A stretch of DNA of 64,000 nucleotides from Roseovarius sp. SCSIO 43702. Its GTDB lineage: Bacteria; Pseudomonadota; Alphaproteobacteria; Rhodobacterales; Rhodobacteraceae. The stretch is from the NCBI RefSeq assembly GCF_019599045.1, contig NZ_CP080623.1, forward strand, positions 1,758,501 through 1,822,500, in the 5' to 3' direction. The notes under the pieces were generated by a model that ran no database searches, had not been told where the DNA came from, and was given only the letters and a program-made list of their open reading frames with translations. The translations under genes were made by a program, and so were the position numbers. Shown piece after piece: positions 1 through 64,000 of this stretch. Positions within the stretch are counted from its first letter, which is position 1, and each line of letters begins with the position of its first letter.

Positions 1-476
1 GGATGTTCCTTGGAAGCGCGCTGGCGATCCTCGTGGCGTGCTACGTGATGGAGCTTCTGCGCAATTACGGCGGGGTGTCGTGGCTGCTCTGGGTGATCGG
101 CATCGTCATCATGTCGGATATCGCGGGCTATTTCGCGGGCAAGATGCTGGGCGGGCCGAAATTCTGGCCGGCGGTCAGCCCGAAGAAGACCTGGTCGGGC
201 ACCATCGCCGGCTGGATCGGTGCCGCGCTTGTCGGGCTGGGTTTCGCCGGGGCCACCGATGCGGGCGGGTGGCTCATCCCCCTGTCGGTGCTGGTCTGTT
301 TCGCCGGACAGATGGGCGACATTGGCGAGAGCGCGGTCAAGCGGCAGGTGGGCGCGAAGGACAGTTCGGGGTTGTTGCCGGGCCATGGCGGGTTTCTCGA
401 CCGGTTCGACGCGATGATCGGGGCGGCCCTGGCGGTCGGGATCCTCTGGCTTCTGGGGCTGGTGCCGGGGCTTTGA
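1..476 (+). CDS. cdsA: phosphatidate cytidylyltransferase, C-terminal part
   Basis: The window opens inside this gene; 157 residues of the C-terminus are visible. CdsA makes CDP-diacylglycerol from phosphatidate and CTP in the inner membrane, the entry point to phospholipid synthesis. Visible support: several hydrophobic helices, the S-D-x-x-A-Y-x-x-G-K segment near residues 38-47, and the family signature around residues 59-130 (SPKKTWSG, then GDIGESAVKRQ and KDSSGLLPGHGGFLDRFD). The stop codon overlaps the dxr start (TGATG), so the two are translationally coupled. The N-terminus lies outside the window. Confidence 0.93.
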   Translation, partial: MFLGSALAILVACYVMELLRNYGGVSWLLWVIGIVIMSDIAGYFAGKMLGGPKFWPAVSPKKTWSGTIAGWIGAALVGLGFAGATDAGGWLIPLSVLVCFAGQMGDIGESAVKRQVGAKDSSGLLPGHGGFLDRFDAMIGAALAVGILWLLGLVPGL

Positions 477-1648
477 TGAAACGGATCAGCATCCTGGGTG
501 CCACCGGCTCGATCGGGCAGAGCACCATCGACCTTGTCGCGCGCGCGCCCGAAAGCTACGCCGTCGAGGCGCTGACTGGCGGGCGCAATGTCGCGCGTCT
601 GGCCGAGGACGCGCGACGGCTCGGCGCGAGGATCGCGGTGACGGCGCATGACGACCTTCTCGGCGATCTGCGCGCGGCGCTGGAAGGATCGGGCGTGGAG
701 GCCGCGGCGGGCACGACCGCGCTGATCGAGGCGGCGGCGCGGCCCGCGGACTGGGTGATGTCGGCCATCGTGGGCGCCGCGGGGCTCGCGCCCGGATTGG
801 CCGCGGTGGAGACCGGGACGACGCTGGCGCTGGCCAACAAGGAGACGCTCGTCACCGCCGGACCGCTTCTGATGGCGCGGGCGCAGGCGTCGGGAGCGAC
901 GGTCCTGCCGGTCGACAGCGAACATTCGGCCATCTTCCAGTCGCTCAGGGGCGAGGATATGGCGACGGTCGAGCGCATCATCCTCACCGCGAGCGGCGGG
1001 GCCTTCCGCGACCGCCCGCTGGAGGAGCTGCACGAGGTTACGGTGGCGGAGGCCTCGACGCATCCCAACTGGGCCATGGGGCAGCGCATCACCATCGACA
1101 GCGCGTCGATGTTCAACAAGGCGCTGGAGGTCATCGAGACGCGGGAATTCTTCGGCGTGGAGCCCGAGCGGATCGAGGTCGTCATCCATCCCGAATCCAT
1201 CGTTCATGCGCTGGTCGGACATCGCGATGGCGGGGTGATGGCGCATATGGGGGCGCCGGACATGCGCCACGCGATCGGCTATGCGCTCAACTGGCCCGGG
1301 CGCGCGACGCTGCCGGTCGAGCGGCTCGATCTCGTGCGGTTGGGACAACTGACTTTCCGCGAGGCCGATCCGGCCCGCTACAAGGCGCTGGCGCTTGCCC
1401 GGAGGGTGATGGCGGAAGGCGGGCTTGCGGGCGCCGTGTTCAACGCCGCGAAGGAACGCGCGCTCGATCATTTCATCGCCGGGCGCATCGGGTTCCTGCG
1501 GATGGCCGACCTCGTGGAACGCGCGATGGACGAGGACGCGGCGGGCGCGGACGGGGCCGGGGCGGAGATCACGCTTGAAACCGTCACCCATGCGGACCAA
1601 GTTACGCGGCAGGCGGTCGACCGCATGATCGGCGCGCGGGCAGAATAA
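476..1648 (+). CDS. dxr: 1-deoxy-D-xylulose 5-phosphate reductoisomerase
   Basis: A 390-aa protein, the usual length for Dxr, which converts DXP to 2-C-methylerythritol 4-phosphate with NADPH in the non-mevalonate isoprenoid pathway. The N-terminal GATGSIG nucleotide-binding loop is at residues 8-14. Further in are the metal/substrate segments DSEHSAIFQ and SGGAFRD, and a conserved HPNWxMGxxITIDSASMxNK stretch. The ATG overlaps the cdsA stop by one base. A long open frame continues upstream of this ATG but lies out of frame inside cdsA and is not part of the gene. Confidence 0.97.
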   Translation: MKRISILGATGSIGQSTIDLVARAPESYAVEALTGGRNVARLAEDARRLGARIAVTAHDDLLGDLRAALEGSGVEAAAGTTALIEAAARPADWVMSAIVGAAGLAPGLAAVETGTTLALANKETLVTAGPLLMARAQASGATVLPVDSEHSAIFQSLRGEDMATVERIILTASGGAFRDRPLEELHEVTVAEASTHPNWAMGQRITIDSASMFNKALEVIETREFFGVEPERIEVVIHPESIVHALVGHRDGGVMAHMGAPDMRHAIGYALNWPGRATLPVERLDLVRLGQLTFREADPARYKALALARRVMAEGGLAGAVFNAAKERALDHFIAGRIGFLRMADLVERAMDEDAAGADGAGAEITLETVTHADQVTRQAVDRMIGARAE

Positions 1649-1657
1649 GGATCAGGC

Positions 1658-3001
1658 GTGGATTTCGGCACACTCTTAACGCAGCTTGGCGACTTCGCCA
1701 TGATCATCGTCGCCTTCGTGGTGGCCCTGTCGATCATCGTCGCCATCCACGAATACGGCCATTACATCGTCGGGCGCTGGTGCGGGATCAAGGCGGACGT
1801 ATTCTCGCTCGGCTTCGGCAAGGTACTGTTCGCGCGCACCGACCGGCATGGGACGCAGTGGCAGGTGGCCGCGCTGCCCTTCGGCGGGTTCGTGAAGTTT
1901 CGCGGCGACAGCGATCCGGCAAGCGGCAAGGACGGCGCGGCGATCGAGGAACTCAGCCCCGAGGACCGGCGCGCGACCATGCACGGCGCGCCGCTCTGGG
2001 CGCGGGTGGCCACCGTTTCGGCGGGGCCGGTCTTCAACTTCATCCTGTCGATCCTGATCTTCGCGGGCGTGGGGATGTACCAGGGCAAGCCGGTCGAGCC
2101 GCTGACGGTGGGCGAGATCAAGCCGCTGCCCTATGACGGCATCACGCTCGAGCCCGGCGACCGGATCGAGGCGATCGCAGGCGTGGAGATGCCGGACCGT
2201 GGCGAGGAGGACGCGTTCGAGGAGTTCGTCGATGCCCTTCCGCAGGAGCGGTTGCTCAGCTACCGGGTGATCCGCGACGGTGTCCCGGTCGAGGTCGAGG
2301 GGCCGCATCCCATCCCGCCGTTGATCAGCCAGCTTGCCCCGAAGTCGGCGGCCTATGACATCGACATGCGCGCGGGTGACGTGATCCTGTCGGTGGAGGG
2401 GCGAGAGATCGCCGCCTTCGAGGAATTGCGGGAGGTGGTCGAGGGGTCGGACGGACGGCCCATCGCGCTCGAGGTGTGGCGCGAGGGTGAGATCCTCGAC
2501 TTCGTGCTGGTGCCGCGGTCGCGCGACGAGCAGCGAGACGAGGGCGGGTTCGAGAGCAAGTGGCGCATCGGTATCGCGGGCGGCTTCGCCTTCGAGCCGG
2601 CAACCGAGCCGCTGGGGCCGGTGGCGGCGGTCGGACGCGGCGTCGAGTTGACCGGGGACGTGATCGCGACATCGCTTTCGGGGCTCTGGCACATGGTGAC
2701 GGGCGCGATCAGCAGCTGCAACATGTCGGGCCCCATCGGGATCGCGCAGGTCTCGGGCGCCATGGCGAGCCAGGGGCCGGACAACTTCATCTGGTTCATC
2801 GCGGTGCTGTCGACGGCGGTCGGGCTTCTGAACCTCTTTCCGATCCCCGTGCTCGATGGCGGGCATCTCATGTTCTATGCCTACGAGGCGGTGCGCGGCA
2901 AACCCCCGAGCGACGCGGCGCTGCGGGTGATGATGGCGGTGGGGCTGAGCCTCATCCTGGGGCTGATGCTCTTCGCGCTTCTCAACGACATCCTCTGCTG
3001 A
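1658..3001 (+). CDS. rseP: RIP metalloprotease RseP (site-2 protease family)
   Basis: A 447-aa inner-membrane zinc protease of the M50 family. HEYGH at residues 31-35 is the zinc-binding motif in the first membrane helix; a second metal ligand is supplied by the C-terminal LDGGHL motif. Two PDZ-like segments lie between (roughly residues 120-290). In relatives it cleaves anti-sigma factors and signal-peptide remnants in the membrane. The start is GTG preceded by AAGG; there is no better in-frame ATG before the first helix. It lies 9 bp after dxr and upstream of bamA, the standard proteobacterial order. Confidence 0.96.
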   Translation: MDFGTLLTQLGDFAMIIVAFVVALSIIVAIHEYGHYIVGRWCGIKADVFSLGFGKVLFARTDRHGTQWQVAALPFGGFVKFRGDSDPASGKDGAAIEELSPEDRRATMHGAPLWARVATVSAGPVFNFILSILIFAGVGMYQGKPVEPLTVGEIKPLPYDGITLEPGDRIEAIAGVEMPDRGEEDAFEEFVDALPQERLLSYRVIRDGVPVEVEGPHPIPPLISQLAPKSAAYDIDMRAGDVILSVEGREIAAFEELREVVEGSDGRPIALEVWREGEILDFVLVPRSRDEQRDEGGFESKWRIGIAGGFAFEPATEPLGPVAAVGRGVELTGDVIATSLSGLWHMVTGAISSCNMSGPIGIAQVSGAMASQGPDNFIWFIAVLSTAVGLLNLFPIPVLDGGHLMFYAYEAVRGKPPSDAALRVMMAVGLSLILGLMLFALLNDILC

Positions 3002-3098
3002 CGCGCCCGCTCCGCCCCATTTCCGCCACAATCGCGGGCCAATTCGGCCATCTTGGCGCGGCATAACCCCGACCGGAACCGAACCGGACGAGGATACC

Positions 3099-3221
3099 AT
3101 GCAGACGATCATTGGCGGATATCGCGGACTTACGGTCATCGTCGATCTCAACCGTGACCGCATGCTGTCGCTTGCGGCGATCGCGGGCGCGCTTTTCATC
3201 GCGTCATGGATCGCCGGCTGA
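3099..3221 (+). CDS. small membrane protein, 40 aa
   Basis: A short open frame with ATG, an upstream CGAGGA Shine-Dalgarno sequence 5 bp away, and coding-type third positions. The product has a polar N-terminal half containing VDLNRDRM and a C-terminal hydrophobic helix (about residues 23-39), so a single-pass inner-membrane peptide is likely. I do not recognise a family. It lies alone between rseP and bamA. GCCGGC-TGA-GCCGGC at its stop codon could form a small hairpin. It could be a chance frame, but the start signals and codon usage favour a gene. Confidence 0.55.
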   Translation: MQTIIGGYRGLTVIVDLNRDRMLSLAAIAGALFIASWIAG

Positions 3222-3297
3222 GCCGGCTTCCAGGCTGACTACCCCGGCGCGTGCATCGCCGCGCGCGAACTGTCCAAAAACTTCCTGCACTGGCATT

Positions 3298-3326
3298 TTG
3301 ACAAGGCCATTCATACCCGCTAGTCA
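3298..3326 (+). promoter_or_regulatory. possible sigma-70 promoter upstream of bamA
   Basis: A perfect TTGACA at 3298-3303 is followed 17 bp later by TAGTCA (3321-3326), a poor -10 match. It lies 36 bp before the bamA ATG in the only non-coding stretch of the operon, so a separate promoter for bamA is plausible. The weak -10 keeps confidence low. Confidence 0.35.
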
Positions 3327-3361
3327 AAGATACGAGTGGGCAGTTGGACAGGAATTTTATC

Positions 3362-5703
3362 ATGCAAGACGCAAGGGGGATGCGCATTGCTGACGTTGCG
3401 CGGAAACATTTTTTTCCCGCCTTCATTCTACTAGCGCTTTTCATTGGCTTTACCGGGTCTTGGACGGAACAGGCTTCGGCCCAGACCTATCGCTTCACGT
3501 CGGTGGATGTGGACGGAAACCAGCGGATCGAGACCGGAACGATCCTGACCTACGCGGGAATCGCGCGGGGACAGACGGTTTCGGCGGGCGAGTTGAACGC
3601 CGCCTACCAGCGCATCGTGGCGAGCGGTCTTTTCGAATCTGTGTCAATCGAGCCACGCGGAAACCTTCTCAGGATCACCGTGAAGGAGTACCCAACCATC
3701 TCGAAGATCGCCTTCGAGGGGAACCGCAAGCTCAAAGACGAGGACCTTGCCGGGTTCATCGAGAGCAGCCCGCGGCAGGTTTTCAACCCCGCCAAGGCCG
3801 AGCGCGACGCGCAGATCATCGTCGAGGCCTATGAGCAGAACGGACGGCTGGCCGCGCGGGTCACGCCGCGGATCATCCGGCGCAGCGACAACCGCGTCGA
3901 TCTGGTCTACGAGATCTTCGAGGGCGGCGCCATCGAGGTGCAGCGCATCGGGTTCGTGGGCAACCGTGCCTATTCCGATCGCCGGCTGCGCCGCGTCGTG
4001 GAAAGCAAGCAGGCCGGCCTGCTGCGCGCCTTCATCGCGCGCGACACCTTCGTCGAGGACCGGCTCGAGTTCGACAAGCAGGTGCTGTCGGATTTCTATG
4101 CCGAGCGCGGCTATGTCGATTTCCGCGTGACCGGCGTGAACGCCGAGCTTGCACGCGAGCGCGACACCTATTTCATCACCTTCAACGTCCAGGAAGGGCA
4201 GCAATTCCGCTTTGGCCGGATCACCACGGTGAGCGAGATCCCCGGCGTCGACGCGGACGACTACCAGTCGGTTCTGAAGATCCGCCCCGGCGTGATCTAT
4301 TCCCCACGAAGGTCGAGAATTCGATCGCGCGGATGGAGCGGCTGGGCGTGCGGCAGGGGGTGGATTTCCTGCGGGTCGAGCCGCGCATCTCGCGCAACGA
4401 CCGCGACCTCACGCTTGACGTGGAGTTCGCGCTGGTGCGCGGTCCCCGCGTCTTTGTCGAACGGATCGATATCGAGGGCAACACCACGACGCTTGACCGC
4501 GTCATCCGGCGCCAGTTCGACACGGTCGAGGGCGACCCGTTCAACCCGCGCGAGATCCGGCAGGCGGCCGAGCGCATCCGCGCGCTGAGATACTTCGAGA
4601 CCGCCGAGGTGGAAGCACGCGAGGGATCGCGCCCCGACCAGGTCGTGATCGACGTCGACGTGGAGGAGCAGCCGACCGGCACGTTGAGCTTCGGTGCGTC
4701 CTATTCGACGTCGGGCGGGTTCGGCATCTCGGTCGGCCTCAGCGAGCGGAACTTCCTGGGGCGGGGACAGCGCCTGGCGGCGAGCATCGCCGCGGGCGCG
4801 GACACGATCAACTACAACCTCGACTTCGCGGAGCCCGCCTTCCTTGGCCGGGACGTGGAGTTCGGCCTCAACTTCGCCTATATCGAGACCGATGACGCCA
4901 ACGCGCTCTACGACACCACGATCGGGACTTTCCGGCCGCGCCTGAGCTTCCCGGTCAGCGAGAACGGCCGGTTCACGGTGCTCTACAGCGCGCGCTACAC
5001 GGACATGGACGACTACACCCCGCCCGCCGGCGGCGCGTCGGGCATCCTCACGCGCGAGACCAACGAGGGCGGGCGGTTCGCAAGCGGGATCGGCTACGAA
5101 TACACCTATGACACGCGGCGCACGGGCCTCAATCCGAATGCCGGCGTGCTGCTGTCCTTCGGGCAGGAGTTCTATGGCCTCGGCGGCGATCTCGAATACA
5201 TCAAGTCAAGCGCGCGGGCCATCGCACAAACCCGTGTTCTCAACGAGGAAGTGGTGCTGCGGGCCACGCTCGAGGCGGGTGCGCTGAGCTTCTTCGGGAG
5301 CGAGAACAGCCGTGCGGTCGATCGCTATACCGGCCAGATCGTCCGGGGGTTCGAGCCGAACGGTATCGGGCCGACCGAGACGAACGGCACGAATGTCGAA
5401 CATCTGGGCGGCGATTACTTCGCCGTTCTCAAGCTCGATGCGGAGTTTCCGCTGGGCCTGCCGGATGAATACGGCCTGACCGGGGGAGCCTTCTACGACG
5501 TCGGTGCCATCTGGGACGTGAACACCGCCGGCGCGACCGGCGTCATCGCCTCGAACGGGTTCGAGGCCCGGCATTCGGTCGGTGTCTCGCTCATCTGGCA
5601 ATCGCCGTTCGGGCCGCTCCGCTTCAACTACGCGATTCCGATCGAGAAGGAAGCGACGGACCGCACGCAGGAATTCGACATCTCGATCGCGACGGAGTTC
5701 TGA
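3362..5703 (+). CDS. bamA: outer membrane protein assembly factor BamA, interrupted by an apparent 1-bp deletion
   Basis: BamA inserts beta-barrel proteins into the outer membrane. The ATG at 3362 follows CAGGAA by 7 bp and begins a signal peptide cut after Ala-Ser-Ala-Gln. POTRA repeats fill the first half (for example VDVDGNQRIETGTIL and IEGNTTTLDRVIRRQFDTVEGDPF), and the C-terminal Omp85 barrel follows (ASYSTSGGFGISVGLSERNF; FGPLRFNYAIPIEKE), ending in Phe as barrels do. The first frame reads correctly to about 4305 and then becomes nonsense; the correct reading resumes at once in the +1 frame (TKVENSIARM). Restoring one C in the run at 4302-4305 gives an intact protein of about 780 aa. 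The gene is essential in relatives, so a sequencing or assembly error is more likely than a real mutation. Confidence 0.9.
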
Positions 5704-5705
5704 GC

Positions 5706-6317
5706 ATGGGCCGGACCTTGCGTCTGGCCCTTGTCCTCGCCGCGGGGCTTGCCGGTGCTGCGCCGGTGGCGGCGCAGGACACGGGCGTGGTGCGAAGCCC
5801 GATCCTCGTCCTCGACACCGAGCGGCTTTTCACCGAATCCGAGCCGGGCCAGCAATTCATCCGCCGGTATACCGAGCAACGGGAGGCCCTGATCGCGCGC
5901 AATCGCGAGGTCGAGGCGGAGTTGCGCGAGGAAGAGCAGGAGCTGACCGAAAAGCGCGAGTCGCTGTCGCCCGAGGCCTTCCGCGACCTGGCCGACGATT
6001 TCGACGATAAGGTGCGCCGCATCCGGGAGGAAAGCGAGCGCGCGTCCCGCGATCTCGAACGCACGCGCGAGCAGGCGCCGTTCATGTTGCTCCGGCAGGC
6101 CGAGGGCGTGCTGTTCGAACTGATGCGCGAGACCGGCGGCGCGGTCATCCTCGACGCGCGGCAGGTGCTGATCCGGTCGGACGCCGTGGACATCACCGAC
6201 ACCGCGATCGCGCGCATCGACGAGGCGATGGCGGAAGCGGAAGCGGCGGATCCGGGCAATGGCGCGACGGGCGAAGAGGCGCCGGCCGAGCCGTCGGAGG
6301 CGCCACCCGAGGAGTGA
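5706..6317 (+). CDS. skp: OmpH/Skp family periplasmic chaperone
   Basis: A 203-aa protein with a signal peptide ending near Ala-Ala-Gln (residue 24), then a Skp-like body: a short beta strand ([10 protein letters not shown]), and a long charged coiled-coil hairpin of Glu/Arg-rich heptads through residues 45-130. A closing strand contains [12 protein letters not shown]. Skp holds unfolded outer-membrane proteins during transit to the BAM machine. It sits 2 bp after bamA, matching that role. The last 25 residues are a Pro/Glu/Ala-rich tail not needed for the fold. Confidence 0.88.
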
Positions 6318-6429
6318 CCCCCTCGCTTGCCCCGGAAGGGCCGAATTGCTAAAGCGAGCGGATATGGGCGCGGATGCCACGAGGCCGCGCCGGGAGATGG
6401 GCGAGGCCGCCCGCGCGAGAGGAGCAAGG

Positions 6430-6900
6430 ATGACCGAAGCCCAGACGACCGCCGATATCCAGATGATCAAGCGGTTGATTCCGCACAGGTATCCGTTTCT
6501 CCTCGTGGACAGGGTGATCAACATAGACGGCTGCAAATCGGCCTGCGGCATCAAGAACGTCACGATGAACGAGCCGCATTTCCAGGGGCATTTCCCCGAG
6601 AAACCCATCATGCCCGGCGTCACCATCGTGGAGGCGATGGCACAGACCGCGGCCGTCATGGTGGGCATGGCGCTCGGGATGCAGGACAAGAACCTGCTGG
6701 TCTATTTCATGTCGATCGACAAGGGCAAGTTCCGCCGCATGGTCGTGCCGGGCGACGTGCTTCGGATGGAGGTCGAGACGCTGCGCGGCAAGCCCGGCGG
6801 CAAGGTCTGGAAATTCGCCGGAGAGGCCACCGTCGACGGCGAGATGGCTTGCGAGGTCGAGTTCACCGCGATGATCGACCTGGGCGGAGCCGGAGCCTGA
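6430..6900 (+). CDS. fabZ: 3-hydroxyacyl-ACP dehydratase FabZ
   Basis: A 156-aa hot-dog-fold dehydratase of type II fatty acid synthesis. Catalytic motifs are clear: [11 protein letters not shown] with the active histidine, then [19 protein letters not shown] with the catalytic glutamate. The ATG at 6430 is chosen because GGAGCAAGG lies directly upstream and the protein then has family length; an upstream extension overlapping the skp C-terminus has no similarity. It supplies acyl-ACP both to phospholipids and to the LpxA substrate, and lies 2 bp before lpxA. Confidence 0.96.
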
Positions 6901-6902
6901 GC

Positions 6903-7697
6903 ATGGGCGACAGCGTCATTCATCCCAGCGCCATCGTCGAGGAGGGAGCCGAGATCGGCGCCGGCTGCGAGATCGGCCCGTTCTGCCATGTCGGGCCCGA
7001 GGTCAGGCTGGGCCGTGGCGTGCGCCTCATGTCGCACGTGGTGGTGAAGGGAGAGACGGTGATCGGGGACGATTGCGTGATCTTCTCCTTCGCCTGCGTG
7101 GGAGAGATTCCGCAGGATCTGAAATTCAGGGGTGAGAAGACGCGGCTCGAGATCGGGGCGCGCAACCGTATCCGCGAGCATGTGACGATCAATACTGGCA
7201 CCGAGGGCGGAGGCGGCGTCACGCGGATCGGCGATGACTGCCTCTTCATGGCGGGGTGCCACGTCGCGCATGACGTCATCATCGGCGACCGGGTGATCGT
7301 CGTGAACAGCGCCGCGTTGGCCGGGCACTGCATCATCGAGGACGACGTCATCATCGGGGGCCTCGCCGGTGTGCATCAGTTCGTGCGGATCGGGCAGGGT
7401 GCGATCATCGGGGCAGTGACGATGGTCACGAATGATGTGATACCCTATGGCCTTGTCCAGGCGCCGCGCGGTGTGCTCGACGGGCTCAACCTCGTCGGGC
7501 TCAAGCGGCGGGGCGTGGGCCGTCAGGACATCACCGCCCTGCGCGCCGCGTTCCAGATGCTGGCCCAGGGCGAGGGCGCGTTCCAGGACCGTGCGCGGCG
7601 GCTTGGCCAGGAAACCGAAAGCGCCTACGTGCGCCAGATCGTCGATTTCGTGACCGGCGCGAGCGACCGCTCGTTCCTCACTCCGGGGGCGCAATGA
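6903..7697 (+). CDS. lpxA: acyl-ACP--UDP-N-acetylglucosamine O-acyltransferase
   Basis: A 264-aa left-handed beta-helix enzyme that transfers a hydroxyacyl chain to UDP-GlcNAc, the first step of lipid A synthesis in the cytoplasm. Hexapeptide repeats run from residue 5 to about 190 (IHPSAIVEEGAEIGAGCEIG and similar), with the catalytic-region histidine in GCHVAHDVIIGD. A helical C-terminus of the LpxA type follows (NLVGLKRRGV). The start ATG lies 3 bp after the fabZ stop. No lpxD is present between skp and fabZ, unlike in E. coli. Confidence 0.97.
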   Translation: MGDSVIHPSAIVEEGAEIGAGCEIGPFCHVGPEVRLGRGVRLMSHVVVKGETVIGDDCVIFSFACVGEIPQDLKFRGEKTRLEIGARNRIREHVTINTGTEGGGGVTRIGDDCLFMAGCHVAHDVIIGDRVIVVNSAALAGHCIIEDDVIIGGLAGVHQFVRIGQGAIIGAVTMVTNDVIPYGLVQAPRGVLDGLNLVGLKRRGVGRQDITALRAAFQMLAQGEGAFQDRARRLGQETESAYVRQIVDFVTGASDRSFLTPGAQ

Positions 7698-7698
7698 C

Positions 7699-8505
7699 AT
7701 GGCCGGGCGGCTTGCGATACTGGCCTGCGGCGGCGCATTGCCCGTGCGGATCTCCGATGAGCGTCCCGACGCGCTGATCTATACGCTGCGCGGTATCCCT
7801 TCGGCGATACCGCAGGGGGCCGAGGAACATCAGCTCGAGAAGATCGGGACGCTTTTCGGCGCGATGAAGGATGCAGGCGTGACGCGGCTCGTCTTTGCCG
7901 GGCACCTGACGCGGCCAGCGATCAACCCGGCGGAGTGCGACGCCGAGATGCTGCGCCTTGCGCCGCGGGTGATGCAGGCATTGCCCAGGGGCGACGACGC
8001 GCTTCTGCGCGAGGTGATCGCGATCTTCGAGGAGCAGGGATTCGAGGTCGTGGGCGCGCATGAGCTCCTTCCGGACCTGGCGATCGAGGACGGGGTCGCG
8101 GTGGGCGTGCCGCCGGACAAGCAGGATGAGGCCGACATGCTGCGCGGTTTCGAAGTGCTGCGGCACCTGTCGCCGCTCGACATCGGGCAGGGCTGCGTGG
8201 TGGCGGGCGGCCAGTGCCTGGGGATCGAAACGGTGCAGGGAACGGACGCGATGCTGCGTTTCGTGGCGGAAACGCCCGAGACGCTGCGGCGGGGGCGCAA
8301 GGGGATCTATGCGAAGGCCGCGAAGCTGGGCCAGGACCTGCGGGTCGACATGCCTGCGATCGGTCCCGAAACCGTGGCGGGCGTGGCAGAGGCGGGTCTT
8401 GCCGGGATCGTCGTGGGTGCGGGTTCCGTCATGGTGCTCGACCGCGAGGGCACCTTCGACGCGGTCGAGAAGGCGGGTCTCTTCCTGCTGTCCCGACCTT
8501 TCTGA
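7699..8505 (+). CDS. lpxI: UDP-2,3-diacylglucosamine diphosphatase LpxI
   Basis: A 268-aa protein of the DUF1009/LpxI family, the alphaproteobacterial replacement for LpxH. It hydrolyses UDP-2,3-diacylglucosamine to lipid X and UMP. The N-terminal LAILACGGALPVRI and the C-terminal KAAKLGQDLRVDMPAIGPET stretch are typical of the family; the latter region carries the conserved acidic catalytic residue. Position between lpxA and lpxB agrees with the pathway order. Its ATG lies 2 bp after the lpxA stop, and its own stop overlaps the lpxB start (TGATG). Confidence 0.93.
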   Translation: MAGRLAILACGGALPVRISDERPDALIYTLRGIPSAIPQGAEEHQLEKIGTLFGAMKDAGVTRLVFAGHLTRPAINPAECDAEMLRLAPRVMQALPRGDDALLREVIAIFEEQGFEVVGAHELLPDLAIEDGVAVGVPPDKQDEADMLRGFEVLRHLSPLDIGQGCVVAGGQCLGIETVQGTDAMLRFVAETPETLRRGRKGIYAKAAKLGQDLRVDMPAIGPETVAGVAEAGLAGIVVGAGSVMVLDREGTFDAVEKAGLFLLSRPF

Positions 8506-9665
8506 TGCGGGTTTTCCTCATCGCGGGCGAGGCGTCGGGCGACCGGCTGGGCGCCGCGCTGATGGCCGGGTTGAAGAGCCTCGGCCCCATGGAGTTCCAC
8601 GGCGTCGGCGGCCCGCTCATGGAGGACGAAGGGCTGGAAAGCCTGTTCGAGATGTCCGAGCTGAGCGTCATGGGCATTGTCGAGGTTCTGCCGAAATACC
8701 GCCACCTCAAGCGCCGCATCGCCGAGACCGCGCGCGCCGCGCTCGATTTCCGGCCCGACGTGATCATCAGCATCGACAGTCCCGATTTCTGCCTCCGGGT
8801 CGCCAAGCTCGTGAAGGCCGAGAGTGACGTGCGCACGGTGCATTACGTGGCGCCGTCGGTCTGGGCCTGGCGGGCGGGACGGGCGGCCAAGATGGCGCGG
8901 GTCATAGATCACGTGCTGGCCATCCTGCCCTTCGAGCCACCGCTCATGCGCGCCGCGGGAATGGAGTGCGATTTCGTCGGCCATCCGGTGGTGAGCGAGC
9001 CGCAGGCCGATGCGGCGCAGATGGCGGCTTTCCGCGTGCGTCACGGGCTGGGGGAGGCGCCGGTGCTTCTGGTCCTGCCGGGTTCGCGCCGGGGCGAGGT
9101 GGCGCGCCTGGCGCCGATCTTCGGGCGCGCTTTGGAGCCCGTTCTGGCGCGGCAACCCGACCTTCGTATCGTCGTGCCGACGACCGCGAACGTGTCGGAT
9201 ACGCTCCGCGATGCGGTCGCGGATTGGCCGCAGGTGCCTGTGATCCTCGATCCGCGCGGGATGAAGAGCGCCGATTACAGGATTGAAAAGGCGGCGGCTT
9301 TCGGTATCGCAAAAGCCGCGCTCGCCGCGTCGGGCACCGTGTCGCTGGAGCTCGCCGCGGCCGACACCCCGATGGTGATCGCCTATGACGTGAACTGGAT
9401 CAGCCGCCAGATCATCGCCGCGCTTCTGAAGGTGGATACCCTGACGCTCGTCAATCTGGTGAGCGAGACGCGCGACGTGCCCGAATGCAACGGCCGGTTC
9501 TGCACACCCGAGCGGATCGCGCCCGCGCTCATGGACGTTCTCGACCACCCCGACCGCCAACGCGAGGCGATGCGCCTGACCATGGAGCGGTTGGGGCGCG
9601 GAGGCGAGGCGCCGGGGCTGAGGGCGGCGAAGGCGGTATTGGCAGGGTTGGACGCGCAAGACTGA
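8505..9665 (+). CDS. lpxB: lipid-A-disaccharide synthase
   Basis: A 386-aa GT-B glycosyltransferase that joins UDP-diacylglucosamine and lipid X to the lipid A disaccharide on the inner face of the membrane. Characteristic motifs: LIAGEASGDRLG at the start, ISIDSPDFCLRVAK, HYVAPSVWAWR, VLPGSRRGEVARL and ASGTVSLELAAADTPMV. The ATG overlaps the lpxI stop by one base; an open extension upstream is inside lpxI in another frame. This is the last gene of the envelope operon and it converges with mnmA 25 bp further on; no terminator hairpin is evident between them. Confidence 0.97.
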   Translation: MRVFLIAGEASGDRLGAALMAGLKSLGPMEFHGVGGPLMEDEGLESLFEMSELSVMGIVEVLPKYRHLKRRIAETARAALDFRPDVIISIDSPDFCLRVAKLVKAESDVRTVHYVAPSVWAWRAGRAAKMARVIDHVLAILPFEPPLMRAAGMECDFVGHPVVSEPQADAAQMAAFRVRHGLGEAPVLLVLPGSRRGEVARLAPIFGRALEPVLARQPDLRIVVPTTANVSDTLRDAVADWPQVPVILDPRGMKSADYRIEKAAAFGIAKAALAASGTVSLELAAADTPMVIAYDVNWISRQIIAALLKVDTLTLVNLVSETRDVPECNGRFCTPERIAPALMDVLDHPDRQREAMRLTMERLGRGGEAPGLRAAKAVLAGLDAQD

Positions 9666-9690
9666 CGGTCCGCGCGAGGCCGGTGCTGGT

Positions 9691-10827
9691 TCAGCCGCGC
9701 CAGATCCAGCCGCCGCCGAGGATACGCGTCCCGCCGGTTTCGTAGAAGACACAGGCCTGTCCCGGTGAGACACCTTCCTCTGGCGTCAGCAACTCGACCT
9801 CGGCCTCGGTGGGTGAGAGCGGGCGGATGACCGCCTCGCGCGGGGGACGGGTGGAGCGGACCTTGACCGAGACATGCCATTCGCTCTGGCCGTCGAAGGC
9901 TGAATCGCCCAGCCAGTTGATCTCGCGCACCGGGATGGTGCGGGTGGAGAGCATGGATTTCGGCCCGACGATCACGCGCTTGGCGTCCACGTTGAGCTTG
10001 ACCACGTAGAGCGGCTCCTCGAGGCCGCCGATCCCGAGCCCCCGGCGTTGGCCTACGGTGTAGTGAATGACGCCCTCATGCGTGCCGAGAATCCGCCCGT
10101 CGGCATGGACGATCTCGCCCGGTTCGGCCGCGCCGGGGCGCAGTTTCTCGATCACGCTGGCGTAATTGCCGTTCGGCACGAAGCAGATGTCCTGGCTGTC
10201 GGGTTTGTCGGCAACCGCGAGGCCGTAACGCGCGGCGAGCGCGCGGGTTGCGTCCTTCGACGGCAGGTGACCGAGGGGAAAACGCAGGAAATCAAGCTGT
10301 TCGGGCGTCGTGGAGAACAGGAAATAGCTCTGGTCGCGATTGGCGTCGGTGGCGCAGTGAAGCTCGGGGCCATGCGCGCCGATCTTGCGCTGGATGTAGT
10401 GGCCGGTTGCCATGCAATCGGCGTCGAGGTCGCGCGCGGTCTCGAGCAGATCCTTGAACTTCACCCGTTCGTTGCAACGGATGCAAGGCACGGGCGTGGC
10501 GCCGGCAAGATAGCTGTCGGCAAACTCGTCGATCACCGCGTCCTTGAAGATGTTTTCGTAATCAAGGACGTAGTGGGGAAAGTTCATCTCTTCAGCCACC
10601 CGGCGCGCATCGTGGATATCGATTCCCGCACAGCACGCCCCCTTCTTGGCGAGCGCCGCGCCGTGGTCGTAAAGCTGAAGCGTGACGCCCACCACGTCAT
10701 AGCCCTCCTCGGCCAGTTGCGCGGCCACGACCGAGCTGTCGACGCCACCCGACATGGCGACGACGACACGGGTGTCGGCGGGGGGCTTGGGCAGGCCCAG
10801 CGAGTTGAGAGGCTGATCGAGCGGCAT
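9691..10827 (-). CDS. mnmA: tRNA-specific 2-thiouridylase MnmA
   Basis: A 378-aa enzyme that thiolates the wobble uridine of Lys, Glu and Gln tRNAs. The N-terminal PP-loop SGGVDSS binds ATP; the catalytic cysteine pair lies in the [11 protein letters not shown] segment and in [18 protein letters not shown] motif precedes the C-terminal beta-barrel. The start at 10827 (M-P-L-D-Q) is chosen because AAGGAC sits 6-7 bp upstream; a longer frame upstream would cross the promoter. It is divergent from sciP. Confidence 0.96.
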
Positions 10828-10853
10828 GGCGGCGTCCTTGGGTGTCGGGGCGC

Positions 10854-10881
10854 TATATATACCTTTCCGGCCCGAGTTAAA
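10854..10881 (-). promoter_or_regulatory. possible mnmA promoter
   Basis: On the minus strand TTTAAC (10881-10876) is followed by the AT run TATATATA (10861-10854), giving a -10 of TATATA at a 16-bp spacing. It lies about 27 bp upstream of the mnmA ATG. The -35 is only a partial match. Confidence 0.4.
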
Positions 10882-11005
10882 CCATGTGCGGATGCGCGGT
10901 TTCGGCGCAGCTTTAGCTAAATCCGAAAAAGAAAGCCGGTGCCGTTTCAACCCGCGTTAAGCGCCGCGCGTCATGATCATCGCCGAGGTTATTCGGGATG
11001 AAGCG

Positions 11006-11314
11006 ATGTATCTGAAGAAAGTGGAAGGGCCGCGCACGGTGACCCTGCCGGATGGCAGCGTCCTGTGCCAGGCCGACCTTCCCCCTGCCGACACGACCCG
11101 CTGGGTCGCCTCGCGCAAGCTCGCGGTCGTGCGGGGGGTGCTCTATGGCCTGATCTCCGAGGCCGATGCGTTAACGAAATACGAACTGAGCCCGGAAGAG
11201 TTTCAGGAATGGGTTCGCGCGGTCGGGCGTCACGGCGAGGAGGGACTGAAGGTCACGGCATTGAAATCCTTAAGGGATTCGGAAGGTGAGGCGCTGAACA
11301 GGGAGCAACTTTAG
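11006..11314 (+). CDS. sciP: SciP family CtrA inhibitor (DUF1153)
   Basis: About 102 aa. The conserved DUF1153 core is present: LPDGSVLCQADLPPADTTRW, then SRKLAVVRGVLYGLISEADA with a helix-turn-helix, and LSPEEFQEWVRAVGRHGEEGL. In Caulobacter SciP binds CtrA and blocks RNA polymerase recruitment, setting the order of cell-cycle transcription. The start chosen is M-Y-L-K-K-V-E-G at 11006, which matches the Rhodobacterales N-terminus as I remember it; an in-frame ATG at 10973 would add 11 residues but lacks a ribosome site. It lies directly upstream of ctrA, its target. Confidence 0.88.
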   Translation: MYLKKVEGPRTVTLPDGSVLCQADLPPADTTRWVASRKLAVVRGVLYGLISEADALTKYELSPEEFQEWVRAVGRHGEEGLKVTALKSLRDSEGEALNREQL

Positions 11315-11341
11315 GTTGTATTCGCGAAATGTTCGATTATG

Positions 11342-11357
11342 GTAACTTGTGGTTAAC
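11342..11357 (+). promoter_or_regulatory. CtrA box upstream of ctrA (probable autoregulation)
   Basis: GTAA-N7-TTAAC, one mismatch from the CtrA consensus TTAA-N7-TTAAC, about 50 bp before the ctrA ATG. The right half lies inside a 10-bp perfect palindrome TGGTTAACCA (11350-11359). CtrA autoregulation is established in Caulobacter; the site here is inferred. Confidence 0.55.
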
Positions 11358-11406
11358 CAATTTTCGCCAGTGTCGGTGCCATCAAGATCATCGGAGAACC
11401 TGAAAC

Positions 11407-12123
11407 ATGCGTGTGCTGCTGGTGGAAGACGACCCCACGACCTCGAAAAGCATCGAGCTGATGCTGACCCATGCCAACCTGAATGTCTACACGACCGACC
11501 TGGGCGAAGAGGGGCTCGACCTCGCGAAGCTCTATGATTACGACCTCATTCTCCTCGATCTCGGCTTGCCGGACATGACCGGCCACGAGGTGCTGCGCCA
11601 GCTTCGGCTCGCGCGGATCGAGACGCCGATCCTCATCCTGAGCGGGGCGGACGATACCGAGAGCAAGATCAAGGGGTTCGGCTTCGGCGCGGATGACTAC
11701 CTGACGAAGCCTTTCCACCGCGATGAACTGGTCGCCCGCATCCACGCGATCATCCGGCGATCCAAGGGGCATTCGCAATCGGTGATTCGCACGGGCGCGA
11801 TAAACGTGAACCTCGACGCCAAGACCGTGGATGTGGGCGGCAAGACGGTGCACCTGACCGGCAAGGAATACCAGATGCTCGAGCTTCTGAGCCTTCGGAA
11901 GGGCACGACGCTCACCAAGGAGATGTTCCTCAACCACCTCTACGGCGGCATGGACGAGCCGGAGCTCAAGATCATCGACGTGTTCATCTGCAAGCTGCGC
12001 AAGAAGCTGAGCGAGGCCACGGGCGGCGTGAACCATATCGAGACGGTCTGGGGCCGCGGCTATGTCCTGCGCGATCCCGAACCTTCGGAGATGGGCGGCG
12101 GACGGTTGGCGATCGGCGCGTGA
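11407..12123 (+). CDS. ctrA: cell cycle response regulator CtrA
   Basis: A 238-aa OmpR-family response regulator. The receiver has E7/D8/D9, the phosphoacceptor D51 in [15 protein letters not shown] in LILSGADD and K in [10 protein letters not shown]. The C-terminal winged helix carries [17 protein letters not shown] and [14 protein letters not shown], the CtrA recognition helix, which is nearly invariant in Alphaproteobacteria. It controls cell-cycle, motility and, in Rhodobacterales, gene transfer agent genes. GGAG lies upstream of the ATG. The sciP-ctrA neighbourhood is the usual Rhodobacterales arrangement. Confidence 0.97.
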
Positions 12124-16807
<4,684 letters not shown>

Positions 16808-16869
16808 GGCGTGGAAATCCCTGTTGAAAATCAGTGCGTTCGGCTGGGTGTTCCGAAAAGTTCGCGAAT

Positions 16870-16884
16870 GTTCCCAGAAAGTTC
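16870..16884 (+). promoter_or_regulatory. LexA-like SOS box
   Basis: GTTC-N7-GTTC (GTTCCCAGAAAGTTC), the alphaproteobacterial LexA operator form. It directly abuts TTTACA (16885-16890), a candidate -35 for the 39-aa gene that starts at 16947. Three further GTTC tetrads lie upstream at 16838, 16850 and 16860, at 10-12 bp steps. The assignment to LexA is inferred from the consensus. Confidence 0.5.
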
Positions 16885-16946
16885 TTTACAAATCGTTTCC
16901 AAAATGAGAACAAATAGGCAACACGAGAATGACGAGGAGACCCGTG

Positions 16947-17066
16947 ATGTTCAGCCAGATCAAGATCACCGCCGCACGGTCCGAGACCCTGTTGGGCGAT
17001 GCCGTCGGCGCCGCGTCCCTTGTCGTCATGCTGGTCGGGGGGCTCTACCTGCCCGGTCTTTTCTGA
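16947..17066 (+). CDS. small single-pass membrane protein, 39 aa, possibly SOS-controlled
   Basis: ATG follows GACGAGGAGACCCGTG. The 39-residue product has a short amphipathic N-terminus (MFSQIKITAARSETL) and one hydrophobic helix (about residues 18-37) ending GLYLPGLF. I recall similar unnamed short proteins in Rhodobacterales but no function. A GTTC-N7-GTTC box lies about 62 bp upstream, and a strong terminator lies 160 bp downstream, so it looks like a monocistronic, LexA-repressed unit. In Caulobacter the SOS-induced SidA, a 29-aa inner-membrane peptide, inhibits division; an equivalent role here is only a hypothesis. Confidence 0.68.
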   Translation: MFSQIKITAARSETLLGDAVGAASLVVMLVGGLYLPGLF

Positions 17067-17227
17067 AGGTTTCTGCCTGCGATAGATCCGACATGCCCAT
17101 GGTCCCGCATCTCCTGTCCCCAACTTCGATGCGCTGTGACTGACACTGCCTGTCCCAAGTCCCCGGTGGGTTTGCCTCAACTCTCTCCGCCGATCCCATG
17201 GGCCCATTCGGATATCGCACTTGACTG

Positions 17228-17265
17228 CCGCCGCCATGCCTTGTGCATGTGCGGCGGTTTTTTTT
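17228..17265 (+). terminator. rho-independent terminator
   Basis: CCGCCGC plus CATGC pair with GCATG plus GCGGCGG (12 bp, one bulged T), loop CTTGT, followed by eight T. It ends the transcript of the 39-aa gene, leaving a 3' tail of about 200 nt. Confidence 0.92.
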
Positions 17266-17341
17266 GATCCCGCCGAGGGGTTGTGAAACCGGACCGCCTC
17301 GGGAAGGTTGGTCCAGGGCGGCACCGAAGGGAAGGCGCGGG

Positions 17342-18217
17342 ATGCGAGATCACGCACATGACCATGGCGGCGGACATGACCACCTGCCGAAGAACGAGCG
17401 CGCGATCGGGATCGCCGCCATCCTCACGGGCACATTCATGCTGGCCGAGGTGGCGGGCGGGCTGATCTCGGGGTCGCTCGCGCTTCTGGCGGATGCGGGG
17501 CATATGCTCACGGATTTCGCGTCGCTCATGCTCGCGTGGCTGGCGTTCCGGCTGGCGCGAAGACCCGCGGATGCCGCCCGCACCTATGGGTATGACCGGT
17601 TCTCGGTGCTGGCGGCCTTCGTGAACGGGATGACGCTATTCGTCATCGCGGCCTGGATCTGCTGGGAGGCGGTTCAGCGCCTGCGTGAGCCGGTCGAGGT
17701 GATGGGCGGGCTGATGCTGGGCGTGGCGGTCGCGGGGCTGTTGGTGAACATCGCCGCTTTCTACGTGCTGACCCGTGACGAAAGCGAGAACCTCAACGTG
17801 CGCGCCGCCGCATTGCATGTGGCAGGCGATCTGCTGGGATCGGTGGCGGCAATCGTGGCGTCGCTCGTGATCCTCTGGACGGGATGGATGCCCATCGACC
17901 CGATCCTGTCGGTTCTGGTCGCGCTCATCATCCTCCGCAGCGCCTGGGCCGTGGTCCGCGAGAGCGGGCATATCCTCCTGGAAGGTGCGCCCCGGGGATT
18001 CGACCAGGAGGAAGTCGTGCGCGCGTTGCGGGAGGACGTCGCCGGCGTGACCGGGATCGAGCATCTTCATGCCTGGCAGGTCACGCAGGAGCGGCCCATG
18101 GTGACGCTCGAGGTCGAGACGGAAGCGGGATGCGACCGCGACCGGGTGCGCGACGAGGTGAAGGCGCTTCTGAACGAGCGGTTCGGCTTGGGGCACGCGA
18201 CGGTCGAGATACGCTGA
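17342..18217 (+). CDS. cation diffusion facilitator, Zn2+/Co2+/Cd2+ exporter
   Basis: A 291-aa CDF protein. A His-rich N-terminus (HAHDHGGGHDH) precedes six membrane helices. The transport-site motifs are ALLADAGHMLTD (helix 2, HxxxD class typical of zinc) and AALHVAGDLLGS (helix 5). The C-terminal cytoplasmic domain contains IEHLHAWQVT. It exports divalent metals in exchange for protons at the inner membrane, as ZitB/CzcD do. The ATG at 17342 is preceded by GGAAGG; an open extension upstream runs through the terminator and is excluded. Confidence 0.92.
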   Translation: MRDHAHDHGGGHDHLPKNERAIGIAAILTGTFMLAEVAGGLISGSLALLADAGHMLTDFASLMLAWLAFRLARRPADAARTYGYDRFSVLAAFVNGMTLFVIAAWICWEAVQRLREPVEVMGGLMLGVAVAGLLVNIAAFYVLTRDESENLNVRAAALHVAGDLLGSVAAIVASLVILWTGWMPIDPILSVLVALIILRSAWAVVRESGHILLEGAPRGFDQEEVVRALREDVAGVTGIEHLHAWQVTQERPMVTLEVETEAGCDRDRVRDEVKALLNERFGLGHATVEIR

Positions 18218-18233
18218 GTCCGTTCGAGCGGAG

Positions 18234-18680
18234 CTAGGCGGTCTGGGCAATCTGCTCGAGCGCCTCGACGGCGGCATCGAGCGAGAGGCAGATCGAGGCG
18301 TGACGGTTCTTGTAGCTGGCGGCCGGGCGCAGAACCTCGAGCCCGTCGAAAGGGGCCGGCGGTGTGGGGCCGTCTTCCTTCAGCATGGCATGGAGGGCGT
18401 CGCGGGCCGCGCGGACCTCATCGAAGCTGCATCCGATGATATTGCCGCCCACCACGCTTGCCGCCGCCTGGCCCAGCGCGCAGGCCTTCACGTCCTGTGC
18501 GTAATCGGTGACGCATCCGTCCTCGGCGGTGATGTCCACGGTGATCGTGGAGCCGCAGAGGGGCGAGCGTCGCTTCACCGTGGCCGAGGGCGCGTCGAGC
18601 CGGCCGAGCCGGGGGATGTCGGCGGCCAGTTCGAGAATGCGGCCGGAATAGAGCTTTATCAGGTCGGTCTCGCCGCTCAT
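18234..18680 (-). CDS. iron-sulfur cluster scaffold, IscU/SufU-like
   Basis: A 148-aa protein of the NifU N-terminal family, which assembles Fe-S clusters on three cysteines. Candidate ligands are in RSPLCGSTITVDI, DVKACALGQAAASV and HASICLSLDA. The last is a diverged form of the usual third site. Start at 18680 has AAGGGAAAG upstream. It is divergent from hisI with 64 bp between. No cysteine desulfurase is adjacent, so it probably supplements a SUF system encoded elsewhere. Confidence 0.85.
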   Translation of the reverse strand: MSGETDLIKLYSGRILELAADIPRLGRLDAPSATVKRRSPLCGSTITVDITAEDGCVTDYAQDVKACALGQAAASVVGGNIIGCSFDEVRAARDALHAMLKEDGPTPPAPFDGLEVLRPAASYKNRHASICLSLDAAVEALEQIAQTA

Positions 18681-18744
18681 GGCTTTCCCTTCTGTGACGT
18701 GCGGCTTAGATAGAGCGGCGGGCCGGACATGGAAAGGGGGGCGC

Positions 18745-19104
18745 ATGACATTCGATCCCGAGACGCTTCGCTACAATGCGGCAGGCTTGATCCCCGCGAT
18801 CGCGCAGGAGGCCGAGACCGGCGAGGTCCTGATGATGGCGTGGATGAACGCCGAGGCCGTGGCGCGCACGCTCGAGACCGGGCGCGTGACCTACTGGAGC
18901 CGGTCGCGGGCCGCCTTCTGGGTGAAGGGCGAGACGAGTGGGCATGTGCAGGACCTCGTGGAGATGCGCGTCGATTGCGACCGCGATTGCCTCCTGCTGC
19001 TGATCCGACAGGAGGGTCCGGCATGTCATACGAACCGCCGGAGCTGTTTCTATCATGCGGTGCGGGACGGGGACGAGGTGGAGATCATGGCGCCCCTGGC
19101 CTGA
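18745..19104 (+). CDS. hisI: phosphoribosyl-AMP cyclohydrolase
   Basis: A 119-aa enzyme opening the adenine ring of PR-AMP in histidine synthesis. It has the zinc site pattern CDRDC followed by GPACHTNRRSCFY, plus MMAWMNAEAVARTLETG and WSRSRAAFWVKGETSGH. It is the single-domain HisI form, without the HisE pyrophosphohydrolase. The start ATG follows GGAAAGGGGG. It is isolated from other his genes. Confidence 0.95.
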   Translation: MTFDPETLRYNAAGLIPAIAQEAETGEVLMMAWMNAEAVARTLETGRVTYWSRSRAAFWVKGETSGHVQDLVEMRVDCDRDCLLLLIRQEGPACHTNRRSCFYHAVRDGDEVEIMAPLA

Positions 19105-19148
19105 GAGGCTCAAATCGCGCGCCGCTGGCCCAAGCGATGCGCCCTGCC

Positions 19149-20057
19149 TCAGAGCCTTGCGAATGTGTCGAGCGCGGCGGCGAGCGCGGTGTCGGAGCCC
19201 CGGTCGCACATGGGTTGGTGCGAGTGACCCGGGGCGAGACCGGAGCGTGACGTGAGATAGGCGGCACGGGGCAGGGCGTCGACGAGCGTGGGCCAAGCGG
19301 CGATGCGATGCGTCCAGAGACCGGAGCGGTCGAGATAGTCGCCCGCGACAAGGACGAACGGCGTATCGCCGAGATCGTCGGCGCTGACGGGATCGGCCGA
19401 AGGCTCGATCGCGATCACGCCGGAGACGCCCGCGCCTGCACCGAGCGCACCGTAGAGCGCGTCTGAGCCTTGCGAATGACAGATCACGATGGCCTGTCCC
19501 AGCCGATCGAGAAGCGCGTGGAGGGCGGCGACCTGCAAGTGCGTGGTCGAGAACCAGCGCGGCACGAAATGGCGCGCGAAGTCCTCAAGCCGTGCCACGG
19601 GGAAACGCGCGCCGGGGAAGGGGCGGCGGCGGGCGAAATCCTCGGGCGCGCCGATACGGAAAAGCTCCCATGCTTCCTCCATCGTGCGCAGGACCGGATC
19701 ACCCGGCCAGAGCCCCGGCGCGAAACCGGCGCGGCCGCGTTCGACATTGTCGATCACATGCACCTCGTAGCCGCGGGCAAGAAGCCCGTGGAGCCAGCCG
19801 GGGCGGCCGTCGGGCGTGCGCTCCCATATCGTGCCGGTCAGGCCGCCGCCATGCACCAGAACGACCGGGGGTGCGGTGTTGCGCGGCTCGGGGACGAAGA
19901 ACTGCACGTAGGCATGTTCGACCGCGTAGTGGCCGCGCGGATCGCGGGTCATGCTGAACTGGGGTGTGAAGCGGATGGTCTCGGGCGCACCACGGGTCTC
20001 GCGGTGGACGCGGCCACCCACCGTGTAGGAGCAAAAATCCGCAAGCGGCGTCGCCAT
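19149..20057 (-). CDS. alpha/beta hydrolase (esterase)
   Basis: A 302-aa serine hydrolase. VVLVHGGGLTG supplies the oxyanion-hole region, and the nucleophile is Ser in ICHSQGSDAL (G/H-x-S-x-G type). A late GHSHQPMCDRG could provide the histidine. No signal peptide. It starts one base into the dctP stop (TGATG), so it is the last gene of the TRAP operon and probably acts on the imported compound or a derivative. The substrate cannot be told from sequence. Confidence 0.82.
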   Translation of the reverse strand: MATPLADFCSYTVGGRVHRETRGAPETIRFTPQFSMTRDPRGHYAVEHAYVQFFVPEPRNTAPPVVLVHGGGLTGTIWERTPDGRPGWLHGLLARGYEVHVIDNVERGRAGFAPGLWPGDPVLRTMEEAWELFRIGAPEDFARRRPFPGARFPVARLEDFARHFVPRWFSTTHLQVAALHALLDRLGQAIVICHSQGSDALYGALGAGAGVSGVIAIEPSADPVSADDLGDTPFVLVAGDYLDRSGLWTHRIAAWPTLVDALPRAAYLTSRSGLAPGHSHQPMCDRGSDTALAAALDTFARL

Positions 20058-21073
20058 CAGTCGAGCGCGGAAAGATCGCGATATTCGCGGTAATCCTCGT
20101 CATAGGCGCGGTAGCTGTCGATCACGCGGGCGAACATCTCGTCCTCGGCGGACTTCTCGGCATAGACCTCGTTCGCGGCCTTGCGCAGCGCGTCGAGAAC
20201 CGGGTCGGGGAAACGTTCGACGGTGACGCCATTCGCGCGGAATTCCTCGAGGATCGCGGCCTGCGCCCCCGCGGCGGTGCCAAGCGCAAAGAGATTAGCG
20301 TCGTTGCAGGCGGTTTCGATGGCGGTGCGGTGCGCGGGTTCGAGCGCGTCCCACTTGTCCTTGTTCATGTAGAACTCGATGAAGCCCGCCGGTTGGTGCC
20401 AGCCGGGGAAGTAGTAATGCTTGGCCACCTGGTCGAAGCCCATGAGCCTGTCGACGAGCGGGAAGCTGAGCTCGGTCGCGTCGAGCCGCCCGGTTTCGAG
20501 CGAGGTCGAGATTTCGCCGGTGGGGAGCGACATGGCGTTCGCGCCGAGCTTGCCCAGGATGTCGCCCCCGAGGCCGCCGATGCGGATGTTGAGCCCCTTG
20601 AGGTCCTCGGGCGTCTCGATGGGTTTCGTGTACCAGCCGCCGGCCTCGGAGAGGATGACGCCGCAGGCCATGGGCACGAGGTTGTAGGGTTCGTAGATCT
20701 CGCGCCAGAGCTCGAGCCCACCGCCGTGGTTGAGCCAGCCGATATAGGAGAGCGGATCGCCGCCGAACGGGACCGAGCCGAAAAGAGCCGCCGCGGGTTC
20801 CTTGCCGCTGGCATAGGCGGCGAAGGACCAGCCCGCGTCTATGGCGCCGACGCTCGCGTTGTCGAAGATTTCGAAGGCGGGGGACAGTTCGCCCGCGAGC
20901 AGGTAGTCGAACTCGACCGCGCCGCCGGTGAGGGCCGAGACGTTCGCGACGAACCGCTCGGCCGTGGGATGAAGGACGGGAAGCTGGCCGAAGGCTGATT
21001 GCAGCGTGTAGCTTTCGGCGCCGGCGGTGGTTGCCGCGACGGTGAGGGCGGTGGCGAGAAGGGTCTTGCGCAT
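20057..21073 (-). CDS. dctP: TRAP transporter substrate-binding protein, TakP-like
   Basis: A 338-aa periplasmic binding protein. A signal peptide ends at about Ala-Gly-Ala-Glu (residue 20). The carboxylate-binding segment LKGLNIRIGGLGGDILGKLG with its Arg, then GEISTSLETGRLDATE and KHYYFPGWHQP, resemble the R. sphaeroides TakP branch, which binds 2-oxo acids. So a hydroxy- or oxo-carboxylate ligand is likely. AAAGGAC lies before the ATG. It is third in the dctQ-dctM-dctP-hydrolase operon. Confidence 0.9.
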   Translation of the reverse strand: MRKTLLATALTVAATTAGAESYTLQSAFGQLPVLHPTAERFVANVSALTGGAVEFDYLLAGELSPAFEIFDNASVGAIDAGWSFAAYASGKEPAAALFGSVPFGGDPLSYIGWLNHGGGLELWREIYEPYNLVPMACGVILSEAGGWYTKPIETPEDLKGLNIRIGGLGGDILGKLGANAMSLPTGEISTSLETGRLDATELSFPLVDRLMGFDQVAKHYYFPGWHQPAGFIEFYMNKDKWDALEPAHRTAIETACNDANLFALGTAAGAQAAILEEFRANGVTVERFPDPVLDALRKAANEVYAEKSAEDEMFARVIDSYRAYDEDYREYRDLSALD

Positions 21074-21093
21074 AGGGTGTCCTTTCGATGGGG

Positions 21094-22401
21094 TCAGATC
21101 AGGCCGGTGACGAGCACTGGGAAGGCGATGAGCAGGGCGAGCACCAGCAGTTGAAGCGCCACGAAAGGCGCCACTCCGCGATAGATCTGCCGCGTCGTGA
21201 GCCGATCGCCCGCGGCGCCGCGGAGGTAGAAGAGCGAAAAGCCGAAGGGCGGAGTGAGGAAGGAGGTTTGCAGGTTGACCGCCACCAGCACCCCGAACCA
21301 CACGAGCAGCGCCTGACCGGTGAGCCCGCTCCCGAAGTCGAGCCCCGCCACGATGGGCGCGAAGATCGGCATGAGGATGAGCGTGATCTCGAGCCAGTCG
21401 AGCACGAAGCCGAGGAGGAAGATCGCGCCCATGACGGTGGCGAGGACCGCGTAGGGAGAGCTGCCGAAGAGCGTGACGCCCGCCTCGACGAGGTCGTCAC
21501 CACCCAGCCCCTTGAACACCGCCGAGAAGCAGGTCGCGCCGATCATCACGAAAAGCACCATGGAGGTGGTCGTCACCGTCCGGCGTGCGGCTGCGAGGAT
21601 CGTGGTGACGTCGAAGCGGCGGTAGAGCGCGGTGACGATGACCGCGCCGAAGGCCCCCAGACCCGATGCCTCGGTCGGCGTGGCGAGCCCGGCGATGATC
21701 GAACCCAGCACCGCGATGATCAGCAGTAGGAGCGGGCCGAGATCGAGCAGCAGGCGCAAAGGGTGGACGCGCGCCGCCCGGTCGAGCCGGGGCAGGCCGC
21801 GTGCCCGCCAGACAACGAAGGCGCCGTAGACCGCGACAAGCACGAGACCCGGCCCGATGGCGCCTGCGAACATCGCCGGGACCGGCGCGCCGAGTTGATC
21901 GCCCAGCACGATCAGCATCACCGAGGGCGGGATGAGGATGGCGAGTGTGCCGGAGGACGCGACAAGCCCCGCCGCGGTGGGCTTGTCGAAGCCCGCCTCT
22001 TCGAGCCGCGGGAGCGCGAGGAGCGCCAGAAGCACGACCGACGCGCCGACGATCCCCGATGACGCTGCGAGAAGGACGCCGATCACGAGCACCGAAAGCC
22101 CCATGCCCGCGGCGCTTCCGCCCAGGGCGCGTTGCGCTGCGCGCAAACTGCGCTCGGCCACGCCAGACATTTCCAGCACGAGGCCCATGAAGATGAACAT
22201 CGGGATTGCCACCAGAAGCCAGTTCGACAGGACGTTTGCATAGATGCGGCTAGTCAGGAGCGAGAAGTAGGCAATGGGCAGGTCCGAGATCAGCACGAAG
22301 AGCGCCGCCGCGCCGCCCAGCACCATGCCCACGCGGTAGCCTGCGAGGATGCCCGCGAGGGTCAGTCCGGCCATGGCGAGGGGGAGGGCGGCGTCGGTCA
22401 T
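21094..22401 (-). CDS. dctM: TRAP transporter large permease
   Basis: A 435-aa DctM-type protein with about 12 membrane helices. It carries out Na+-coupled uptake of the substrate delivered by the binding protein. Typical DctM segments are AIPMFIFMGLVLEMSG, VASSGTLAILIPPSVMLIVLG and TPTEASGLGAFGAVIV. The ATG overlaps the stop of the small permease (ATGA). Confidence 0.94.
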   Translation of the reverse strand: MTDAALPLAMAGLTLAGILAGYRVGMVLGGAAALFVLISDLPIAYFSLLTSRIYANVLSNWLLVAIPMFIFMGLVLEMSGVAERSLRAAQRALGGSAAGMGLSVLVIGVLLAASSGIVGASVVLLALLALPRLEEAGFDKPTAAGLVASSGTLAILIPPSVMLIVLGDQLGAPVPAMFAGAIGPGLVLVAVYGAFVVWRARGLPRLDRAARVHPLRLLLDLGPLLLLIIAVLGSIIAGLATPTEASGLGAFGAVIVTALYRRFDVTTILAAARRTVTTTSMVLFVMIGATCFSAVFKGLGGDDLVEAGVTLFGSSPYAVLATVMGAIFLLGFVLDWLEITLILMPIFAPIVAGLDFGSGLTGQALLVWFGVLVAVNLQTSFLTPPFGFSLFYLRGAAGDRLTTRQIYRGVAPFVALQLLVLALLIAFPVLVTGLI

Positions 22402-22916
22402 CGGGCGCGGCGCAGTAGGCGCCAGGTCTCGACCAGGATCGCCGCGGCGAGAAGGGCAAGGCCGAGTGGCAGGAGCGACTTGACGAGCCAGAGATCGTCG
22501 AGCCCGCCATTGCGCCCGCCCTCGTCGGAGGACCAGGCGCGGAGCATGAAGGCCGAGGATGCGGGAACCATCAGTGCAAAGAACGGCACCGCGAAGAGCG
22601 CGTGACCGATGAGGTCGGTGCGGGCCTGCCAGCGCGGGCTGCGGGCCTGATAAAGGAAGTCGACCCGCACATGACCTTCACCGAGCCAGACGATGCCCGC
22701 CGGCAAAAGGCCGATGAGCACGAGGAGATGCCATTGCAGGTCGAGCAGGGAATTGAGCGTGATCCCCCGTCCGAGAAGGGGCAGCGCGCGGTCGAAACTC
22801 GCCACCGGGTTGATGTCGAGCGCCGAAAGCGCGACCTGCGCCACGATGGCCAGCATGAGCACGATGACCGCCCAGTCGAGGATGCCGAGACCGATTGCCG
22901 TAAACCGCGCGCGCAT
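22398..22916 (-). CDS. dctQ: TRAP transporter small permease
   Basis: A 172-aa DctQ-type protein with four membrane helices, which pairs with the large subunit in the inner membrane. WLGEGHVRVDFLYQ matches the conserved DctQ loop. The start at 22916 has GGGAGGGGG just upstream; an extension to 23135 would run into the divergent promoter region. First gene of the TRAP operon. Confidence 0.9.
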   Translation of the reverse strand: MRARFTAIGLGILDWAVIVLMLAIVAQVALSALDINPVASFDRALPLLGRGITLNSLLDLQWHLLVLIGLLPAGIVWLGEGHVRVDFLYQARSPRWQARTDLIGHALFAVPFFALMVPASSAFMLRAWSSDEGGRNGGLDDLWLVKSLLPLGLALLAAAILVETWRLLRRAR

Positions 22917-23055
22917 GATGCCCCCTCCCGCTCGGGGTTCATGGAAGGCCAAGGCGGGTGCGGGCGCAACACTTTTCTGGCGCGCTGGTCGTCGCTTGCT
23001 GGACAAGGGCGGCCGGCGCGTGGAGAGATGGCGCGCGGATCGGAAGGGGAGCGGA

Positions 23056-24222
23056 ATGGATATCGAGACGGTGAGGGCCGAGACGCCTGCCTGCGAGCAC
23101 GTGCTGCATTTCAACAATGCGGGCGCATCGCTCATGCCTCTGCCGGTGGTGGCGGCGTTGCAGGGCGTGCTCGACGACGAAGTCGCCCTGGGCGGCTATG
23201 AGGCCGAGCGCCGGGCGGCGGCCGATCTGACCGCGTTCTACGACGAGTTCGCGGCGCTGCTGAACGGGCGTTCCGAGGAAATCGCCTATGTCGAGAACGC
23301 GACGCGCGCCTGGGACATGGCGTTCTACGGGTTGGAGCTTGGGCCCGGCGACCGGGTCATCACGCATGGGTCGGAATATGTCTCGAACTACCTCGCGCTC
23401 TTGCAGCAGGCGGAGCGGCGGGGCTTCGAGATCGACGTGGTAGGGTCGGACGAGACGGGGCAGATCGACGTGGCGGCGCTCGAACGGGCGATCCGACCGG
23501 AGACGAAGCTCATCGCGATCACGCATGTGCCGACGCAGGGCGGCCTCGTGAATCCCGCCGAGGACGTGGGACGGATCGCGCGGGCGCATGGCGTGCTCTA
23601 CATGCTCGATGCCTGCCAGTCGGTGGGCCAGATCGACGTGGACGTGGCGCGGATCGGGTGCGACATCCTGTCGGGCACGGGGCGCAAGTTCCTGCGCGGG
23701 CCGCGCGGGACCGGGTTCCTGTGGGTGCGGTGCGAGGTGGTGGAACGGATCGACCCGCCCTTCCTCGATTTGCGCGCGGCCAACTGGACCGGCCCCGACA
23801 GCTACGAAATGGCGCCGGGCGCGCGGCGCTTCGAGACCTGGGAGAGTTTCGTCGCGGGGCGCGTGGGATTGATGGCGGCGGTGCGTTACGCGCGCGGGAT
23901 CGGGATGGCGGCGATCGAGGCGCGGGTCGAGACGCTTGGCCAGCAACTGCGCGAGGCGCTGGACGGGCTGCGGGGCGTCAGCGTGCATGATCGTGGCGCG
24001 CGCAAATGCGGAATCGTGACCCTGCGCAAGGAGGGTATCGCGCCCGCCGAGATGGCCGCGCGGCTGCGCGAGGAAGGTATCAACGTGTCGGTGTCGCAGG
24101 TGAGTTCCGCGCGGCTCGACCTCGGGCCGCGGGGAATCGACGCGCTGCTGCGCGCCTCGGTGCATTACTTCAACACCGAAGCCGAGGTCGTGCGGTTCGC
24201 GGAGGCGGTGGACCGGCTGTGA
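23056..24222 (+). CDS. aminotransferase class V-fold PLP enzyme
   Basis: A 388-aa fold-type I PLP enzyme of the cysteine desulfurase/isopenicillin N epimerase/EgtE branch. The N-terminal HFNNAGASLMP, the cofactor Asp in LYMLDACQSVGQIDVDV and the Schiff-base lysine in SGTGRKFLRGPRGTGFL are all present. No mobile Cys loop of a NifS/IscS desulfurase is evident, so a racemase, lyase or C-S lyase activity is more likely. AAGGGGAGCGG precedes the ATG. It is divergent from the TRAP operon (139 bp apart), suggesting a shared catabolic role. Confidence 0.83.
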   Translation: MDIETVRAETPACEHVLHFNNAGASLMPLPVVAALQGVLDDEVALGGYEAERRAAADLTAFYDEFAALLNGRSEEIAYVENATRAWDMAFYGLELGPGDRVITHGSEYVSNYLALLQQAERRGFEIDVVGSDETGQIDVAALERAIRPETKLIAITHVPTQGGLVNPAEDVGRIARAHGVLYMLDACQSVGQIDVDVARIGCDILSGTGRKFLRGPRGTGFLWVRCEVVERIDPPFLDLRAANWTGPDSYEMAPGARRFETWESFVAGRVGLMAAVRYARGIGMAAIEARVETLGQQLREALDGLRGVSVHDRGARKCGIVTLRKEGIAPAEMAARLREEGINVSVSQVSSARLDLGPRGIDALLRASVHYFNTEAEVVRFAEAVDRL

Positions 24223-24239
24223 GGTCGGAAGGTCGCCGC

Positions 24240-24365
24240 GTGACGTTCCGTCCATATCGCCGCGATGACCCGGGCTGGGTGGTGTGGACGAACCTGCGAT
24301 TCTATCGGACGGCCCACGGCTTTGACGCGGGCTTCGGCCGCCGCGCGCGAGCGCCGCGAGGATAA
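24240..24365 (+). pseudogene. N-terminal remnant of a GNAT acetyltransferase
   Basis: Reading from a GTG at 24240, the frame gives VTFRPYRRDDPGWVV then FYRTAHGFDAGFG, the usual opening of the GNAT proteins found alone or fused to MarR regulators. The similarity stops after about 32 residues and a stop follows at 24365. The rest of the domain is absent. It lies between the aminotransferase and bpt, and is best read as a decayed gene. Confidence 0.45.
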
Positions 24366-24400
24366 GCCGGGCCGGCGTGTCACGAGCCCGGGACCGGTGC

Positions 24401-25231
24401 TCAGCCTCGCTGGACGTGGCGGGCCATGTTGTCGGGCAGGGTGATGTCGGCCACCTGTTCGGCGATTGGATCGTTGCGCAGGGGGTGCGCCTTCGTATCG
24501 TAATCGGCCGGATCGCGCATCTTCTCCCACTTGCCGCCGACATGAACCTCGAGCCCCGAGAAGCGCGCCTTGTAACCCATCTTGGGACTGCCGGGCACCC
24601 AGTAGCCGAGATAGACGTAAGGCAGGCCCATCTCGCGCGCGAGGTGGATGTGATCGAGGATGAGGTAGGTGCCGGGGCTGCGTTTCTGCAAGCCGGGCTC
24701 GAAGAAGGAATAGACCATGCTCACCCCGTCCTCGAGCACGTCGGTGAGCGAGGTCGCCATCAAGTCGCCGGTCTCGTCGTCGGTGTATTCGATGACGCGC
24801 GTGCGCACCGGGGTCTCTTCGACCATCGCGGCGAATTCGAACGCGTCCATATCGGCCATGCCGCCTGCCGCGTGGCGTTCCTCGAGATAGCTGCGGAACA
24901 ACGCGAACTGTTCCTCGGTGGCCCAGGGAGAGCTTGTCCGGCGCGAGAGGTTGGCATTGCGCCGAAGCGCGCGTTTCTGGGATTTCGACGGGGTGAAGGC
25001 CGCGACGTCGATCCGCGCCGAGAGGCAGGCCGCGCAATCGGCGCAGGCGGGGCGATAGAGCACGTTCTGCGAGCGGCGGAACCCCTGCTGCGAGAGCGTA
25101 TCGTTGAGGCGCTGTGCCTCGGGGCCTTGCAGCGCGGTGAAGAGCTTGCGCTCCATCCGGCCCGCCAGGTAGGGGCAGGGCTGGGGCGCGGTCACGTAGA
25201 ATTGGGGCGCGATGGGCAGCGTGTGGCGCAT
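24401..25231 (-). CDS. bpt: aspartate/glutamate leucyltransferase (arginyltransferase family)
   Basis: A 276-aa member of the ATE/Bpt family, which adds Leu from Leu-tRNA to N-terminal Asp or Glu of proteins, marking them for ClpS/ClpAP (N-degron pathway). The N-terminal CPYL([10 protein letters not shown]) and [14 protein letters not shown] cysteine motifs and the C-terminal [17 protein letters not shown] signature are intact. Start at 25231. It stands alone downstream of the RDD gene, on the same strand. Confidence 0.92.
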
Positions 25232-25344
25232 GGTCTCTCGTCGTCGGGTCCGGTCGGTGCGGGCACGGTAGCAATGAAGCGCGGGCGCGCCAAGTCATTC
25301 GTGCCAACCGCAGAGATAGGCCGGGCGCGCCCGCGGAAAAGACC

Positions 25345-25860
25345 TCAGCCCCGTGCGCGACAGTTGAGCGCGGTCGTGTCGAGCATGATGTCGGGCAGGC
25401 CCTGGCCGCGCGGGTGGAAGGCCATGAAGCCCATCGACACGAGCTGTATGACCGGCATCGCGCAAGCGAGCGTGAAGAGCCCGGTGTGCAGTGCCGCCGT
25501 CATCCCGTCGAGCCGCGTGCCGTCGGCGCGGCGGAACTCGATCCCCATGAGCCGCATCCCCCAGGTCGCGAAGGCGCGCGAAATCGTGACCCAGCGATAG
25601 ACGAAGCCGAGGCAGAGAAAGAGAAACGGGAAGAAGAAAAGCCCGATAAAGGCCGTGAGGACCACCGCGAAGAGGCTCAGCGCGAAGATGACCGCGCTGT
25701 CGATGACGAAGGCCAGAAGCCGCTTGAGCGGCACATCGGCGTAGAATTCGGGCGCGCGCTCGGGGTCGGGCAGGTGCCAGTCCACGAGCGCGGTGCGAGG
25801 GGGGTCGGACATCTCCGGCCCCGGGTGGGGGCCGGTCGAGGAAATATCGGGTCGCATCAT
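25345..25860 (-). CDS. RDD family membrane protein
   Basis: A 171-aa protein with an RDD domain: KRLLAFVIDSAVIF begins helix 1, followed by two more helices and ATWGMRLMGIEFRRADG. Function is unknown; relatives are proposed to be transporters. The ATG at 25860 overlaps the DUF2852 stop (ATGA); a second Met 16 residues later is an alternative start. Confidence 0.85.
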   Translation of the reverse strand: MMRPDISSTGPHPGPEMSDPPRTALVDWHLPDPERAPEFYADVPLKRLLAFVIDSAVIFALSLFAVVLTAFIGLFFFPFLFLCLGFVYRWVTISRAFATWGMRLMGIEFRRADGTRLDGMTAALHTGLFTLACAMPVIQLVSMGFMAFHPRGQGLPDIMLDTTALNCRARG

Positions 25861-26285
25861 GCCTCGCGCGGGGTATCGTCTTCGGCGCGGGCATTGGCGG
25901 CGCGGGCACGTTCGTCCATGAACTGGTCGAATTCCGACTTGTCCTTGGCCTGGCGGAGCCGGTCGAGGAAGTCTTCGAAGGCCTTCTGTTCCTCCTCGAG
26001 GCGGCGCAGCGTGTCGGCGCGGTAGGCGTCGAAGGCGCTGTTGCCAGAGGAGGGGGCGGCGAAGCCGGTGGACATCGGGGAGGTCATCGAGGATTTCGAG
26101 CAGGTCATTTTACCCTTCCAGATCATGTAGCCCAGGAGCGCGAGGCCGACGGGCCAGAAGAAGATGAAGCCCAGAACCATCGCGGCGATCCAGGCGGCGC
26201 GGCCCTTGGAATCGAGCCAGCCTTCGGCGCGTCCAAGTGCCGCCATCGGGCCGCGGCAATGGCCTTGGGAGGCGAATGTCGTCAT
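25857..26285 (-). CDS. DUF2852 family membrane protein
   Basis: A 142-aa protein. One or two membrane helices (AAWIAAMVLGFIFFWPVGLALLGYMIW is the conserved DUF2852 block; only its position, about residues 29-55, matters here) are followed by a Ser-rich linker and a charged coiled coil with FLDRLRQAKDKSEFDQFM. Function unknown. AAAAGGGAC lies before the ATG at 26285. Two identical-arm inverted repeats lie 32 and 95 bp upstream, so it is probably under specific control. Confidence 0.82.
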   Translation of the reverse strand: MTTFASQGHCRGPMAALGRAEGWLDSKGRAAWIAAMVLGFIFFWPVGLALLGYMIWKGKMTCSKSSMTSPMSTGFAAPSSGNSAFDAYRADTLRRLEEEQKAFEDFLDRLRQAKDKSEFDQFMDERARAANARAEDDTPREA

Positions 26286-26316
26286 GGGAAAGTCCCTTTT
26301 CGTCAGGTTGCATCTT

Positions 26317-26335
26317 ATGTGAAGGCGTTTCACAT
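26317..26335. promoter_or_regulatory. inverted-repeat operator, copy 1
   Basis: ATGTGAA-GGCGT-TTCACAT, a perfect 7-5-7 inverted repeat. The same arms recur at 26380-26398, 63 bp away (six helical turns). The 7-bp gap between TGTGA and TCACA is one more than in a CRP site. The regulator is not identified. Confidence 0.65.
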
Positions 26336-26379
26336 CCTGCATCGGAAATGGGAATTGGCCGAGTCAGCTGCAAGGGTTT

Positions 26380-26398
26380 ATGTGAATCTTTTTCACAT
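26380..26398. promoter_or_regulatory. inverted-repeat operator, copy 2
   Basis: ATGTGAA-TCTTT-TTCACAT, arms identical to copy 1 and spacer different, which points to conserved protein contact. It lies 78 bp before the glnE ATG and 95 bp before the DUF2852 ATG. Confidence 0.65.
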
Positions 26399-26476
26399 CG
26401 GGTGCGGCGCGCCGTCCGCCCATCGGCGCATTTCAGCCGTTGACCTTGGCGCGTAGGGCGGGGAAGGTTCCGCGTC

Positions 26477-29269
26477 ATGAGCTTCGATCGACGTCTCACG
26501 CGCCATCCGGCGCCCCATGATCCGGACGCGGCGGAGGAGGTGCGCGCGGCGCTGCCTGACCTTTCAAAGCCGGTGGAGGCGCTCGTCGCCGGGGCCGGGG
26601 GGTGCAGCCCCTACCTGCACGGGCTCATCCTGCGCGAGGCCGCGTGGCTGCCGGACGCGCTGGAGGAACCCGAGGCGAGTTTCGACGCGGTCATGGAGGA
26701 AGTGCGCAGGCTCGAACCTACCGAGCTTGGCCGGGGGTTGCGACGTGCGAAGGGGCGCGTGGCGCTTCTGATCGGGCTCGCTGACCTTGGCGGTGTCTGG
26801 CCCTTGGAGGAGGTGACGGCGCGGCTTTCGGATTTCGCCGATCTCGCGGTGCAGATGGCCCTGCGCGAGGCCGTGGGCCGCGAGATCGCTCGGGGCAAGC
26901 TGCCGGGGCAGGAGGAGGCAGATCTCGACACGGCCGGCGGGATGGTCGTGCTGGCCATGGGAAAGATGGGCGCGCGCGAGCTGAATTACAGCTCGGATAT
27001 CGACCTCATCTGCCTCTTCGACGAGACCCGGTTCGAACCGGGCGACATACCGGAGGCGCGCGCGTCGTTCGTGCGGGCCACGCGGCGGATGTGTGCCACG
27101 CTGAGCGACCGGACCGCGGAGGGCTATGTCTTTCGCACGGACCTGCGGCTCAGGCCGGATCCGAGCGTGACCCCGGTCTGCATGTCGATGGCCGCCGCCG
27201 AGACCTATTACGAAAGCCTGGGCCGGACCTGGGAGCGTGCCTCCTATATCAAGGCGCGGCCGGCGGCCGGCGACATCGAGGCGGGCCAGCGGTTCCTCGC
27301 AACGCTGAAGCCTTTCGTGTGGCGTCGGCACCTCGATTTCGCGGCGATCGAGGACGCGCACAACATGCGGCTCAGGATCCGGCAGGCGAAGGGGTTCGGG
27401 CGCGGTCTGCGCCTCTCGGGACACAACATGAAGCTGGGCCGGGGCGGCATCCGCGAGATCGAGTTCTTCACCCAGACGCGCCAGATCATCGCAGGCGGAC
27501 GGGACCGCTCCTTGCGCGTGCGCGGCACGGTCGAGGGTTTGGCGCGGCTGGCCGAGGGCGGATGGGTGCCGGGCGAGGTGGCCGAGGAGTTGACCGAGCA
27601 TTACAGGTTCCACCGCGAGGTGGAGCACCGCCTGCAAATGCTGCGCGATGCGCAGACGCATGATCTTCCGTCCTCCGATGACGAGTTCGAGCGGCTGGCC
27701 GACTTCATGGGGCGCGAACGCGCGGAGTTCGAGGGGGAGCTTCTCGACCGGCTGAAGCGGGTGGACGCGATCATCGAGCGGTTCTTCGCGCCGGAAGGTG
27801 CCGACGAAGAACCGCCCGCGCAGGGCGTAGACCTCGACCGCACGATCATCGCGCGCTGGCCCGGCTACCCGGCGTTGCGCTCGGCGCGGGCCACCGAGAT
27901 CTTCAACCGCATCAGACCCACCATCCTCAACCGCCTTGCTGCGGCCACGCGACCGCAGGAGGCGCTGGTGGCGCTGGACGGTTTCCTGGCGGGGCTTCCG
28001 GCCGGGGTGCAGCTTCTGTCGCTTTTCGAGGCCAATCCGCAGCTCATCGACCTTCTTCTCGACATCGCGGGCACGGCGCCGGCGCTGGCGAGCTACCTGT
28101 CGCGCAATCCCGGCGTGTTCGACGCGGTGATCGCGGGGGACTTCTTTGCGCCCTGGCCGGGCCTCGACGGCCTCAGGGCGGACGCGGAGGATGCGCTGGC
28201 GCAGGAAGGCGATTACGAGCGCAAGCTCGATGCCGCGCGGCGCTGGCGGCGGGAATGGCTGTTCCGGGTGGGGGTGCATCACCTGCGGGGTCTCATCGAC
28301 GGTGCGCGTGCGGGGGAGCAATACGGCGAATTGGCCGAAGCGGTGGTCGCGGCGCTTTTTCCCGACGTGGTGGCCCAGTTCGCGCGCCGGCATGGTCCGC
28401 CGCCGGGGCGGGGCGCGGCGGTGGTGGCCATGGGCTCGCTCGGGGCGGGGCGGCTCAACGCGGGGTCGGATCTCGATCTTATCGTGATCTACGACGCGGA
28501 AGGGGTGGAAGCCTCGGACGGCCGCAAACCGCTGGCCACGCGGACCTACTACGCGCGGCTTACGCAGGCGCTCATCACCGCGATCACGGCGCAGACCGCC
28601 GAGGGGCGGCTTTACGAGGTGGACATGCGGCTGCGTCCGTCGGGCAACCAGGGGCCGGTCGCGACGGCCTGGCCCGCGTTCAAGACCTACCAGCAGGAGG
28701 AGGCCTGGGTGTGGGAGCACCTCGCGCTGACCCGTGCGCGGCCCATCGCGGGCGACGCGGCGCTCTGCGAGGACATCGCAGCCTTCCGCCGTGAGCTTCT
28801 GTCGCGGCCGGTGGAGGCGGCGAAGGTGCTGGAGGAGGTGGCCGAGATGCGCGCGCGCATTCGCGCGGCGAAGCCGCCCGAAGGGCCGCTTGACGTGAAG
28901 CTTGGGCCGGGACGGCTTCAGGATATCGAGCTGGTAGCGCAGGCGGCGGTGCTTCTGGCGCGCGGCGATGCGCGGAAAGTGGAAGCGGCGCTCGACCTCG
29001 GTGTCGCGATCGGCTGGCTGAGCGACGCGGAGAGAGATGCGCTTGGCGCCTCCTACGCGCTGTGCTGGGAGGTGATGATGGCCGCGCGGCTTCTGAGCGA
29101 GCGCGCGCCTGATCCCGACCGGGTGAGCGGGAGCGCGGAGAGCTATCTCCTGCGGGTCTCGGACACCGAAAGCATGGACAGTCTCGTCGCGCGGCTGGCA
29201 GAGTGTGCCGAGGCCGCCGAGGGGGCCATCGACGCGGCGCTGGCCCGCGTGCCGGAGGAGAGGACATGA
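26477..29269 (+). CDS. glnE: bifunctional glutamine synthetase adenylyltransferase/deadenylase
   Basis: A 930-aa enzyme that adenylylates and de-adenylylates glutamine synthetase in response to PII. The two nucleotidyltransferase domains are visible: the N-terminal one at about residues 155-190 (MGKMGARELNYSSDIDL) and the C-terminal one at about 650-690 (MGSLGAGRLNAGSDLDLIVI). Each has the G-S-x-D-x-D type metal motif. Two helical domains follow them. Length is typical of Alphaproteobacteria. The stop overlaps the next gene (ATGA). Confidence 0.96.
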   Translation: MSFDRRLTRHPAPHDPDAAEEVRAALPDLSKPVEALVAGAGGCSPYLHGLILREAAWLPDALEEPEASFDAVMEEVRRLEPTELGRGLRRAKGRVALLIGLADLGGVWPLEEVTARLSDFADLAVQMALREAVGREIARGKLPGQEEADLDTAGGMVVLAMGKMGARELNYSSDIDLICLFDETRFEPGDIPEARASFVRATRRMCATLSDRTAEGYVFRTDLRLRPDPSVTPVCMSMAAAETYYESLGRTWERASYIKARPAAGDIEAGQRFLATLKPFVWRRHLDFAAIEDAHNMRLRIRQAKGFGRGLRLSGHNMKLGRGGIREIEFFTQTRQIIAGGRDRSLRVRGTVEGLARLAEGGWVPGEVAEELTEHYRFHREVEHRLQMLRDAQTHDLPSSDDEFERLADFMGRERAEFEGELLDRLKRVDAIIERFFAPEGADEEPPAQGVDLDRTIIARWPGYPALRSARATEIFNRIRPTILNRLAAATRPQEALVALDGFLAGLPAGVQLLSLFEANPQLIDLLLDIAGTAPALASYLSRNPGVFDAVIAGDFFAPWPGLDGLRADAEDALAQEGDYERKLDAARRWRREWLFRVGVHHLRGLIDGARAGEQYGELAEAVVAALFPDVVAQFARRHGPPPGRGAAVVAMGSLGAGRLNAGSDLDLIVIYDAEGVEASDGRKPLATRTYYARLTQALITAITAQTAEGRLYEVDMRLRPSGNQGPVATAWPAFKTYQQEEAWVWEHLALTRARPIAGDAALCEDIAAFRRELLSRPVEAAKVLEEVAEMRARIRAAKPPEGPLDVKLGPGRLQDIELVAQAAVLLARGDARKVEAALDLGVAIGWLSDAERDALGASYALCWEVMMAARLLSERAPDPDRVSGSAESYLLRVSDTESMDSLVARLAECAEAAEGAIDAALARVPEERT

Positions 29270-29538
29270 GAGAGCGCGATCCGCTGGACCCCAAGGGGCT
29301 CATCCGCGAAAGCTACAGGATCGAGGGGATCGGGCCGGGCGAATGCCGGTCGATCTTTCTTGACTGGGCGCTGTCGATGGACACAGGCCGCGACACGCAG
29401 GCCGACATCGCGGCGCTTCTGGAGCGCTATGCCGGTGAGCATGGCGATCATCCGATGACGCAGGTGCTGCGCGAGGGGCAGAAGGGCGCGGACCGCCCGC
29501 GACGGCGGGGCGGCTGGAAATCGCGCCCCCGCGAGTAG
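29266..29538 (+). CDS. conserved hypothetical protein downstream of glnE, 90 aa
   Basis: A 90-aa soluble protein with no membrane helix. Notable stretches are LDPKGLIRESYRIEGIGPGECRSIFLDWAL and a very basic C-terminus (RPRRRGGWKSRPRE), each listed only as position markers. It is translationally coupled to glnE by an ATGA overlap. I recall similar genes after glnE in Rhodobacterales but no known function; a role in nitrogen control is only suggested by position. Confidence 0.75.
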   Translation: MRERDPLDPKGLIRESYRIEGIGPGECRSIFLDWALSMDTGRDTQADIAALLERYAGEHGDHPMTQVLREGQKGADRPRRRGGWKSRPRE

Positions 29539-29542
29539 CGGT

Positions 29543-29803
29543 TCAGCCGGTGGGCATGGTGAGGCGCGAGACCTTGCCATTGCGCATGAGAACCAGGAGG
29601 CCGTCATTGATCGCGACGACCGTCTGACGGGCGACCGTGTCGCCCAGCGTCACCTTCTCGATCTGGCCCGAGCGATGACGGATGAGCGCCTCGGGACGGG
29701 TCTTGACGAAGGTGCCCACGAGGGTGAGCGCATTGGTCGGGAGAGCGCCGCGACGGGTGGCAGCGGCGCCCACGTTGTCGGGGGTCGGGGTGGCTTCGGC
29801 CAT
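29543..29803 (-). CDS. small single-domain protein resembling the GspC/PilP HR domain
   Basis: An 86-aa protein. After a flexible N-terminus, residues 27-84 read as a small beta domain (LTLVGTFVKTRPEALIRH, then VTLGDTVARQTVVAI and LMRNGKVSRLTMP). The pattern resembles the homology region of GspC/PilP, which occurs in other Rhodobacterales proteins. No signal peptide or helix is seen. AGGAGAG lies before the ATG. It converges with the glnE pair, 4 bp apart. The domain assignment is tentative. Confidence 0.6.
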   Translation of the reverse strand: MAEATPTPDNVGAAATRRGALPTNALTLVGTFVKTRPEALIRHRSGQIEKVTLGDTVARQTVVAINDGLLVLMRNGKVSRLTMPTG

Positions 29804-30004
29804 GTGTCTGTCTCTCCTGAATGTCTGTCCAGGGCCGGTCGGGCCCGTGCCGCGCGAAGCGGCCGATGCCGCGCATCTAGGACAGGCAGGCGGAGAGGTG
29901 AACCGGGGTTGCGCGCGGTCGGCAACATGATGCCGCGCCGCGGCGCGCGCTGCGCTTGAAACCGCCGGTCGGTGCCGGGTGACGTTGCGTCGCAGGGCGT
30001 GGGG

Positions 30005-31456
30005 TTATTCAGCCGCCTTCAGTTCGAAACCGTTCTCGATCTGGTCGGAGGGGGCCACCGGGTATTCGCCCGAGAAGCATGCATCGCAATACTGGGGGCA
30101 TTCGGAATTGCGGCCTTCGGCCTCGCCCACGGCGCGGTAGAGCCCGTCGAGCGAGATGAACTTGAGGCTGTCCACCGCGAGATGTTCGCGCATCTCGTCC
30201 TCCGACATGGTCGCCGCCAGAAGCTTGTCGCGCTCGGGCGTGTCCACGCCGTAGAAGCACGGCCAGGCGGTCGGGGGCGAGGCGATGCGGAAATGCACCT
30301 CGGCGGCGCCGGCATCAAGGATCATGTCCTTGATCTTGCGGCTGGTGGTGCCGCGCACGACCGAATCGTCGACGAGGATCACGCGCTTGCCCTCGATGAG
30401 GGCGCGGTTGACGTTCAGCTTGAGCCGCACGCCCATGTTGCGGATCTGCTCGGTCGGCTCGATGAAGGTGCGGCCCATATACTGGTTGCGGGTGATCCCC
30501 ATCCCGTAGGGGATGCCGCTTTCCTGGCTGTAGCCGATGGCCGCGGGCGTGCCGCCGTCGGGAACCGGGCAGACGAGATCGGCCTCGACCGGCGCTTCGC
30601 GCGCGAGCTCCACGCCGATCTGGCGGCGGGTCTCGTAAACGGAGCGACCGCCATAGATCGAATCGGGGCGCGAGAAATAGACGTGTTCGAAGATGCAGAA
30701 ACGCGAACTGGCCTGGCGGAAGGGGCGGCGGCTTTCGACGCCCTCGTCGGTGATGACGACCATCTCGCCCGGTTCGATCTCGCGCACGTAACGGGCGCCG
30801 ATGATGTCGAGCGCGCAGGTCTCGGAGGAGAGCACCCAGCCGTCGCCGATCTGGCCCAGCACCAGCGGACGCACCCCCAGCGGATCGCGCACGCCGATGA
30901 GCTTGGTGCGGGTCATGGCGACCACGGAGAACGCCCCCTCGACCCGGCGCAGCGCATCCTCCATCCGGTCGGGGATCGTCTTTTGCAGCGAGCGCGCCAT
31001 GAGGTGGATGATGCATTCGCTGTCGGAATTGGACTGGAAGATCGAGCCGCGCTCGATCAGTTCCCGCCGCAGCGCGTTGGCATTGGTGATGTTGCCGTTA
31101 TGCGCGATGGCGGCGCCGCCCATGGCGAATTCGCCGAAGAAGGGCTGCACGTCGCGGATGACCGGCGCCTTGCCCCCGGCGGTGGAGTAGCGCACATGCC
31201 CGATGGCGAGCGCGCCGGGCAGGGTCTCCATGAGAGATTGCTTGGTGAAATTGTCGCGCACGTAGCCGAAGCGGCGCGCATTGTTGAAGCCCTCGTCGGG
31301 ATGGTAGCTGACGATCCCGCCCGCCTCCTGCCCGCGGTGCTGTAGCGCGTGAAGGCCGAGGGCCACGAAATTGGCGGCGTCGGCAACGCCGATCACGCCG
31401 TAGACGCCGCATTCCTCCTTGAGCTTGTCGTCATCGAAGGGATGGGCGGGAGGCAT
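30005..31456 (-). CDS. purF: amidophosphoribosyltransferase
   Basis: A 483-aa enzyme committing PRPP and glutamine to purine synthesis. The N-terminal glutamine amidotransferase nucleophile is Cys16 in KLKEECGVYG, exposed after propeptide removal. RYSTAG, GAAIAHNGNI and the PRPP loop VILVDDSVVRGTTS follow. The ATG at 31456 gives the common N-terminus; a TTG at 31468 is better spaced from a GGAG and would add four residues, so the exact start is unsettled. It is downstream of cvpA, as in E. coli, with a YdcZ-like gene between. Confidence 0.95.
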   Translation of the reverse strand: MPPAHPFDDDKLKEECGVYGVIGVADAANFVALGLHALQHRGQEAGGIVSYHPDEGFNNARRFGYVRDNFTKQSLMETLPGALAIGHVRYSTAGGKAPVIRDVQPFFGEFAMGGAAIAHNGNITNANALRRELIERGSIFQSNSDSECIIHLMARSLQKTIPDRMEDALRRVEGAFSVVAMTRTKLIGVRDPLGVRPLVLGQIGDGWVLSSETCALDIIGARYVREIEPGEMVVITDEGVESRRPFRQASSRFCIFEHVYFSRPDSIYGGRSVYETRRQIGVELAREAPVEADLVCPVPDGGTPAAIGYSQESGIPYGMGITRNQYMGRTFIEPTEQIRNMGVRLKLNVNRALIEGKRVILVDDSVVRGTTSRKIKDMILDAGAAEVHFRIASPPTAWPCFYGVDTPERDKLLAATMSEDEMREHLAVDSLKFISLDGLYRAVGEAEGRNSECPQYCDACFSGEYPVAPSDQIENGFELKAAE

Positions 31457-31596
31457 CTGGCGGGACAAGGGCAGCTCCGAATCCGTTGCGCGATATGGGG
31501 CCCGGTTTACGCGGGATCACCCGTGCTGTCACGAAACTATCACAGAATGTGGCGTGGCGTCAGTCAGTAGGTCATGCGGTATGACCGGGATATGGG

Positions 31597-32046
31597 TCAG
31601 TAGCGCGACAATACAACCCCCGCCAGGAGGCAGCAGGCCGCGAGGATGCGGGGGATGGAGATGGGGCGCGCGGTGAGGCCGAAGGCGCCGAGATAGTCGA
31701 TGACCATCGCCGCCGCCACCTGGCCCAGCACCACCATGATCGTGAGCGTGAGCAAGCCGAGGATCGACACGCTCCAGAGCGAGGACCACACGAAGAGAGC
31801 GCCGAAAAGCCCGCCCACCAGGAGCCAGGGCGGCACCGATGTCACGCGCGGCAGGCTCGGCCCGTCACCCACGGCGAGCGTGAGGATCAGAAGCGCCACG
31901 AATCCCACGAAGAAGGAGACCGTGGCGGCGGCGAGCGAGCTTTCGATGATGCGGCCCATCGCGGCGTTGATCGGGCTTTGCACCGCCACGGCGACGCCGG
32001 TGACGATCATGAGGGCCGAGGCGATGAGAACGGTGTGGGTGCTCAT
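31597..32046 (-). CDS. DMT family transporter, YdcZ/DUF606 type
   Basis: A 149-aa protein with five membrane helices, the half-size DUF606 form of the drug/metabolite transporter superfamily. GVAVAVQSPINAAMGRI near the N-terminus and LGQVAAAMVIDYLGAFG are typical. The substrate is unknown. Its ATG overlaps the cvpA stop (ATGA), so it is co-translated with cvpA and upstream of purF. Confidence 0.85.
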   Translation of the reverse strand: MSTHTVLIASALMIVTGVAVAVQSPINAAMGRIIESSLAAATVSFFVGFVALLILTLAVGDGPSLPRVTSVPPWLLVGGLFGALFVWSSLWSVSILGLLTLTIMVVLGQVAAAMVIDYLGAFGLTARPISIPRILAACCLLAGVVLSRY

Positions 32047-32663
32047 TCCGTGGCGGTCGCGGGCGCGATCTCATCGGTGCCGGTTCCGGTGCCGGTCTCG
32101 GCCGGTTCGGGCGCGTCACAGGCGCCCACGAGTTCCTCGTATTGGCGGGTGATCCAGCCCAGGGCCTGCTCGGGGTTGCCGTCCTCGATCTTGCCGGTCA
32201 TGCGCGCGAAGACGCGGGCCGAGCGGCTGTCGTCGATCATGCGGATTTCCTGGCTGGCCGCCACGGTCTCGTAGACGAAATAGGCGATCGCCACGAGAAG
32301 GATGCCACGCGCCACGCCGAAGACGAAGCCGATCCCCTGGTCGAGCCCGCCCAGCACCGAACGCTGCACCAGAGACGAGAAGAGCGGCGTGATCAGTGAC
32401 GCGATGATGAGAGCCACGGCAAAGACGACAGCGAAGGCCGCGATCATCGAAAGTTCGCAATTGTCGCCGAGGAAGTCGCCTACCATGGGGATTTCCTTCA
32501 CCAGCGGTTCGACCTGCGGAGCGAAGATGAAGGCCAGAAGACCCGCCACGATCCAGCCGCCGATGGCCAGCGCCTCGCGCACGAAGCCGCGGCTGTAGGC
32601 CAGCAGGGCCGAGAGCACGATGACGAGCGCGACCACGCCGTCGATGATGGTGAAGCCTTCCAT
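32043..32663 (-). CDS. cvpA: CvpA family protein
   Basis: A 206-aa inner-membrane protein with four helices. IIDGVVALVIVLSALLAYSRGFVREAL opens the CvpA domain (positions 6-32), and FGVARGILLV is the other conserved block. A charged cytoplasmic tail rich in Thr/Gly/Glu follows. It is linked to purF expression and envelope integrity in enterobacteria. GGGACAGGAC precedes the ATG, and radA lies 23 bp upstream. Confidence 0.9.
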   Translation of the reverse strand: MEGFTIIDGVVALVIVLSALLAYSRGFVREALAIGGWIVAGLLAFIFAPQVEPLVKEIPMVGDFLGDNCELSMIAAFAVVFAVALIIASLITPLFSSLVQRSVLGGLDQGIGFVFGVARGILLVAIAYFVYETVAASQEIRMIDDSRSARVFARMTGKIEDGNPEQALGWITRQYEELVGACDAPEPAETGTGTGTDEIAPATATE

Positions 32664-32686
32664 GGCGGTCCTGTCCCTTTTGTGCG

Positions 32687-34048
32687 CTACCCGGCGCCGA
32701 AAATGTCACCCACGAAACCCGTCAGATCGTCCACTGTCGTCAAGGTCATGCCAGCCCCGCCCGCGTCTTTGCCGCCGGACGGAAGGATGGCCGAGGTGAA
32801 ACCAAGTTTTTGCGCTTCTTTCAACCTGTTTTCGCGCTGGCTTACCGGGCGGAGGGCGCCGGAGAGGCTGATTTCGCCGAAAACGACCGTGTCGGGCGGA
32901 AGTGCGCTGTCCTCGCGGGCGGAGAGCAGGGCGGCGGCGACGGCGAGGTCGGCGGCGGGTTCGGAGATCTTCATCCCGCCCGCCACGTTGAGATAGACGT
33001 CGAGCCCCGCGAAGGGGATGCCGCAACGTGCCTCGAGCACGGCGAGGATCATGGCGAGGCGCGCACCGTCCCAGCCCACGACCGCGCGGCGCGGCTGCGC
33101 GTGGGGGGTGGGCGCGACGAGCGCCTGCAATTCGACCAGCACGGGGCGCGTGCCCTCGATGCCGGAAAAGACAACCGATCCGGGCGCGGGTGCGCCACGT
33201 TCGGACAAGAATAGCGCAGAAGGGTTAACGACTTCTGCAAGGCCGCGCCCGGTCATCTCGAACACGCCGATCTCGTCCGCGGGTCCGAAGCGATTCTTGA
33301 CCGCGCGCAGGATGCGGAACTGGTGGCCGCGCTCGCCCTCGAAATAGAGCACCGTGTCGACCATGTGCTCGACCACGCGGGGGCCGGCGATCTGGCCGTC
33401 CTTGGTGACGTGGCCCACCAGCACGACCGACACGCCGCGCCGCTTGGCGAAGGAGGTCAGTTCATGCGCCGCTGCGCGCACCTGGCTGACCGAGCCGGGG
33501 GCGGAGCCGACCGTGTCGGACCACATGGTCTGGATCGAATCGATGATGACGAGCCTCGGTTTCTCGGCCTCGATCGTGGTGAGGATGTCGCGCAGGTTGG
33601 TCTCGGCGGCAAGCTGCACGGGCGCGTCCGAAAGGCCCAGACGCTCGGCGCGCATCCGCACCTGTGCGCTGGCTTCCTCGCCCGATACGTAGATCGTCTT
33701 GAGCCCCTGGCGGGCGAAGGCGGCGGCGGCCTGGAGGAGAAGGGTGGACTTGCCGATGCCCGGATCGCCGCCCACCAGAAGCGCAGAGGCCGGGACGAGA
33801 CCGCCGCCCAGCACGCGGTCGAGTTCCGCGATGCCCGAGCAGGTGCGCGGCGACGCGGATTCCTCGGTGGTGAGATCCGTGAGGGGGACGCGGTTGCCCT
33901 TGGCGTTTCCGAGGCTCGCCTTGGCCGGACCAGAGGAAAGCCGCGCATCCTCGGTGATCGTGTTCCACTCGCCGCAGGCTTCGCACCGGCCCGACCACTT
34001 GGTCGTCACGGCGCCGCAGGCATTGCAGGAATAGGTGGTCTTGGCCAT
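32687..34048 (-). CDS. radA: DNA repair protein RadA
   Basis: A 453-aa branch-migration ATPase of the RecA superfamily. The N-terminal zinc finger is CNAC-x(9)-CEAC. Walker A is GGDPGIGKSTLL, and the RadA-specific KNRFG motif is present in AVKNRFGPADEIG. A C-terminal Lon-protease-like domain contains DLAVAAALLSA. First gene of the radA-cvpA-ydcZ-purF group. Confidence 0.96.
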   Translation of the reverse strand: MAKTTYSCNACGAVTTKWSGRCEACGEWNTITEDARLSSGPAKASLGNAKGNRVPLTDLTTEESASPRTCSGIAELDRVLGGGLVPASALLVGGDPGIGKSTLLLQAAAAFARQGLKTIYVSGEEASAQVRMRAERLGLSDAPVQLAAETNLRDILTTIEAEKPRLVIIDSIQTMWSDTVGSAPGSVSQVRAAAHELTSFAKRRGVSVVLVGHVTKDGQIAGPRVVEHMVDTVLYFEGERGHQFRILRAVKNRFGPADEIGVFEMTGRGLAEVVNPSALFLSERGAPAPGSVVFSGIEGTRPVLVELQALVAPTPHAQPRRAVVGWDGARLAMILAVLEARCGIPFAGLDVYLNVAGGMKISEPAADLAVAAALLSAREDSALPPDTVVFGEISLSGALRPVSQRENRLKEAQKLGFTSAILPSGGKDAGGAGMTLTTVDDLTGFVGDIFGAG

Positions 34049-34061
34049 GGCGCCTCATGCC

Positions 34062-34511
34062 TCACGGGCCGGGTTTCGTCAAACCCCGTTTGCGTGTCAT
34101 GTGGCCCACGAGAAGCGAGGCGAGGATGCAGCCGGTGAAGAGATGGAGGCCCCAGGCGGTCTCGATCCGGCCCACGCCAATTCCCCTGGCGATGGTGATG
34201 TAGAGCGCGATGAGGAAGATGTCGGCCATCGCGAGCTTGCCCAGGATGGCGAGCACGGGCAGGACGCGGCGGCGCAGGAGACCGTAGTGGATGAGGGCGA
34301 GGCCGATCGTCTTGAGATAGGGTGCGAAGAGCGCGAAGGCGGTCACCACGAGCGCGAGGAACACGTCCGTTTGCCAAAGCGATTGCAGCCCCGAAATGAC
34401 GCTGATCTCGGAGAGGCCGAAAAGCGGCAGCAGCCCCGCGCGCAGGAGCGGTGCGAACCACGCCACGGGAAAGAGGACGAGCAGCGAAAGATTGGCGAGG
34501 CGCAGGAGCAT
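34062..34511 (-). CDS. PqiA-like paraquat-inducible membrane protein
   Basis: A 149-aa protein with four membrane helices, matching a single PqiA domain: LPLFGLSEISVISGLQSLW, ALFAPYLKTIGLALIHYG and LAILGKLAMADIFLIALYI. PqiA partners with MCE proteins in envelope lipid transport in E. coli; no MCE gene is adjacent. ATG at 34511 follows CGGAG. The upstream intergenic region carries a CtrA box and a 12-bp tandem repeat. Confidence 0.83.
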   Translation of the reverse strand: MLLRLANLSLLVLFPVAWFAPLLRAGLLPLFGLSEISVISGLQSLWQTDVFLALVVTAFALFAPYLKTIGLALIHYGLLRRRVLPVLAILGKLAMADIFLIALYITIARGIGVGRIETAWGLHLFTGCILASLLVGHMTRKRGLTKPGP

Positions 34512-34623
34512 GGGCGGTCTCCGAGGGTCGCAGGAATGGTTAACGGAGCGTGCGCGGCGCACAAGACCCGCATGGTGGCGGTTGCACGATGGCCATGAAA
34601 CACAGGGCGATGCGCCGAGAAGC

Positions 34624-34669
34624 CACGTCGGTATCCATGTCGGTATCCACGTCGGTATCACGTCGGTGC
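34624..34669. repeat. 12-bp tandem repeat, 3.8 copies
   Basis: Units of consensus CACGTCGGTATC at 34624-34635, 34636-34647 (CATGTCGGTATC) and 34648-34659, then a partial ACGTCGGTGC to 34669. It is intergenic and lies 5 bp before a CtrA box upstream of the PqiA-like gene. Confidence 0.9.
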
Positions 34670-34674
34670 AAAGG

Positions 34675-34690
34675 TTAACGCCAGATTAAC
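34675..34690. promoter_or_regulatory. CtrA box, perfect consensus
   Basis: TTAACGCCAGATTAAC, a perfect TTAA-N7-TTAAC. It lies 164 bp upstream of the PqiA-like gene and 10 bp past the VWA gene stop. Another TTAAC half-site is at 34540, closer to the start codon. Confidence 0.55.
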
Positions 34691-34699
34691 CCGCGCAGG

Positions 34700-35884
34700 T
34701 CAGCGGACCAGCATCTTCATGCCGCGATCGAGCCCTTCGAGCGTCATGGGGACCATCTGCCCGTCGAAGATCTGCGAGATCATCTGGATCGACTGGGTAT
34801 AGCCCCAATGCGCTTCGGGCACCGGGTTGATCCAGAGATTCGCGGGCCACTGGTCGCGCGCGCGCCTGAGCCAGGTTTCGCCCGCTTCCTCGTTCCAGTG
34901 CTCGTTGGCGCCGCCGGGATAGGCCACCTCGTAGGGCGACATGGAGGCGTCGCCCACGAAGATGCACTTGTAGTCGGAGCCGTAGGTGTTGAGCACCTCC
35001 CAGGTGGGCGTGACCGCGTCCCAACGGCGGCGGTTGTCGCGCCAGACGCCTTCGTAAAGGCAGTTGTGGAAATAGTAGTATTCGAGATGCTTGAACTCGG
35101 CCCGGGCTGCCGAGAACAGCTCCTCGACGATGCGGATATGCGGGTCCATCGAGCCGCCCACGTCGAGAAAGAGCAGGAGCTTGACCGCGTTGCGCCGTTC
35201 GGGGCGCGTGACCACGTCGAGATAGCCATGATCGGCGGTGGCACGGATCGTGCCGTCGAGGTCGAGTTCCTCGTGCGCGCCGTCGCGAACCCAGTTGCGC
35301 AAGCGCTTGAGGGCCACCTTGATGTTGCGTGTGCCGAGCTCGATGCTGTCGTCGAGATTGCGGAACTCGCGCTTGTCCCAGACCTTCACCGCGCGCTGGT
35401 GGCGGGATTCATCCTGGCCGATGCGGATGCCTTCGGGGTTGTAGCCGTACGCGCCGAAAGGCGAGGTGCCCGCCGTTCCGATCCACTTGTTGCCGCCCTG
35501 GTGGCGGCCCTGCTGCTCCTTGAGCCGTTCCTTCAGCGTCTCCATCAGCTTGTCGAAGCCGCCGAGCGCCTCGATCTCGGCTTTCTCCTCGGGGGTCAGA
35601 TGTTTCTCGGCCATCTTGCGCAGCCAGTCGGCGGGCAGGTCCACGGCCTTCATCACCTCGTCCATCGTGATGCTCTCGAGGCCCGAGAAGCTGGCCGCGA
35701 AGGCGCGGTCGAAGCGGTCGATGTGGCGTTCGTCCTTCACCAGCGACGTGCGCGCGAGATAGTAGAACCCGTCCGGGTCATAGGTCACGAGCCCGGCGCG
35801 CAGGCCCGACAGGAAGGTGAGGAATTCGCGCAGGGAGACCGGCACGCCGGTCTTTCGCAGTTCTTCGAAGAAGGGCAGGAACAT
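34700..35884 (-). CDS. VWA domain protein, CoxE-like
   Basis: A 394-aa protein of the CoxE/DUF58-related VWA group, often found with MoxR AAA ATPases. The N-terminal FFEELRKTGVPVSLREFLTFL is typical. The MIDAS segment is modified: LFLDVGGSMDPH, with Asp-x-Gly-x-Ser retained as D-V-G-G-S. Later IFVGDASMSPYE provides another metal contact. Probably a soluble chaperone partner of the MoxR ATPase encoded 1.8 kb upstream. Confidence 0.86.
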   Translation of the reverse strand: MFLPFFEELRKTGVPVSLREFLTFLSGLRAGLVTYDPDGFYYLARTSLVKDERHIDRFDRAFAASFSGLESITMDEVMKAVDLPADWLRKMAEKHLTPEEKAEIEALGGFDKLMETLKERLKEQQGRHQGGNKWIGTAGTSPFGAYGYNPEGIRIGQDESRHQRAVKVWDKREFRNLDDSIELGTRNIKVALKRLRNWVRDGAHEELDLDGTIRATADHGYLDVVTRPERRNAVKLLLFLDVGGSMDPHIRIVEELFSAARAEFKHLEYYYFHNCLYEGVWRDNRRRWDAVTPTWEVLNTYGSDYKCIFVGDASMSPYEVAYPGGANEHWNEEAGETWLRRARDQWPANLWINPVPEAHWGYTQSIQMISQIFDGQMVPMTLEGLDRGMKMLVR

Positions 35885-35890
35885 GCCGGG

Positions 35891-36058
35891 TCAGGTCGAC
35901 ATGCGCGCCATCACGATCGACGCGAAGAGAGCCGCGAGCGAAAAGAGGAGCGCGTAGACGAGGGCGTATTGCGCCATGTCGGCACCCGCCCCCTTGCGGC
36001 GACGGGCCTGGTAGGCGCCGAGTGCGGCGCCGATGAATGCGGAAACTGCGACAACCAT
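35891..36058 (-). CDS. small membrane protein, 55 aa
   Basis: An open frame with normal codon bias between the VWA gene (6 bp downstream) and DUF2927 (16 bp upstream). Helix 1 is at residues 2-15, a basic loop (YQARRRKGAGAD) follows, and helix 2 is at about residues 30-52. GGAG lies 11 bp before the ATG. It is in the same direction and packed tightly, so it is probably co-transcribed. No family is recognised. Confidence 0.65.
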   Translation of the reverse strand: MVVAVSAFIGAALGAYQARRRKGAGADMAQYALVYALLFSLAALFASIVMARMST

Positions 36059-36074
36059 TGACACTTGCACTCCG

Positions 36075-37436
36075 TCAGAAGCCCTTGAAGGGGTTGAGCG
36101 ACGCGATCTCGCGCTGTTTGGCGCGCACCGCCCAATCGGCCCCGTATCCGTAGCGCGCCCAGCCCAGGCTGTCCAGCCGCACGGCGCGGGCGTCGGAGGC
36201 GCGGCCCGTGAGATCGAGCGCCTCGGCGCGCAGGAGCATGAGCGTGGCGAGAAGGGCGGCGTTCTCGTGCCGCTCGGCCACGGGGATCTGCGCGTTCACG
36301 AGGGCCAGCGCGGCCTCGCCCTTGCCTTGCGTGATGGCGTAGGCGGCCAGTTGCGAGGCCGCGTGGGCGCGGTGGATCGCGGTGGCGGGCGCGCGGCGGT
36401 AGTAGGCGTCGGCGGCGGCGAAATGGTTCTGGGCGAAGACCGGCGCGGAGGATTGCGTGATCCGGCCCAGCGCGTAATGCGAGAATCCGCGTCGGTGATC
36501 GGTCCAGTTCATCGTCTCGGCGATCCGCACGGCCTCCTGCGCGGCGGCCTGACGCTGTGCCTGCCGGGTGCCGGGGCCGAGCGCGGTCTGGATGGCGTTG
36601 ATCCAGGCGCGCGGGGTCGCGCTCACCGGGCGCGGCGGGATCGTGTCACCGCGCGGGTTGAGCCGCGAGAGGATCGCGGGCAGGCGGTTCGCGACCTCGT
36701 TGTAGCCCATGCCCGAGCGCAGCGCCGGGTCGTAGAAGGCGCGCAGGATCAGCATGTCGAAGCCCGTCAGAACGGTATGCACGTTGTCGTCGTTGAAGAC
36801 GCTGTCGCTCAGCCGATAGAGATCGTTGAGCGGGCCGATGGCCTGGGCCAGTTCCTCGTGCAGGCAGTCGCGCACCTCCTGCGGGCTGGCGTCGGAAGGC
36901 AGGAAGATCGCGATCTTCTCGCGGCGCACGAGGTCCGACCAGTTCGTCCGGCCCGCGCGGCGCGCGGACCCGTATTGAGAGATGTCGTCGATATTGGGAA
37001 CGACGAAACAGGCGGCCTGCGGCAGTTCGCGGCGGATCGCGGCGCGCGAGATGGCCTGGATGGTGATGTTGGCGCCGGTTCGGCCGGCCAGGTCGATGTC
37101 TATGCCGGCCTCGCGGCGCAGGCGGTGCAGCACGCGCACCAGATCGGGCATGAGCGTCGCGGGTGGCGCGCCGGTCACGCGGACGCGGATCGGCCCCTCG
37201 AATCGCGAGAAGGTGCGGAGCTGACGACCGGATTCGAGCTGCATCGCGAGGTCGAGGAAATCGCGGCGGATGTCGGCGTTGGAGCGCGCGGGCGGCTCGG
37301 GGCGGGCGTGGGCGAAGACCTTGATCGAGGCGAGTTGCTCGGGCGCGGGCATGGCCGCGCGTGAGGGCACATCGCCCGGCGTGCCCGGCGTGCAGGCCCC
37401 GAGGGTCAGGAGAACGGGAAGAAGGATACGGCGCAT
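36075..37436 (-). CDS. DUF2927 lipoprotein
   Basis: A 453-aa protein with a lipoprotein signal (LLTLGAC at residues 9-15), so it is probably membrane-anchored in the periplasm. The DUF2927 domain contains SNADIRRDFLDLAMQLESGR and CLHEELAQAIGPLND, the latter looking like a metalloprotease-type HExxQ helix. The last 150 residues read as TPR-like helices. It lies between the VWA and MoxR genes. The biochemical role is unknown. Confidence 0.85.
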   Translation of the reverse strand: MRRILLPVLLTLGACTPGTPGDVPSRAAMPAPEQLASIKVFAHARPEPPARSNADIRRDFLDLAMQLESGRQLRTFSRFEGPIRVRVTGAPPATLMPDLVRVLHRLRREAGIDIDLAGRTGANITIQAISRAAIRRELPQAACFVVPNIDDISQYGSARRAGRTNWSDLVRREKIAIFLPSDASPQEVRDCLHEELAQAIGPLNDLYRLSDSVFNDDNVHTVLTGFDMLILRAFYDPALRSGMGYNEVANRLPAILSRLNPRGDTIPPRPVSATPRAWINAIQTALGPGTRQAQRQAAAQEAVRIAETMNWTDHRRGFSHYALGRITQSSAPVFAQNHFAAADAYYRRAPATAIHRAHAASQLAAYAITQGKGEAALALVNAQIPVAERHENAALLATLMLLRAEALDLTGRASDARAVRLDSLGWARYGYGADWAVRAKQREIASLNPFKGF

Positions 37437-37455
37437 GAACCCTCGGGGACTGTTG

Positions 37456-37677
37456 ATGTCGGACGGATCCCGAGGGCCGCAAGGTCCCCGGGCACAATTC
37501 CCTCCGAAGCCGCGCCGCCCACGGGGAAAGGCGCCGCGCCGGCGGGATGACGGCGTGATCTACTGTCATCCCGCCCATGGTATGAAGCATTTGAGGCGAA
37601 ATTGTGTCGGATGCCGTGCGACGGCGGGGGGGACGCCGGTCCCGGCGCGTGCCGTCACCGGGCGCGGCGGGCCATGA
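37456..37677 (+). CDS. possible small Cys/His-rich basic protein, 73 aa
   Basis: An open frame from ATG at 37456. After an Arg/Pro-rich N-terminus the product has YCHPAHGMKHLRRNCVGC, a C-x2-H-x3/4-H and C-x2-C pattern that could bind zinc. Against it: the frame overlaps the putative DUF2927 promoter region, carries an 11-bp inverted repeat, and overlaps the MoxR 3' end by 23 bp. It may be a chance frame. Confidence 0.3.
   Translation: MSDGSRGPQGPRAQFPPKPRRPRGKAPRRRDDGVIYCHPAHGMKHLRRNCVGCRATAGGTPVPARAVTGRGGP
37541..37575. repeat. 11-bp perfect inverted repeat
   Basis: GGCGGGATGAC and GTCATCCCGCC separated by 13 bp, between moxR and DUF2927. No T run follows on either strand, so it is not a classic terminator. 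It may be an operator or an mRNA processing hairpin. Confidence 0.7.
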
Positions 37678-38494
37678 AGGCGAGACGTTCGAAGAGGTGG
37701 ACGTCCTGCTCGTTCTTCAGAAGTGCGCCGTGCAGGCGGGGGAGCGCCTCGCTCGCGTCGCGCTTGAGGTCCTCTGGCGAGAGATCCTCGGCGAGGATGA
37801 GCTTGAGCCAGTCGAGCACCTCGGAGGTCGAGGGTTTCTTCTTGAGCCCCTGCTGATCGCGGATCTCGTAGAACTGGGTGAGGGCGGTGGTCAGGAGGGC
37901 GGGCTTGATGCCGGGATGGTGCACCTCGACGATCTTCTTCAGCGTCTCCATGTCGGGGAAACGGATGTAGTGGAAGAAGCAGCGCCGCAGGAAGGCGTCG
38001 GGCAGCTCCTTCTCGTTGTTGGAGGTGATGATGATGACCGGGCGATGACGCGCGGTGATCGTCTCGCCCGTCTCGTAGACGTGAAATTCCATCCGGTCGA
38101 GTTCCTGCAGAAGGTCGTTCGGGAACTCGATGTCGGCCTTGTCGATCTCGTCGATGAGCAGCACGACGCGCTTCTCGCTCGCGAAGGCCTGCCAGAGCTT
38201 GCCGCGGCGGATGTAGTTCGAGACGTCATGCACGCGCTCCTCGCCGAGCTGGCTGTCGCGCAGGCGGCTCACGGCGTCGTATTCGTAGAGGCCCTGGGCC
38301 GCGCGGGTCGTGGACTTGATGTTCCATTCGATCATCTCGAGCCCGAGGCTCTGCGCGACCTGGCGGGCGAGTTCGGTCTTGCCGGTGCCCGGCTCGCCCT
38401 TGACGAGGAGCGGACGCTCGAGCGTGATGGCCGCGTTGACGGCGACGGTCAGGTCCTCGGTGGCCACATAGGCATCGGTGCCGGTGAATTTCAT
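37655..38494 (-). CDS. MoxR family AAA+ ATPase
   Basis: A 279-aa ATPase. Walker A is KGEPGTGKTELAR, Walker B VVLLIDEIDKAD, and the sensor region contains IIITSNNEKELPDAFLRRCFFHY. Such ATPases act with VWA proteins to mature or activate a client; the CoxE-like gene downstream fits as the partner. AAAGG precedes the ATG. It heads the moxR-DUF2927-small ORF-VWA set. Confidence 0.93.
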   Translation of the reverse strand: MKFTGTDAYVATEDLTVAVNAAITLERPLLVKGEPGTGKTELARQVAQSLGLEMIEWNIKSTTRAAQGLYEYDAVSRLRDSQLGEERVHDVSNYIRRGKLWQAFASEKRVVLLIDEIDKADIEFPNDLLQELDRMEFHVYETGETITARHRPVIIITSNNEKELPDAFLRRCFFHYIRFPDMETLKKIVEVHHPGIKPALLTTALTQFYEIRDQQGLKKKPSTSEVLDWLKLILAEDLSPEDLKRDASEALPRLHGALLKNEQDVHLFERLAFMARRAR

Positions 38495-38581
38495 GCGATT
38501 TCAACCTTTTTCTGGCAGTTATTCAGGCGCGTGAACCGGGAAGCTACCCTGTCTGGCCCGGCACATCAATCAGGTGTGATT

Positions 38582-38609
38582 GAGTAGTGACAATCCCCGA
38601 TGATCGGAG
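38582..38609 (+). promoter_or_regulatory. bipartite motif shared with 58436-58460, copy 1
   Basis: GAGTAGTGA (38582-38590) and ATGATCGGAG (38600-38609), 9 bp apart. The same two blocks, 6 bp apart, occur upstream of the repeat-protein gene. Here they lie 85 bp before the dksA start. The bound factor is unknown. Confidence 0.5.
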
Positions 38610-38693
38610 TAAACGCGGGCCGAGAGAGGGCCAGTAGTCTGGAGAGAAATCATCATGATGACAACGGACACGGCGGTTGAGGAGGAGACCAAG

Positions 38694-39116
38694 ATGAAGT
38701 CCGAGGTGTTTCTGCCGGAGGATTACCAGCCTGTCGAGGACGAACCGTTCATGAACGAGCGGCAGACCGAGTATTTCCGCCGGAAACTGCTGACCTGGAA
38801 GGCCGAGATCCTCGAGGGCAGCCGGGACACGATCGAAGGACTTCAGGACGGCACCCGCGCCATTCCCGACGTGGCCGACCGCGCGAGCGAGGAGACCGAT
38901 CGCGCGCTGGAGCTGCGCACGCGGGACCGGCAGCGCAAGCTCGTCGCCAAGATCGACCAGGCGCTGCGCCGGATCGAGGACGGGGAATACGGATATTGCG
39001 AGGTGACGGGCGAGCCCATCAGCCTCAAGCGGCTCGATGCGCGTCCGATCGCCACGATGAGCCTCGAGGCGCAGGAGCGTCACGAGCGCCGCGAGAAGGT
39101 GCACCGCGACGACTGA
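38694..39116 (+). CDS. dksA: RNA polymerase-binding transcription factor DksA
   Basis: About 140 aa. DksA enters the RNA polymerase secondary channel and, with ppGpp, redirects transcription from rRNA to biosynthetic genes. MNERQTEYFRRKLLTWKAEIL and the coiled coil with DVADRASEETDRALELRTRDR (tip aspartates) are intact. The zinc-finger region keeps only one of four cysteines (YGYCEVTGEPISLKRLDARP), a form known from Rhodobacterales. ATG at 38694 follows a strong GGAGGAG; an ATG at 38655 with GGAGAG would add 13 residues. Confidence 0.93.
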   Translation: MKSEVFLPEDYQPVEDEPFMNERQTEYFRRKLLTWKAEILEGSRDTIEGLQDGTRAIPDVADRASEETDRALELRTRDRQRKLVAKIDQALRRIEDGEYGYCEVTGEPISLKRLDARPIATMSLEAQERHERREKVHRDD

Positions 39117-39141
39117 TCGCGCGGCACGCGAGAATCGGGAG

Positions 39142-39169
39142 CGCCGGGGCGGAAATGCCCCGGCGTTTT
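39142..39169 (+). terminator. rho-independent terminator of dksA
   Basis: CGCCGGGGC pairs with GCCCCGGCG (9 bp, loop GGAAAT), followed by TTTT. Confidence 0.85.
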
Positions 39170-39181
39170 CATGAGGAGGCC

Positions 39182-40357
39182 ATGACGGAAGCGACGGGTG
39201 CGATAAGGGGACGGCGGATCATCGTCGTGGGCGCCGGGATCGGCGGACTTGCCGCGGCGGCCGCGCTGGCGCGGCGGGGAGCCGATGTGACGGTTCTCGA
39301 GCAGGCGGAGGCGATCCGCGAGGTGGGCGCGGGCCTTCAGATCAGCCCCAACGGCGCCGCGGTGCTGCGCGCGCTCGGGCTGGCCGAGGACGTGGCGGCG
39401 CAATCTGTCAGGGCCTCGGGCGTCACGCTCTGCGACCATCGCGGGGGCGAGGTCACCACGGTCGACATGCGGGGCCGGGACTTTCACCTTTTCCACCGCG
39501 CCGACCTGATCGACCTGCTGCGTCGTGCCGCGCTGGCCGAGGGTGCGCGTGTGCTTCTGCTTCAGAAGGTGCGGGAGGTGCGGCCGGGATGCGCGCCGCG
39601 TATCGTGCTGGCCTCGGGCGCCGAGATGGGCGCCGACGTGGTGATCGGGGCGGACGGGCTCAACTCGGTCACGCGCGCGGCGCTCAACGGTGTGGTGGCG
39701 CCCTTCTTCACCGGGCAGGTGGCATGGCGGGCGACGATCCCCAACGAGACCGGGCGGCGCGATGACGTGCGCCTGCACATGGGGCCGCATCGCCACCTCG
39801 TCAGCTATCCGCTGCGGCAGGGGCGGCTTCTCAACCTCGTGGCGGTGCAGGAACGCGCTGCCTGGGCCGCCGCAAGCTGGAGCCAGACGGACGATCCGAT
39901 GGTGTTGCGCGCCGCCTTCGCCGATTTCGGCGCGGATGTGCGCGGGATGCTGGAGCGGGTCGAGACGGTCAATCTCTGGGGGCTGTTCCGGCATCCGGTG
40001 GCGCCGTTCTGGCACGCCGAGGGCGTGACGCTTCTGGGCGACGCGCTGCACCCGACGCTTCCCTTCATGGCGCAGGGGGCCAACATGGCGCTGGAGGATG
40101 CGTGGGTCCTGGCGCGCGCGCTGGCCGAGGCCGGGACGCCAAAGGCGGCTTTCGCGCGGTACCGGACCGAGCGCGAGACGCGCGTGCGCCGGATCGTGGA
40201 TGCGGCGACGGGGAACGCGCGCAAGTACCACCTGGCCCTGCCGCCGGTCCGGTGGGCCGCACATGCGGGGCTGCGTCTTGCCGGCCGGTTGGCGCCGGGC
40301 GCGATGATGCGGAGCCTCGAGTGGATTTACGGCACGGACGTGACGCGCGACGGGTGA
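39182..40357 (+). CDS. FAD-dependent aromatic-ring monooxygenase family protein
   Basis: A 391-aa flavoprotein of the salicylate/3-hydroxybenzoate hydroxylase group. The dinucleotide fold is IIVVGAGIGGLAAAAAL; ISPNGAAVLRALG, the DG motif VVIGADGLNSVTR, and GDALHPTLPFMAQGANMALED are all in place. It would hydroxylate an aromatic or related substrate with NAD(P)H and O2; the substrate is not predictable. GAGGAGG lies before the ATG, just past the dksA terminator. It stands alone. Confidence 0.88.
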   Translation: MTEATGAIRGRRIIVVGAGIGGLAAAAALARRGADVTVLEQAEAIREVGAGLQISPNGAAVLRALGLAEDVAAQSVRASGVTLCDHRGGEVTTVDMRGRDFHLFHRADLIDLLRRAALAEGARVLLLQKVREVRPGCAPRIVLASGAEMGADVVIGADGLNSVTRAALNGVVAPFFTGQVAWRATIPNETGRRDDVRLHMGPHRHLVSYPLRQGRLLNLVAVQERAAWAAASWSQTDDPMVLRAAFADFGADVRGMLERVETVNLWGLFRHPVAPFWHAEGVTLLGDALHPTLPFMAQGANMALEDAWVLARALAEAGTPKAAFARYRTERETRVRRIVDAATGNARKYHLALPPVRWAAHAGLRLAGRLAPGAMMRSLEWIYGTDVTRDG

Positions 40358-40420
40358 ACGGGCCGCGACAGGAGATGCCGCGAGGCGGGGCCGGGCCGTG
40401 CCGCGGCCCGCGCGCGTGGC

Positions 40421-41611
40421 TCAGTTCGTGAGGTAGGGCATCGGGTCGAGGCTGTCGAAGCCGTCGCGCACCTCGAAATGCACCGCCGAGGCGCCGGAGC
40501 TGCGCGCCTTGGCCAGGGCCTGCCCACGCGAGACCTTCTGGCCGGTTTTCACGCTCACGTTGTCCACGTTGGAATAGACCGTCAGCAGGTTGTTGGCGTG
40601 TTTCACGACGACGATGGGCGTGCCGTTCGTATCCTCGGTGATCGCCGCGACGACGCCGCTGTCGGCGGCCTTGACGGATGCGCCGGGGCTTGCGGCGATG
40701 TCGATGCCGTCATTCTTGCCCTTGGCGTATTCGCGCACGATGTCGCCCTGCACGGGCATCGCCATGCGCGTGGCCCTGGGTGTGGCCTTGGTCTGTTCCT
40801 TCGAGAGGTCCGGGGCGTCGGCGGCCTGGGTGCCGGCTTTCGGCTTGTCGAGGGTGGCGACGGCGACGGTATCCTCCTTGGGCAAGGGCTTGGCGGCGCT
40901 TGGCGGCTCGGGCGTGGGAGAACCCGCCCCGGGCGCCTCGGAGGCATCGAAGGAGGCGCGCGTCTCGCCGGGGAGGGCGACGGGGATCAGGAGATACTGT
41001 CCCTCGCGCACCGAGAAGTCGGGGCCGAGACCGTTCCATTCGGCGAGGCTGCGGATGGAGACGTTGTAGAGCCGTGCGATGGTGTAGGCCGTTTCGCCGC
41101 GCGCGACCTTGTGGCGCGTGGGCTCGACCCCGCTGGTTCCCGAGGGCAGGGGGGTGGTGGTCACGGGTGCGGAGGAGGCGTCGGCGCGCGCGATGGCGCC
41201 GCCCGCGACGCTTTCGATGTCCACGCCGCCCGGCTTGATCGGGCCGCCGGAGGGTTCGGCCACCCGTCCGGGCAGCGCGATCACCTCGCCCTCGCGGAGG
41301 GTGTCGCCGGTCTTGATGCCGTTGTAGCGCGCAAGCTCGGCCGGGTCCGCGCCGATGCGGGCGGCGAGGCTGCCCAGCGTGTCGCCGCGCCGCGCGACCG
41401 CGACCTGGTAACCCGGATAGGAGATGATGCCGCGCGCATCGGGGTCGGGCCGGTCGGCGGTGGCCTGCCGGACGGCCTCGGACGTGCCGCCGCTGGAGCC
41501 GCCGCGCAGGTCGAGATCGAAGGGTTCGCTACAGGCCGTGAGGGCCATCCCGGCCACGCCGGCCAGAAGAAGGCCCCGTTTCGCTTTGAAAGTCATCGCT
41601 CGTATCCTCAT
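40421..41611 (-). CDS. nlpD: LysM/LytM lipoprotein, NlpD-like (non-catalytic M23)
   Basis: A 396-aa lipoprotein with lipobox LTAC at residues 24-27. LysM domain 1 spans about 66-113 (VARRGDTLGSLAARIG) and LysM 2 about 165-210 (VARGETAYTIARLYNVS). A LytM/M23 domain fills the last 110 residues. Catalytic ligands are replaced: NDGIDIA instead of HxGID, YSN instead of YxH, and AVHFEVR with one His. This matches E. coli NlpD, which activates amidases rather than cutting murein. AGGAGG lies 8 bp before the ATG. surE and pcm are upstream, as at the E. coli surE-pcm-nlpD locus. Confidence 0.9.
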   Translation of the reverse strand: MRIRAMTFKAKRGLLLAGVAGMALTACSEPFDLDLRGGSSGGTSEAVRQATADRPDPDARGIISYPGYQVAVARRGDTLGSLAARIGADPAELARYNGIKTGDTLREGEVIALPGRVAEPSGGPIKPGGVDIESVAGGAIARADASSAPVTTTPLPSGTSGVEPTRHKVARGETAYTIARLYNVSIRSLAEWNGLGPDFSVREGQYLLIPVALPGETRASFDASEAPGAGSPTPEPPSAAKPLPKEDTVAVATLDKPKAGTQAADAPDLSKEQTKATPRATRMAMPVQGDIVREYAKGKNDGIDIAASPGASVKAADSGVVAAITEDTNGTPIVVVKHANNLLTVYSNVDNVSVKTGQKVSRGQALAKARSSGASAVHFEVRDGFDSLDPMPYLTN

Positions 41612-41666
41612 TCACGTGCCCTCCTGTCCCGAGGGTCAAATCCGTCCTTCTTCGCAACGCGCGGCG

Positions 41667-42323
41667 TCACGTGTCGCGCCCCAACCCCTCGAGCAGGGGC
41701 ACGAAGCGCACCGGCATCAATTCGTCATAGTCGAGGCCTGTCTCGGTGCGCGTGACCCTGATGAGACGTTGCACCGCGTCCGACTGACCCACCGGAAGCA
41801 CCATGATACCGCCGATTTTCAATTGCGCCAATAGGGGGCCGGGCGGATCCTCGGCGGCGGCGGTCACGAGGATGCGGTCGAAGGGCGCCTGTTCGGGCAG
41901 GCCGTGGCTTCCGTCGACGGTCCGGCTGGTGATGTTGGTGAGGTCGAGTTCTCGGAAGAGCTCGCTCGCCTCGCGCACGAGGCGGCTGTGGCGGTCCACC
42001 GTGTAGACCCGCCGTGCCAGCACGCTGAGGATCGCGGCCTGGTAGCCCGAGCCGGTCCCGATCTCGAGCACGGTGTCGCGCGCGCCGACCCTGAGCGCCT
42101 GCGTCATGAGCCCCACCACCGAAGGCTGCGAGATGGTCTGGCCGCAGGCGATGGGCAGGGGCGTGTCGTCATAGGCGCGGGTGGCGAAGTATCCACGCAC
42201 GAAGGGCGCGCGGTCGATCTTTTCCATGGCCGCCAGCACGCGCTTGTCCGTCACGCCGCGCGAGCGCAGCGCGAAGAGGAACTGCATCTTGCGTTCGGCG
42301 GTATCGGGGTCCGGTTCGTTCAT
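41667..42323 (-). CDS. pcm: protein-L-isoaspartate O-methyltransferase
   Basis: A 218-aa SAM-dependent enzyme that starts repair of isoaspartyl residues in aged proteins. [37 protein letters not shown] and the SAM motif [17 protein letters not shown] are diagnostic; [13 protein letters not shown] follows. The ATG overlaps the surE stop (ATGA). Confidence 0.95.
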
Positions 42324-43102
42324 TCGATCGTCTTGAGCGCCTCGAGCGCGTCATGGGCGGTGAGATCGGCCCGCATCGGCGTGACCGAGATATAGCCCGC
42401 GAGGTTCACGTCGGCGTCCGAGCCGGGCGCGGTGGGCTGCTGCTGCGGCGCGCCGGTGACCCAGAGGAAGCGGCGCCCCGAGGGCGAGAGCTGTGGCTTG
42501 ACGCCGAAGCCCATGTCGCGGCGGAAGCCTTGCCGTGCCGCGCGCATCCCCCTGACCTCGCCGCCCGGCACGGGGGGGAAGTTGACGTTGAAGAAGATGC
42601 CGTAATCGTCGTTGCCCCAGAGCGCCGCGTCGAGGATGCTGCGGCAGGTGGCGAGCCCGTGCTGGCGCGCGGCCTCCCAGACGTCATCGAGATCGCGGTT
42701 GCCGGGACCGAAGAACTGGCTGAGCGCGATGGCGTTAACGCCCTGGAGCGCGGCCTCCATCGCGGCGCCCACGGTGCCGGAATAGACCGCGTTCTCGGCC
42801 GCGTTGTTGCCCCGGTTCACCCCGGAGAGCACGAGGTCGGGCGGCGTGTCCTTCATCACGTCATGGATCGCCGCGATCACGCAGTCGGCCGGGCTGCCCT
42901 GCGCTGCGAAGCGGCGTGGCCCCAGCTCGGAGATCATCATGGGCTGCGTGTAGGAGATGCAATGCCCGACGCCTGATTGCTCGAACGCGGGCGCCACGCA
43001 CCACACCTCGCCATCCGGCCCCGCGAGGCCGGAGGCGATGTCCTGAAGGACATCGAGCCCCGGCGCGTTGATGCCGTCGTCGTTGGTGATCAGGATGCGC
43101 AT
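42320..43102 (-). CDS. surE: 5'/3'-nucleotidase SurE
   Basis: A 260-aa metal-dependent nucleotidase for stationary-phase survival. The N-terminal [14 protein letters not shown] holds the Asp-Asp metal pair; [25 protein letters not shown] holds the third ligand Asn and phosphate site (positions 95-119). FFNVNFPP is also typical. First gene of the surE-pcm-nlpD set. Confidence 0.96.
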
Positions 43103-43180
43103 GATGGGCCTTCCGCCAGAACCGTCTTCATCTGTCTATCGCCCCGGCAGGCGCGCGACAAGCGGGGCGCGCGCGTGCGA

Positions 43181-43831
43181 TCAGACCAGCCCCTGCAACA
43201 GGCGCGCGGCCTCGTCGGCGGGTGGCGTGAGGGCATCGCGATCCTCGCCGGGGTGGAAACGGGCGCGGATGGCGGTGGGCATCGGCCTGGGTTCGAGGAT
43301 GTGGACATGCGGCCCGGTCCGCGGCGTCTCGGCCTGCCACGAGCGGGCGAGGGCGATCTGCGCGGCCTTGGTCGCGCCGTAGGCCCCGAAGAATTTCTCG
43401 CCGCCCCTGGGATCGTCGAGAAAGACCGCGTGGCCCGTCTCGCCCAGAAGCGGCGACAGGAACGGGATGAGCGTTGCCGTCGCCGTCACGTTCGTCGCGA
43501 CGGATTTCTCCATGTCGCGGGCATCGAGATGCGCAGTGGGCGCGAGAGGCGCGGCATGGATCGCCGCGTGGATCCAGAGATCGAGCTTGCCCCAACGGTC
43601 GTAGATCGACCGGCAGAGCTGTGCCATGGCGTCGGTATTGGTCACGTCCATGGGCGCGAGCGTCGCCGCGCCGCCCTTGGCCTTGATGCGGTCGTCAAGC
43701 TCCTCGAGCGCGCCCACGGTGCGGGCCACCGCGACGATGTGGTGGCTGGTGCAAAGCCGTTCGGCCATGGCCGCCCCGAGACCGCGGGAGGCGCCGGTGA
43801 CGAGGGCTATCTTCGTGTCATTCTGGGTCAT
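43181..43831 (-). CDS. short-chain dehydrogenase/reductase family protein
   Basis: A 216-aa Rossmann protein. The cofactor loop is VTGASRGLGAAMAERL, and TNVTATATLI is in place. The YxxxK pair is in GAYGATKAAQ, but the usual catalytic serine before it is absent: the strand reads HAVFLDDPRGG. So oxidoreductase activity is uncertain. The start at 43831 (M-T-Q-N-D) sets the glycine loop at the normal position. It is divergent from bioY. Confidence 0.83.
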   Translation of the reverse strand: MTQNDTKIALVTGASRGLGAAMAERLCTSHHIVAVARTVGALEELDDRIKAKGGAATLAPMDVTNTDAMAQLCRSIYDRWGKLDLWIHAAIHAAPLAPTAHLDARDMEKSVATNVTATATLIPFLSPLLGETGHAVFLDDPRGGEKFFGAYGATKAAQIALARSWQAETPRTGPHVHILEPRPMPTAIRARFHPGEDRDALTPPADEAARLLQGLV

Positions 43832-43875
43832 GGCCGGCAAATCCCATCCGGCGGAGGAATAATCAAGCGCGTTCC

Positions 43876-43904
43876 TTGACAAATTCGCGGCTGCGGCAAA
43901 AAAC
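43876..43904 (+). promoter_or_regulatory. possible bioY promoter
   Basis: TTGACA at 43876-43881 is followed after 17 bp by AAAAAC, a weak -10. It lies 38 bp before the bioY ATG. No BioR-type TTAT-rich operator was found. Confidence 0.35.
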
Positions 43905-43941
43905 CGTCACGGACACACTCAACATGAGGAGAGCGGAGAAC

Positions 43942-44508
43942 ATGACCATCGAAACGACGCAGCGGCGCATCGCGCGCCAGGGGGGAGCGGTCCGCGCCGC
44001 GGGGCTCGTCCTCGGCGGGTCGCTCCTGATCGCGGCCGCGGCACAGGTGAGCGTGGGCTGGCCGGTGCCGATGAGCCTTCAGACACTGGCGGTCCTGGTG
44101 GTGGGGATGAGCCTCGGCGCGCGGCTAGGCGCGCTGGCGGTCGTGGCCTACCTCGCCGAGGGGGCGATGGGCCTGCCGGTCTTTGCCAACGGCATGTCCG
44201 CGCCCGCGCTGGCCGGCCCGACGGCGGGGTTCCTCTTCGGCTTCGTGGGCATGGCGTATCTCGCCGGGCTGGCGGCGGACATGGGCCTTGCGCGGCGGCT
44301 GGTTCCGGCGGCGCTTTGCGCGGCGGCGATCTCGCTTCTTCTCTACGGGCCTGGCCTTGCGTGGCCCGCGCTCGTCATGGGAAAGACCCTGCCCGAGCTG
44401 TGGGGCGGCTGGATGGCGCCGTTCCTGCTGGGTGACGCGATCAAGGCGGTACTCGCGGCGATGATCGTCTGCGGCGGCTCCGCGCTTCTGGGCCGGCTCC
44501 GCGGCTGA
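43942..44508 (+). CDS. bioY: biotin transporter BioY
   Basis: A 188-aa S-component of a biotin ECF transporter, with six membrane helices. The BioY signature is visible in VGWPVPMSLQTLAVLVVGMSLG and GAMGLPVFANG, followed by AGPTAGFLFGF. No bioM or bioN lies nearby, so it may work alone or with a shared energising module. GCGGAGAAC precedes the ATG. Confidence 0.93.
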   Translation: MTIETTQRRIARQGGAVRAAGLVLGGSLLIAAAAQVSVGWPVPMSLQTLAVLVVGMSLGARLGALAVVAYLAEGAMGLPVFANGMSAPALAGPTAGFLFGFVGMAYLAGLAADMGLARRLVPAALCAAAISLLLYGPGLAWPALVMGKTLPELWGGWMAPFLLGDAIKAVLAAMIVCGGSALLGRLRG

Positions 44509-44516
44509 CGCGGGGA

Positions 44517-44545
44517 CCGGGGCGGCCCCTGCTGGCCCGCCCCGG
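44517..44545 (+). terminator. GC-rich hairpin after bioY
   Basis: CCGGGGCGG pairs with CCGCCCCGG (9 bp, 11-nt loop), 9 bp past the bioY stop. There is no T run, so termination would be inefficient or rho-assisted. Confidence 0.4.
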
Positions 44546-44672
44546 CCTTGCCCGGCGGGCCGTGGCCCCCGAAAGACCATTGCAATATCCCCAATTCGTC
44601 TAAAACGCGCCGCATTTCGCGGGCAATCCTGTCTTCGATCAAAAGGGCGTGAAAAGCCCAAGGAGGACAGTG

Positions 44673-45299
44673 ATGAAACCCGTTCGTATCTTTGCCGCGC
44701 TTCTGCTGGGCCTCGGCCTGAGCGCATGTGCCGCGACCGAGACCGCGACCCGCAACGCGTCGCTCATCGCCGATGCACCCGCACCCGCGGCCGCGTCGAT
44801 CCGCGTCGAGGAGGTGACGGTGAGCGTGCCGCGCAGCCTCAAGGTGTCGGAAGCCAACCGTTACTTCCCCGGCGGCGACATCGTCTGGCGCGAGGACGGC
44901 CCGGGCGATCGCCATGTGCAGGTGCAGAAGATCGTCGAGGAGGCGATCGGTGCCGGCGTCACGGGGCTCGACGGGGCGACACCGGTCGACCTGCATATCG
45001 AGATCACCCGCTTTCACGCGCTGACCGAGAAGGCGCGCTATACCACCGGCGGCGTGCATGACATCGAGTTCATGGTGACGCTTCTGCATCCCGAGACGCA
45101 TCAGCCGCTCGGTCCGTCGCATCACGTGGATGCGGGGTTCAAGGCCTATGGCGGACAGAAGGCCATCGCGGCCGAGGCGAAGGGCCTCACGCAGAAGGTG
45201 CGCATCAACCGTCATCTCCAGGGAGTCATCCGCGACGAACTGACCAAGGCCGGCGGACACAAGCAGGCAAGCCTCGGGGTCTACAAAGTCTTCGACTGA
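44673..45299 (+). CDS. lipoprotein of the DUF6778-like Rhodobacterales family
   Basis: A 208-aa protein with lipobox GLSAC (residues 14-18). The body includes VEEVTVSVPRSLKVSEANRYFPGGDIVWRED and VDLHIEITRFHALTEKARYTTGG, given here as markers at residues 45-75 and 105-128. AAGGAGG lies before the ATG. The family name is from memory; the function is unknown. Confidence 0.75.
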   Translation: MKPVRIFAALLLGLGLSACAATETATRNASLIADAPAPAAASIRVEEVTVSVPRSLKVSEANRYFPGGDIVWREDGPGDRHVQVQKIVEEAIGAGVTGLDGATPVDLHIEITRFHALTEKARYTTGGVHDIEFMVTLLHPETHQPLGPSHHVDAGFKAYGGQKAIAAEAKGLTQKVRINRHLQGVIRDELTKAGGHKQASLGVYKVFD

Positions 45300-45338
45300 C
45301 CCTTCCGCACGGGCGCGAAACGAATTAAGGGGACGGCC

Positions 45339-46535
45339 ATGACGCCGTCCCCTCTGCCCGTGATCCGCCTGAAACCCAAGACCGACCCGCGCCGTATCCG
45401 GCACGGGTTTCCGTGGGTCTACGACAACGAGATCGTGACGGACCGTCGCACGAAGGCCATCCCGTCCGGGGCGCTGGCCGTGCTCGAGGATGCCGAGCGC
45501 GGGACCCTGGGCCTGGTCGCGGTCAATCCACGCTCGCGCATCTTCGCGCGAATGCTTGACCGCGACACGGGCGCCGAGATCGGCGAGGACTGGTTTCGGG
45601 TGCGGCTCGCGCGGGCGTTGGACCTGCGGATGCGGCTCTTCGATGCGCCCTTCTACCGGCTGGTCCATGCGGAGGCGGATGGTCTGCCCGGCGTGATCAT
45701 CGATCGTTTCGGCGACGTGGCCGTCATTCAGCCCAACACGGCCTGGGCCGAGGCGCATCTGGGGGCGCTGGCCGCGGCGCTGGCCGGGGTGACCGGTATC
45801 GGAACGATCCTGAAGAACGCAGGCGGATGGGCGCGGGGCCTCGAAGGGCTCGACGACCAGAGCGCGGTGTTGCACGGCGTGGCGCCCGACGGGCCGGTCG
45901 AGGTGCCGATGAACGGCGCGGTCTACATGGCGGACCTGCTGGAAGGCCAGAAGACCGGGCTGTTCTTCGACCAGCGGCCCAACCATGCCTTCGCCAAGGG
46001 GCTGAGCGAGGGCGCGCGGGTGCTTGACGTCTTTTCGCATGTGGGCGGCTTCGGTCTGGCGGCACTTGCGGGCGGTGCTGCGCGGGTGCTGGCGGTGGAC
46101 AGTTCGGCCCCCGCGCTGGCGCTGGCCCGCGAGGGTGCCGCGCGGATGGGGGCCGAAGGGCGGTTCGAGACCCGCCAGGGGGATGCGTTCGACACATTGG
46201 CGGCGCTGGCCGATGAGGGCGCGGCATTCGACGTGGTGATCTGCGACCCGCCCGCCTTCGCGCCGACGAAGAAGGCGTTCGACCGCGGGTTGCGGGCATA
46301 TGAGCGGATCGCGCGGCTGGCCGCGCCGCTGGTCGCCGAGGGCGGGATCCTGGGCCTGTGCTCGTGCTCGCACGCGGCCGACCTCGGGGCGTTCCGGCAG
46401 GCAAGCGTGCGGGGCATCGGGCGCGCGGGGCGCGAGGGGCGGCTCTTGCACACGGGCTTTGCCGGGCCGGACCACCCGATGCATCCGCAACTTGCCGAGA
46501 GCGGGTATCTCAAGGTGCTGTTCTTCGCGCTATGA
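45339..46535 (+). CDS. class I SAM-dependent rRNA methyltransferase, RlmI-like
   Basis: A 398-aa protein with an N-terminal PUA domain (RIRHGFPWVYDNEI) and an RlmI-type Rossmann methyltransferase. LVHAEADGLPGVIIDRFGD, VYMADLLEGQKTGLFFDQRPN, the SAM loop VLDVFSHVGGFGLAAL and the catalytic-region DPPAFAPTKKAF are typical of 23S rRNA m5C/m7G methylases of this group. AAGGGGAC precedes the ATG. It is coupled to the PIN gene by ATGA. Confidence 0.9.
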   Translation: MTPSPLPVIRLKPKTDPRRIRHGFPWVYDNEIVTDRRTKAIPSGALAVLEDAERGTLGLVAVNPRSRIFARMLDRDTGAEIGEDWFRVRLARALDLRMRLFDAPFYRLVHAEADGLPGVIIDRFGDVAVIQPNTAWAEAHLGALAAALAGVTGIGTILKNAGGWARGLEGLDDQSAVLHGVAPDGPVEVPMNGAVYMADLLEGQKTGLFFDQRPNHAFAKGLSEGARVLDVFSHVGGFGLAALAGGAARVLAVDSSAPALALAREGAARMGAEGRFETRQGDAFDTLAALADEGAAFDVVICDPPAFAPTKKAFDRGLRAYERIARLAAPLVAEGGILGLCSCSHAADLGAFRQASVRGIGRAGREGRLLHTGFAGPDHPMHPQLAESGYLKVLFFAL

Positions 46536-47071
46536 GGGCGCTTCTGGATACTTGCGTGATCTATCCCACGGTGATGCGGCAGGTCCTGCTGCGCGTGGCG
46601 GCGCGGGGCGCGTTCACGCCGCTATGGTCGGCGCGGATCATTGCCGAATGGCAGCGCGCGGCGGCGAAGCTGGGCCCCGAGGGCGTGGCGCAGGCCGAGG
46701 CGGAGGCGGCGCTGCTGAGGGCCGAGTGGCCCGATGCGGAGGTGTGCTATCCGCCCGCGCTCGAGGCGCGGCTGTGGTTGCCGGATGCGGCGGATACGCA
46801 TGTGCTGGCCGCGGCGATCGCGGGATCGGCGGACGTGATCGTGACGCTCAACGCACGCGATTTTCCGCGAAACATCCTGGCCGAGGAAGGGGTGAGCCGG
46901 GCGGATCCCGATGCGTTCCTGATGGGGTTCCACGAGGCGCGGCCGGCGCTGGTGGCCGAGGCGGCGGCCGAGGTGCTGGCCGAGGCGCGCCGGATGACGG
47001 GCGAGGCGTGGGAGATGCGCGCGCTGCTCAAGAAGGCGCGGCTGCCGCGGCTGGGCAAGGCGCTGGGATAG
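46532..47071 (+). CDS. PIN domain protein (putative ribonuclease)
   Basis: A 179-aa protein. The PIN fold acidic residues are in LLDTCVIYP (Asp6), IIAEWQRA (Glu), DAADTHVLAAAI (Asp pair) and TLNARDFP (Asp). That matches the VapC-type metal nuclease core, followed by a 50-residue helical tail. No VapB-like antitoxin precedes it; instead it overlaps the methyltransferase stop. So a toxin role is doubtful, and RNA processing linked to the rRNA methylase is an alternative. Confidence 0.83.
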   Translation: MRALLDTCVIYPTVMRQVLLRVAARGAFTPLWSARIIAEWQRAAAKLGPEGVAQAEAEAALLRAEWPDAEVCYPPALEARLWLPDAADTHVLAAAIAGSADVIVTLNARDFPRNILAEEGVSRADPDAFLMGFHEARPALVAEAAAEVLAEARRMTGEAWEMRALLKKARLPRLGKALG

Positions 47072-47156
47072 GCGCCGGGTAGGGGATGCGGTGCGACGCA
47101 TGTTTTCCCGAAACCCGACACAATCCCGCCGGGATCGCTTGCCAGTTTGTCGTGAC

Positions 47157-47294
47157 ATGCAGCTTGCGGAGTTCCATGGCGTGCGGGATTTCTTCCTTTC
47201 CATTCATGTATTCGCCTTGCGGAGCCTGGGCGTCCTCGGCCTTGGCCTTGCGCTGAGTCTCGCGCTCGGCTTGCCCGGTGCCGTCGCGCGGTGA
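47157..47294 (+). CDS. possible small membrane protein, 45 aa
   Basis: Open frame from ATG at 47157. The product has a short polar start and a Leu/Gly/Ala-rich helix (residues 22-44). Its third positions look coding, but no ribosome site is evident. It overlaps the next frame by 17 bp; the two could be pieces of one gene split by a frameshift. Confidence 0.4.
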   Translation: MQLAEFHGVRDFFLSIHVFALRSLGVLGLGLALSLALGLPGAVAR

Positions 47295-47697
47295 TCACCT
47301 GCTCTTTCCGACGCTTGTCTGCCTTCCAGCGATCCTCGCGGCGCTGGTCGGCGTTTGGCCGCGCCTCACGCCCGCCTGGGTCGCGCGGCCGAACCGCGTG
47401 GGGCCGGCGCTCGGCCTCTTCTTCCTCGCCGGGATCATGATGATACCGCTGGTCATGCTGGCCTTTTCGGCCGTGATCGCCTGGAACATCGAGGAGCCGT
47501 TTTCGAGGGGATTGGCCATGTTGGCGGCGGCGTCACTCGCGCTTCCCGCGCTGGTGGTTCAGTGGCTGGGCCTTGTCCTGGGATGCTGGCCCGATGATGA
47601 CGCGCCGCGCGCCGCCGTGCCGCCGGCCACGCCGAGGGTGCCGGCGGCCAGCACGGAGGATCTGCGCGCGCTGCGGCTGTCGCGGATGGGTGGCTGA
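47278..47697 (+). CDS. hypothetical membrane protein, 139 aa
   Basis: Three membrane helices (about residues 9-27, 43-70 and 79-103), then a Pro/Ala-rich cytoplasmic tail ending STEDLRALRLSRMGG. Codon bias is strongly coding. The only start after the preceding in-frame stop is GTG at 47278, inside the 45-aa frame. No family is recognised. Confidence 0.6.
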   Translation: MPSRGDHLLFPTLVCLPAILAALVGVWPRLTPAWVARPNRVGPALGLFFLAGIMMIPLVMLAFSAVIAWNIEEPFSRGLAMLAAASLALPALVVQWLGLVLGCWPDDDAPRAAVPPATPRVPAASTEDLRALRLSRMGG

Positions 47698-47715
47698 GCC
47701 CGCGACGGGGCGGCG

Positions 47716-48408
47716 TCAGGGGCCCTCGACGCCCCAGCGCTGCTCCATCTTCTCGATGGCCGCGATGCGCTCGTCGGTCTTGGGATGACTCATGAGCCAG
47801 GCGGGCATGGCCCCGCCGCGGGACTGGGTGAGCGCCTCGAGCTTCCTGAAGAGCGATTTCTGCGGGGCGGTGCCGATCCCGGCCCGGGTGAGGAGCGCGG
47901 CGGCGTAGGCGTCGGCCTCGTACTCGTCCGAGCGCGACAGGCGCGCGGCGAGAAGCGAGGTGAGGCCGTTCGCGATCCAGATGCCGATCCCCGGGAGGAA
48001 GCGCGACAGCAGCATGGCGAGCGCGGCGCGCATGGCGTTCTGGCCCGAGAAGTCGATCATGCGTTTGCGGGTATGGCCGAGGGCGACGTGCCCCAACTCG
48101 TGCGCGATCACCGAGGCGAGCTCGTCGGCGCTGACCTCGCCTTGCTGGAACTTGCGGTAGAAGCCGCGCGTGATGAAGATGCGCCCGTCGGGCGCAGCGA
48201 GGCCGTTCACGGGGTCGATCTCGTAGATGTGGACGCGGATGCGGGGCAGGTCGAGCGCGCGGGCCAGCCGATCGGTCATGCGCTTGAGCAGGGGGTCCGC
48301 CAGCTCGGTCGAACGCGCGTCAAGCTCGCGCCGGGTGCGCCAGACGGAGAAGCGATACATCGCGACCGCGTAGGCGATGGCGAGGATGATCGGCATGAAC
48401 TTGAGCAT
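47716..48408 (-). CDS. M48 family metalloprotease, HtpX-like
   Basis: About 230 aa. One N-terminal membrane helix precedes the zinc motif HELGH in ASVIAHELGHVALGH, and the third ligand Glu is in SRSDEYEADAYAA. This is the minimal M48 form, possibly for membrane or periplasmic protein quality control. M-L-K-F at 48408 is taken as the start because it leads directly into the helix; a start at 48447 would add 13 residues. Neither has a clear ribosome site. Confidence 0.88.
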   Translation of the reverse strand: MLKFMPIILAIAYAVAMYRFSVWRTRRELDARSTELADPLLKRMTDRLARALDLPRIRVHIYEIDPVNGLAAPDGRIFITRGFYRKFQQGEVSADELASVIAHELGHVALGHTRKRMIDFSGQNAMRAALAMLLSRFLPGIGIWIANGLTSLLAARLSRSDEYEADAYAAALLTRAGIGTAPQKSLFRKLEALTQSRGGAMPAWLMSHPKTDERIAAIEKMEQRWGVEGP

Positions 48409-48495
48409 GGACCAGATATGGGATGCGCGGGGCGTGGCGGCAAGCATGATCCGGGAACACGCGGCATTTCCGTTGCACGCATCGGAGCGTGATGG

Positions 48496-49683
48496 TCAGG
48501 CCGCGGGTTCGAGCAATGCGCGGCCGTTTCGCAGGTGGCGCGCGGCCAGGTTCCTGGCGCGCCGCCCCTCGGCCAAGGGGCGGGCGGGGGGCATCCTGTG
48601 GGAGCCGGACAAGAGGTCGGGGAAAAGCGCCGCGATCTCGCGCAGCGTGTCGGGATCGAAGACATACGCGGCCTCGGTGCCGAGATAGAGGCTTTCACAG
48701 GGGCTTTGCTCGGCCGACAGGACGTGGTGGGCGTCGAGCAGGAGATGGTGATAGCTCAGGCCCGGGAGCGCCACTTGCGAGATGCCGGGGCATCCGGCGA
48801 GCTTCTTGACCGCGATCAGCACCTCGGGCGTCCCGAACATGCGGCCCGCGATGCGCGAGCGCACGAGGACGCGGTGCTGGGGCGAGAGCCAGAGGTCACG
48901 TGCGGGCAGGCCCCGTCCGAGCGCGCCGGCCTCGATGCGAAAAGGGTGCAGATGCGGCGCCGCGAGAAGTGTCGCGGTGTCGAGACGCACGCCGCCGGCC
49001 CAGCGGACGGGTTGTGCCCCCGCATCGCGGGTGAGAACGAGATCGCCCGCGCGCAGGGTTTCGACGGGGCGGGGGCCGTGATCCGTGTCGATCAGGGTGC
49101 CGGAGACGAAGCAGGGCGCGGCGCGCTGGCCCGGTTGCGGCCGCGTGGTCTCCCGGAAATCGCCATTGGAGTCGCGACGGAAGGCCGTCCCGTTCGGGGC
49201 ATCGGAGGACAGGCTTTCATTGCCGAGATTGGTCGTGCCGCCGAAACCGGAGGGCGGCGGGAGAACGGTGAGCGGATCGCCGTAGGAGAAGCTGAGATAT
49301 TCGCCTGTATTGGTGTCGAGAAGGTAGAGCGTGTCGTTCTTGCCGTGCTCGCCATCCTCGAGAAGCCCGGCATTGGTATTGTCGTCTGGCAGACCCGCGT
49401 CGAAGAACCCCGGCGGCGGGGTGCCGTCATACTGGCCGACGACGGTGGCGGTGCCGTTGGGGCCCAGCGCATCGCCCGGAGCGAAGTCATGGAGAAGTCC
49501 GCGTTTCGCACTCCAGATCTCGATCCCGTCGAGATCGAGCGGGCCGCCCCTGGCGGACTGGATCGTGATGAACTCGTCGGCCTTGTTCGCGCCCCCGTCA
49601 CCATCGGTGTCGAACGCGTTGCTGCCGGCGTTGTCGGCGAGAAACTCGGTAAAGAGCAGCCCATTGGAGAGTTTGATGGCCAT
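48496..49683 (-). CDS. lamin-tail-like plus Hint domain protein
   Basis: A 395-aa protein. Residues 1-190 resemble a lamin-tail beta domain (LLFTEFLADNAGSN, DEFITIQSARGGPLDLDGIEIW) with Asp/Gly-rich loops. A Hint domain follows from about residue 212: PCFVSGTLIDTDHGPRPVETL with Cys at the splice/cleavage position, then LSPQHRVLV with the His. Such Hint proteins are common in Rhodobacterales and are thought to be secreted and to self-process. There is no Sec signal, so type I export is possible. AAGGAT precedes the ATG. Confidence 0.8.
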   Translation of the reverse strand: MAIKLSNGLLFTEFLADNAGSNAFDTDGDGGANKADEFITIQSARGGPLDLDGIEIWSAKRGLLHDFAPGDALGPNGTATVVGQYDGTPPPGFFDAGLPDDNTNAGLLEDGEHGKNDTLYLLDTNTGEYLSFSYGDPLTVLPPPSGFGGTTNLGNESLSSDAPNGTAFRRDSNGDFRETTRPQPGQRAAPCFVSGTLIDTDHGPRPVETLRAGDLVLTRDAGAQPVRWAGGVRLDTATLLAAPHLHPFRIEAGALGRGLPARDLWLSPQHRVLVRSRIAGRMFGTPEVLIAVKKLAGCPGISQVALPGLSYHHLLLDAHHVLSAEQSPCESLYLGTEAAYVFDPDTLREIAALFPDLLSGSHRMPPARPLAEGRRARNLAARHLRNGRALLEPAA

Positions 49684-49806
49684 GTCGGCGAAATCCTTTC
49701 TCGTTCCTCGAGCCGTAGCGGAGAAAGGTGAAAGAACCCTTGAGGGCCGGCGCAACGACAGGGCGTGCGGTGAAGAAAATTCCTGCGAATTCCCTCTTGT
49801 CCCGTG

Positions 49807-50760
49807 TCAGCCCGAGCAGGAGGCGCCACCCAGGACGCAGAACTTGGCGCAGTGAGGATGGTTGAGCGACACGTCACGCTCGGCATCGGCCAACGTGGTG
49901 CCAAGTTCGAATTCGGGGTCATAGGGCAAAAGCGTGCAGGCCAGGACCGTGGGCGCCTCCGCGCCGCGGCGTTTCACGACCATGCGCGAGGAGGCGCACA
50001 TCACGTCCGAGGGTGATTTTCCAAGAATGTCCCAGCAGGCGGTCGTGATCTCGGGCACTTCGACGGTGTCGTCTATTTCGGGAAAGAGGACGGTCATGCC
50101 GGGGTCCTGCGCGTCGATCTCGAAGCCGTGCGCCGCGAAGAGCGCCGCGAAGCCCGCGCGGGCCTCGGCCTCGCTCTCGTTCCAGATGGTGCGTCCCGCG
50201 ACGGCCATGCGCGCGCCCGCGTCGCGCAGCCAGATCATCCCGTCGAGGGTGCGCCGGAAGGTTCCGGGTCCGCGCATTTCCTCGTGCATGGCGGGCGACC
50301 AATGGTCGAGCGAGACCCGCAGGGTGAGCCGGTCGCCGAACTCGTCGATCAGCCGGGCGAGGGGCCTTGCGACCGATTTGCGCTGCATCGGGCGCATGGC
50401 GTTGGTTAGGATGAGCACCTCGAACCCGCGCAAGAGGGCGGTGCGGGCCATGGCGCACATGTCGGGGTTCATGAAGGGCTCTCCGCCGGTAAAGGCGATT
50501 TCGCGCACGGGCCAGCGCCGTTCGGCGATCTGGTCGAGATATTCGCTCACCTCGGCCTCGGTGATGTAGACCAACCGGTCATTCGAGGGCGAGCTTTCGA
50601 TATAGCAGTTCACGCAGGTGATGTTGCAGAGCGTGCCGGTGTTGAACCAGAGCGTCCGTGGGGTGACGAGCGAGACATGCGCGCGCGGCTGGCCATCGGC
50701 GGTGATGTGCGGGTCTAGGAACTTGCCGCCGTTGGCGCAGTTGGTCGGGGTGTCTTTCAT
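49807..50760 (-). CDS. radical SAM protein with C-terminal Cys cluster
   Basis: A 317-aa radical SAM enzyme. The 4Fe-4S motif C-x3-C-x2-C is in LCNITCVNCYIESSP. The SAM-binding GGEPFMNPD follows. Extra cysteines at the C-terminus (VMCASS, LACTL, then HCAKFCVLGGASC) suggest an auxiliary cluster of the SPASM/twitch kind. The substrate is unknown. GGAGCAACG lies before the ATG. The Hint protein follows 123 bp downstream on the same strand. Confidence 0.85.
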   Translation of the reverse strand: MKDTPTNCANGGKFLDPHITADGQPRAHVSLVTPRTLWFNTGTLCNITCVNCYIESSPSNDRLVYITEAEVSEYLDQIAERRWPVREIAFTGGEPFMNPDMCAMARTALLRGFEVLILTNAMRPMQRKSVARPLARLIDEFGDRLTLRVSLDHWSPAMHEEMRGPGTFRRTLDGMIWLRDAGARMAVAGRTIWNESEAEARAGFAALFAAHGFEIDAQDPGMTVLFPEIDDTVEVPEITTACWDILGKSPSDVMCASSRMVVKRRGAEAPTVLACTLLPYDPEFELGTTLADAERDVSLNHPHCAKFCVLGGASCSG

Positions 50761-50934
50761 CGTTGCTCCGGCCTTCCAGTCGGTTTCGCGCTCTGCTGCT
50801 GCCATACGGACCTAGATCCCCCGCCTGCACAAGAAAAGTCCGCACGGCGAGGGCTGACGCCATTGTGAACGCAAGAGGGCGTGCTAGTCTCGCCCCCAGA
50901 GGGGTGCGGAGCCGCGCCCGGTGAAGGGGAGCCC

Positions 50935-52389
50935 ATGGTCTCACGCGTCATCCCGGTCGAACCGTTCGACCTTGTCATCATCGGGGGTACCGGCGACCTG
51001 GCGCGGCGCAAGATCCTGCCGGCGCTATACCGGCGATTCGTGGCGGGGCAGATCGAGAAGACGAGCCGGATCATCGGCGCCGCGCGCTCGGAATTCGACG
51101 TGGAAGGCTATCGCGACTTCGCGGCGGAAGCGATCGGCGAGTTCACCGACGAGGACGAGGTGCAGCCCCGCAAGCTCGCGGCTTTCCTGAAACTCGTGGA
51201 TTACGTGACGCTCGACGCGAAGGGTGAGACCGGCTGGGCGGACCTGGCCGGGAAGGTGCATGAGGACCGCATCCGCGCCTTCTATTTCTCGGTCGGTCCC
51301 AGCCTTTTCGGGGACCTGGCCAAGCGGCTCCACAAGCACGGGATGGCCGATGCCGAAAGCCGCATCGTCGTGGAGAAGCCGTTCGGGCACGACCTCGCCT
51401 CGGCGCGTGAGCTCAACCGGACGCTGGCGCGGCATTTCGACGAGCGGCAGATCTACCGGATCGACCATTACCTCGGGAAGGAGACAGTGCAGAACCTGAT
51501 GGCGATCCGGTTCGGCAACATGCTGTTTGAGCCGCTGTGGAACAGCCAATACGTGGATCACATCCAGATCACCGTGGCCGAGCGCGTGGGTGTGGGCACG
51601 CGGGGCGGGTATTACGACCGCGCGGGCGCCATGCGGGACATGGTCCAGAACCACCTGATGCAGCTTCTGTGCCTCATCGCGATGGAACCGCCAGCGAAAT
51701 TCGATCCCGACGCGGTGCGTGACGAGAAGCTGAAGGTCATCCGCGCGCTGGAGCACGTCAAGCCCGAGAACCTGGTGCGCGGCCAGTATGACGGGGATGG
51801 CACGCATCCCGGCTATCGCAACGAGGTGGAGAACCGCGACAGCACGACCGAGACCTTCGTGGCGCTCAAGGCGCATGTGAGCAACTGGCGGTGGGCGGGC
51901 ACGCCCTTCTACCTGCGCACCGGGAAGCGGCTGCGCGAGCGGACGAGCGAGATCGCCGTGGTCTTCAAGGACGCGCCGCATTCGATCTTCGACGCGGATG
52001 CGGGACGGCATCACAACATCCTCACGATCCGGCTTCAGCCCAACGAGGGGATCGAGCTTGGCGTCACGATCAAGGAGCCGGGGCCGGGAGGGATGCGCCT
52101 TGTCGACGTGCCGCTCGACATGAGCTTCGCCGAAGTTCTGGGACCGGACGAAGCGGATTTTCCCGACGCCTACGAGCGGCTCATCATGGACGTCATCCGG
52201 GGCAACCAGACGCTCTTCATGCGCGGGGACGAGGTCGAGGCGGCCTGGGCCTGGACCGACCCGATCATCGCGGAGTGGCAGGCGGCGGGCGAGGCGCCCC
52301 AACCCTACGATCCCGGTGGATCGGGACCGGAGGAGGCGCTGTTCCTCATGCACAGGGATGGCCGGCGTTGGCGGGAGATCAAGCCATGA
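50935..52389 (+). CDS. zwf: glucose-6-phosphate 1-dehydrogenase
   Basis: A 484-aa enzyme oxidising glucose 6-phosphate to 6-phosphogluconolactone with NADP+. The coenzyme loop is IIGGTGDLARRKILPALY, and the catalytic RIDHYLGKE is intact. EKPFGHDLASAREL is also typical. AAGGGGAG precedes the ATG at 50935. It starts the zwf-pgl-pgi operon feeding the Entner-Doudoroff and pentose phosphate routes; the stop overlaps pgl (ATGA). Confidence 0.97.
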   Translation: MVSRVIPVEPFDLVIIGGTGDLARRKILPALYRRFVAGQIEKTSRIIGAARSEFDVEGYRDFAAEAIGEFTDEDEVQPRKLAAFLKLVDYVTLDAKGETGWADLAGKVHEDRIRAFYFSVGPSLFGDLAKRLHKHGMADAESRIVVEKPFGHDLASARELNRTLARHFDERQIYRIDHYLGKETVQNLMAIRFGNMLFEPLWNSQYVDHIQITVAERVGVGTRGGYYDRAGAMRDMVQNHLMQLLCLIAMEPPAKFDPDAVRDEKLKVIRALEHVKPENLVRGQYDGDGTHPGYRNEVENRDSTTETFVALKAHVSNWRWAGTPFYLRTGKRLRERTSEIAVVFKDAPHSIFDADAGRHHNILTIRLQPNEGIELGVTIKEPGPGGMRLVDVPLDMSFAEVLGPDEADFPDAYERLIMDVIRGNQTLFMRGDEVEAAWAWTDPIIAEWQAAGEAPQPYDPGGSGPEEALFLMHRDGRRWREIKP

Positions 52390-53060
52390 ACCTGATAGAA
52401 CATACCGATTCCGAGATGATGGCGCTGGCGGTCGCGAACCGGCTGGCGGGCGATCTCAACACCGCGCTCGAGACGCGGGACCGCGCGCTTCTGGTGGTGC
52501 CGGGCGGGAGCACGCCGGGGCCGATCTTCGACGTGCTCTGTGCGGCGCGACTCGACTGGGGGCGGGTGGTCGTGACGCTCAGCGACGAACGCTGGCGGCC
52601 CGAGGCGCATATCCGGTCGAACACGCGGCTCATCCGCGAGCGGCTTCTGGTGGAGCGCGCGGCAGAGGCCGAGTTCGTGCCGCTCTACAAGCGGACCGAG
52701 ACACCCGAGGAGGCGATCGAGGAACTGGCTGCCGGGCTTGAGCCGCACCTCCCGGTGTCGGTGCTGTTGCTCGGGATGGGGGCCGACATGCACACCGCGT
52801 CGCTTTTCCCCAAGGGCGACCGGATCGAGGAGGCGATGGGGCGGGATGCGCCGATCCTCGTGCCGATGCGGGTGGAAGGAGAGCCGGAACCGCGCGTCAC
52901 GCTGAGCGCGCGGGTGCTGAACGACGCGATGTGCAAGCATCTCGTCATCACGGGGGATGCGAAGCGCGGGGCGCTGATGCGCGCGCAGGCGTCGTCGCCC
53001 CTCCAGGCGCCGATCGCGGCTTTCCTCGAGGACATGGACGTGCATTGGGCGGCGGAATGA
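52386..53060 (+). CDS. pgl: 6-phosphogluconolactonase
   Basis: A 224-aa DevB-type lactonase. VVPGGSTPGPIFDVL, SDERWRPEAHIRSNTRLIRE and LLLGMGADMHTASLFP are family motifs. It hydrolyses the Zwf product. Its ATG lies in the zwf stop (ATGA), and its stop overlaps the pgi start in the same way. Confidence 0.95.
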   Translation: MNLIEHTDSEMMALAVANRLAGDLNTALETRDRALLVVPGGSTPGPIFDVLCAARLDWGRVVVTLSDERWRPEAHIRSNTRLIRERLLVERAAEAEFVPLYKRTETPEEAIEELAAGLEPHLPVSVLLLGMGADMHTASLFPKGDRIEEAMGRDAPILVPMRVEGEPEPRVTLSARVLNDAMCKHLVITGDAKRGALMRAQASSPLQAPIAAFLEDMDVHWAAE

Positions 53061-54670
53061 GCGGCGTGCCCGACAACGTTCGCGCGCTGGCCGAGGCGGC
53101 GCGGGCCCGCGGCATCCGGCCGCTCTTTGACGACAAGGACCGCGCCGAGACCTTTTCGGTGCGTTTCGACGGGATGGTCTTCGATTATTCGAAGACGCAT
53201 CTCGACGCGAAGGCGCGGACCGCGATGACGGGCTGGGCAACCGCGGCCGGTGTCGAAGACCGGCGCGCGGCGATGTTCGCGGGCGCGCCCATCAACGAGA
53301 CGGAGGGCCGCGCGGTGCTGCATACCGCGTTGCGGAACCTCTCGGGCGGGCCGGTCGAGGTGGAGGGGCGCGACGTCATGCCCGGCGTGCGCGACACGCT
53401 GACGCGGATGCAGGCCTTCGCCGAGGAAGTGCGTGCGGGCCGGTTCGAGGGGGCGGGCGGGACGATCACGGACGTGGTCAATATCGGGATCGGCGGATCG
53501 CACCTGGGCCCGGAGATGGCGGTGCGTGCCTTGTCGCCATACCACGACGGACCGCGATGCCATTTCATCGCGAACGTGGACGGCGCGGATGCGGCGGACG
53601 TGCTGAAGGGACTCGATCCGGGCCGGACGCTGGTCATCGTGGCGTCGAAGAGCTTCACCACCATCGAGACCATGACCAACGCGGCGACGGTGCGCGATTG
53701 GATGGCGGACACCGTGACCGAGCCCGTGGCGCAGTTCGTGGCGCTCTCCTCGGCGCTGGAGAGAACGGCGGAGTTCGGCATTCCCGAGGCGCGGGTCTTT
53801 GGGTTCGAGGATTGGGTCGGGGGGCGCTATTCGATCTGGGGGCCGATCGGGCTGTCGCTGATGCTGGCGATCGGACCGGAGCGCTTCACCGAGCTTCTGC
53901 AGGGCGGGGAGGCGATGGACCGGCATTTCCGCGCGGCGCCGATGGCCGAGAACATGCCGGTGATGCTGGCGCTGACGGGGCTCTGGCATCACCAGGTGTT
54001 GGGCTTTCCGACGCGCGCGGTGCTGCCCTACGACCAGAGGCTCGCGCGGCTGCCGGCCTATCTTCAGCAACTCGAGATGGAGAGCAACGGCAAGAGGGTG
54101 ACGATGGAGGGCGAGGCGCTCGCCGTGGCTTCGGGGCCGGTCGTCTGGGGCGCGCCGGGGACGAACGGGCAACATGCGTTCTACCAGTTGATCCACCAGG
54201 GCACGCAGGTCGTGCCGTGCGAGTTCATGGTCGCGGCGCAAGGCCACGAGCCGGAGCTTGCGCATCATCACCGGCTTCTGGTGGCCAATTGCCTGGCCCA
54301 GTCCGAGGCGCTGATGCGCGGGCGCACGCCCGATGAGGCGCGGGCGCTGATGGCCGAGGCCGGATACGAGGGCGCGGAGCTTGAGCGTCAGGCGGCGCAT
54401 CGGGTCTTTCCCGGCGACCGGCCCTCGGTCACGCTGGCCTATGATCGGCTCACCCCGCGCAGGCTGGGCCAGATCGTGGCGCTCTACGAGCACCGGGTCT
54501 TTGTCGAGGGGGTGATTCTCGGGATCAACTCGTTCGACCAGTGGGGGGTGGAACTGGGCAAGAAGCTCGCGGACGACATGGCGGAGCTTCTCGCGGGTGC
54601 TGCCCCGGTCGAGGGCAAGGACGGCTCGACCCGCGCGCTCCTGGAATTCATGCGCAAGACGGCCCGCTGA
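53057..54670 (+). CDS. pgi: glucose-6-phosphate isomerase
   Basis: A 537-aa isomerase between glucose 6-phosphate and fructose 6-phosphate. NIGIGGSHLGPEM, VASKSFTTIETMTNA, GGRYSIWGPIGLS, QLEMESNGK and the late GINSFDQWGVELGK are the PGI signatures. Translationally coupled to pgl. In Entner-Doudoroff users it also returns fructose 6-phosphate to the cycle. Confidence 0.96.
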   Translation: MSGVPDNVRALAEAARARGIRPLFDDKDRAETFSVRFDGMVFDYSKTHLDAKARTAMTGWATAAGVEDRRAAMFAGAPINETEGRAVLHTALRNLSGGPVEVEGRDVMPGVRDTLTRMQAFAEEVRAGRFEGAGGTITDVVNIGIGGSHLGPEMAVRALSPYHDGPRCHFIANVDGADAADVLKGLDPGRTLVIVASKSFTTIETMTNAATVRDWMADTVTEPVAQFVALSSALERTAEFGIPEARVFGFEDWVGGRYSIWGPIGLSLMLAIGPERFTELLQGGEAMDRHFRAAPMAENMPVMLALTGLWHHQVLGFPTRAVLPYDQRLARLPAYLQQLEMESNGKRVTMEGEALAVASGPVVWGAPGTNGQHAFYQLIHQGTQVVPCEFMVAAQGHEPELAHHHRLLVANCLAQSEALMRGRTPDEARALMAEAGYEGAELERQAAHRVFPGDRPSVTLAYDRLTPRRLGQIVALYEHRVFVEGVILGINSFDQWGVELGKKLADDMAELLAGAAPVEGKDGSTRALLEFMRKTAR

Positions 54671-54754
54671 GAGCGGCCGATCGCGTCCGTGGGCGGGTTG
54701 TCGCCGTCTTGTCCCGCGTCATCCGCCGAATTCCGCGCATTTTACAAAATTGCT

Positions 54755-54779
54755 GGAACTTCGCGCTATCCGCTGCGTT
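54755..54779 (+). promoter_or_regulatory. possible EcfG-type (general stress) promoter
   Basis: GGAAC at 54755-54759, 16 bp, then CGTT at 54776-54779: the spacing and boxes of alphaproteobacterial EcfG promoters. It lies 43 bp before the glycine-zipper lipoprotein. Whether this organism has EcfG cannot be told from the window. Confidence 0.45.
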
Positions 54780-54821
54780 TCTGACGTCGACACCGAAACG
54801 CAATGCGAAAGGATGGATGTC

Positions 54822-55097
54822 ATGAAAAACTGGATTATCGGAGCAGCAGGGGCGGCAGTCATGACGCTCGGGGCATGTGAGAACATGACGACCAACCAGC
54901 GCACCGTCGCTGGCGCAGCGGGCGGGGCCGCGGCAGGCCTCATTACCGCCGAGGCGCTTGGAGCCGACAGTGACTGGAAACTGATTTCCGCGCTTGGCGG
55001 GGCCGCAGCGGGCACCGTGGTCGCGCAGAACAACCAGCGCAAGATCTGTGCCTATGCCCGCGGCGACGGCACCTATTACGAGGCGCCGTGCCCGTAA
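54822..55097 (+). CDS. glycine-zipper lipoprotein, OsmB-like
   Basis: A 91-aa protein. The signal has lipobox LGAC (residues 18-21). Two Gly/Ala zipper helices (VAGAAGGAAAGLITA and LGGAAAGTVVAQ) precede a short C-terminus with two Cys. Such small lipoproteins are usually stress-induced envelope components. AAAGGA precedes the ATG; an ATG three codons earlier is possible. It has its own putative promoter and terminator. Confidence 0.82.
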   Translation: MKNWIIGAAGAAVMTLGACENMTTNQRTVAGAAGGAAAGLITAEALGADSDWKLISALGGAAAGTVVAQNNQRKICAYARGDGTYYEAPCP

Positions 55098-55129
55098 GAC
55101 GTTCCCTCGCAGGGGGTTTCATGATGGAA

Positions 55130-55159
55130 GGGCGTGCGGGATCCCCGCACGCCCTTTTT
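55130..55159 (+). terminator. rho-independent terminator of the lipoprotein gene
   Basis: GGGCGTGCGGG pairs perfectly with CCCGCACGCCC (11 bp, loop ATC), followed by five T. On the minus strand there is no T run, so it acts mainly on the plus transcript. Confidence 0.92.
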
Positions 55160-55164
55160 CACTT

Positions 55165-56523
<1,359 letters not shown>

Positions 56524-56540
56524 CTAACAGGGGCGGATGT

Positions 56541-57443
56541 TCACGATAACGGGGCCGTTCCGCCCGCGATCCGCGTCCGTCCGCGCCGGGCGAGGCGGCG
56601 TTCGCGGAGAATCGTGTAGATGCCCGAGCCGATGATCAGTGCCGATCCGAGATAGGTGAAGAGGTCAGGACGCTCGGCGAAAACGACGATGCCGAGGATG
56701 AGCGCGAAGAGCAGGCGGGAATAGCGGAAGGGCGACACGAATGAGACCTCGCCCACGCGCATCGCCGCCACCACGCCGTAATAGCCCGCGCAGCCGAAGC
56801 CGATCCCGAGGACGAACGCCCAGAGCGGAAAGTCCGGCGGCATGAGGGGCTCGCCCGTCACGAGGCAGAGGCCGACCCCCGCCGGAACGAGCGTTGCGAA
56901 ACCGTAGGCCGAGATGATGCGCGACGTTACGGTCGCCGGAGTGAAGCGGGTGGCGAGGTCGCGCAGGGCGAGTGCGAAGACCGCGATCACCGGCAGGAGG
57001 GAGACCGGCGTGAACCCCGAGAGACCGGGGCGGATGATGAGCAGGACACCCGCGAAGCCGATGGCAATGGCGCTCCAGCGTCGCCAGCCGACGGTCTCGC
57101 CGAGGAAAAGCGCGGCGGCCAGCGTGATGGCGAGTGGCTGGGCCTGGAGGATGGCCGAGACCACCGAGAGGTCGGCGAGCGAGAGCGCGGTCACGAAGCT
57201 GAGCGCCGCGAGCAGTTCGCCCAGGTTGCGCAGCAGGAGCGGGGCACGCAGCGCGTCGCGCGGAAAGAGCCTGTCGCGACTGACCAAGGCGATGGTGGCG
57301 AAGACCGCCGTGCCACCGAGGCCGAAGAGCATGAGGATATGCCCCACCGAGAGCGTGAGGGAGAGATACTTGACGAAACTGTCCTCGATGGCGAAGCCCG
57401 CCATGGCCAGCACCATGAGAAGCGCACCGCGCAAATTGTCCAT
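56541..57443 (-). CDS. DMT family (EamA) transporter
   Basis: A 300-aa permease with ten membrane helices and two EamA repeats (FAIEDSFVKYLSLTL; VVSAILQAQPLAITLAAALFLGE near the end of repeat 1, residues 94-116). The substrate is unknown. GGAGGG precedes the ATG. It starts 12 bp after xthA on the same strand, so is probably co-transcribed with it. Confidence 0.88.
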   Translation of the reverse strand: MDNLRGALLMVLAMAGFAIEDSFVKYLSLTLSVGHILMLFGLGGTAVFATIALVSRDRLFPRDALRAPLLLRNLGELLAALSFVTALSLADLSVVSAILQAQPLAITLAAALFLGETVGWRRWSAIAIGFAGVLLIIRPGLSGFTPVSLLPVIAVFALALRDLATRFTPATVTSRIISAYGFATLVPAGVGLCLVTGEPLMPPDFPLWAFVLGIGFGCAGYYGVVAAMRVGEVSFVSPFRYSRLLFALILGIVVFAERPDLFTYLGSALIIGSGIYTILRERRLARRGRTRIAGGTAPLS

Positions 57444-57455
57444 GCCGGGCCCTCC

Positions 57456-58238
57456 TCAGGCGTCGAGGGTCACCCAGATGGGCACGTGGTCCGACGGTTT
57501 CTCGCCGCCGCGGACGTGGCGGTCGATCTGGCAGTCTGTGAGCAGGTCGGCGCAGGCCGGACCCAGCAGGAAATGGTCGATGCGGATTCCGTGATCGCGG
57601 TTCCAGGCGCCGGCCTGGTAGTCCCAGAACGTGTAATGGCCGGGACCACGGGTGCGGGCGCGGAACGCGTCGGTGAGCCCAAGATTCACGATCCGGCGAA
57701 AGGCGGCGCGGGTTTGCGGCAGGGCGAGCGCGTCCTCGCGCCATGCCTCGGGGTTCTTCGCATCCTCATCCTGCGGAATGACGTTATAGTCGCCCGCCAT
57801 GAGAAACGGCTCCTCGAGCGCGAGGAGTTCGCGCGCGCGGTCCTCGAGACGTTTCATCCATGCGAGCTTGTAGTCGTATTTCGGACCCGGTGCGGGATTG
57901 CCGTTGGGCAGGTAGAGGCCGCAGACGCGCACGGGCCGCGTGTCGCCCATGACGGTGGCCTCGATCCAGCGGGCCTGGTCGTCCGCGTCGTCGCCCGGAA
58001 GGCCGCGCGTCACGTCTTCGAGCGGGAGTTTCGACAGGATGGCAACCCCGTTGAAGCTTTTCTGGCCGTGGGTTTCAACGACGTAGCCGCGATCCTCGAA
58101 GGGTTCGCGCGGGAAGCCCTCGTCGACGGACTTGATCTCCTGCAGGAGGACGACGTCGGGCTGCGCCTCGTCGAGCCAGTCGCCAAGGGCGGAGAGGCGT
58201 GCCTTGATGCCGTTGATGTTGAAACTGGCGATCTTCAT
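57456..58238 (-). CDS. xthA: exodeoxyribonuclease III
   Basis: A 260-aa AP endonuclease/3' exonuclease of base-excision repair. SFNINGIKARLSALGDWL, LLQEIKSVDE with the metal Glu, CGLYLPNGNPAP, GDYNVIP, the IDHFLLGP segment and the catalytic SDHVPIWV end are all present. M-K-I-A at 58238 follows GAGGGGGAC; open frame further upstream lies in the intergenic region and is not used. Confidence 0.95.
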   Translation of the reverse strand: MKIASFNINGIKARLSALGDWLDEAQPDVVLLQEIKSVDEGFPREPFEDRGYVVETHGQKSFNGVAILSKLPLEDVTRGLPGDDADDQARWIEATVMGDTRPVRVCGLYLPNGNPAPGPKYDYKLAWMKRLEDRARELLALEEPFLMAGDYNVIPQDEDAKNPEAWREDALALPQTRAAFRRIVNLGLTDAFRARTRGPGHYTFWDYQAGAWNRDHGIRIDHFLLGPACADLLTDCQIDRHVRGGEKPSDHVPIWVTLDA

Positions 58239-58332
58239 GAGACGTCCCCCTCCGGCCCGTTGCTTTCGTCTATCGCGCAGACGGATCGCGGGGGCAAGGG
58301 CGGGCGAATCGTGGAGCCGGTCGGGCCGTGCA

Positions 58333-58348
58333 TTAACCATTCGCTAAC
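58333..58348. promoter_or_regulatory. CtrA-like box upstream of xthA and the repeat gene
   Basis: TTAA-CCATTCG-CTAAC, one mismatch from TTAA-N7-TTAAC. It lies 95 bp before xthA on the minus strand and 263 bp before the repeat-protein gene. Next to it, TTGTGC and GCACAA (58352-58371) form a 6-8-6 inverted repeat. Confidence 0.4.
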
Positions 58349-58406
58349 CCTTTGTGCAAATACCCGCACAAGTTGTAACGGGGTTCCGTGCTGCTCGTCG
58401 CGGTAT

Positions 58407-58415
58407 TTATCCACA
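58407..58415 (+). promoter_or_regulatory. DnaA box, perfect consensus (copy 1)
   Basis: TTATCCACA on the plus strand, followed by an AT-rich run (AAAATTTTTT). It pairs with an inverted copy 99 bp downstream. Confidence 0.55.
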
Positions 58416-58435
58416 GGTCAAAATTTTTTCCGCTC

Positions 58436-58460
58436 GAGTAGTGATGGCGAATGATCGGAG
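58436..58460 (+). promoter_or_regulatory. bipartite motif shared with 38582-38609, copy 2
   Basis: GAGTAGTGA (58436-58444) and ATGATCGGAG (58451-58460), 6 bp apart, in the same order and orientation as upstream of dksA. It lies between the two DnaA boxes. Confidence 0.5.
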
Positions 58461-58495
58461 AAACTCAAGATACTGCAGCGTGATACCCGGCGAAG

Positions 58496-58523
58496 TTGAA
58501 CGATTAAACTCGATGTGGATAAA
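58496..58523 (+). promoter_or_regulatory. possible promoter of the repeat-protein gene
   Basis: TTGAAC (58496-58501), 16 bp, then GATAAA (58518-58523); four of six matches in each box. The second DnaA box covers the -10. It would give a 5' leader of about 80 nt. Confidence 0.35.
58514..58522 (-). promoter_or_regulatory. DnaA box, perfect consensus (copy 2, inverted)
   Basis: TGTGGATAA, the reverse complement of TTATCCACA. It overlaps the putative -10 of the repeat-protein gene. Confidence 0.55.
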
Positions 58524-58610
58524 ATCAAAGGTGGAAATTCTTTCTAGACAAACACGCATAACGTGCAACCGTTTCAGGGTCTGCAACGCATAAATCTGGG
58601 GAGATAAACA

Positions 58611-59216
58611 ATGCTGACGCAACTTAAAGACGAGTTCACGATCGACACTTCCGAAGCACGCGGGGAGGCGGTTTCAACGAGCCTGCACGATGGCGGCGCG
58701 GTCGAGGCCTTCACTTCGTCGCTGGCACCGAGCATGAGCGCGGACGTGACCTCGGGCGATGCCACGGGCCTCTTCACCTCGTCGCTGGGTCCGGTCGCGG
58801 CGCGCGGCATGACGGCGGGTGAGGGCGTGGAGATGTTCACGTCGAGCCTCGCGCCCACGGCAACCGAAGCCAAGTCGGGCGACGCGGTCGAGATGTTCAC
58901 GTCGAGCCTGGCGCCCTCGGGCAATGTCGTCGCGCTCAGCGGGGACGCGACGGGTCTCTTCACCTCGAGCCTCGCACCCGCCGGGACACAGGCGGCGTCC
59001 GGTGACGCGGTGGAGATGTTCACCTCGAGCCTCGCGCCGACGGCGACCGAGGCGCAGTCGGGCGATGCGGTGGAGATGTTCACGTCGAGCCTGGCGCCCA
59101 CCGGCACGCAAGCGCGCTCGGGCGACGCCGTCGAGATGTTCACCTCGAGCCTCGCGCCGCGCGCCACGGAAGCCGCTGACGGTGACGCGGTCGAGATGTT
59201 CACGTCGAGCCTCTGA
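58611..59216 (+). CDS. protein of nine 20/21-residue FTSSL repeats, 201 aa
   Basis: After a 25-residue leader-like start (MLTQLKDEFTIDTSEARGEA, then VSTSL) the protein is repeats: Phe-Thr-Ser-Ser-Leu ends at residues 38, 59, 80, 100, 121, 141, 161, 181 and 201. Seven of the nine are preceded by a variant of the Val-Glu-(Met/Ala) type, most as GDAVEM; two by GDATGL. The linkers alternate between a TATEA and a GTQA type. The protein stops exactly at the last FTSSL. It is acidic, with no Cys, Trp or Tyr, no signal peptide and no membrane helix. GGGGAGA precedes the ATG. The function is unknown; a multi-core peptide precursor, a structural fibre or a repeat scaffold are all possible. Confidence 0.88.
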   Translation: MLTQLKDEFTIDTSEARGEAVSTSLHDGGAVEAFTSSLAPSMSADVTSGDATGLFTSSLGPVAARGMTAGEGVEMFTSSLAPTATEAKSGDAVEMFTSSLAPSGNVVALSGDATGLFTSSLAPAGTQAASGDAVEMFTSSLAPTATEAQSGDAVEMFTSSLAPTGTQARSGDAVEMFTSSLAPRATEAADGDAVEMFTSSL

Positions 59217-59226
59217 TCCGACGAAA

Positions 59227-59256
59227 CGCGGGAAGCCGGCGCGCCGGCTTCCCGCG
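59227..59256. repeat. 30-bp perfect palindrome between the repeat gene and the next gene
   Basis: Arms of 15 bp beginning CGCGGGAAGCCGGCG with no spacer. It lies 10 bp after the repeat-gene stop. There is no T run, so it may stabilise the upstream mRNA end or attenuate read-through rather than fully terminate. Confidence 0.85.
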
Positions 59257-59310
59257 ACGCGGGGCCGCGCAAGGCCGCCGGACCCCTGCAGAACGTGACA
59301 GGAGTATCCC

Positions 59311-60387
59311 ATGGAAAACGTCGTCCGTCTGAATGTTCCCTACAGGCAAAACGGTCCGGCCGCACGGCAAGCGGTGCTCTTGGAGGGGTTCGCGCATCAT
59401 CGGCGGAGCGAGGACGATGTCTTCTGGCTGAAGGAGAACGCGGAGCTTCTCAACATCCTGGAATGCACCGGCGCGCAGCCCGACCGGGGGGCACTTGCCA
59501 CGCATGAGCGATTCCATGACGAGATCGAAATGCGGATGGGCTTCTTTCCGCAATACTACCGTTTCCTGCTTTCGCTCTGCCTCGACCTTGAGGATCTGGG
59601 CATGGAGGGCGAGAAGGGGGCGCGACTGGTCGAATGGGTCGCGCGACAGGGCCTCGTCGAGGCGGAACTGTCGGATCTGCAACGTGCCGAGGCCCGGCGG
59701 CTGTGTCTGCGCCGGGGTGTCGATCCGGTGGGGGATGGCGCGGCGCTCGAGGCGCGGCTGCGGCGGTTCGCAGGACGCTCCGAGACCTTCGCGATGCCCA
59801 ACAAGAAAGCCGCCTACGAGCTGACCCACATCATTTTCTACCTTTCGGAATACGGCCGTCGCGATCCGGGGATCGACGAGGCGATGCGCGAGAGCCTGCT
59901 TTTCGCGGGAACGCTCGCGTTTCTCGATTTCAACGCGGATCTGCTGGCCGAAATCTGCATCGCGCTGCGCTTTGCCGGTGAAACGCCGCCCGAGGTCTGG
60001 GACATCTGGCTCCGCCAGCAGCTCACGCAGTTCTCGGTGGAGGGTGACGAGGCCGGATCGGTCGCGGATGACTATCACGAGTTCCTGATGCTCAACTGGT
60101 ACATGGAAACGACCGATGAGGGCGGGTTCGCCGGGCAGATGCCCGAAGGGCGCATCGTGTTCCGCCGGGCGCGACCGCAATCGGGGCCTCTGCGCGAATT
60201 GTCGGAATGCATATATGCGCTCGGCGCGGCGCGGAGCGGTGACTGGGACAAGATGCGCGAGCGGGTTTCCGACCGGCTGTCGGACGAGGCACAGGCCGCA
60301 TTGGCGGCCGCGGAAGCGGCGACGGGACGGTTCGACCGTTTCTTCCACGGCTTCGCGCGCGTGGGCCTGACGGGGATCGGCGCATGA
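59311..60387 (+). CDS. uncharacterised helical protein, 358 aa
   Basis: No family is securely recognised. The sequence is mostly helical and soluble. Conserved-looking blocks are THERFHDEIEMRMGFFPQYY (about residues 67-86), KKAAYELTHIIFYLSEYG (168-185) and LDFNADLLAEICIALRFAG (210-228). His/Glu residues in the first two could bind a metal. GGAG precedes the ATG. It follows the repeat gene by 94 bp and is coupled to the EamA gene (ATGA). The context suggests it acts on or with the repeat protein. Confidence 0.8.
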   Translation: MENVVRLNVPYRQNGPAARQAVLLEGFAHHRRSEDDVFWLKENAELLNILECTGAQPDRGALATHERFHDEIEMRMGFFPQYYRFLLSLCLDLEDLGMEGEKGARLVEWVARQGLVEAELSDLQRAEARRLCLRRGVDPVGDGAALEARLRRFAGRSETFAMPNKKAAYELTHIIFYLSEYGRRDPGIDEAMRESLLFAGTLAFLDFNADLLAEICIALRFAGETPPEVWDIWLRQQLTQFSVEGDEAGSVADDYHEFLMLNWYMETTDEGGFAGQMPEGRIVFRRARPQSGPLRELSECIYALGAARSGDWDKMRERVSDRLSDEAQAALAAAEAATGRFDRFFHGFARVGLTGIGA

Positions 60388-61289
60388 GACCGCATGCGGG
60401 CGGGGCCGCGATCACGATGGGCGTCGCGCTCACGGCGCTCTATACCGCGCTCATCGCGGGTGCCGACGCGATCACCAAGCTCTTCGGACAAGCCTATGCC
60501 GCGCCGCAGCTTTTCGCGGTATCGGGCTTCATCGTGGCGGCGCTCGCGCTTGCCGCCAATGCCCGGGGGCCGCGCCGGCGGGGGATGCGCACCGCCTGTC
60601 CGGGGGCGATGGCGGTGCGGGTGGTGGCGACGGTGGCCGGGTCGGTCGCGTTCTACCACGCTTTTCGCCTGCTGCCCTTCGCCGAGGTGTTCCTGTTCAT
60701 CGCGCTCATCCCGCTGATGACCGCGCTCGTCTCGGGCCCGGTCCTCGGCGAGGAGGTGCGCTCGCAGGCCTGGGCCGCGCTGATGCTGGGGTTGCTGGGG
60801 GTGTGGTGCCTCTTTCCCGGCGGGCTGAGCGATATGGGAGCGGGGCATCTCGTGGCCCTTCTCGCGGTGGCGCTTGGGACCGTGTCGATGGTCGCGTCGC
60901 GCTATATCGGGCGCCGCGACGACAACCTGCTGGCGCAGGTCTTCTATCCCAACCTGGGCCTCGCGGTCGCGATGCTGGCCGCGCTTCCCTTCGTGTGGCG
61001 GCCGATGGGCCTTGCCGACCTGGGCTGGGCCGCGGGTTACGCGACGCTTCTTTTCGGCGCGCGGTGGGTGCTGGTGGCGGCGTTGCGCGCGCTCCCGGCC
61101 TACGTGGTGACGCCGCTCATGAACCTGCAATTCGTCTGGATGGTCGCCCTGGGCGCGCTGGCTTTCGGAGAGGTGCCGGGAGTCATGGTCTTCGCGGGCG
61201 CAGCGATCATGGTGGCGGCGGGCGCCTGGCTCATCCTCGACCAGACGCTCGAGACCCGCCGGGCCACGCGGGTCGTGCCGGCGGAGTGA
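60384..61289 (+). CDS. DMT family (EamA) transporter
   Basis: A 301-aa permease of ten helices in two EamA repeats (ALIAGADAITKLFGQAY at the start; YVVTPLMNLQFVWMVALGALAFGEVPG in repeat 2, residues 236-262). It overlaps the stop of the 358-aa gene (ATGA) and so is made with it. It may export a small product of the upstream genes; the substrate is unknown. Confidence 0.88.
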   Translation: MRPHAGGAAITMGVALTALYTALIAGADAITKLFGQAYAAPQLFAVSGFIVAALALAANARGPRRRGMRTACPGAMAVRVVATVAGSVAFYHAFRLLPFAEVFLFIALIPLMTALVSGPVLGEEVRSQAWAALMLGLLGVWCLFPGGLSDMGAGHLVALLAVALGTVSMVASRYIGRRDDNLLAQVFYPNLGLAVAMLAALPFVWRPMGLADLGWAAGYATLLFGARWVLVAALRALPAYVVTPLMNLQFVWMVALGALAFGEVPGVMVFAGAAIMVAAGAWLILDQTLETRRATRVVPAE

Positions 61290-61301
61290 CGGCTTTCAGG
61301 G

Positions 61302-61625
61302 CTACATGGAGAAGGACGTGCCGCAGCCGCAGGAGCTTGACGCGTTGGGGTTGTCGATGGTGAAGCGCGCGCCGATCAGTTCCTCGGTGAAGTCGATGGT
61401 GGCGCCTGCGAGGAACGGCAGCGAGATCGAATCGACCACGACCCGCTCGCCGTGACCTTCGAGGACGACGTCGTCCTCGGCAGGCGCGTCGAGCTTGATC
61501 TCGTACTGGAACCCCGAGCATCCGCCGCCTTCAACCGCGACGCGCAGCGCCTGGCCTTGTGCGCCCGCCCCGATCTCGGCCAGGCGTTCGAAGGCGCGGG
61601 GGGTGACCTTGGGAGGGAGTTGCAT
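61302..61625 (-). CDS. erpA: A-type iron-sulfur carrier, ErpA/IscA family
   Basis: A 107-aa HesB/IscA protein that passes Fe-S clusters to target enzymes. The three ligand cysteines are in GGGCSGFQYE and SSCGCGTSF at the C-terminus. AGGACCC precedes the ATG. It stands alone, divergent from dgt with 77 bp between. ErpA and SufA/IscA cannot be separated safely by eye. Confidence 0.88.
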   Translation of the reverse strand: MQLPPKVTPRAFERLAEIGAGAQGQALRVAVEGGGCSGFQYEIKLDAPAEDDVVLEGHGERVVVDSISLPFLAGATIDFTEELIGARFTIDNPNASSSCGCGTSFSM

Positions 61626-61702
61626 GGGTCCTAATTCCGCTTGGGATTGATGCGTTTAGGTGCAATATAAGCGCCGCAGGGACAGGCGACAAGGAACGAG
61701 GC

Positions 61703-62869
61703 ATGACGGCACGCTTTGCCGCGCGGCCCGACAGCACGCGCGGCCGGCTCATCGCGGAGGAGGAGAGCGCGTTCCGCTCGTGCTTCCAGAGGGACCGCGA
61801 CCGGATCATCCATTCGAGCGCGTTTCGCAGGCTCAAGCACAAGACCCAGGTTTTCGTGGAGCACGAGGGCGACTATTTCCGCACGCGCCTCACCCATTCG
61901 ATCGAGGTGGCGCAGGTGGCGCGGACGATCGCAGGTGCGCTCGGGCTCAATTCCGAGTTGACCGAGACGGTGGCGTTGGCGCATGACCTGGGCCACACGC
62001 CCTTCGGGCACACGGGCGAGGATGCGCTCGACGCGCTGATGGCGCCGCATGGCGGGTTCGACCACAACGCGCAGGCGGTGCGCATCGTGACCACGCTCGA
62101 GCGGCATTACGCCGAGTTCGACGGGCTCAATCTCACGTGGGAGACGCTGGAGGGGCTGGCCAAGCATAACGGGCCGGTGGCGCGGCCCTTGCCCTACGCG
62201 CTGGCCGAATACGACGCGCGTCACGATCTCGAATTGCACACCTATGCGAGTGCCGAGGCGCAGGTGGCGGCGCTTTCGGACGATATCGCCTACAACAACC
62301 ATGATCTGCATGACGGGCTGCGCGCGGAACTATTCGCCGAGGAAGAGCTTTATGACCTGCCCATCGTCGGTGCGTGCTATGCCGAGGTGGATGCGGCCTA
62401 TCCCGGTCTGGCGCCGGTGCGGCGCAGGCACGAGGCGCTCAGGAGGGTTTTCGGCACGATGGTAGGCGATGTGATCGACCGCTCGCGGGAGGTGCTGGGC
62501 GCGAGCGGGGCGGGGTCGGCCGATGACATCCGTCACCTTGGCCGGCCGGCGATCCTTTTCTCGGACGCGCTCTGGCGCGATCTGAGGGTCATCCGGGAGT
62601 TCCTGTTCACGCGCATGTACCGCGCACCGCGTATCATGGAGATGCGCGAGGGGGTGACGAAGGTGGTCCGCGATCTCTTCGCGTTCTACATGGATCGGCC
62701 GGAGCACCTGCCGCGTGAATGGCAGCCGGATATAGACGAGGCCGGGGACGAGACCGCGCGGGCGCGGCTCGTGGCGGATTACATCGCGGGAATGACGGAC
62801 CGGTTCGCCTATCAGAGCCACGCCCGTTTCCTGGGCGATCGAAACAGCGGGGAGAGGGCATGGCGGTAG
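61703..62869 (+). CDS. dgt: deoxyguanosinetriphosphate triphosphohydrolase-like protein
   Basis: A 388-aa HD-domain dNTPase. DRDRIIHSSAFRRLKHKTQVF, TRLTHSIEVAQVAR and the metal-binding AHDLGHTPFGHTGEDAL are all present. It cleaves dNTPs to nucleoside and triphosphate and balances the dNTP pool. AAGGAACGAGG precedes the ATG. The 3' end overlaps the antiporter gene by 10 bp. Confidence 0.94.
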   Translation: MTARFAARPDSTRGRLIAEEESAFRSCFQRDRDRIIHSSAFRRLKHKTQVFVEHEGDYFRTRLTHSIEVAQVARTIAGALGLNSELTETVALAHDLGHTPFGHTGEDALDALMAPHGGFDHNAQAVRIVTTLERHYAEFDGLNLTWETLEGLAKHNGPVARPLPYALAEYDARHDLELHTYASAEAQVAALSDDIAYNNHDLHDGLRAELFAEEELYDLPIVGACYAEVDAAYPGLAPVRRRHEALRRVFGTMVGDVIDRSREVLGASGAGSADDIRHLGRPAILFSDALWRDLRVIREFLFTRMYRAPRIMEMREGVTKVVRDLFAFYMDRPEHLPREWQPDIDEAGDETARARLVADYIAGMTDRFAYQSHARFLGDRNSGERAWR

Positions 62870-64000
62870 AAGCGGCAGCGGACGGGGCCCTGTCCCCGGT
62901 CATGGCCTTCGCGCTGGTGGGAGCGATCGGCGTCGGGTCGCAATGGATCGCGTGGCGGCTCAGGATGCCCGCCATCGTGCTGATGCTGCTGGGCGGGCTG
63001 CTGGTGGGTCCGGTGCTGGGTATCTTCGACCCGGCCCGCGACATAGGCGAACTGGTCGGCCCGATGATCTCGGTCGCGGTGGCGATCATCCTCTTCGAGG
63101 GCGGCCTCACGCTCAACCTCCATGGTCTGCGGGGCGCGGCAGAGGGGGTGCGACGCCTCGTGATCATCGGCGCGCCGCTGGGGTGGTTCCTGTCGACGAT
63201 GGCGCTGCATTTCGTCGCGGGCCTCAGCTGGGAGTCCTCGGTCGTCTTCGGCGGCATCATGATCGTGACCGGCCCCACGGTCATCGCGCCGCTTCTGCGG
63301 CAGGCGCGCCTGCCGCGGCGACCTGCGCAGCTTCTCCATTGGGAAGCGATCGTCAACGATCCGATAGGGGCGCTGGCCGCGGTGATCGCCTTCGAGCTGG
63401 TCCTCGTCCTGCGCGCGGCCGAAACCATCGGCGACGCGATCTGGGACATGACAATCGGGATTTCCGTGGCCGTCGTGCTTGGCGTCGTGGCCGGATGGAG
63501 CGTGGTGCGGGCGTTCCGCCGCGAACTGGTGCCGCAATTCATGAAGGTTCCGCTTCTCTTTGCCTTCGTGCTGGGTACCTTCGCCCTGTCGGACGCGCTT
63601 CTGCACGAAAGCGGGCTGCTGGCGGTGACGGTGATGGGTCTCTGGATCGCGAATGCGGACCTGCCCAGTTATGACGAGCTGCGCCGGTTCAAGGAACATG
63701 CCACGATCCTGCTCGTTTCGGGGGTCTTCGTGCTGCTGGCCGCGTCGATGACACCCGAGACGCTTTTCGCGCTCGACTGGCGCGCCCTTGCCTTCGTGAC
63801 CGTGGTGATCCTGCTGGTGCGGCCCGCGACGGTGCTTCTGTCGTTCATCGGCACGCATATCCCGTGGAAAGAGCGGATCCTCGTTGGCTTCACCGGGCCG
63901 CGCGGCGTGGTGCTGGTCGCGGTCGCGGGGCTGTTCGCGCAGCGGCTCGTGGAAGGCGGTGTGGAAGACGCGGTGCGCCTCACGCCGCTGGCCTTCGGTC
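62860..64000 (+). CDS. CPA1 family sodium:proton antiporter, N-terminal part
   Basis: The gene starts at ATG 62860 (GGGGAGAGGGC upstream, inside the dgt end) and runs off the window; 380 codons are visible. Ten or more membrane helices are seen. CPA1/NhaP motifs are ILFEGGLTLN, VTGPTVIAPLLR, the ion-binding HWEAIVNDPIGALAAV, and FTGPRGVVLVAVAG. It exchanges Na+ or K+ for H+ at the inner membrane. The C-terminus, where a TrkA-C domain may lie, is outside. Confidence 0.92.
   Translation, partial: MAVEAAADGALSPVMAFALVGAIGVGSQWIAWRLRMPAIVLMLLGGLLVGPVLGIFDPARDIGELVGPMISVAVAIILFEGGLTLNLHGLRGAAEGVRRLVIIGAPLGWFLSTMALHFVAGLSWESSVVFGGIMIVTGPTVIAPLLRQARLPRRPAQLLHWEAIVNDPIGALAAVIAFELVLVLRAAETIGDAIWDMTIGISVAVVLGVVAGWSVVRAFRRELVPQFMKVPLLFAFVLGTFALSDALLHESGLLAVTVMGLWIANADLPSYDELRRFKEHATILLVSGVFVLLAASMTPETLFALDWRALAFVTVVILLVRPATVLLSFIGTHIPWKERILVGFTGPRGVVLVAVAGLFAQRLVEGGVEDAVRLTPLAFG

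Follow-up and report, generated by a model that had tools for sequence, protein, structure and literature searches.

The 201-residue protein encoded at positions 58,611 to 59,216 of the window (the whole stretch of 64,000 nucleotides that we analysed) is, as judged from sequence comparison, part of a widespread and coherent module of two or three genes. Our preferred reading, to which we give a probability of roughly 0.6, is that it is a multi-core, RiPP-like precursor, and that the DUF6902 protein encoded beside it would modify the repeated FTSSL cores, perhaps by epimerisation, before they are released. The features of the module and its surroundings are as follows.

58407..58415, minus strand: TTATCCACA site, first of a pair
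58514..58522, plus strand: TGTGGATAA site, second of the pair
58611..59216, plus strand: repeat precursor of 201 aa with nine FTSSL units (from the ORF call, unit positions and repeat finder)
58611..58694, plus strand: leader-like start with a conserved SLHDG at its end (alignment of four proteins)
58710..58724, plus strand: core 1, FTSSL
58773..58787, plus strand: core 2, FTSSL
58836..58850, plus strand: core 3, FTSSL
58896..58910, plus strand: core 4, FTSSL
58959..58973, plus strand: core 5, FTSSL
59019..59033, plus strand: core 6, FTSSL
59079..59093, plus strand: core 7, FTSSL
59139..59153, plus strand: core 8, FTSSL
59199..59213, plus strand: core 9, FTSSL, the C-terminus of the protein (86 of 106 precursors likewise end exactly on a core)
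59227..59256, plus strand: perfect inverted repeat 3' of the precursor stop, without a T-run and not general in the family
59311..60387, plus strand: DUF6902 protein of 358 aa, related to DUF6895, with candidate active-site residues H173, D210, E214 and H256
60384..61289, plus strand: EamA-family transporter, whose own ATG overlaps the DUF6902 stop

The open reading frame of the precursor is confirmed as real, and its description in the earlier note, as FTSSL repeats in units of 20 or 21 residues that end at the last Leu, is borne out by the unit positions. The nine units are spaced by 21, 21, 20, 21, 20, 20, 20 and 20 residues (63, 63, 60, 63, 60, 60, 60 and 60 nt from start to start), and the stop codon follows directly on the last Leu of core 9. 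Tandem Repeats Finder scores the array at 323 (60 nt), 358 (120 nt) and 498 (183 nt). The 40-residue super-repeat with alternating linkers that had been proposed is borne out only partially, in the later units (linkers starting APTATEA and AP[AT]GTQA); in the related precursor of L001, which has the same FTSSL core and whose DUF6902 is 77% identical to that of the window, the units are mostly monotone and 20 residues long. The start of the protein is indeed leader-like and distinct from the units, and its end, S-L-H-D-G, is invariant in the four aligned proteins. The "degenerate VSTSL" that had been taken for a unit overlaps this conserved leader end and is not one.

It had also been remarked that the repeat protein belongs to no named family, and this holds in Pfam, NCBIfam and PHROGs, where no family exceeds the cut-off; nine of its relatives likewise have no Pfam family over the cut-off. 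In an AlphaFold2 model that rests on a four-row alignment the mean pLDDT is 43.8, with short, low-confidence strands at the cores. The precursor is thus predicted to be disordered, which suits a processed chain. By a crude hydrophobicity count, at most 6 of 12 residues near the start are hydrophobic. In residue tables of 688 units, Lys/Arg among the leading residues never exceeds 0.06 at any unit position, and basic Kex2-type cleavage sites between units are not seen.

The gene downstream starts 94 nt after the precursor stop. Its product matches DUF6902 (PF21843) over the entire profile (1-351 of 351) with 534.3 bits against a cut-off of 27, and it also exceeds the cut-off of DUF6895 (PF21836), with the far lower score of 76.4 bits against 23.8 and over profile positions 18-232 of 289 only. 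In a low-identity alignment, H173, D210, E214 and H256 are common to it and three DUF6895 proteins; a profile-profile comparison with three DUF6895 proteins gives a probability of only 76%. A second look finds alpha/alpha toroids as the nearest solved folds; these serve several chemistries and are not conclusive. The title of a 2026 paper, cited by PMC13352647, describes DUF6895 as a lasso-peptide epimerase family; the link to epimerisation rests on that title and on a Pfam family related to, but distinct from, DUF6902.

Further, three full-length DUF6895 genes outside the family adjoin ORFs with paired similar segments. These precursor-like ORFs lie at 754-948 and 1153-1347 in L129, 2410-2838 in L130 and 1003-1407 in L132, and have neither a Pfam family over the cut-off nor an NCBIfam match. 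At a fourth DUF6895-like ORF (L139) there is no repeat ORF among the ORFs listed.

Repeat protein and enzyme occur together. In a scan with the DUF6902 protein, a repeat ORF ends 36-85 nt upstream of DUF6902 in all 21 loci, which by title belong to Rhodobacteraceae or their kin. DUF6902 is matched at E<=0.001 in 108 of 390 sampled Rhodobacterales genomes, and in 107 the match exceeds the cut-off; the 108 are spread over 47 of 139 sampled genera. None of 14 control genomes has a match. In a sample of the class there is a match in 5 of 385 genomes, and the four over the cut-off are all from the organism's own family. A profile of two adjacent repeat units, built from unaltered sequence, finds 87 of the 390 genomes at E<=1e-3, every one of them within the 108 with DUF6902. 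At E<=0.01 it finds 98 genomes, including 5 of the 282 without DUF6902, each with a single match at E 0.002-0.009. The earlier note had held that a lack of homologues would suggest a recent expansion without function; homologues of the repeat protein are in fact common.

We examined 129 loci, that is 128 fetched loci and the window, with several genomes fetched twice. Nine do not enter the counts of repeats: L040 is the window again, L046 and L065 contain runs of N, L048 lies at a contig end, in L100 no precursor was seen, and in L106, L117, L127 and L128 the precursor was missed, degenerate or broken for the automatic picker, although by eye L117 and L127 do show repeats. L100 is the one locus of 129 where DUF6902 closely follows xth and no precursor ORF is visible, possibly an orphan enzyme. 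After merging of identical precursors 115 distinct ones were obtained, of which 106 have at least three units.

The key regularity is in the cores. We defined units by the pattern G-x5-[FY], which disregards the next four residues, and obtained 688 units in the 106 precursors, 3 to 20 in each. In 84 of the 106 precursors the four residues after F/Y are identical across all units, and 655 of the 688 units match the majority core of their own protein. When cores were redealt among proteins 500 times, the number of fully uniform proteins was 0.40 on average and 3 at most. Between proteins the core differs: there are 31 versions, with SSGS in 28 proteins, TTSM in 8, TSWS and TSGL in 7 each, TSSL and TSGS in 5 each, and others. 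At the four core positions, units of one protein have a mismatch of 0.05-0.09 and units of different proteins one of 0.37-0.68; at the remaining positions, apart from the two used in the unit pattern, the ratio of within to between is 0.65-0.91. The first core position tolerates F, Y or V within one protein. The other 22 precursors are not fully uniform; in some of them the unit pattern also caught a stretch that is not a unit, and some have two cores. Two different cores in one chain are seen in L056, L058, L061, L067, L068, L086 and L091, the first three of which combine STSC and SSGS. Such precursors could be switching intermediates or could make two products.

In pairs of units with the same residue, the codons differ in 0.45-0.57 for the core and in 0.33-0.55 for the spacers, with 0.22 at the F/Y position, where only two codons are available. 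Synonymous differences together with uniform cores indicate that the copies are not fresh duplicates and that the peptide is kept alike by selection, as if each copy must yield one product. The core nevertheless switches between close relatives. L007 and L008 have DUF6902 proteins that are 96% identical, with SSGS in 6 of 6 units of the former and TSGS in 7 of 7 of the latter. In both precursors the second and last units retain their unit-specific codons, so the core changed in at least two separate events; in L008 the third to sixth units have the same DNA across the compared stretch and may be copies. On a quick DUF6902 tree of 106 rows, in which the 44 of 103 inner branches with support below 80 were drawn open, the core changes at least 43 times. 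Where the DUF6902 proteins are at least 75% identical, 19 of the 44 pairs have different cores, so the specificity of the enzyme does not by itself determine the core; where they are less than 50% identical, 197 of the 2365 pairs have the same core. This pattern favours a constraint that would come from the product and not from the enzyme alone.

The module has a fixed place in the chromosome. Its order is repeat ORF, DUF6902 and often EamA, between xth and IscA-dgt: among the 129 loci xth lies upstream on the opposite strand in 124, IscA downstream in 116 and dgt downstream in 104, where missing genes are partly due to short flanks. EamA stands between DUF6902 and IscA-dgt in only 77 of the 129 and is thus not essential. 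The module contains no protease, no dedicated peptidase-type exporter and no known RiPP enzyme. About 8 kb upstream of the precursor, outside the module and with other ORFs between, an ORF at 49807-50805 of the window has a CxxxCxxC motif (CNITCVNC) and looks radical-SAM-like by eye.

For comparison we took 21 xth loci, with flanks of about 1.5 kb, from 20 genomes without DUF6902. In all four from the same genus xth lies directly beside IscA-dgt, with a gap of about 50-150 nt, and the arrangement is the same in L165, L169 and L175. IscA is about 0.4-1.4 kb away in six of the 21 loci and absent from the fetched stretch in eight. Both this EamA gene and perfect TTATCCACA sites are absent from all 21. 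By this comparison the repeat ORF and DUF6902, with EamA in the loci that have it, appear to be gained or lost together with the upstream sites, as a unit at one site.

The TTATCCACA/TGTGGATAA word is one that we take to equal the DnaA box. There are 10 perfect sites in the 3.61 Mb genome, and two of these, at a distance of 107 nt from each other, lie upstream of the precursor. Of 115 related upstream regions, 71 have one or more perfect sites, compared with 0.32 in shuffles, and 38 have two or more; the sites cluster near -190 and -115 of the assigned precursor start. The pair may serve DnaA-type control or titration. A CtrA-like TTAA-N7-TTAA is seen in 21 of the 115 upstream regions (58311-58610 in the window, and its relatives) and in 0.78 in shuffles.

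Multi-core RiPP precursors are known from the cyanobactins and from plants. Like them, the protein is a ribosomal precursor with a leader-like start and repeated cores with recognition-like elements, and a gene for a modifying-type enzyme lies next door and is kept with it. The differences are that the core is very short and the same in all copies of a protein, that the partner is DUF6902, that a protease and known RiPP enzymes are missing from the module, and that the modification of the core is here something we infer. From lasso systems the module differs in that its precursor is a tandem array. PF13471, the leader-peptidase family of lasso systems that is linked to lasso B proteins, has no match in the organism's own genome in a search that matches 2 of 14 controls. 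The resemblance to the family titled a lasso-peptide epimerase lies in the DUF6895 cut-off, which DUF6902 passes, and in the common H, D, E and H positions. As described in PMC10406935, MslH, the metal-dependent peptide epimerase of the lasso peptide MS-271, epimerises a residue of a ribosomal precursor, as we propose for DUF6902; a PDB sequence search gave no match between the two. Fungal Kex2-processed repeat proteins (KEPs) of the alpha-factor type, as described in PMC7329392, PMC9769878 and PMC6339444, also have one peptide in many copies with spacers between. Unlike these, the precursor is bacterial and has an enzyme gene attached, and Lys/Arg is not a leading residue at any unit position. 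By the crude hydrophobicity count a secretory signal is not clear. RiPP-type clusters of Sulfitobacter, a related marine bacterium, carry DUF692 enzymes (PMC11278168), a family other than DUF6902 despite the similar name, and the passages of that paper describe no repeat precursor.

In general, the multi-core idea of the earlier note gains support from the DUF6895-related neighbour, the co-occurrence with DUF6902, the uniformity and lineage switching of the cores, and the precursor-like ORFs beside DUF6895 genes. The same precursor could undergo a reaction other than epimerisation, such as dehydration, cyclisation or oxidation at Ser, Thr or Cys, and we regard this as possible, with the balance clearly on the other side. 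The cores are rich in Ser/Thr, DUF6902 is a Pfam family of its own, and the inconclusive toroid folds serve several chemistries; against this, epimerisation is the sole reaction named for the related DUF6895, in a paper title, and the four candidate residues are common to three DUF6895 proteins in the low-identity alignment. We think it unlikely that the modified precursor stays uncut and works in full length as a multivalent polymer, for example a metal or surface binder, with uniform cores needed by the polymer or the enzyme. The lack of a protease or dedicated exporter in the module would fit this, and the number of units varies as in a polymer. However, enzyme specificity does not predict the switching of cores between close relatives, some precursors have two blocks of different cores, and Cys occurs in some cores only, so that there is no common metal ligand.

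Quite improbable, in our view, is a structural repeat protein, either a fibre or an amyloid-like scaffold, for which DUF6902 would be a chaperone or an unrelated neighbour. The regular period and the weakly predicted strands at the cores agree with it. The low mean pLDDT speaks against it, as do spacers that vary about equally within and between proteins around four fixed residues, and the quite different precursor-like ORFs beside kin of DUF6902 outside the family. For the beta-structured scaffold raised in the earlier note we found nothing specific, and it leaves the switch of four residues across units unexplained; it is weaker than the multi-core precursor. That the array is a recent tandem expansion without function is scarcely credible: some units are DNA-identical (as in L008), but within proteins core codons differ synonymously where the residues agree, and the array is kept with DUF6902 in 47 sampled genera.

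In the multi-core reading, then, DUF6902 would recognise the leader, the G-[DE]-x-[VT]-x-[ML]-F element that precedes each core, or both, and would modify the core; inversion of one alpha-carbon from L to D is the most likely reaction. A protease encoded outside the module would cut the chain into short peptides, and these would exit through EamA or by another route. If every copy must yield the same product, selection would purge units that depart from it. As the product would differ between lineages, a lineage-specific signal or antagonist is likelier than a cofactor. More tentatively, we entertain a bacterial counterpart of the tandem pheromone precursors of yeast: each Rhodobacterales lineage would make its own peptide of 4-5 residues with a D-residue, in about 3-20 identical copies, for communication or self-recognition, from a module that is gained or lost as a unit at one chromosomal site, has paired DnaA-box-like sites and switches all its copies. 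The paired sites may then couple the module to the cell cycle.

The module is best described as a variant of the multi-core type of modified-peptide precursor, in which the core is short and the partner is DUF6902. If this is true, a RiPP-like class would be added that has its own enzyme family and a core of very few residues, together with 31 natural core sequences whose enzymes are already assigned to them, and DUF6902, a domain without assigned function in 108 of 390 Rhodobacterales genomes, would gain a testable role. The core signature predicts peptide masses that are open to search, and L007 and L008 offer a ready-made comparison of nearly identical enzymes with different cores. Uniformity within a protein combined with switching between lineages is the evolutionary mark of a single-sequence product, and the module suggests a family of bacterial peptide signals or weapons that has not yet been described.
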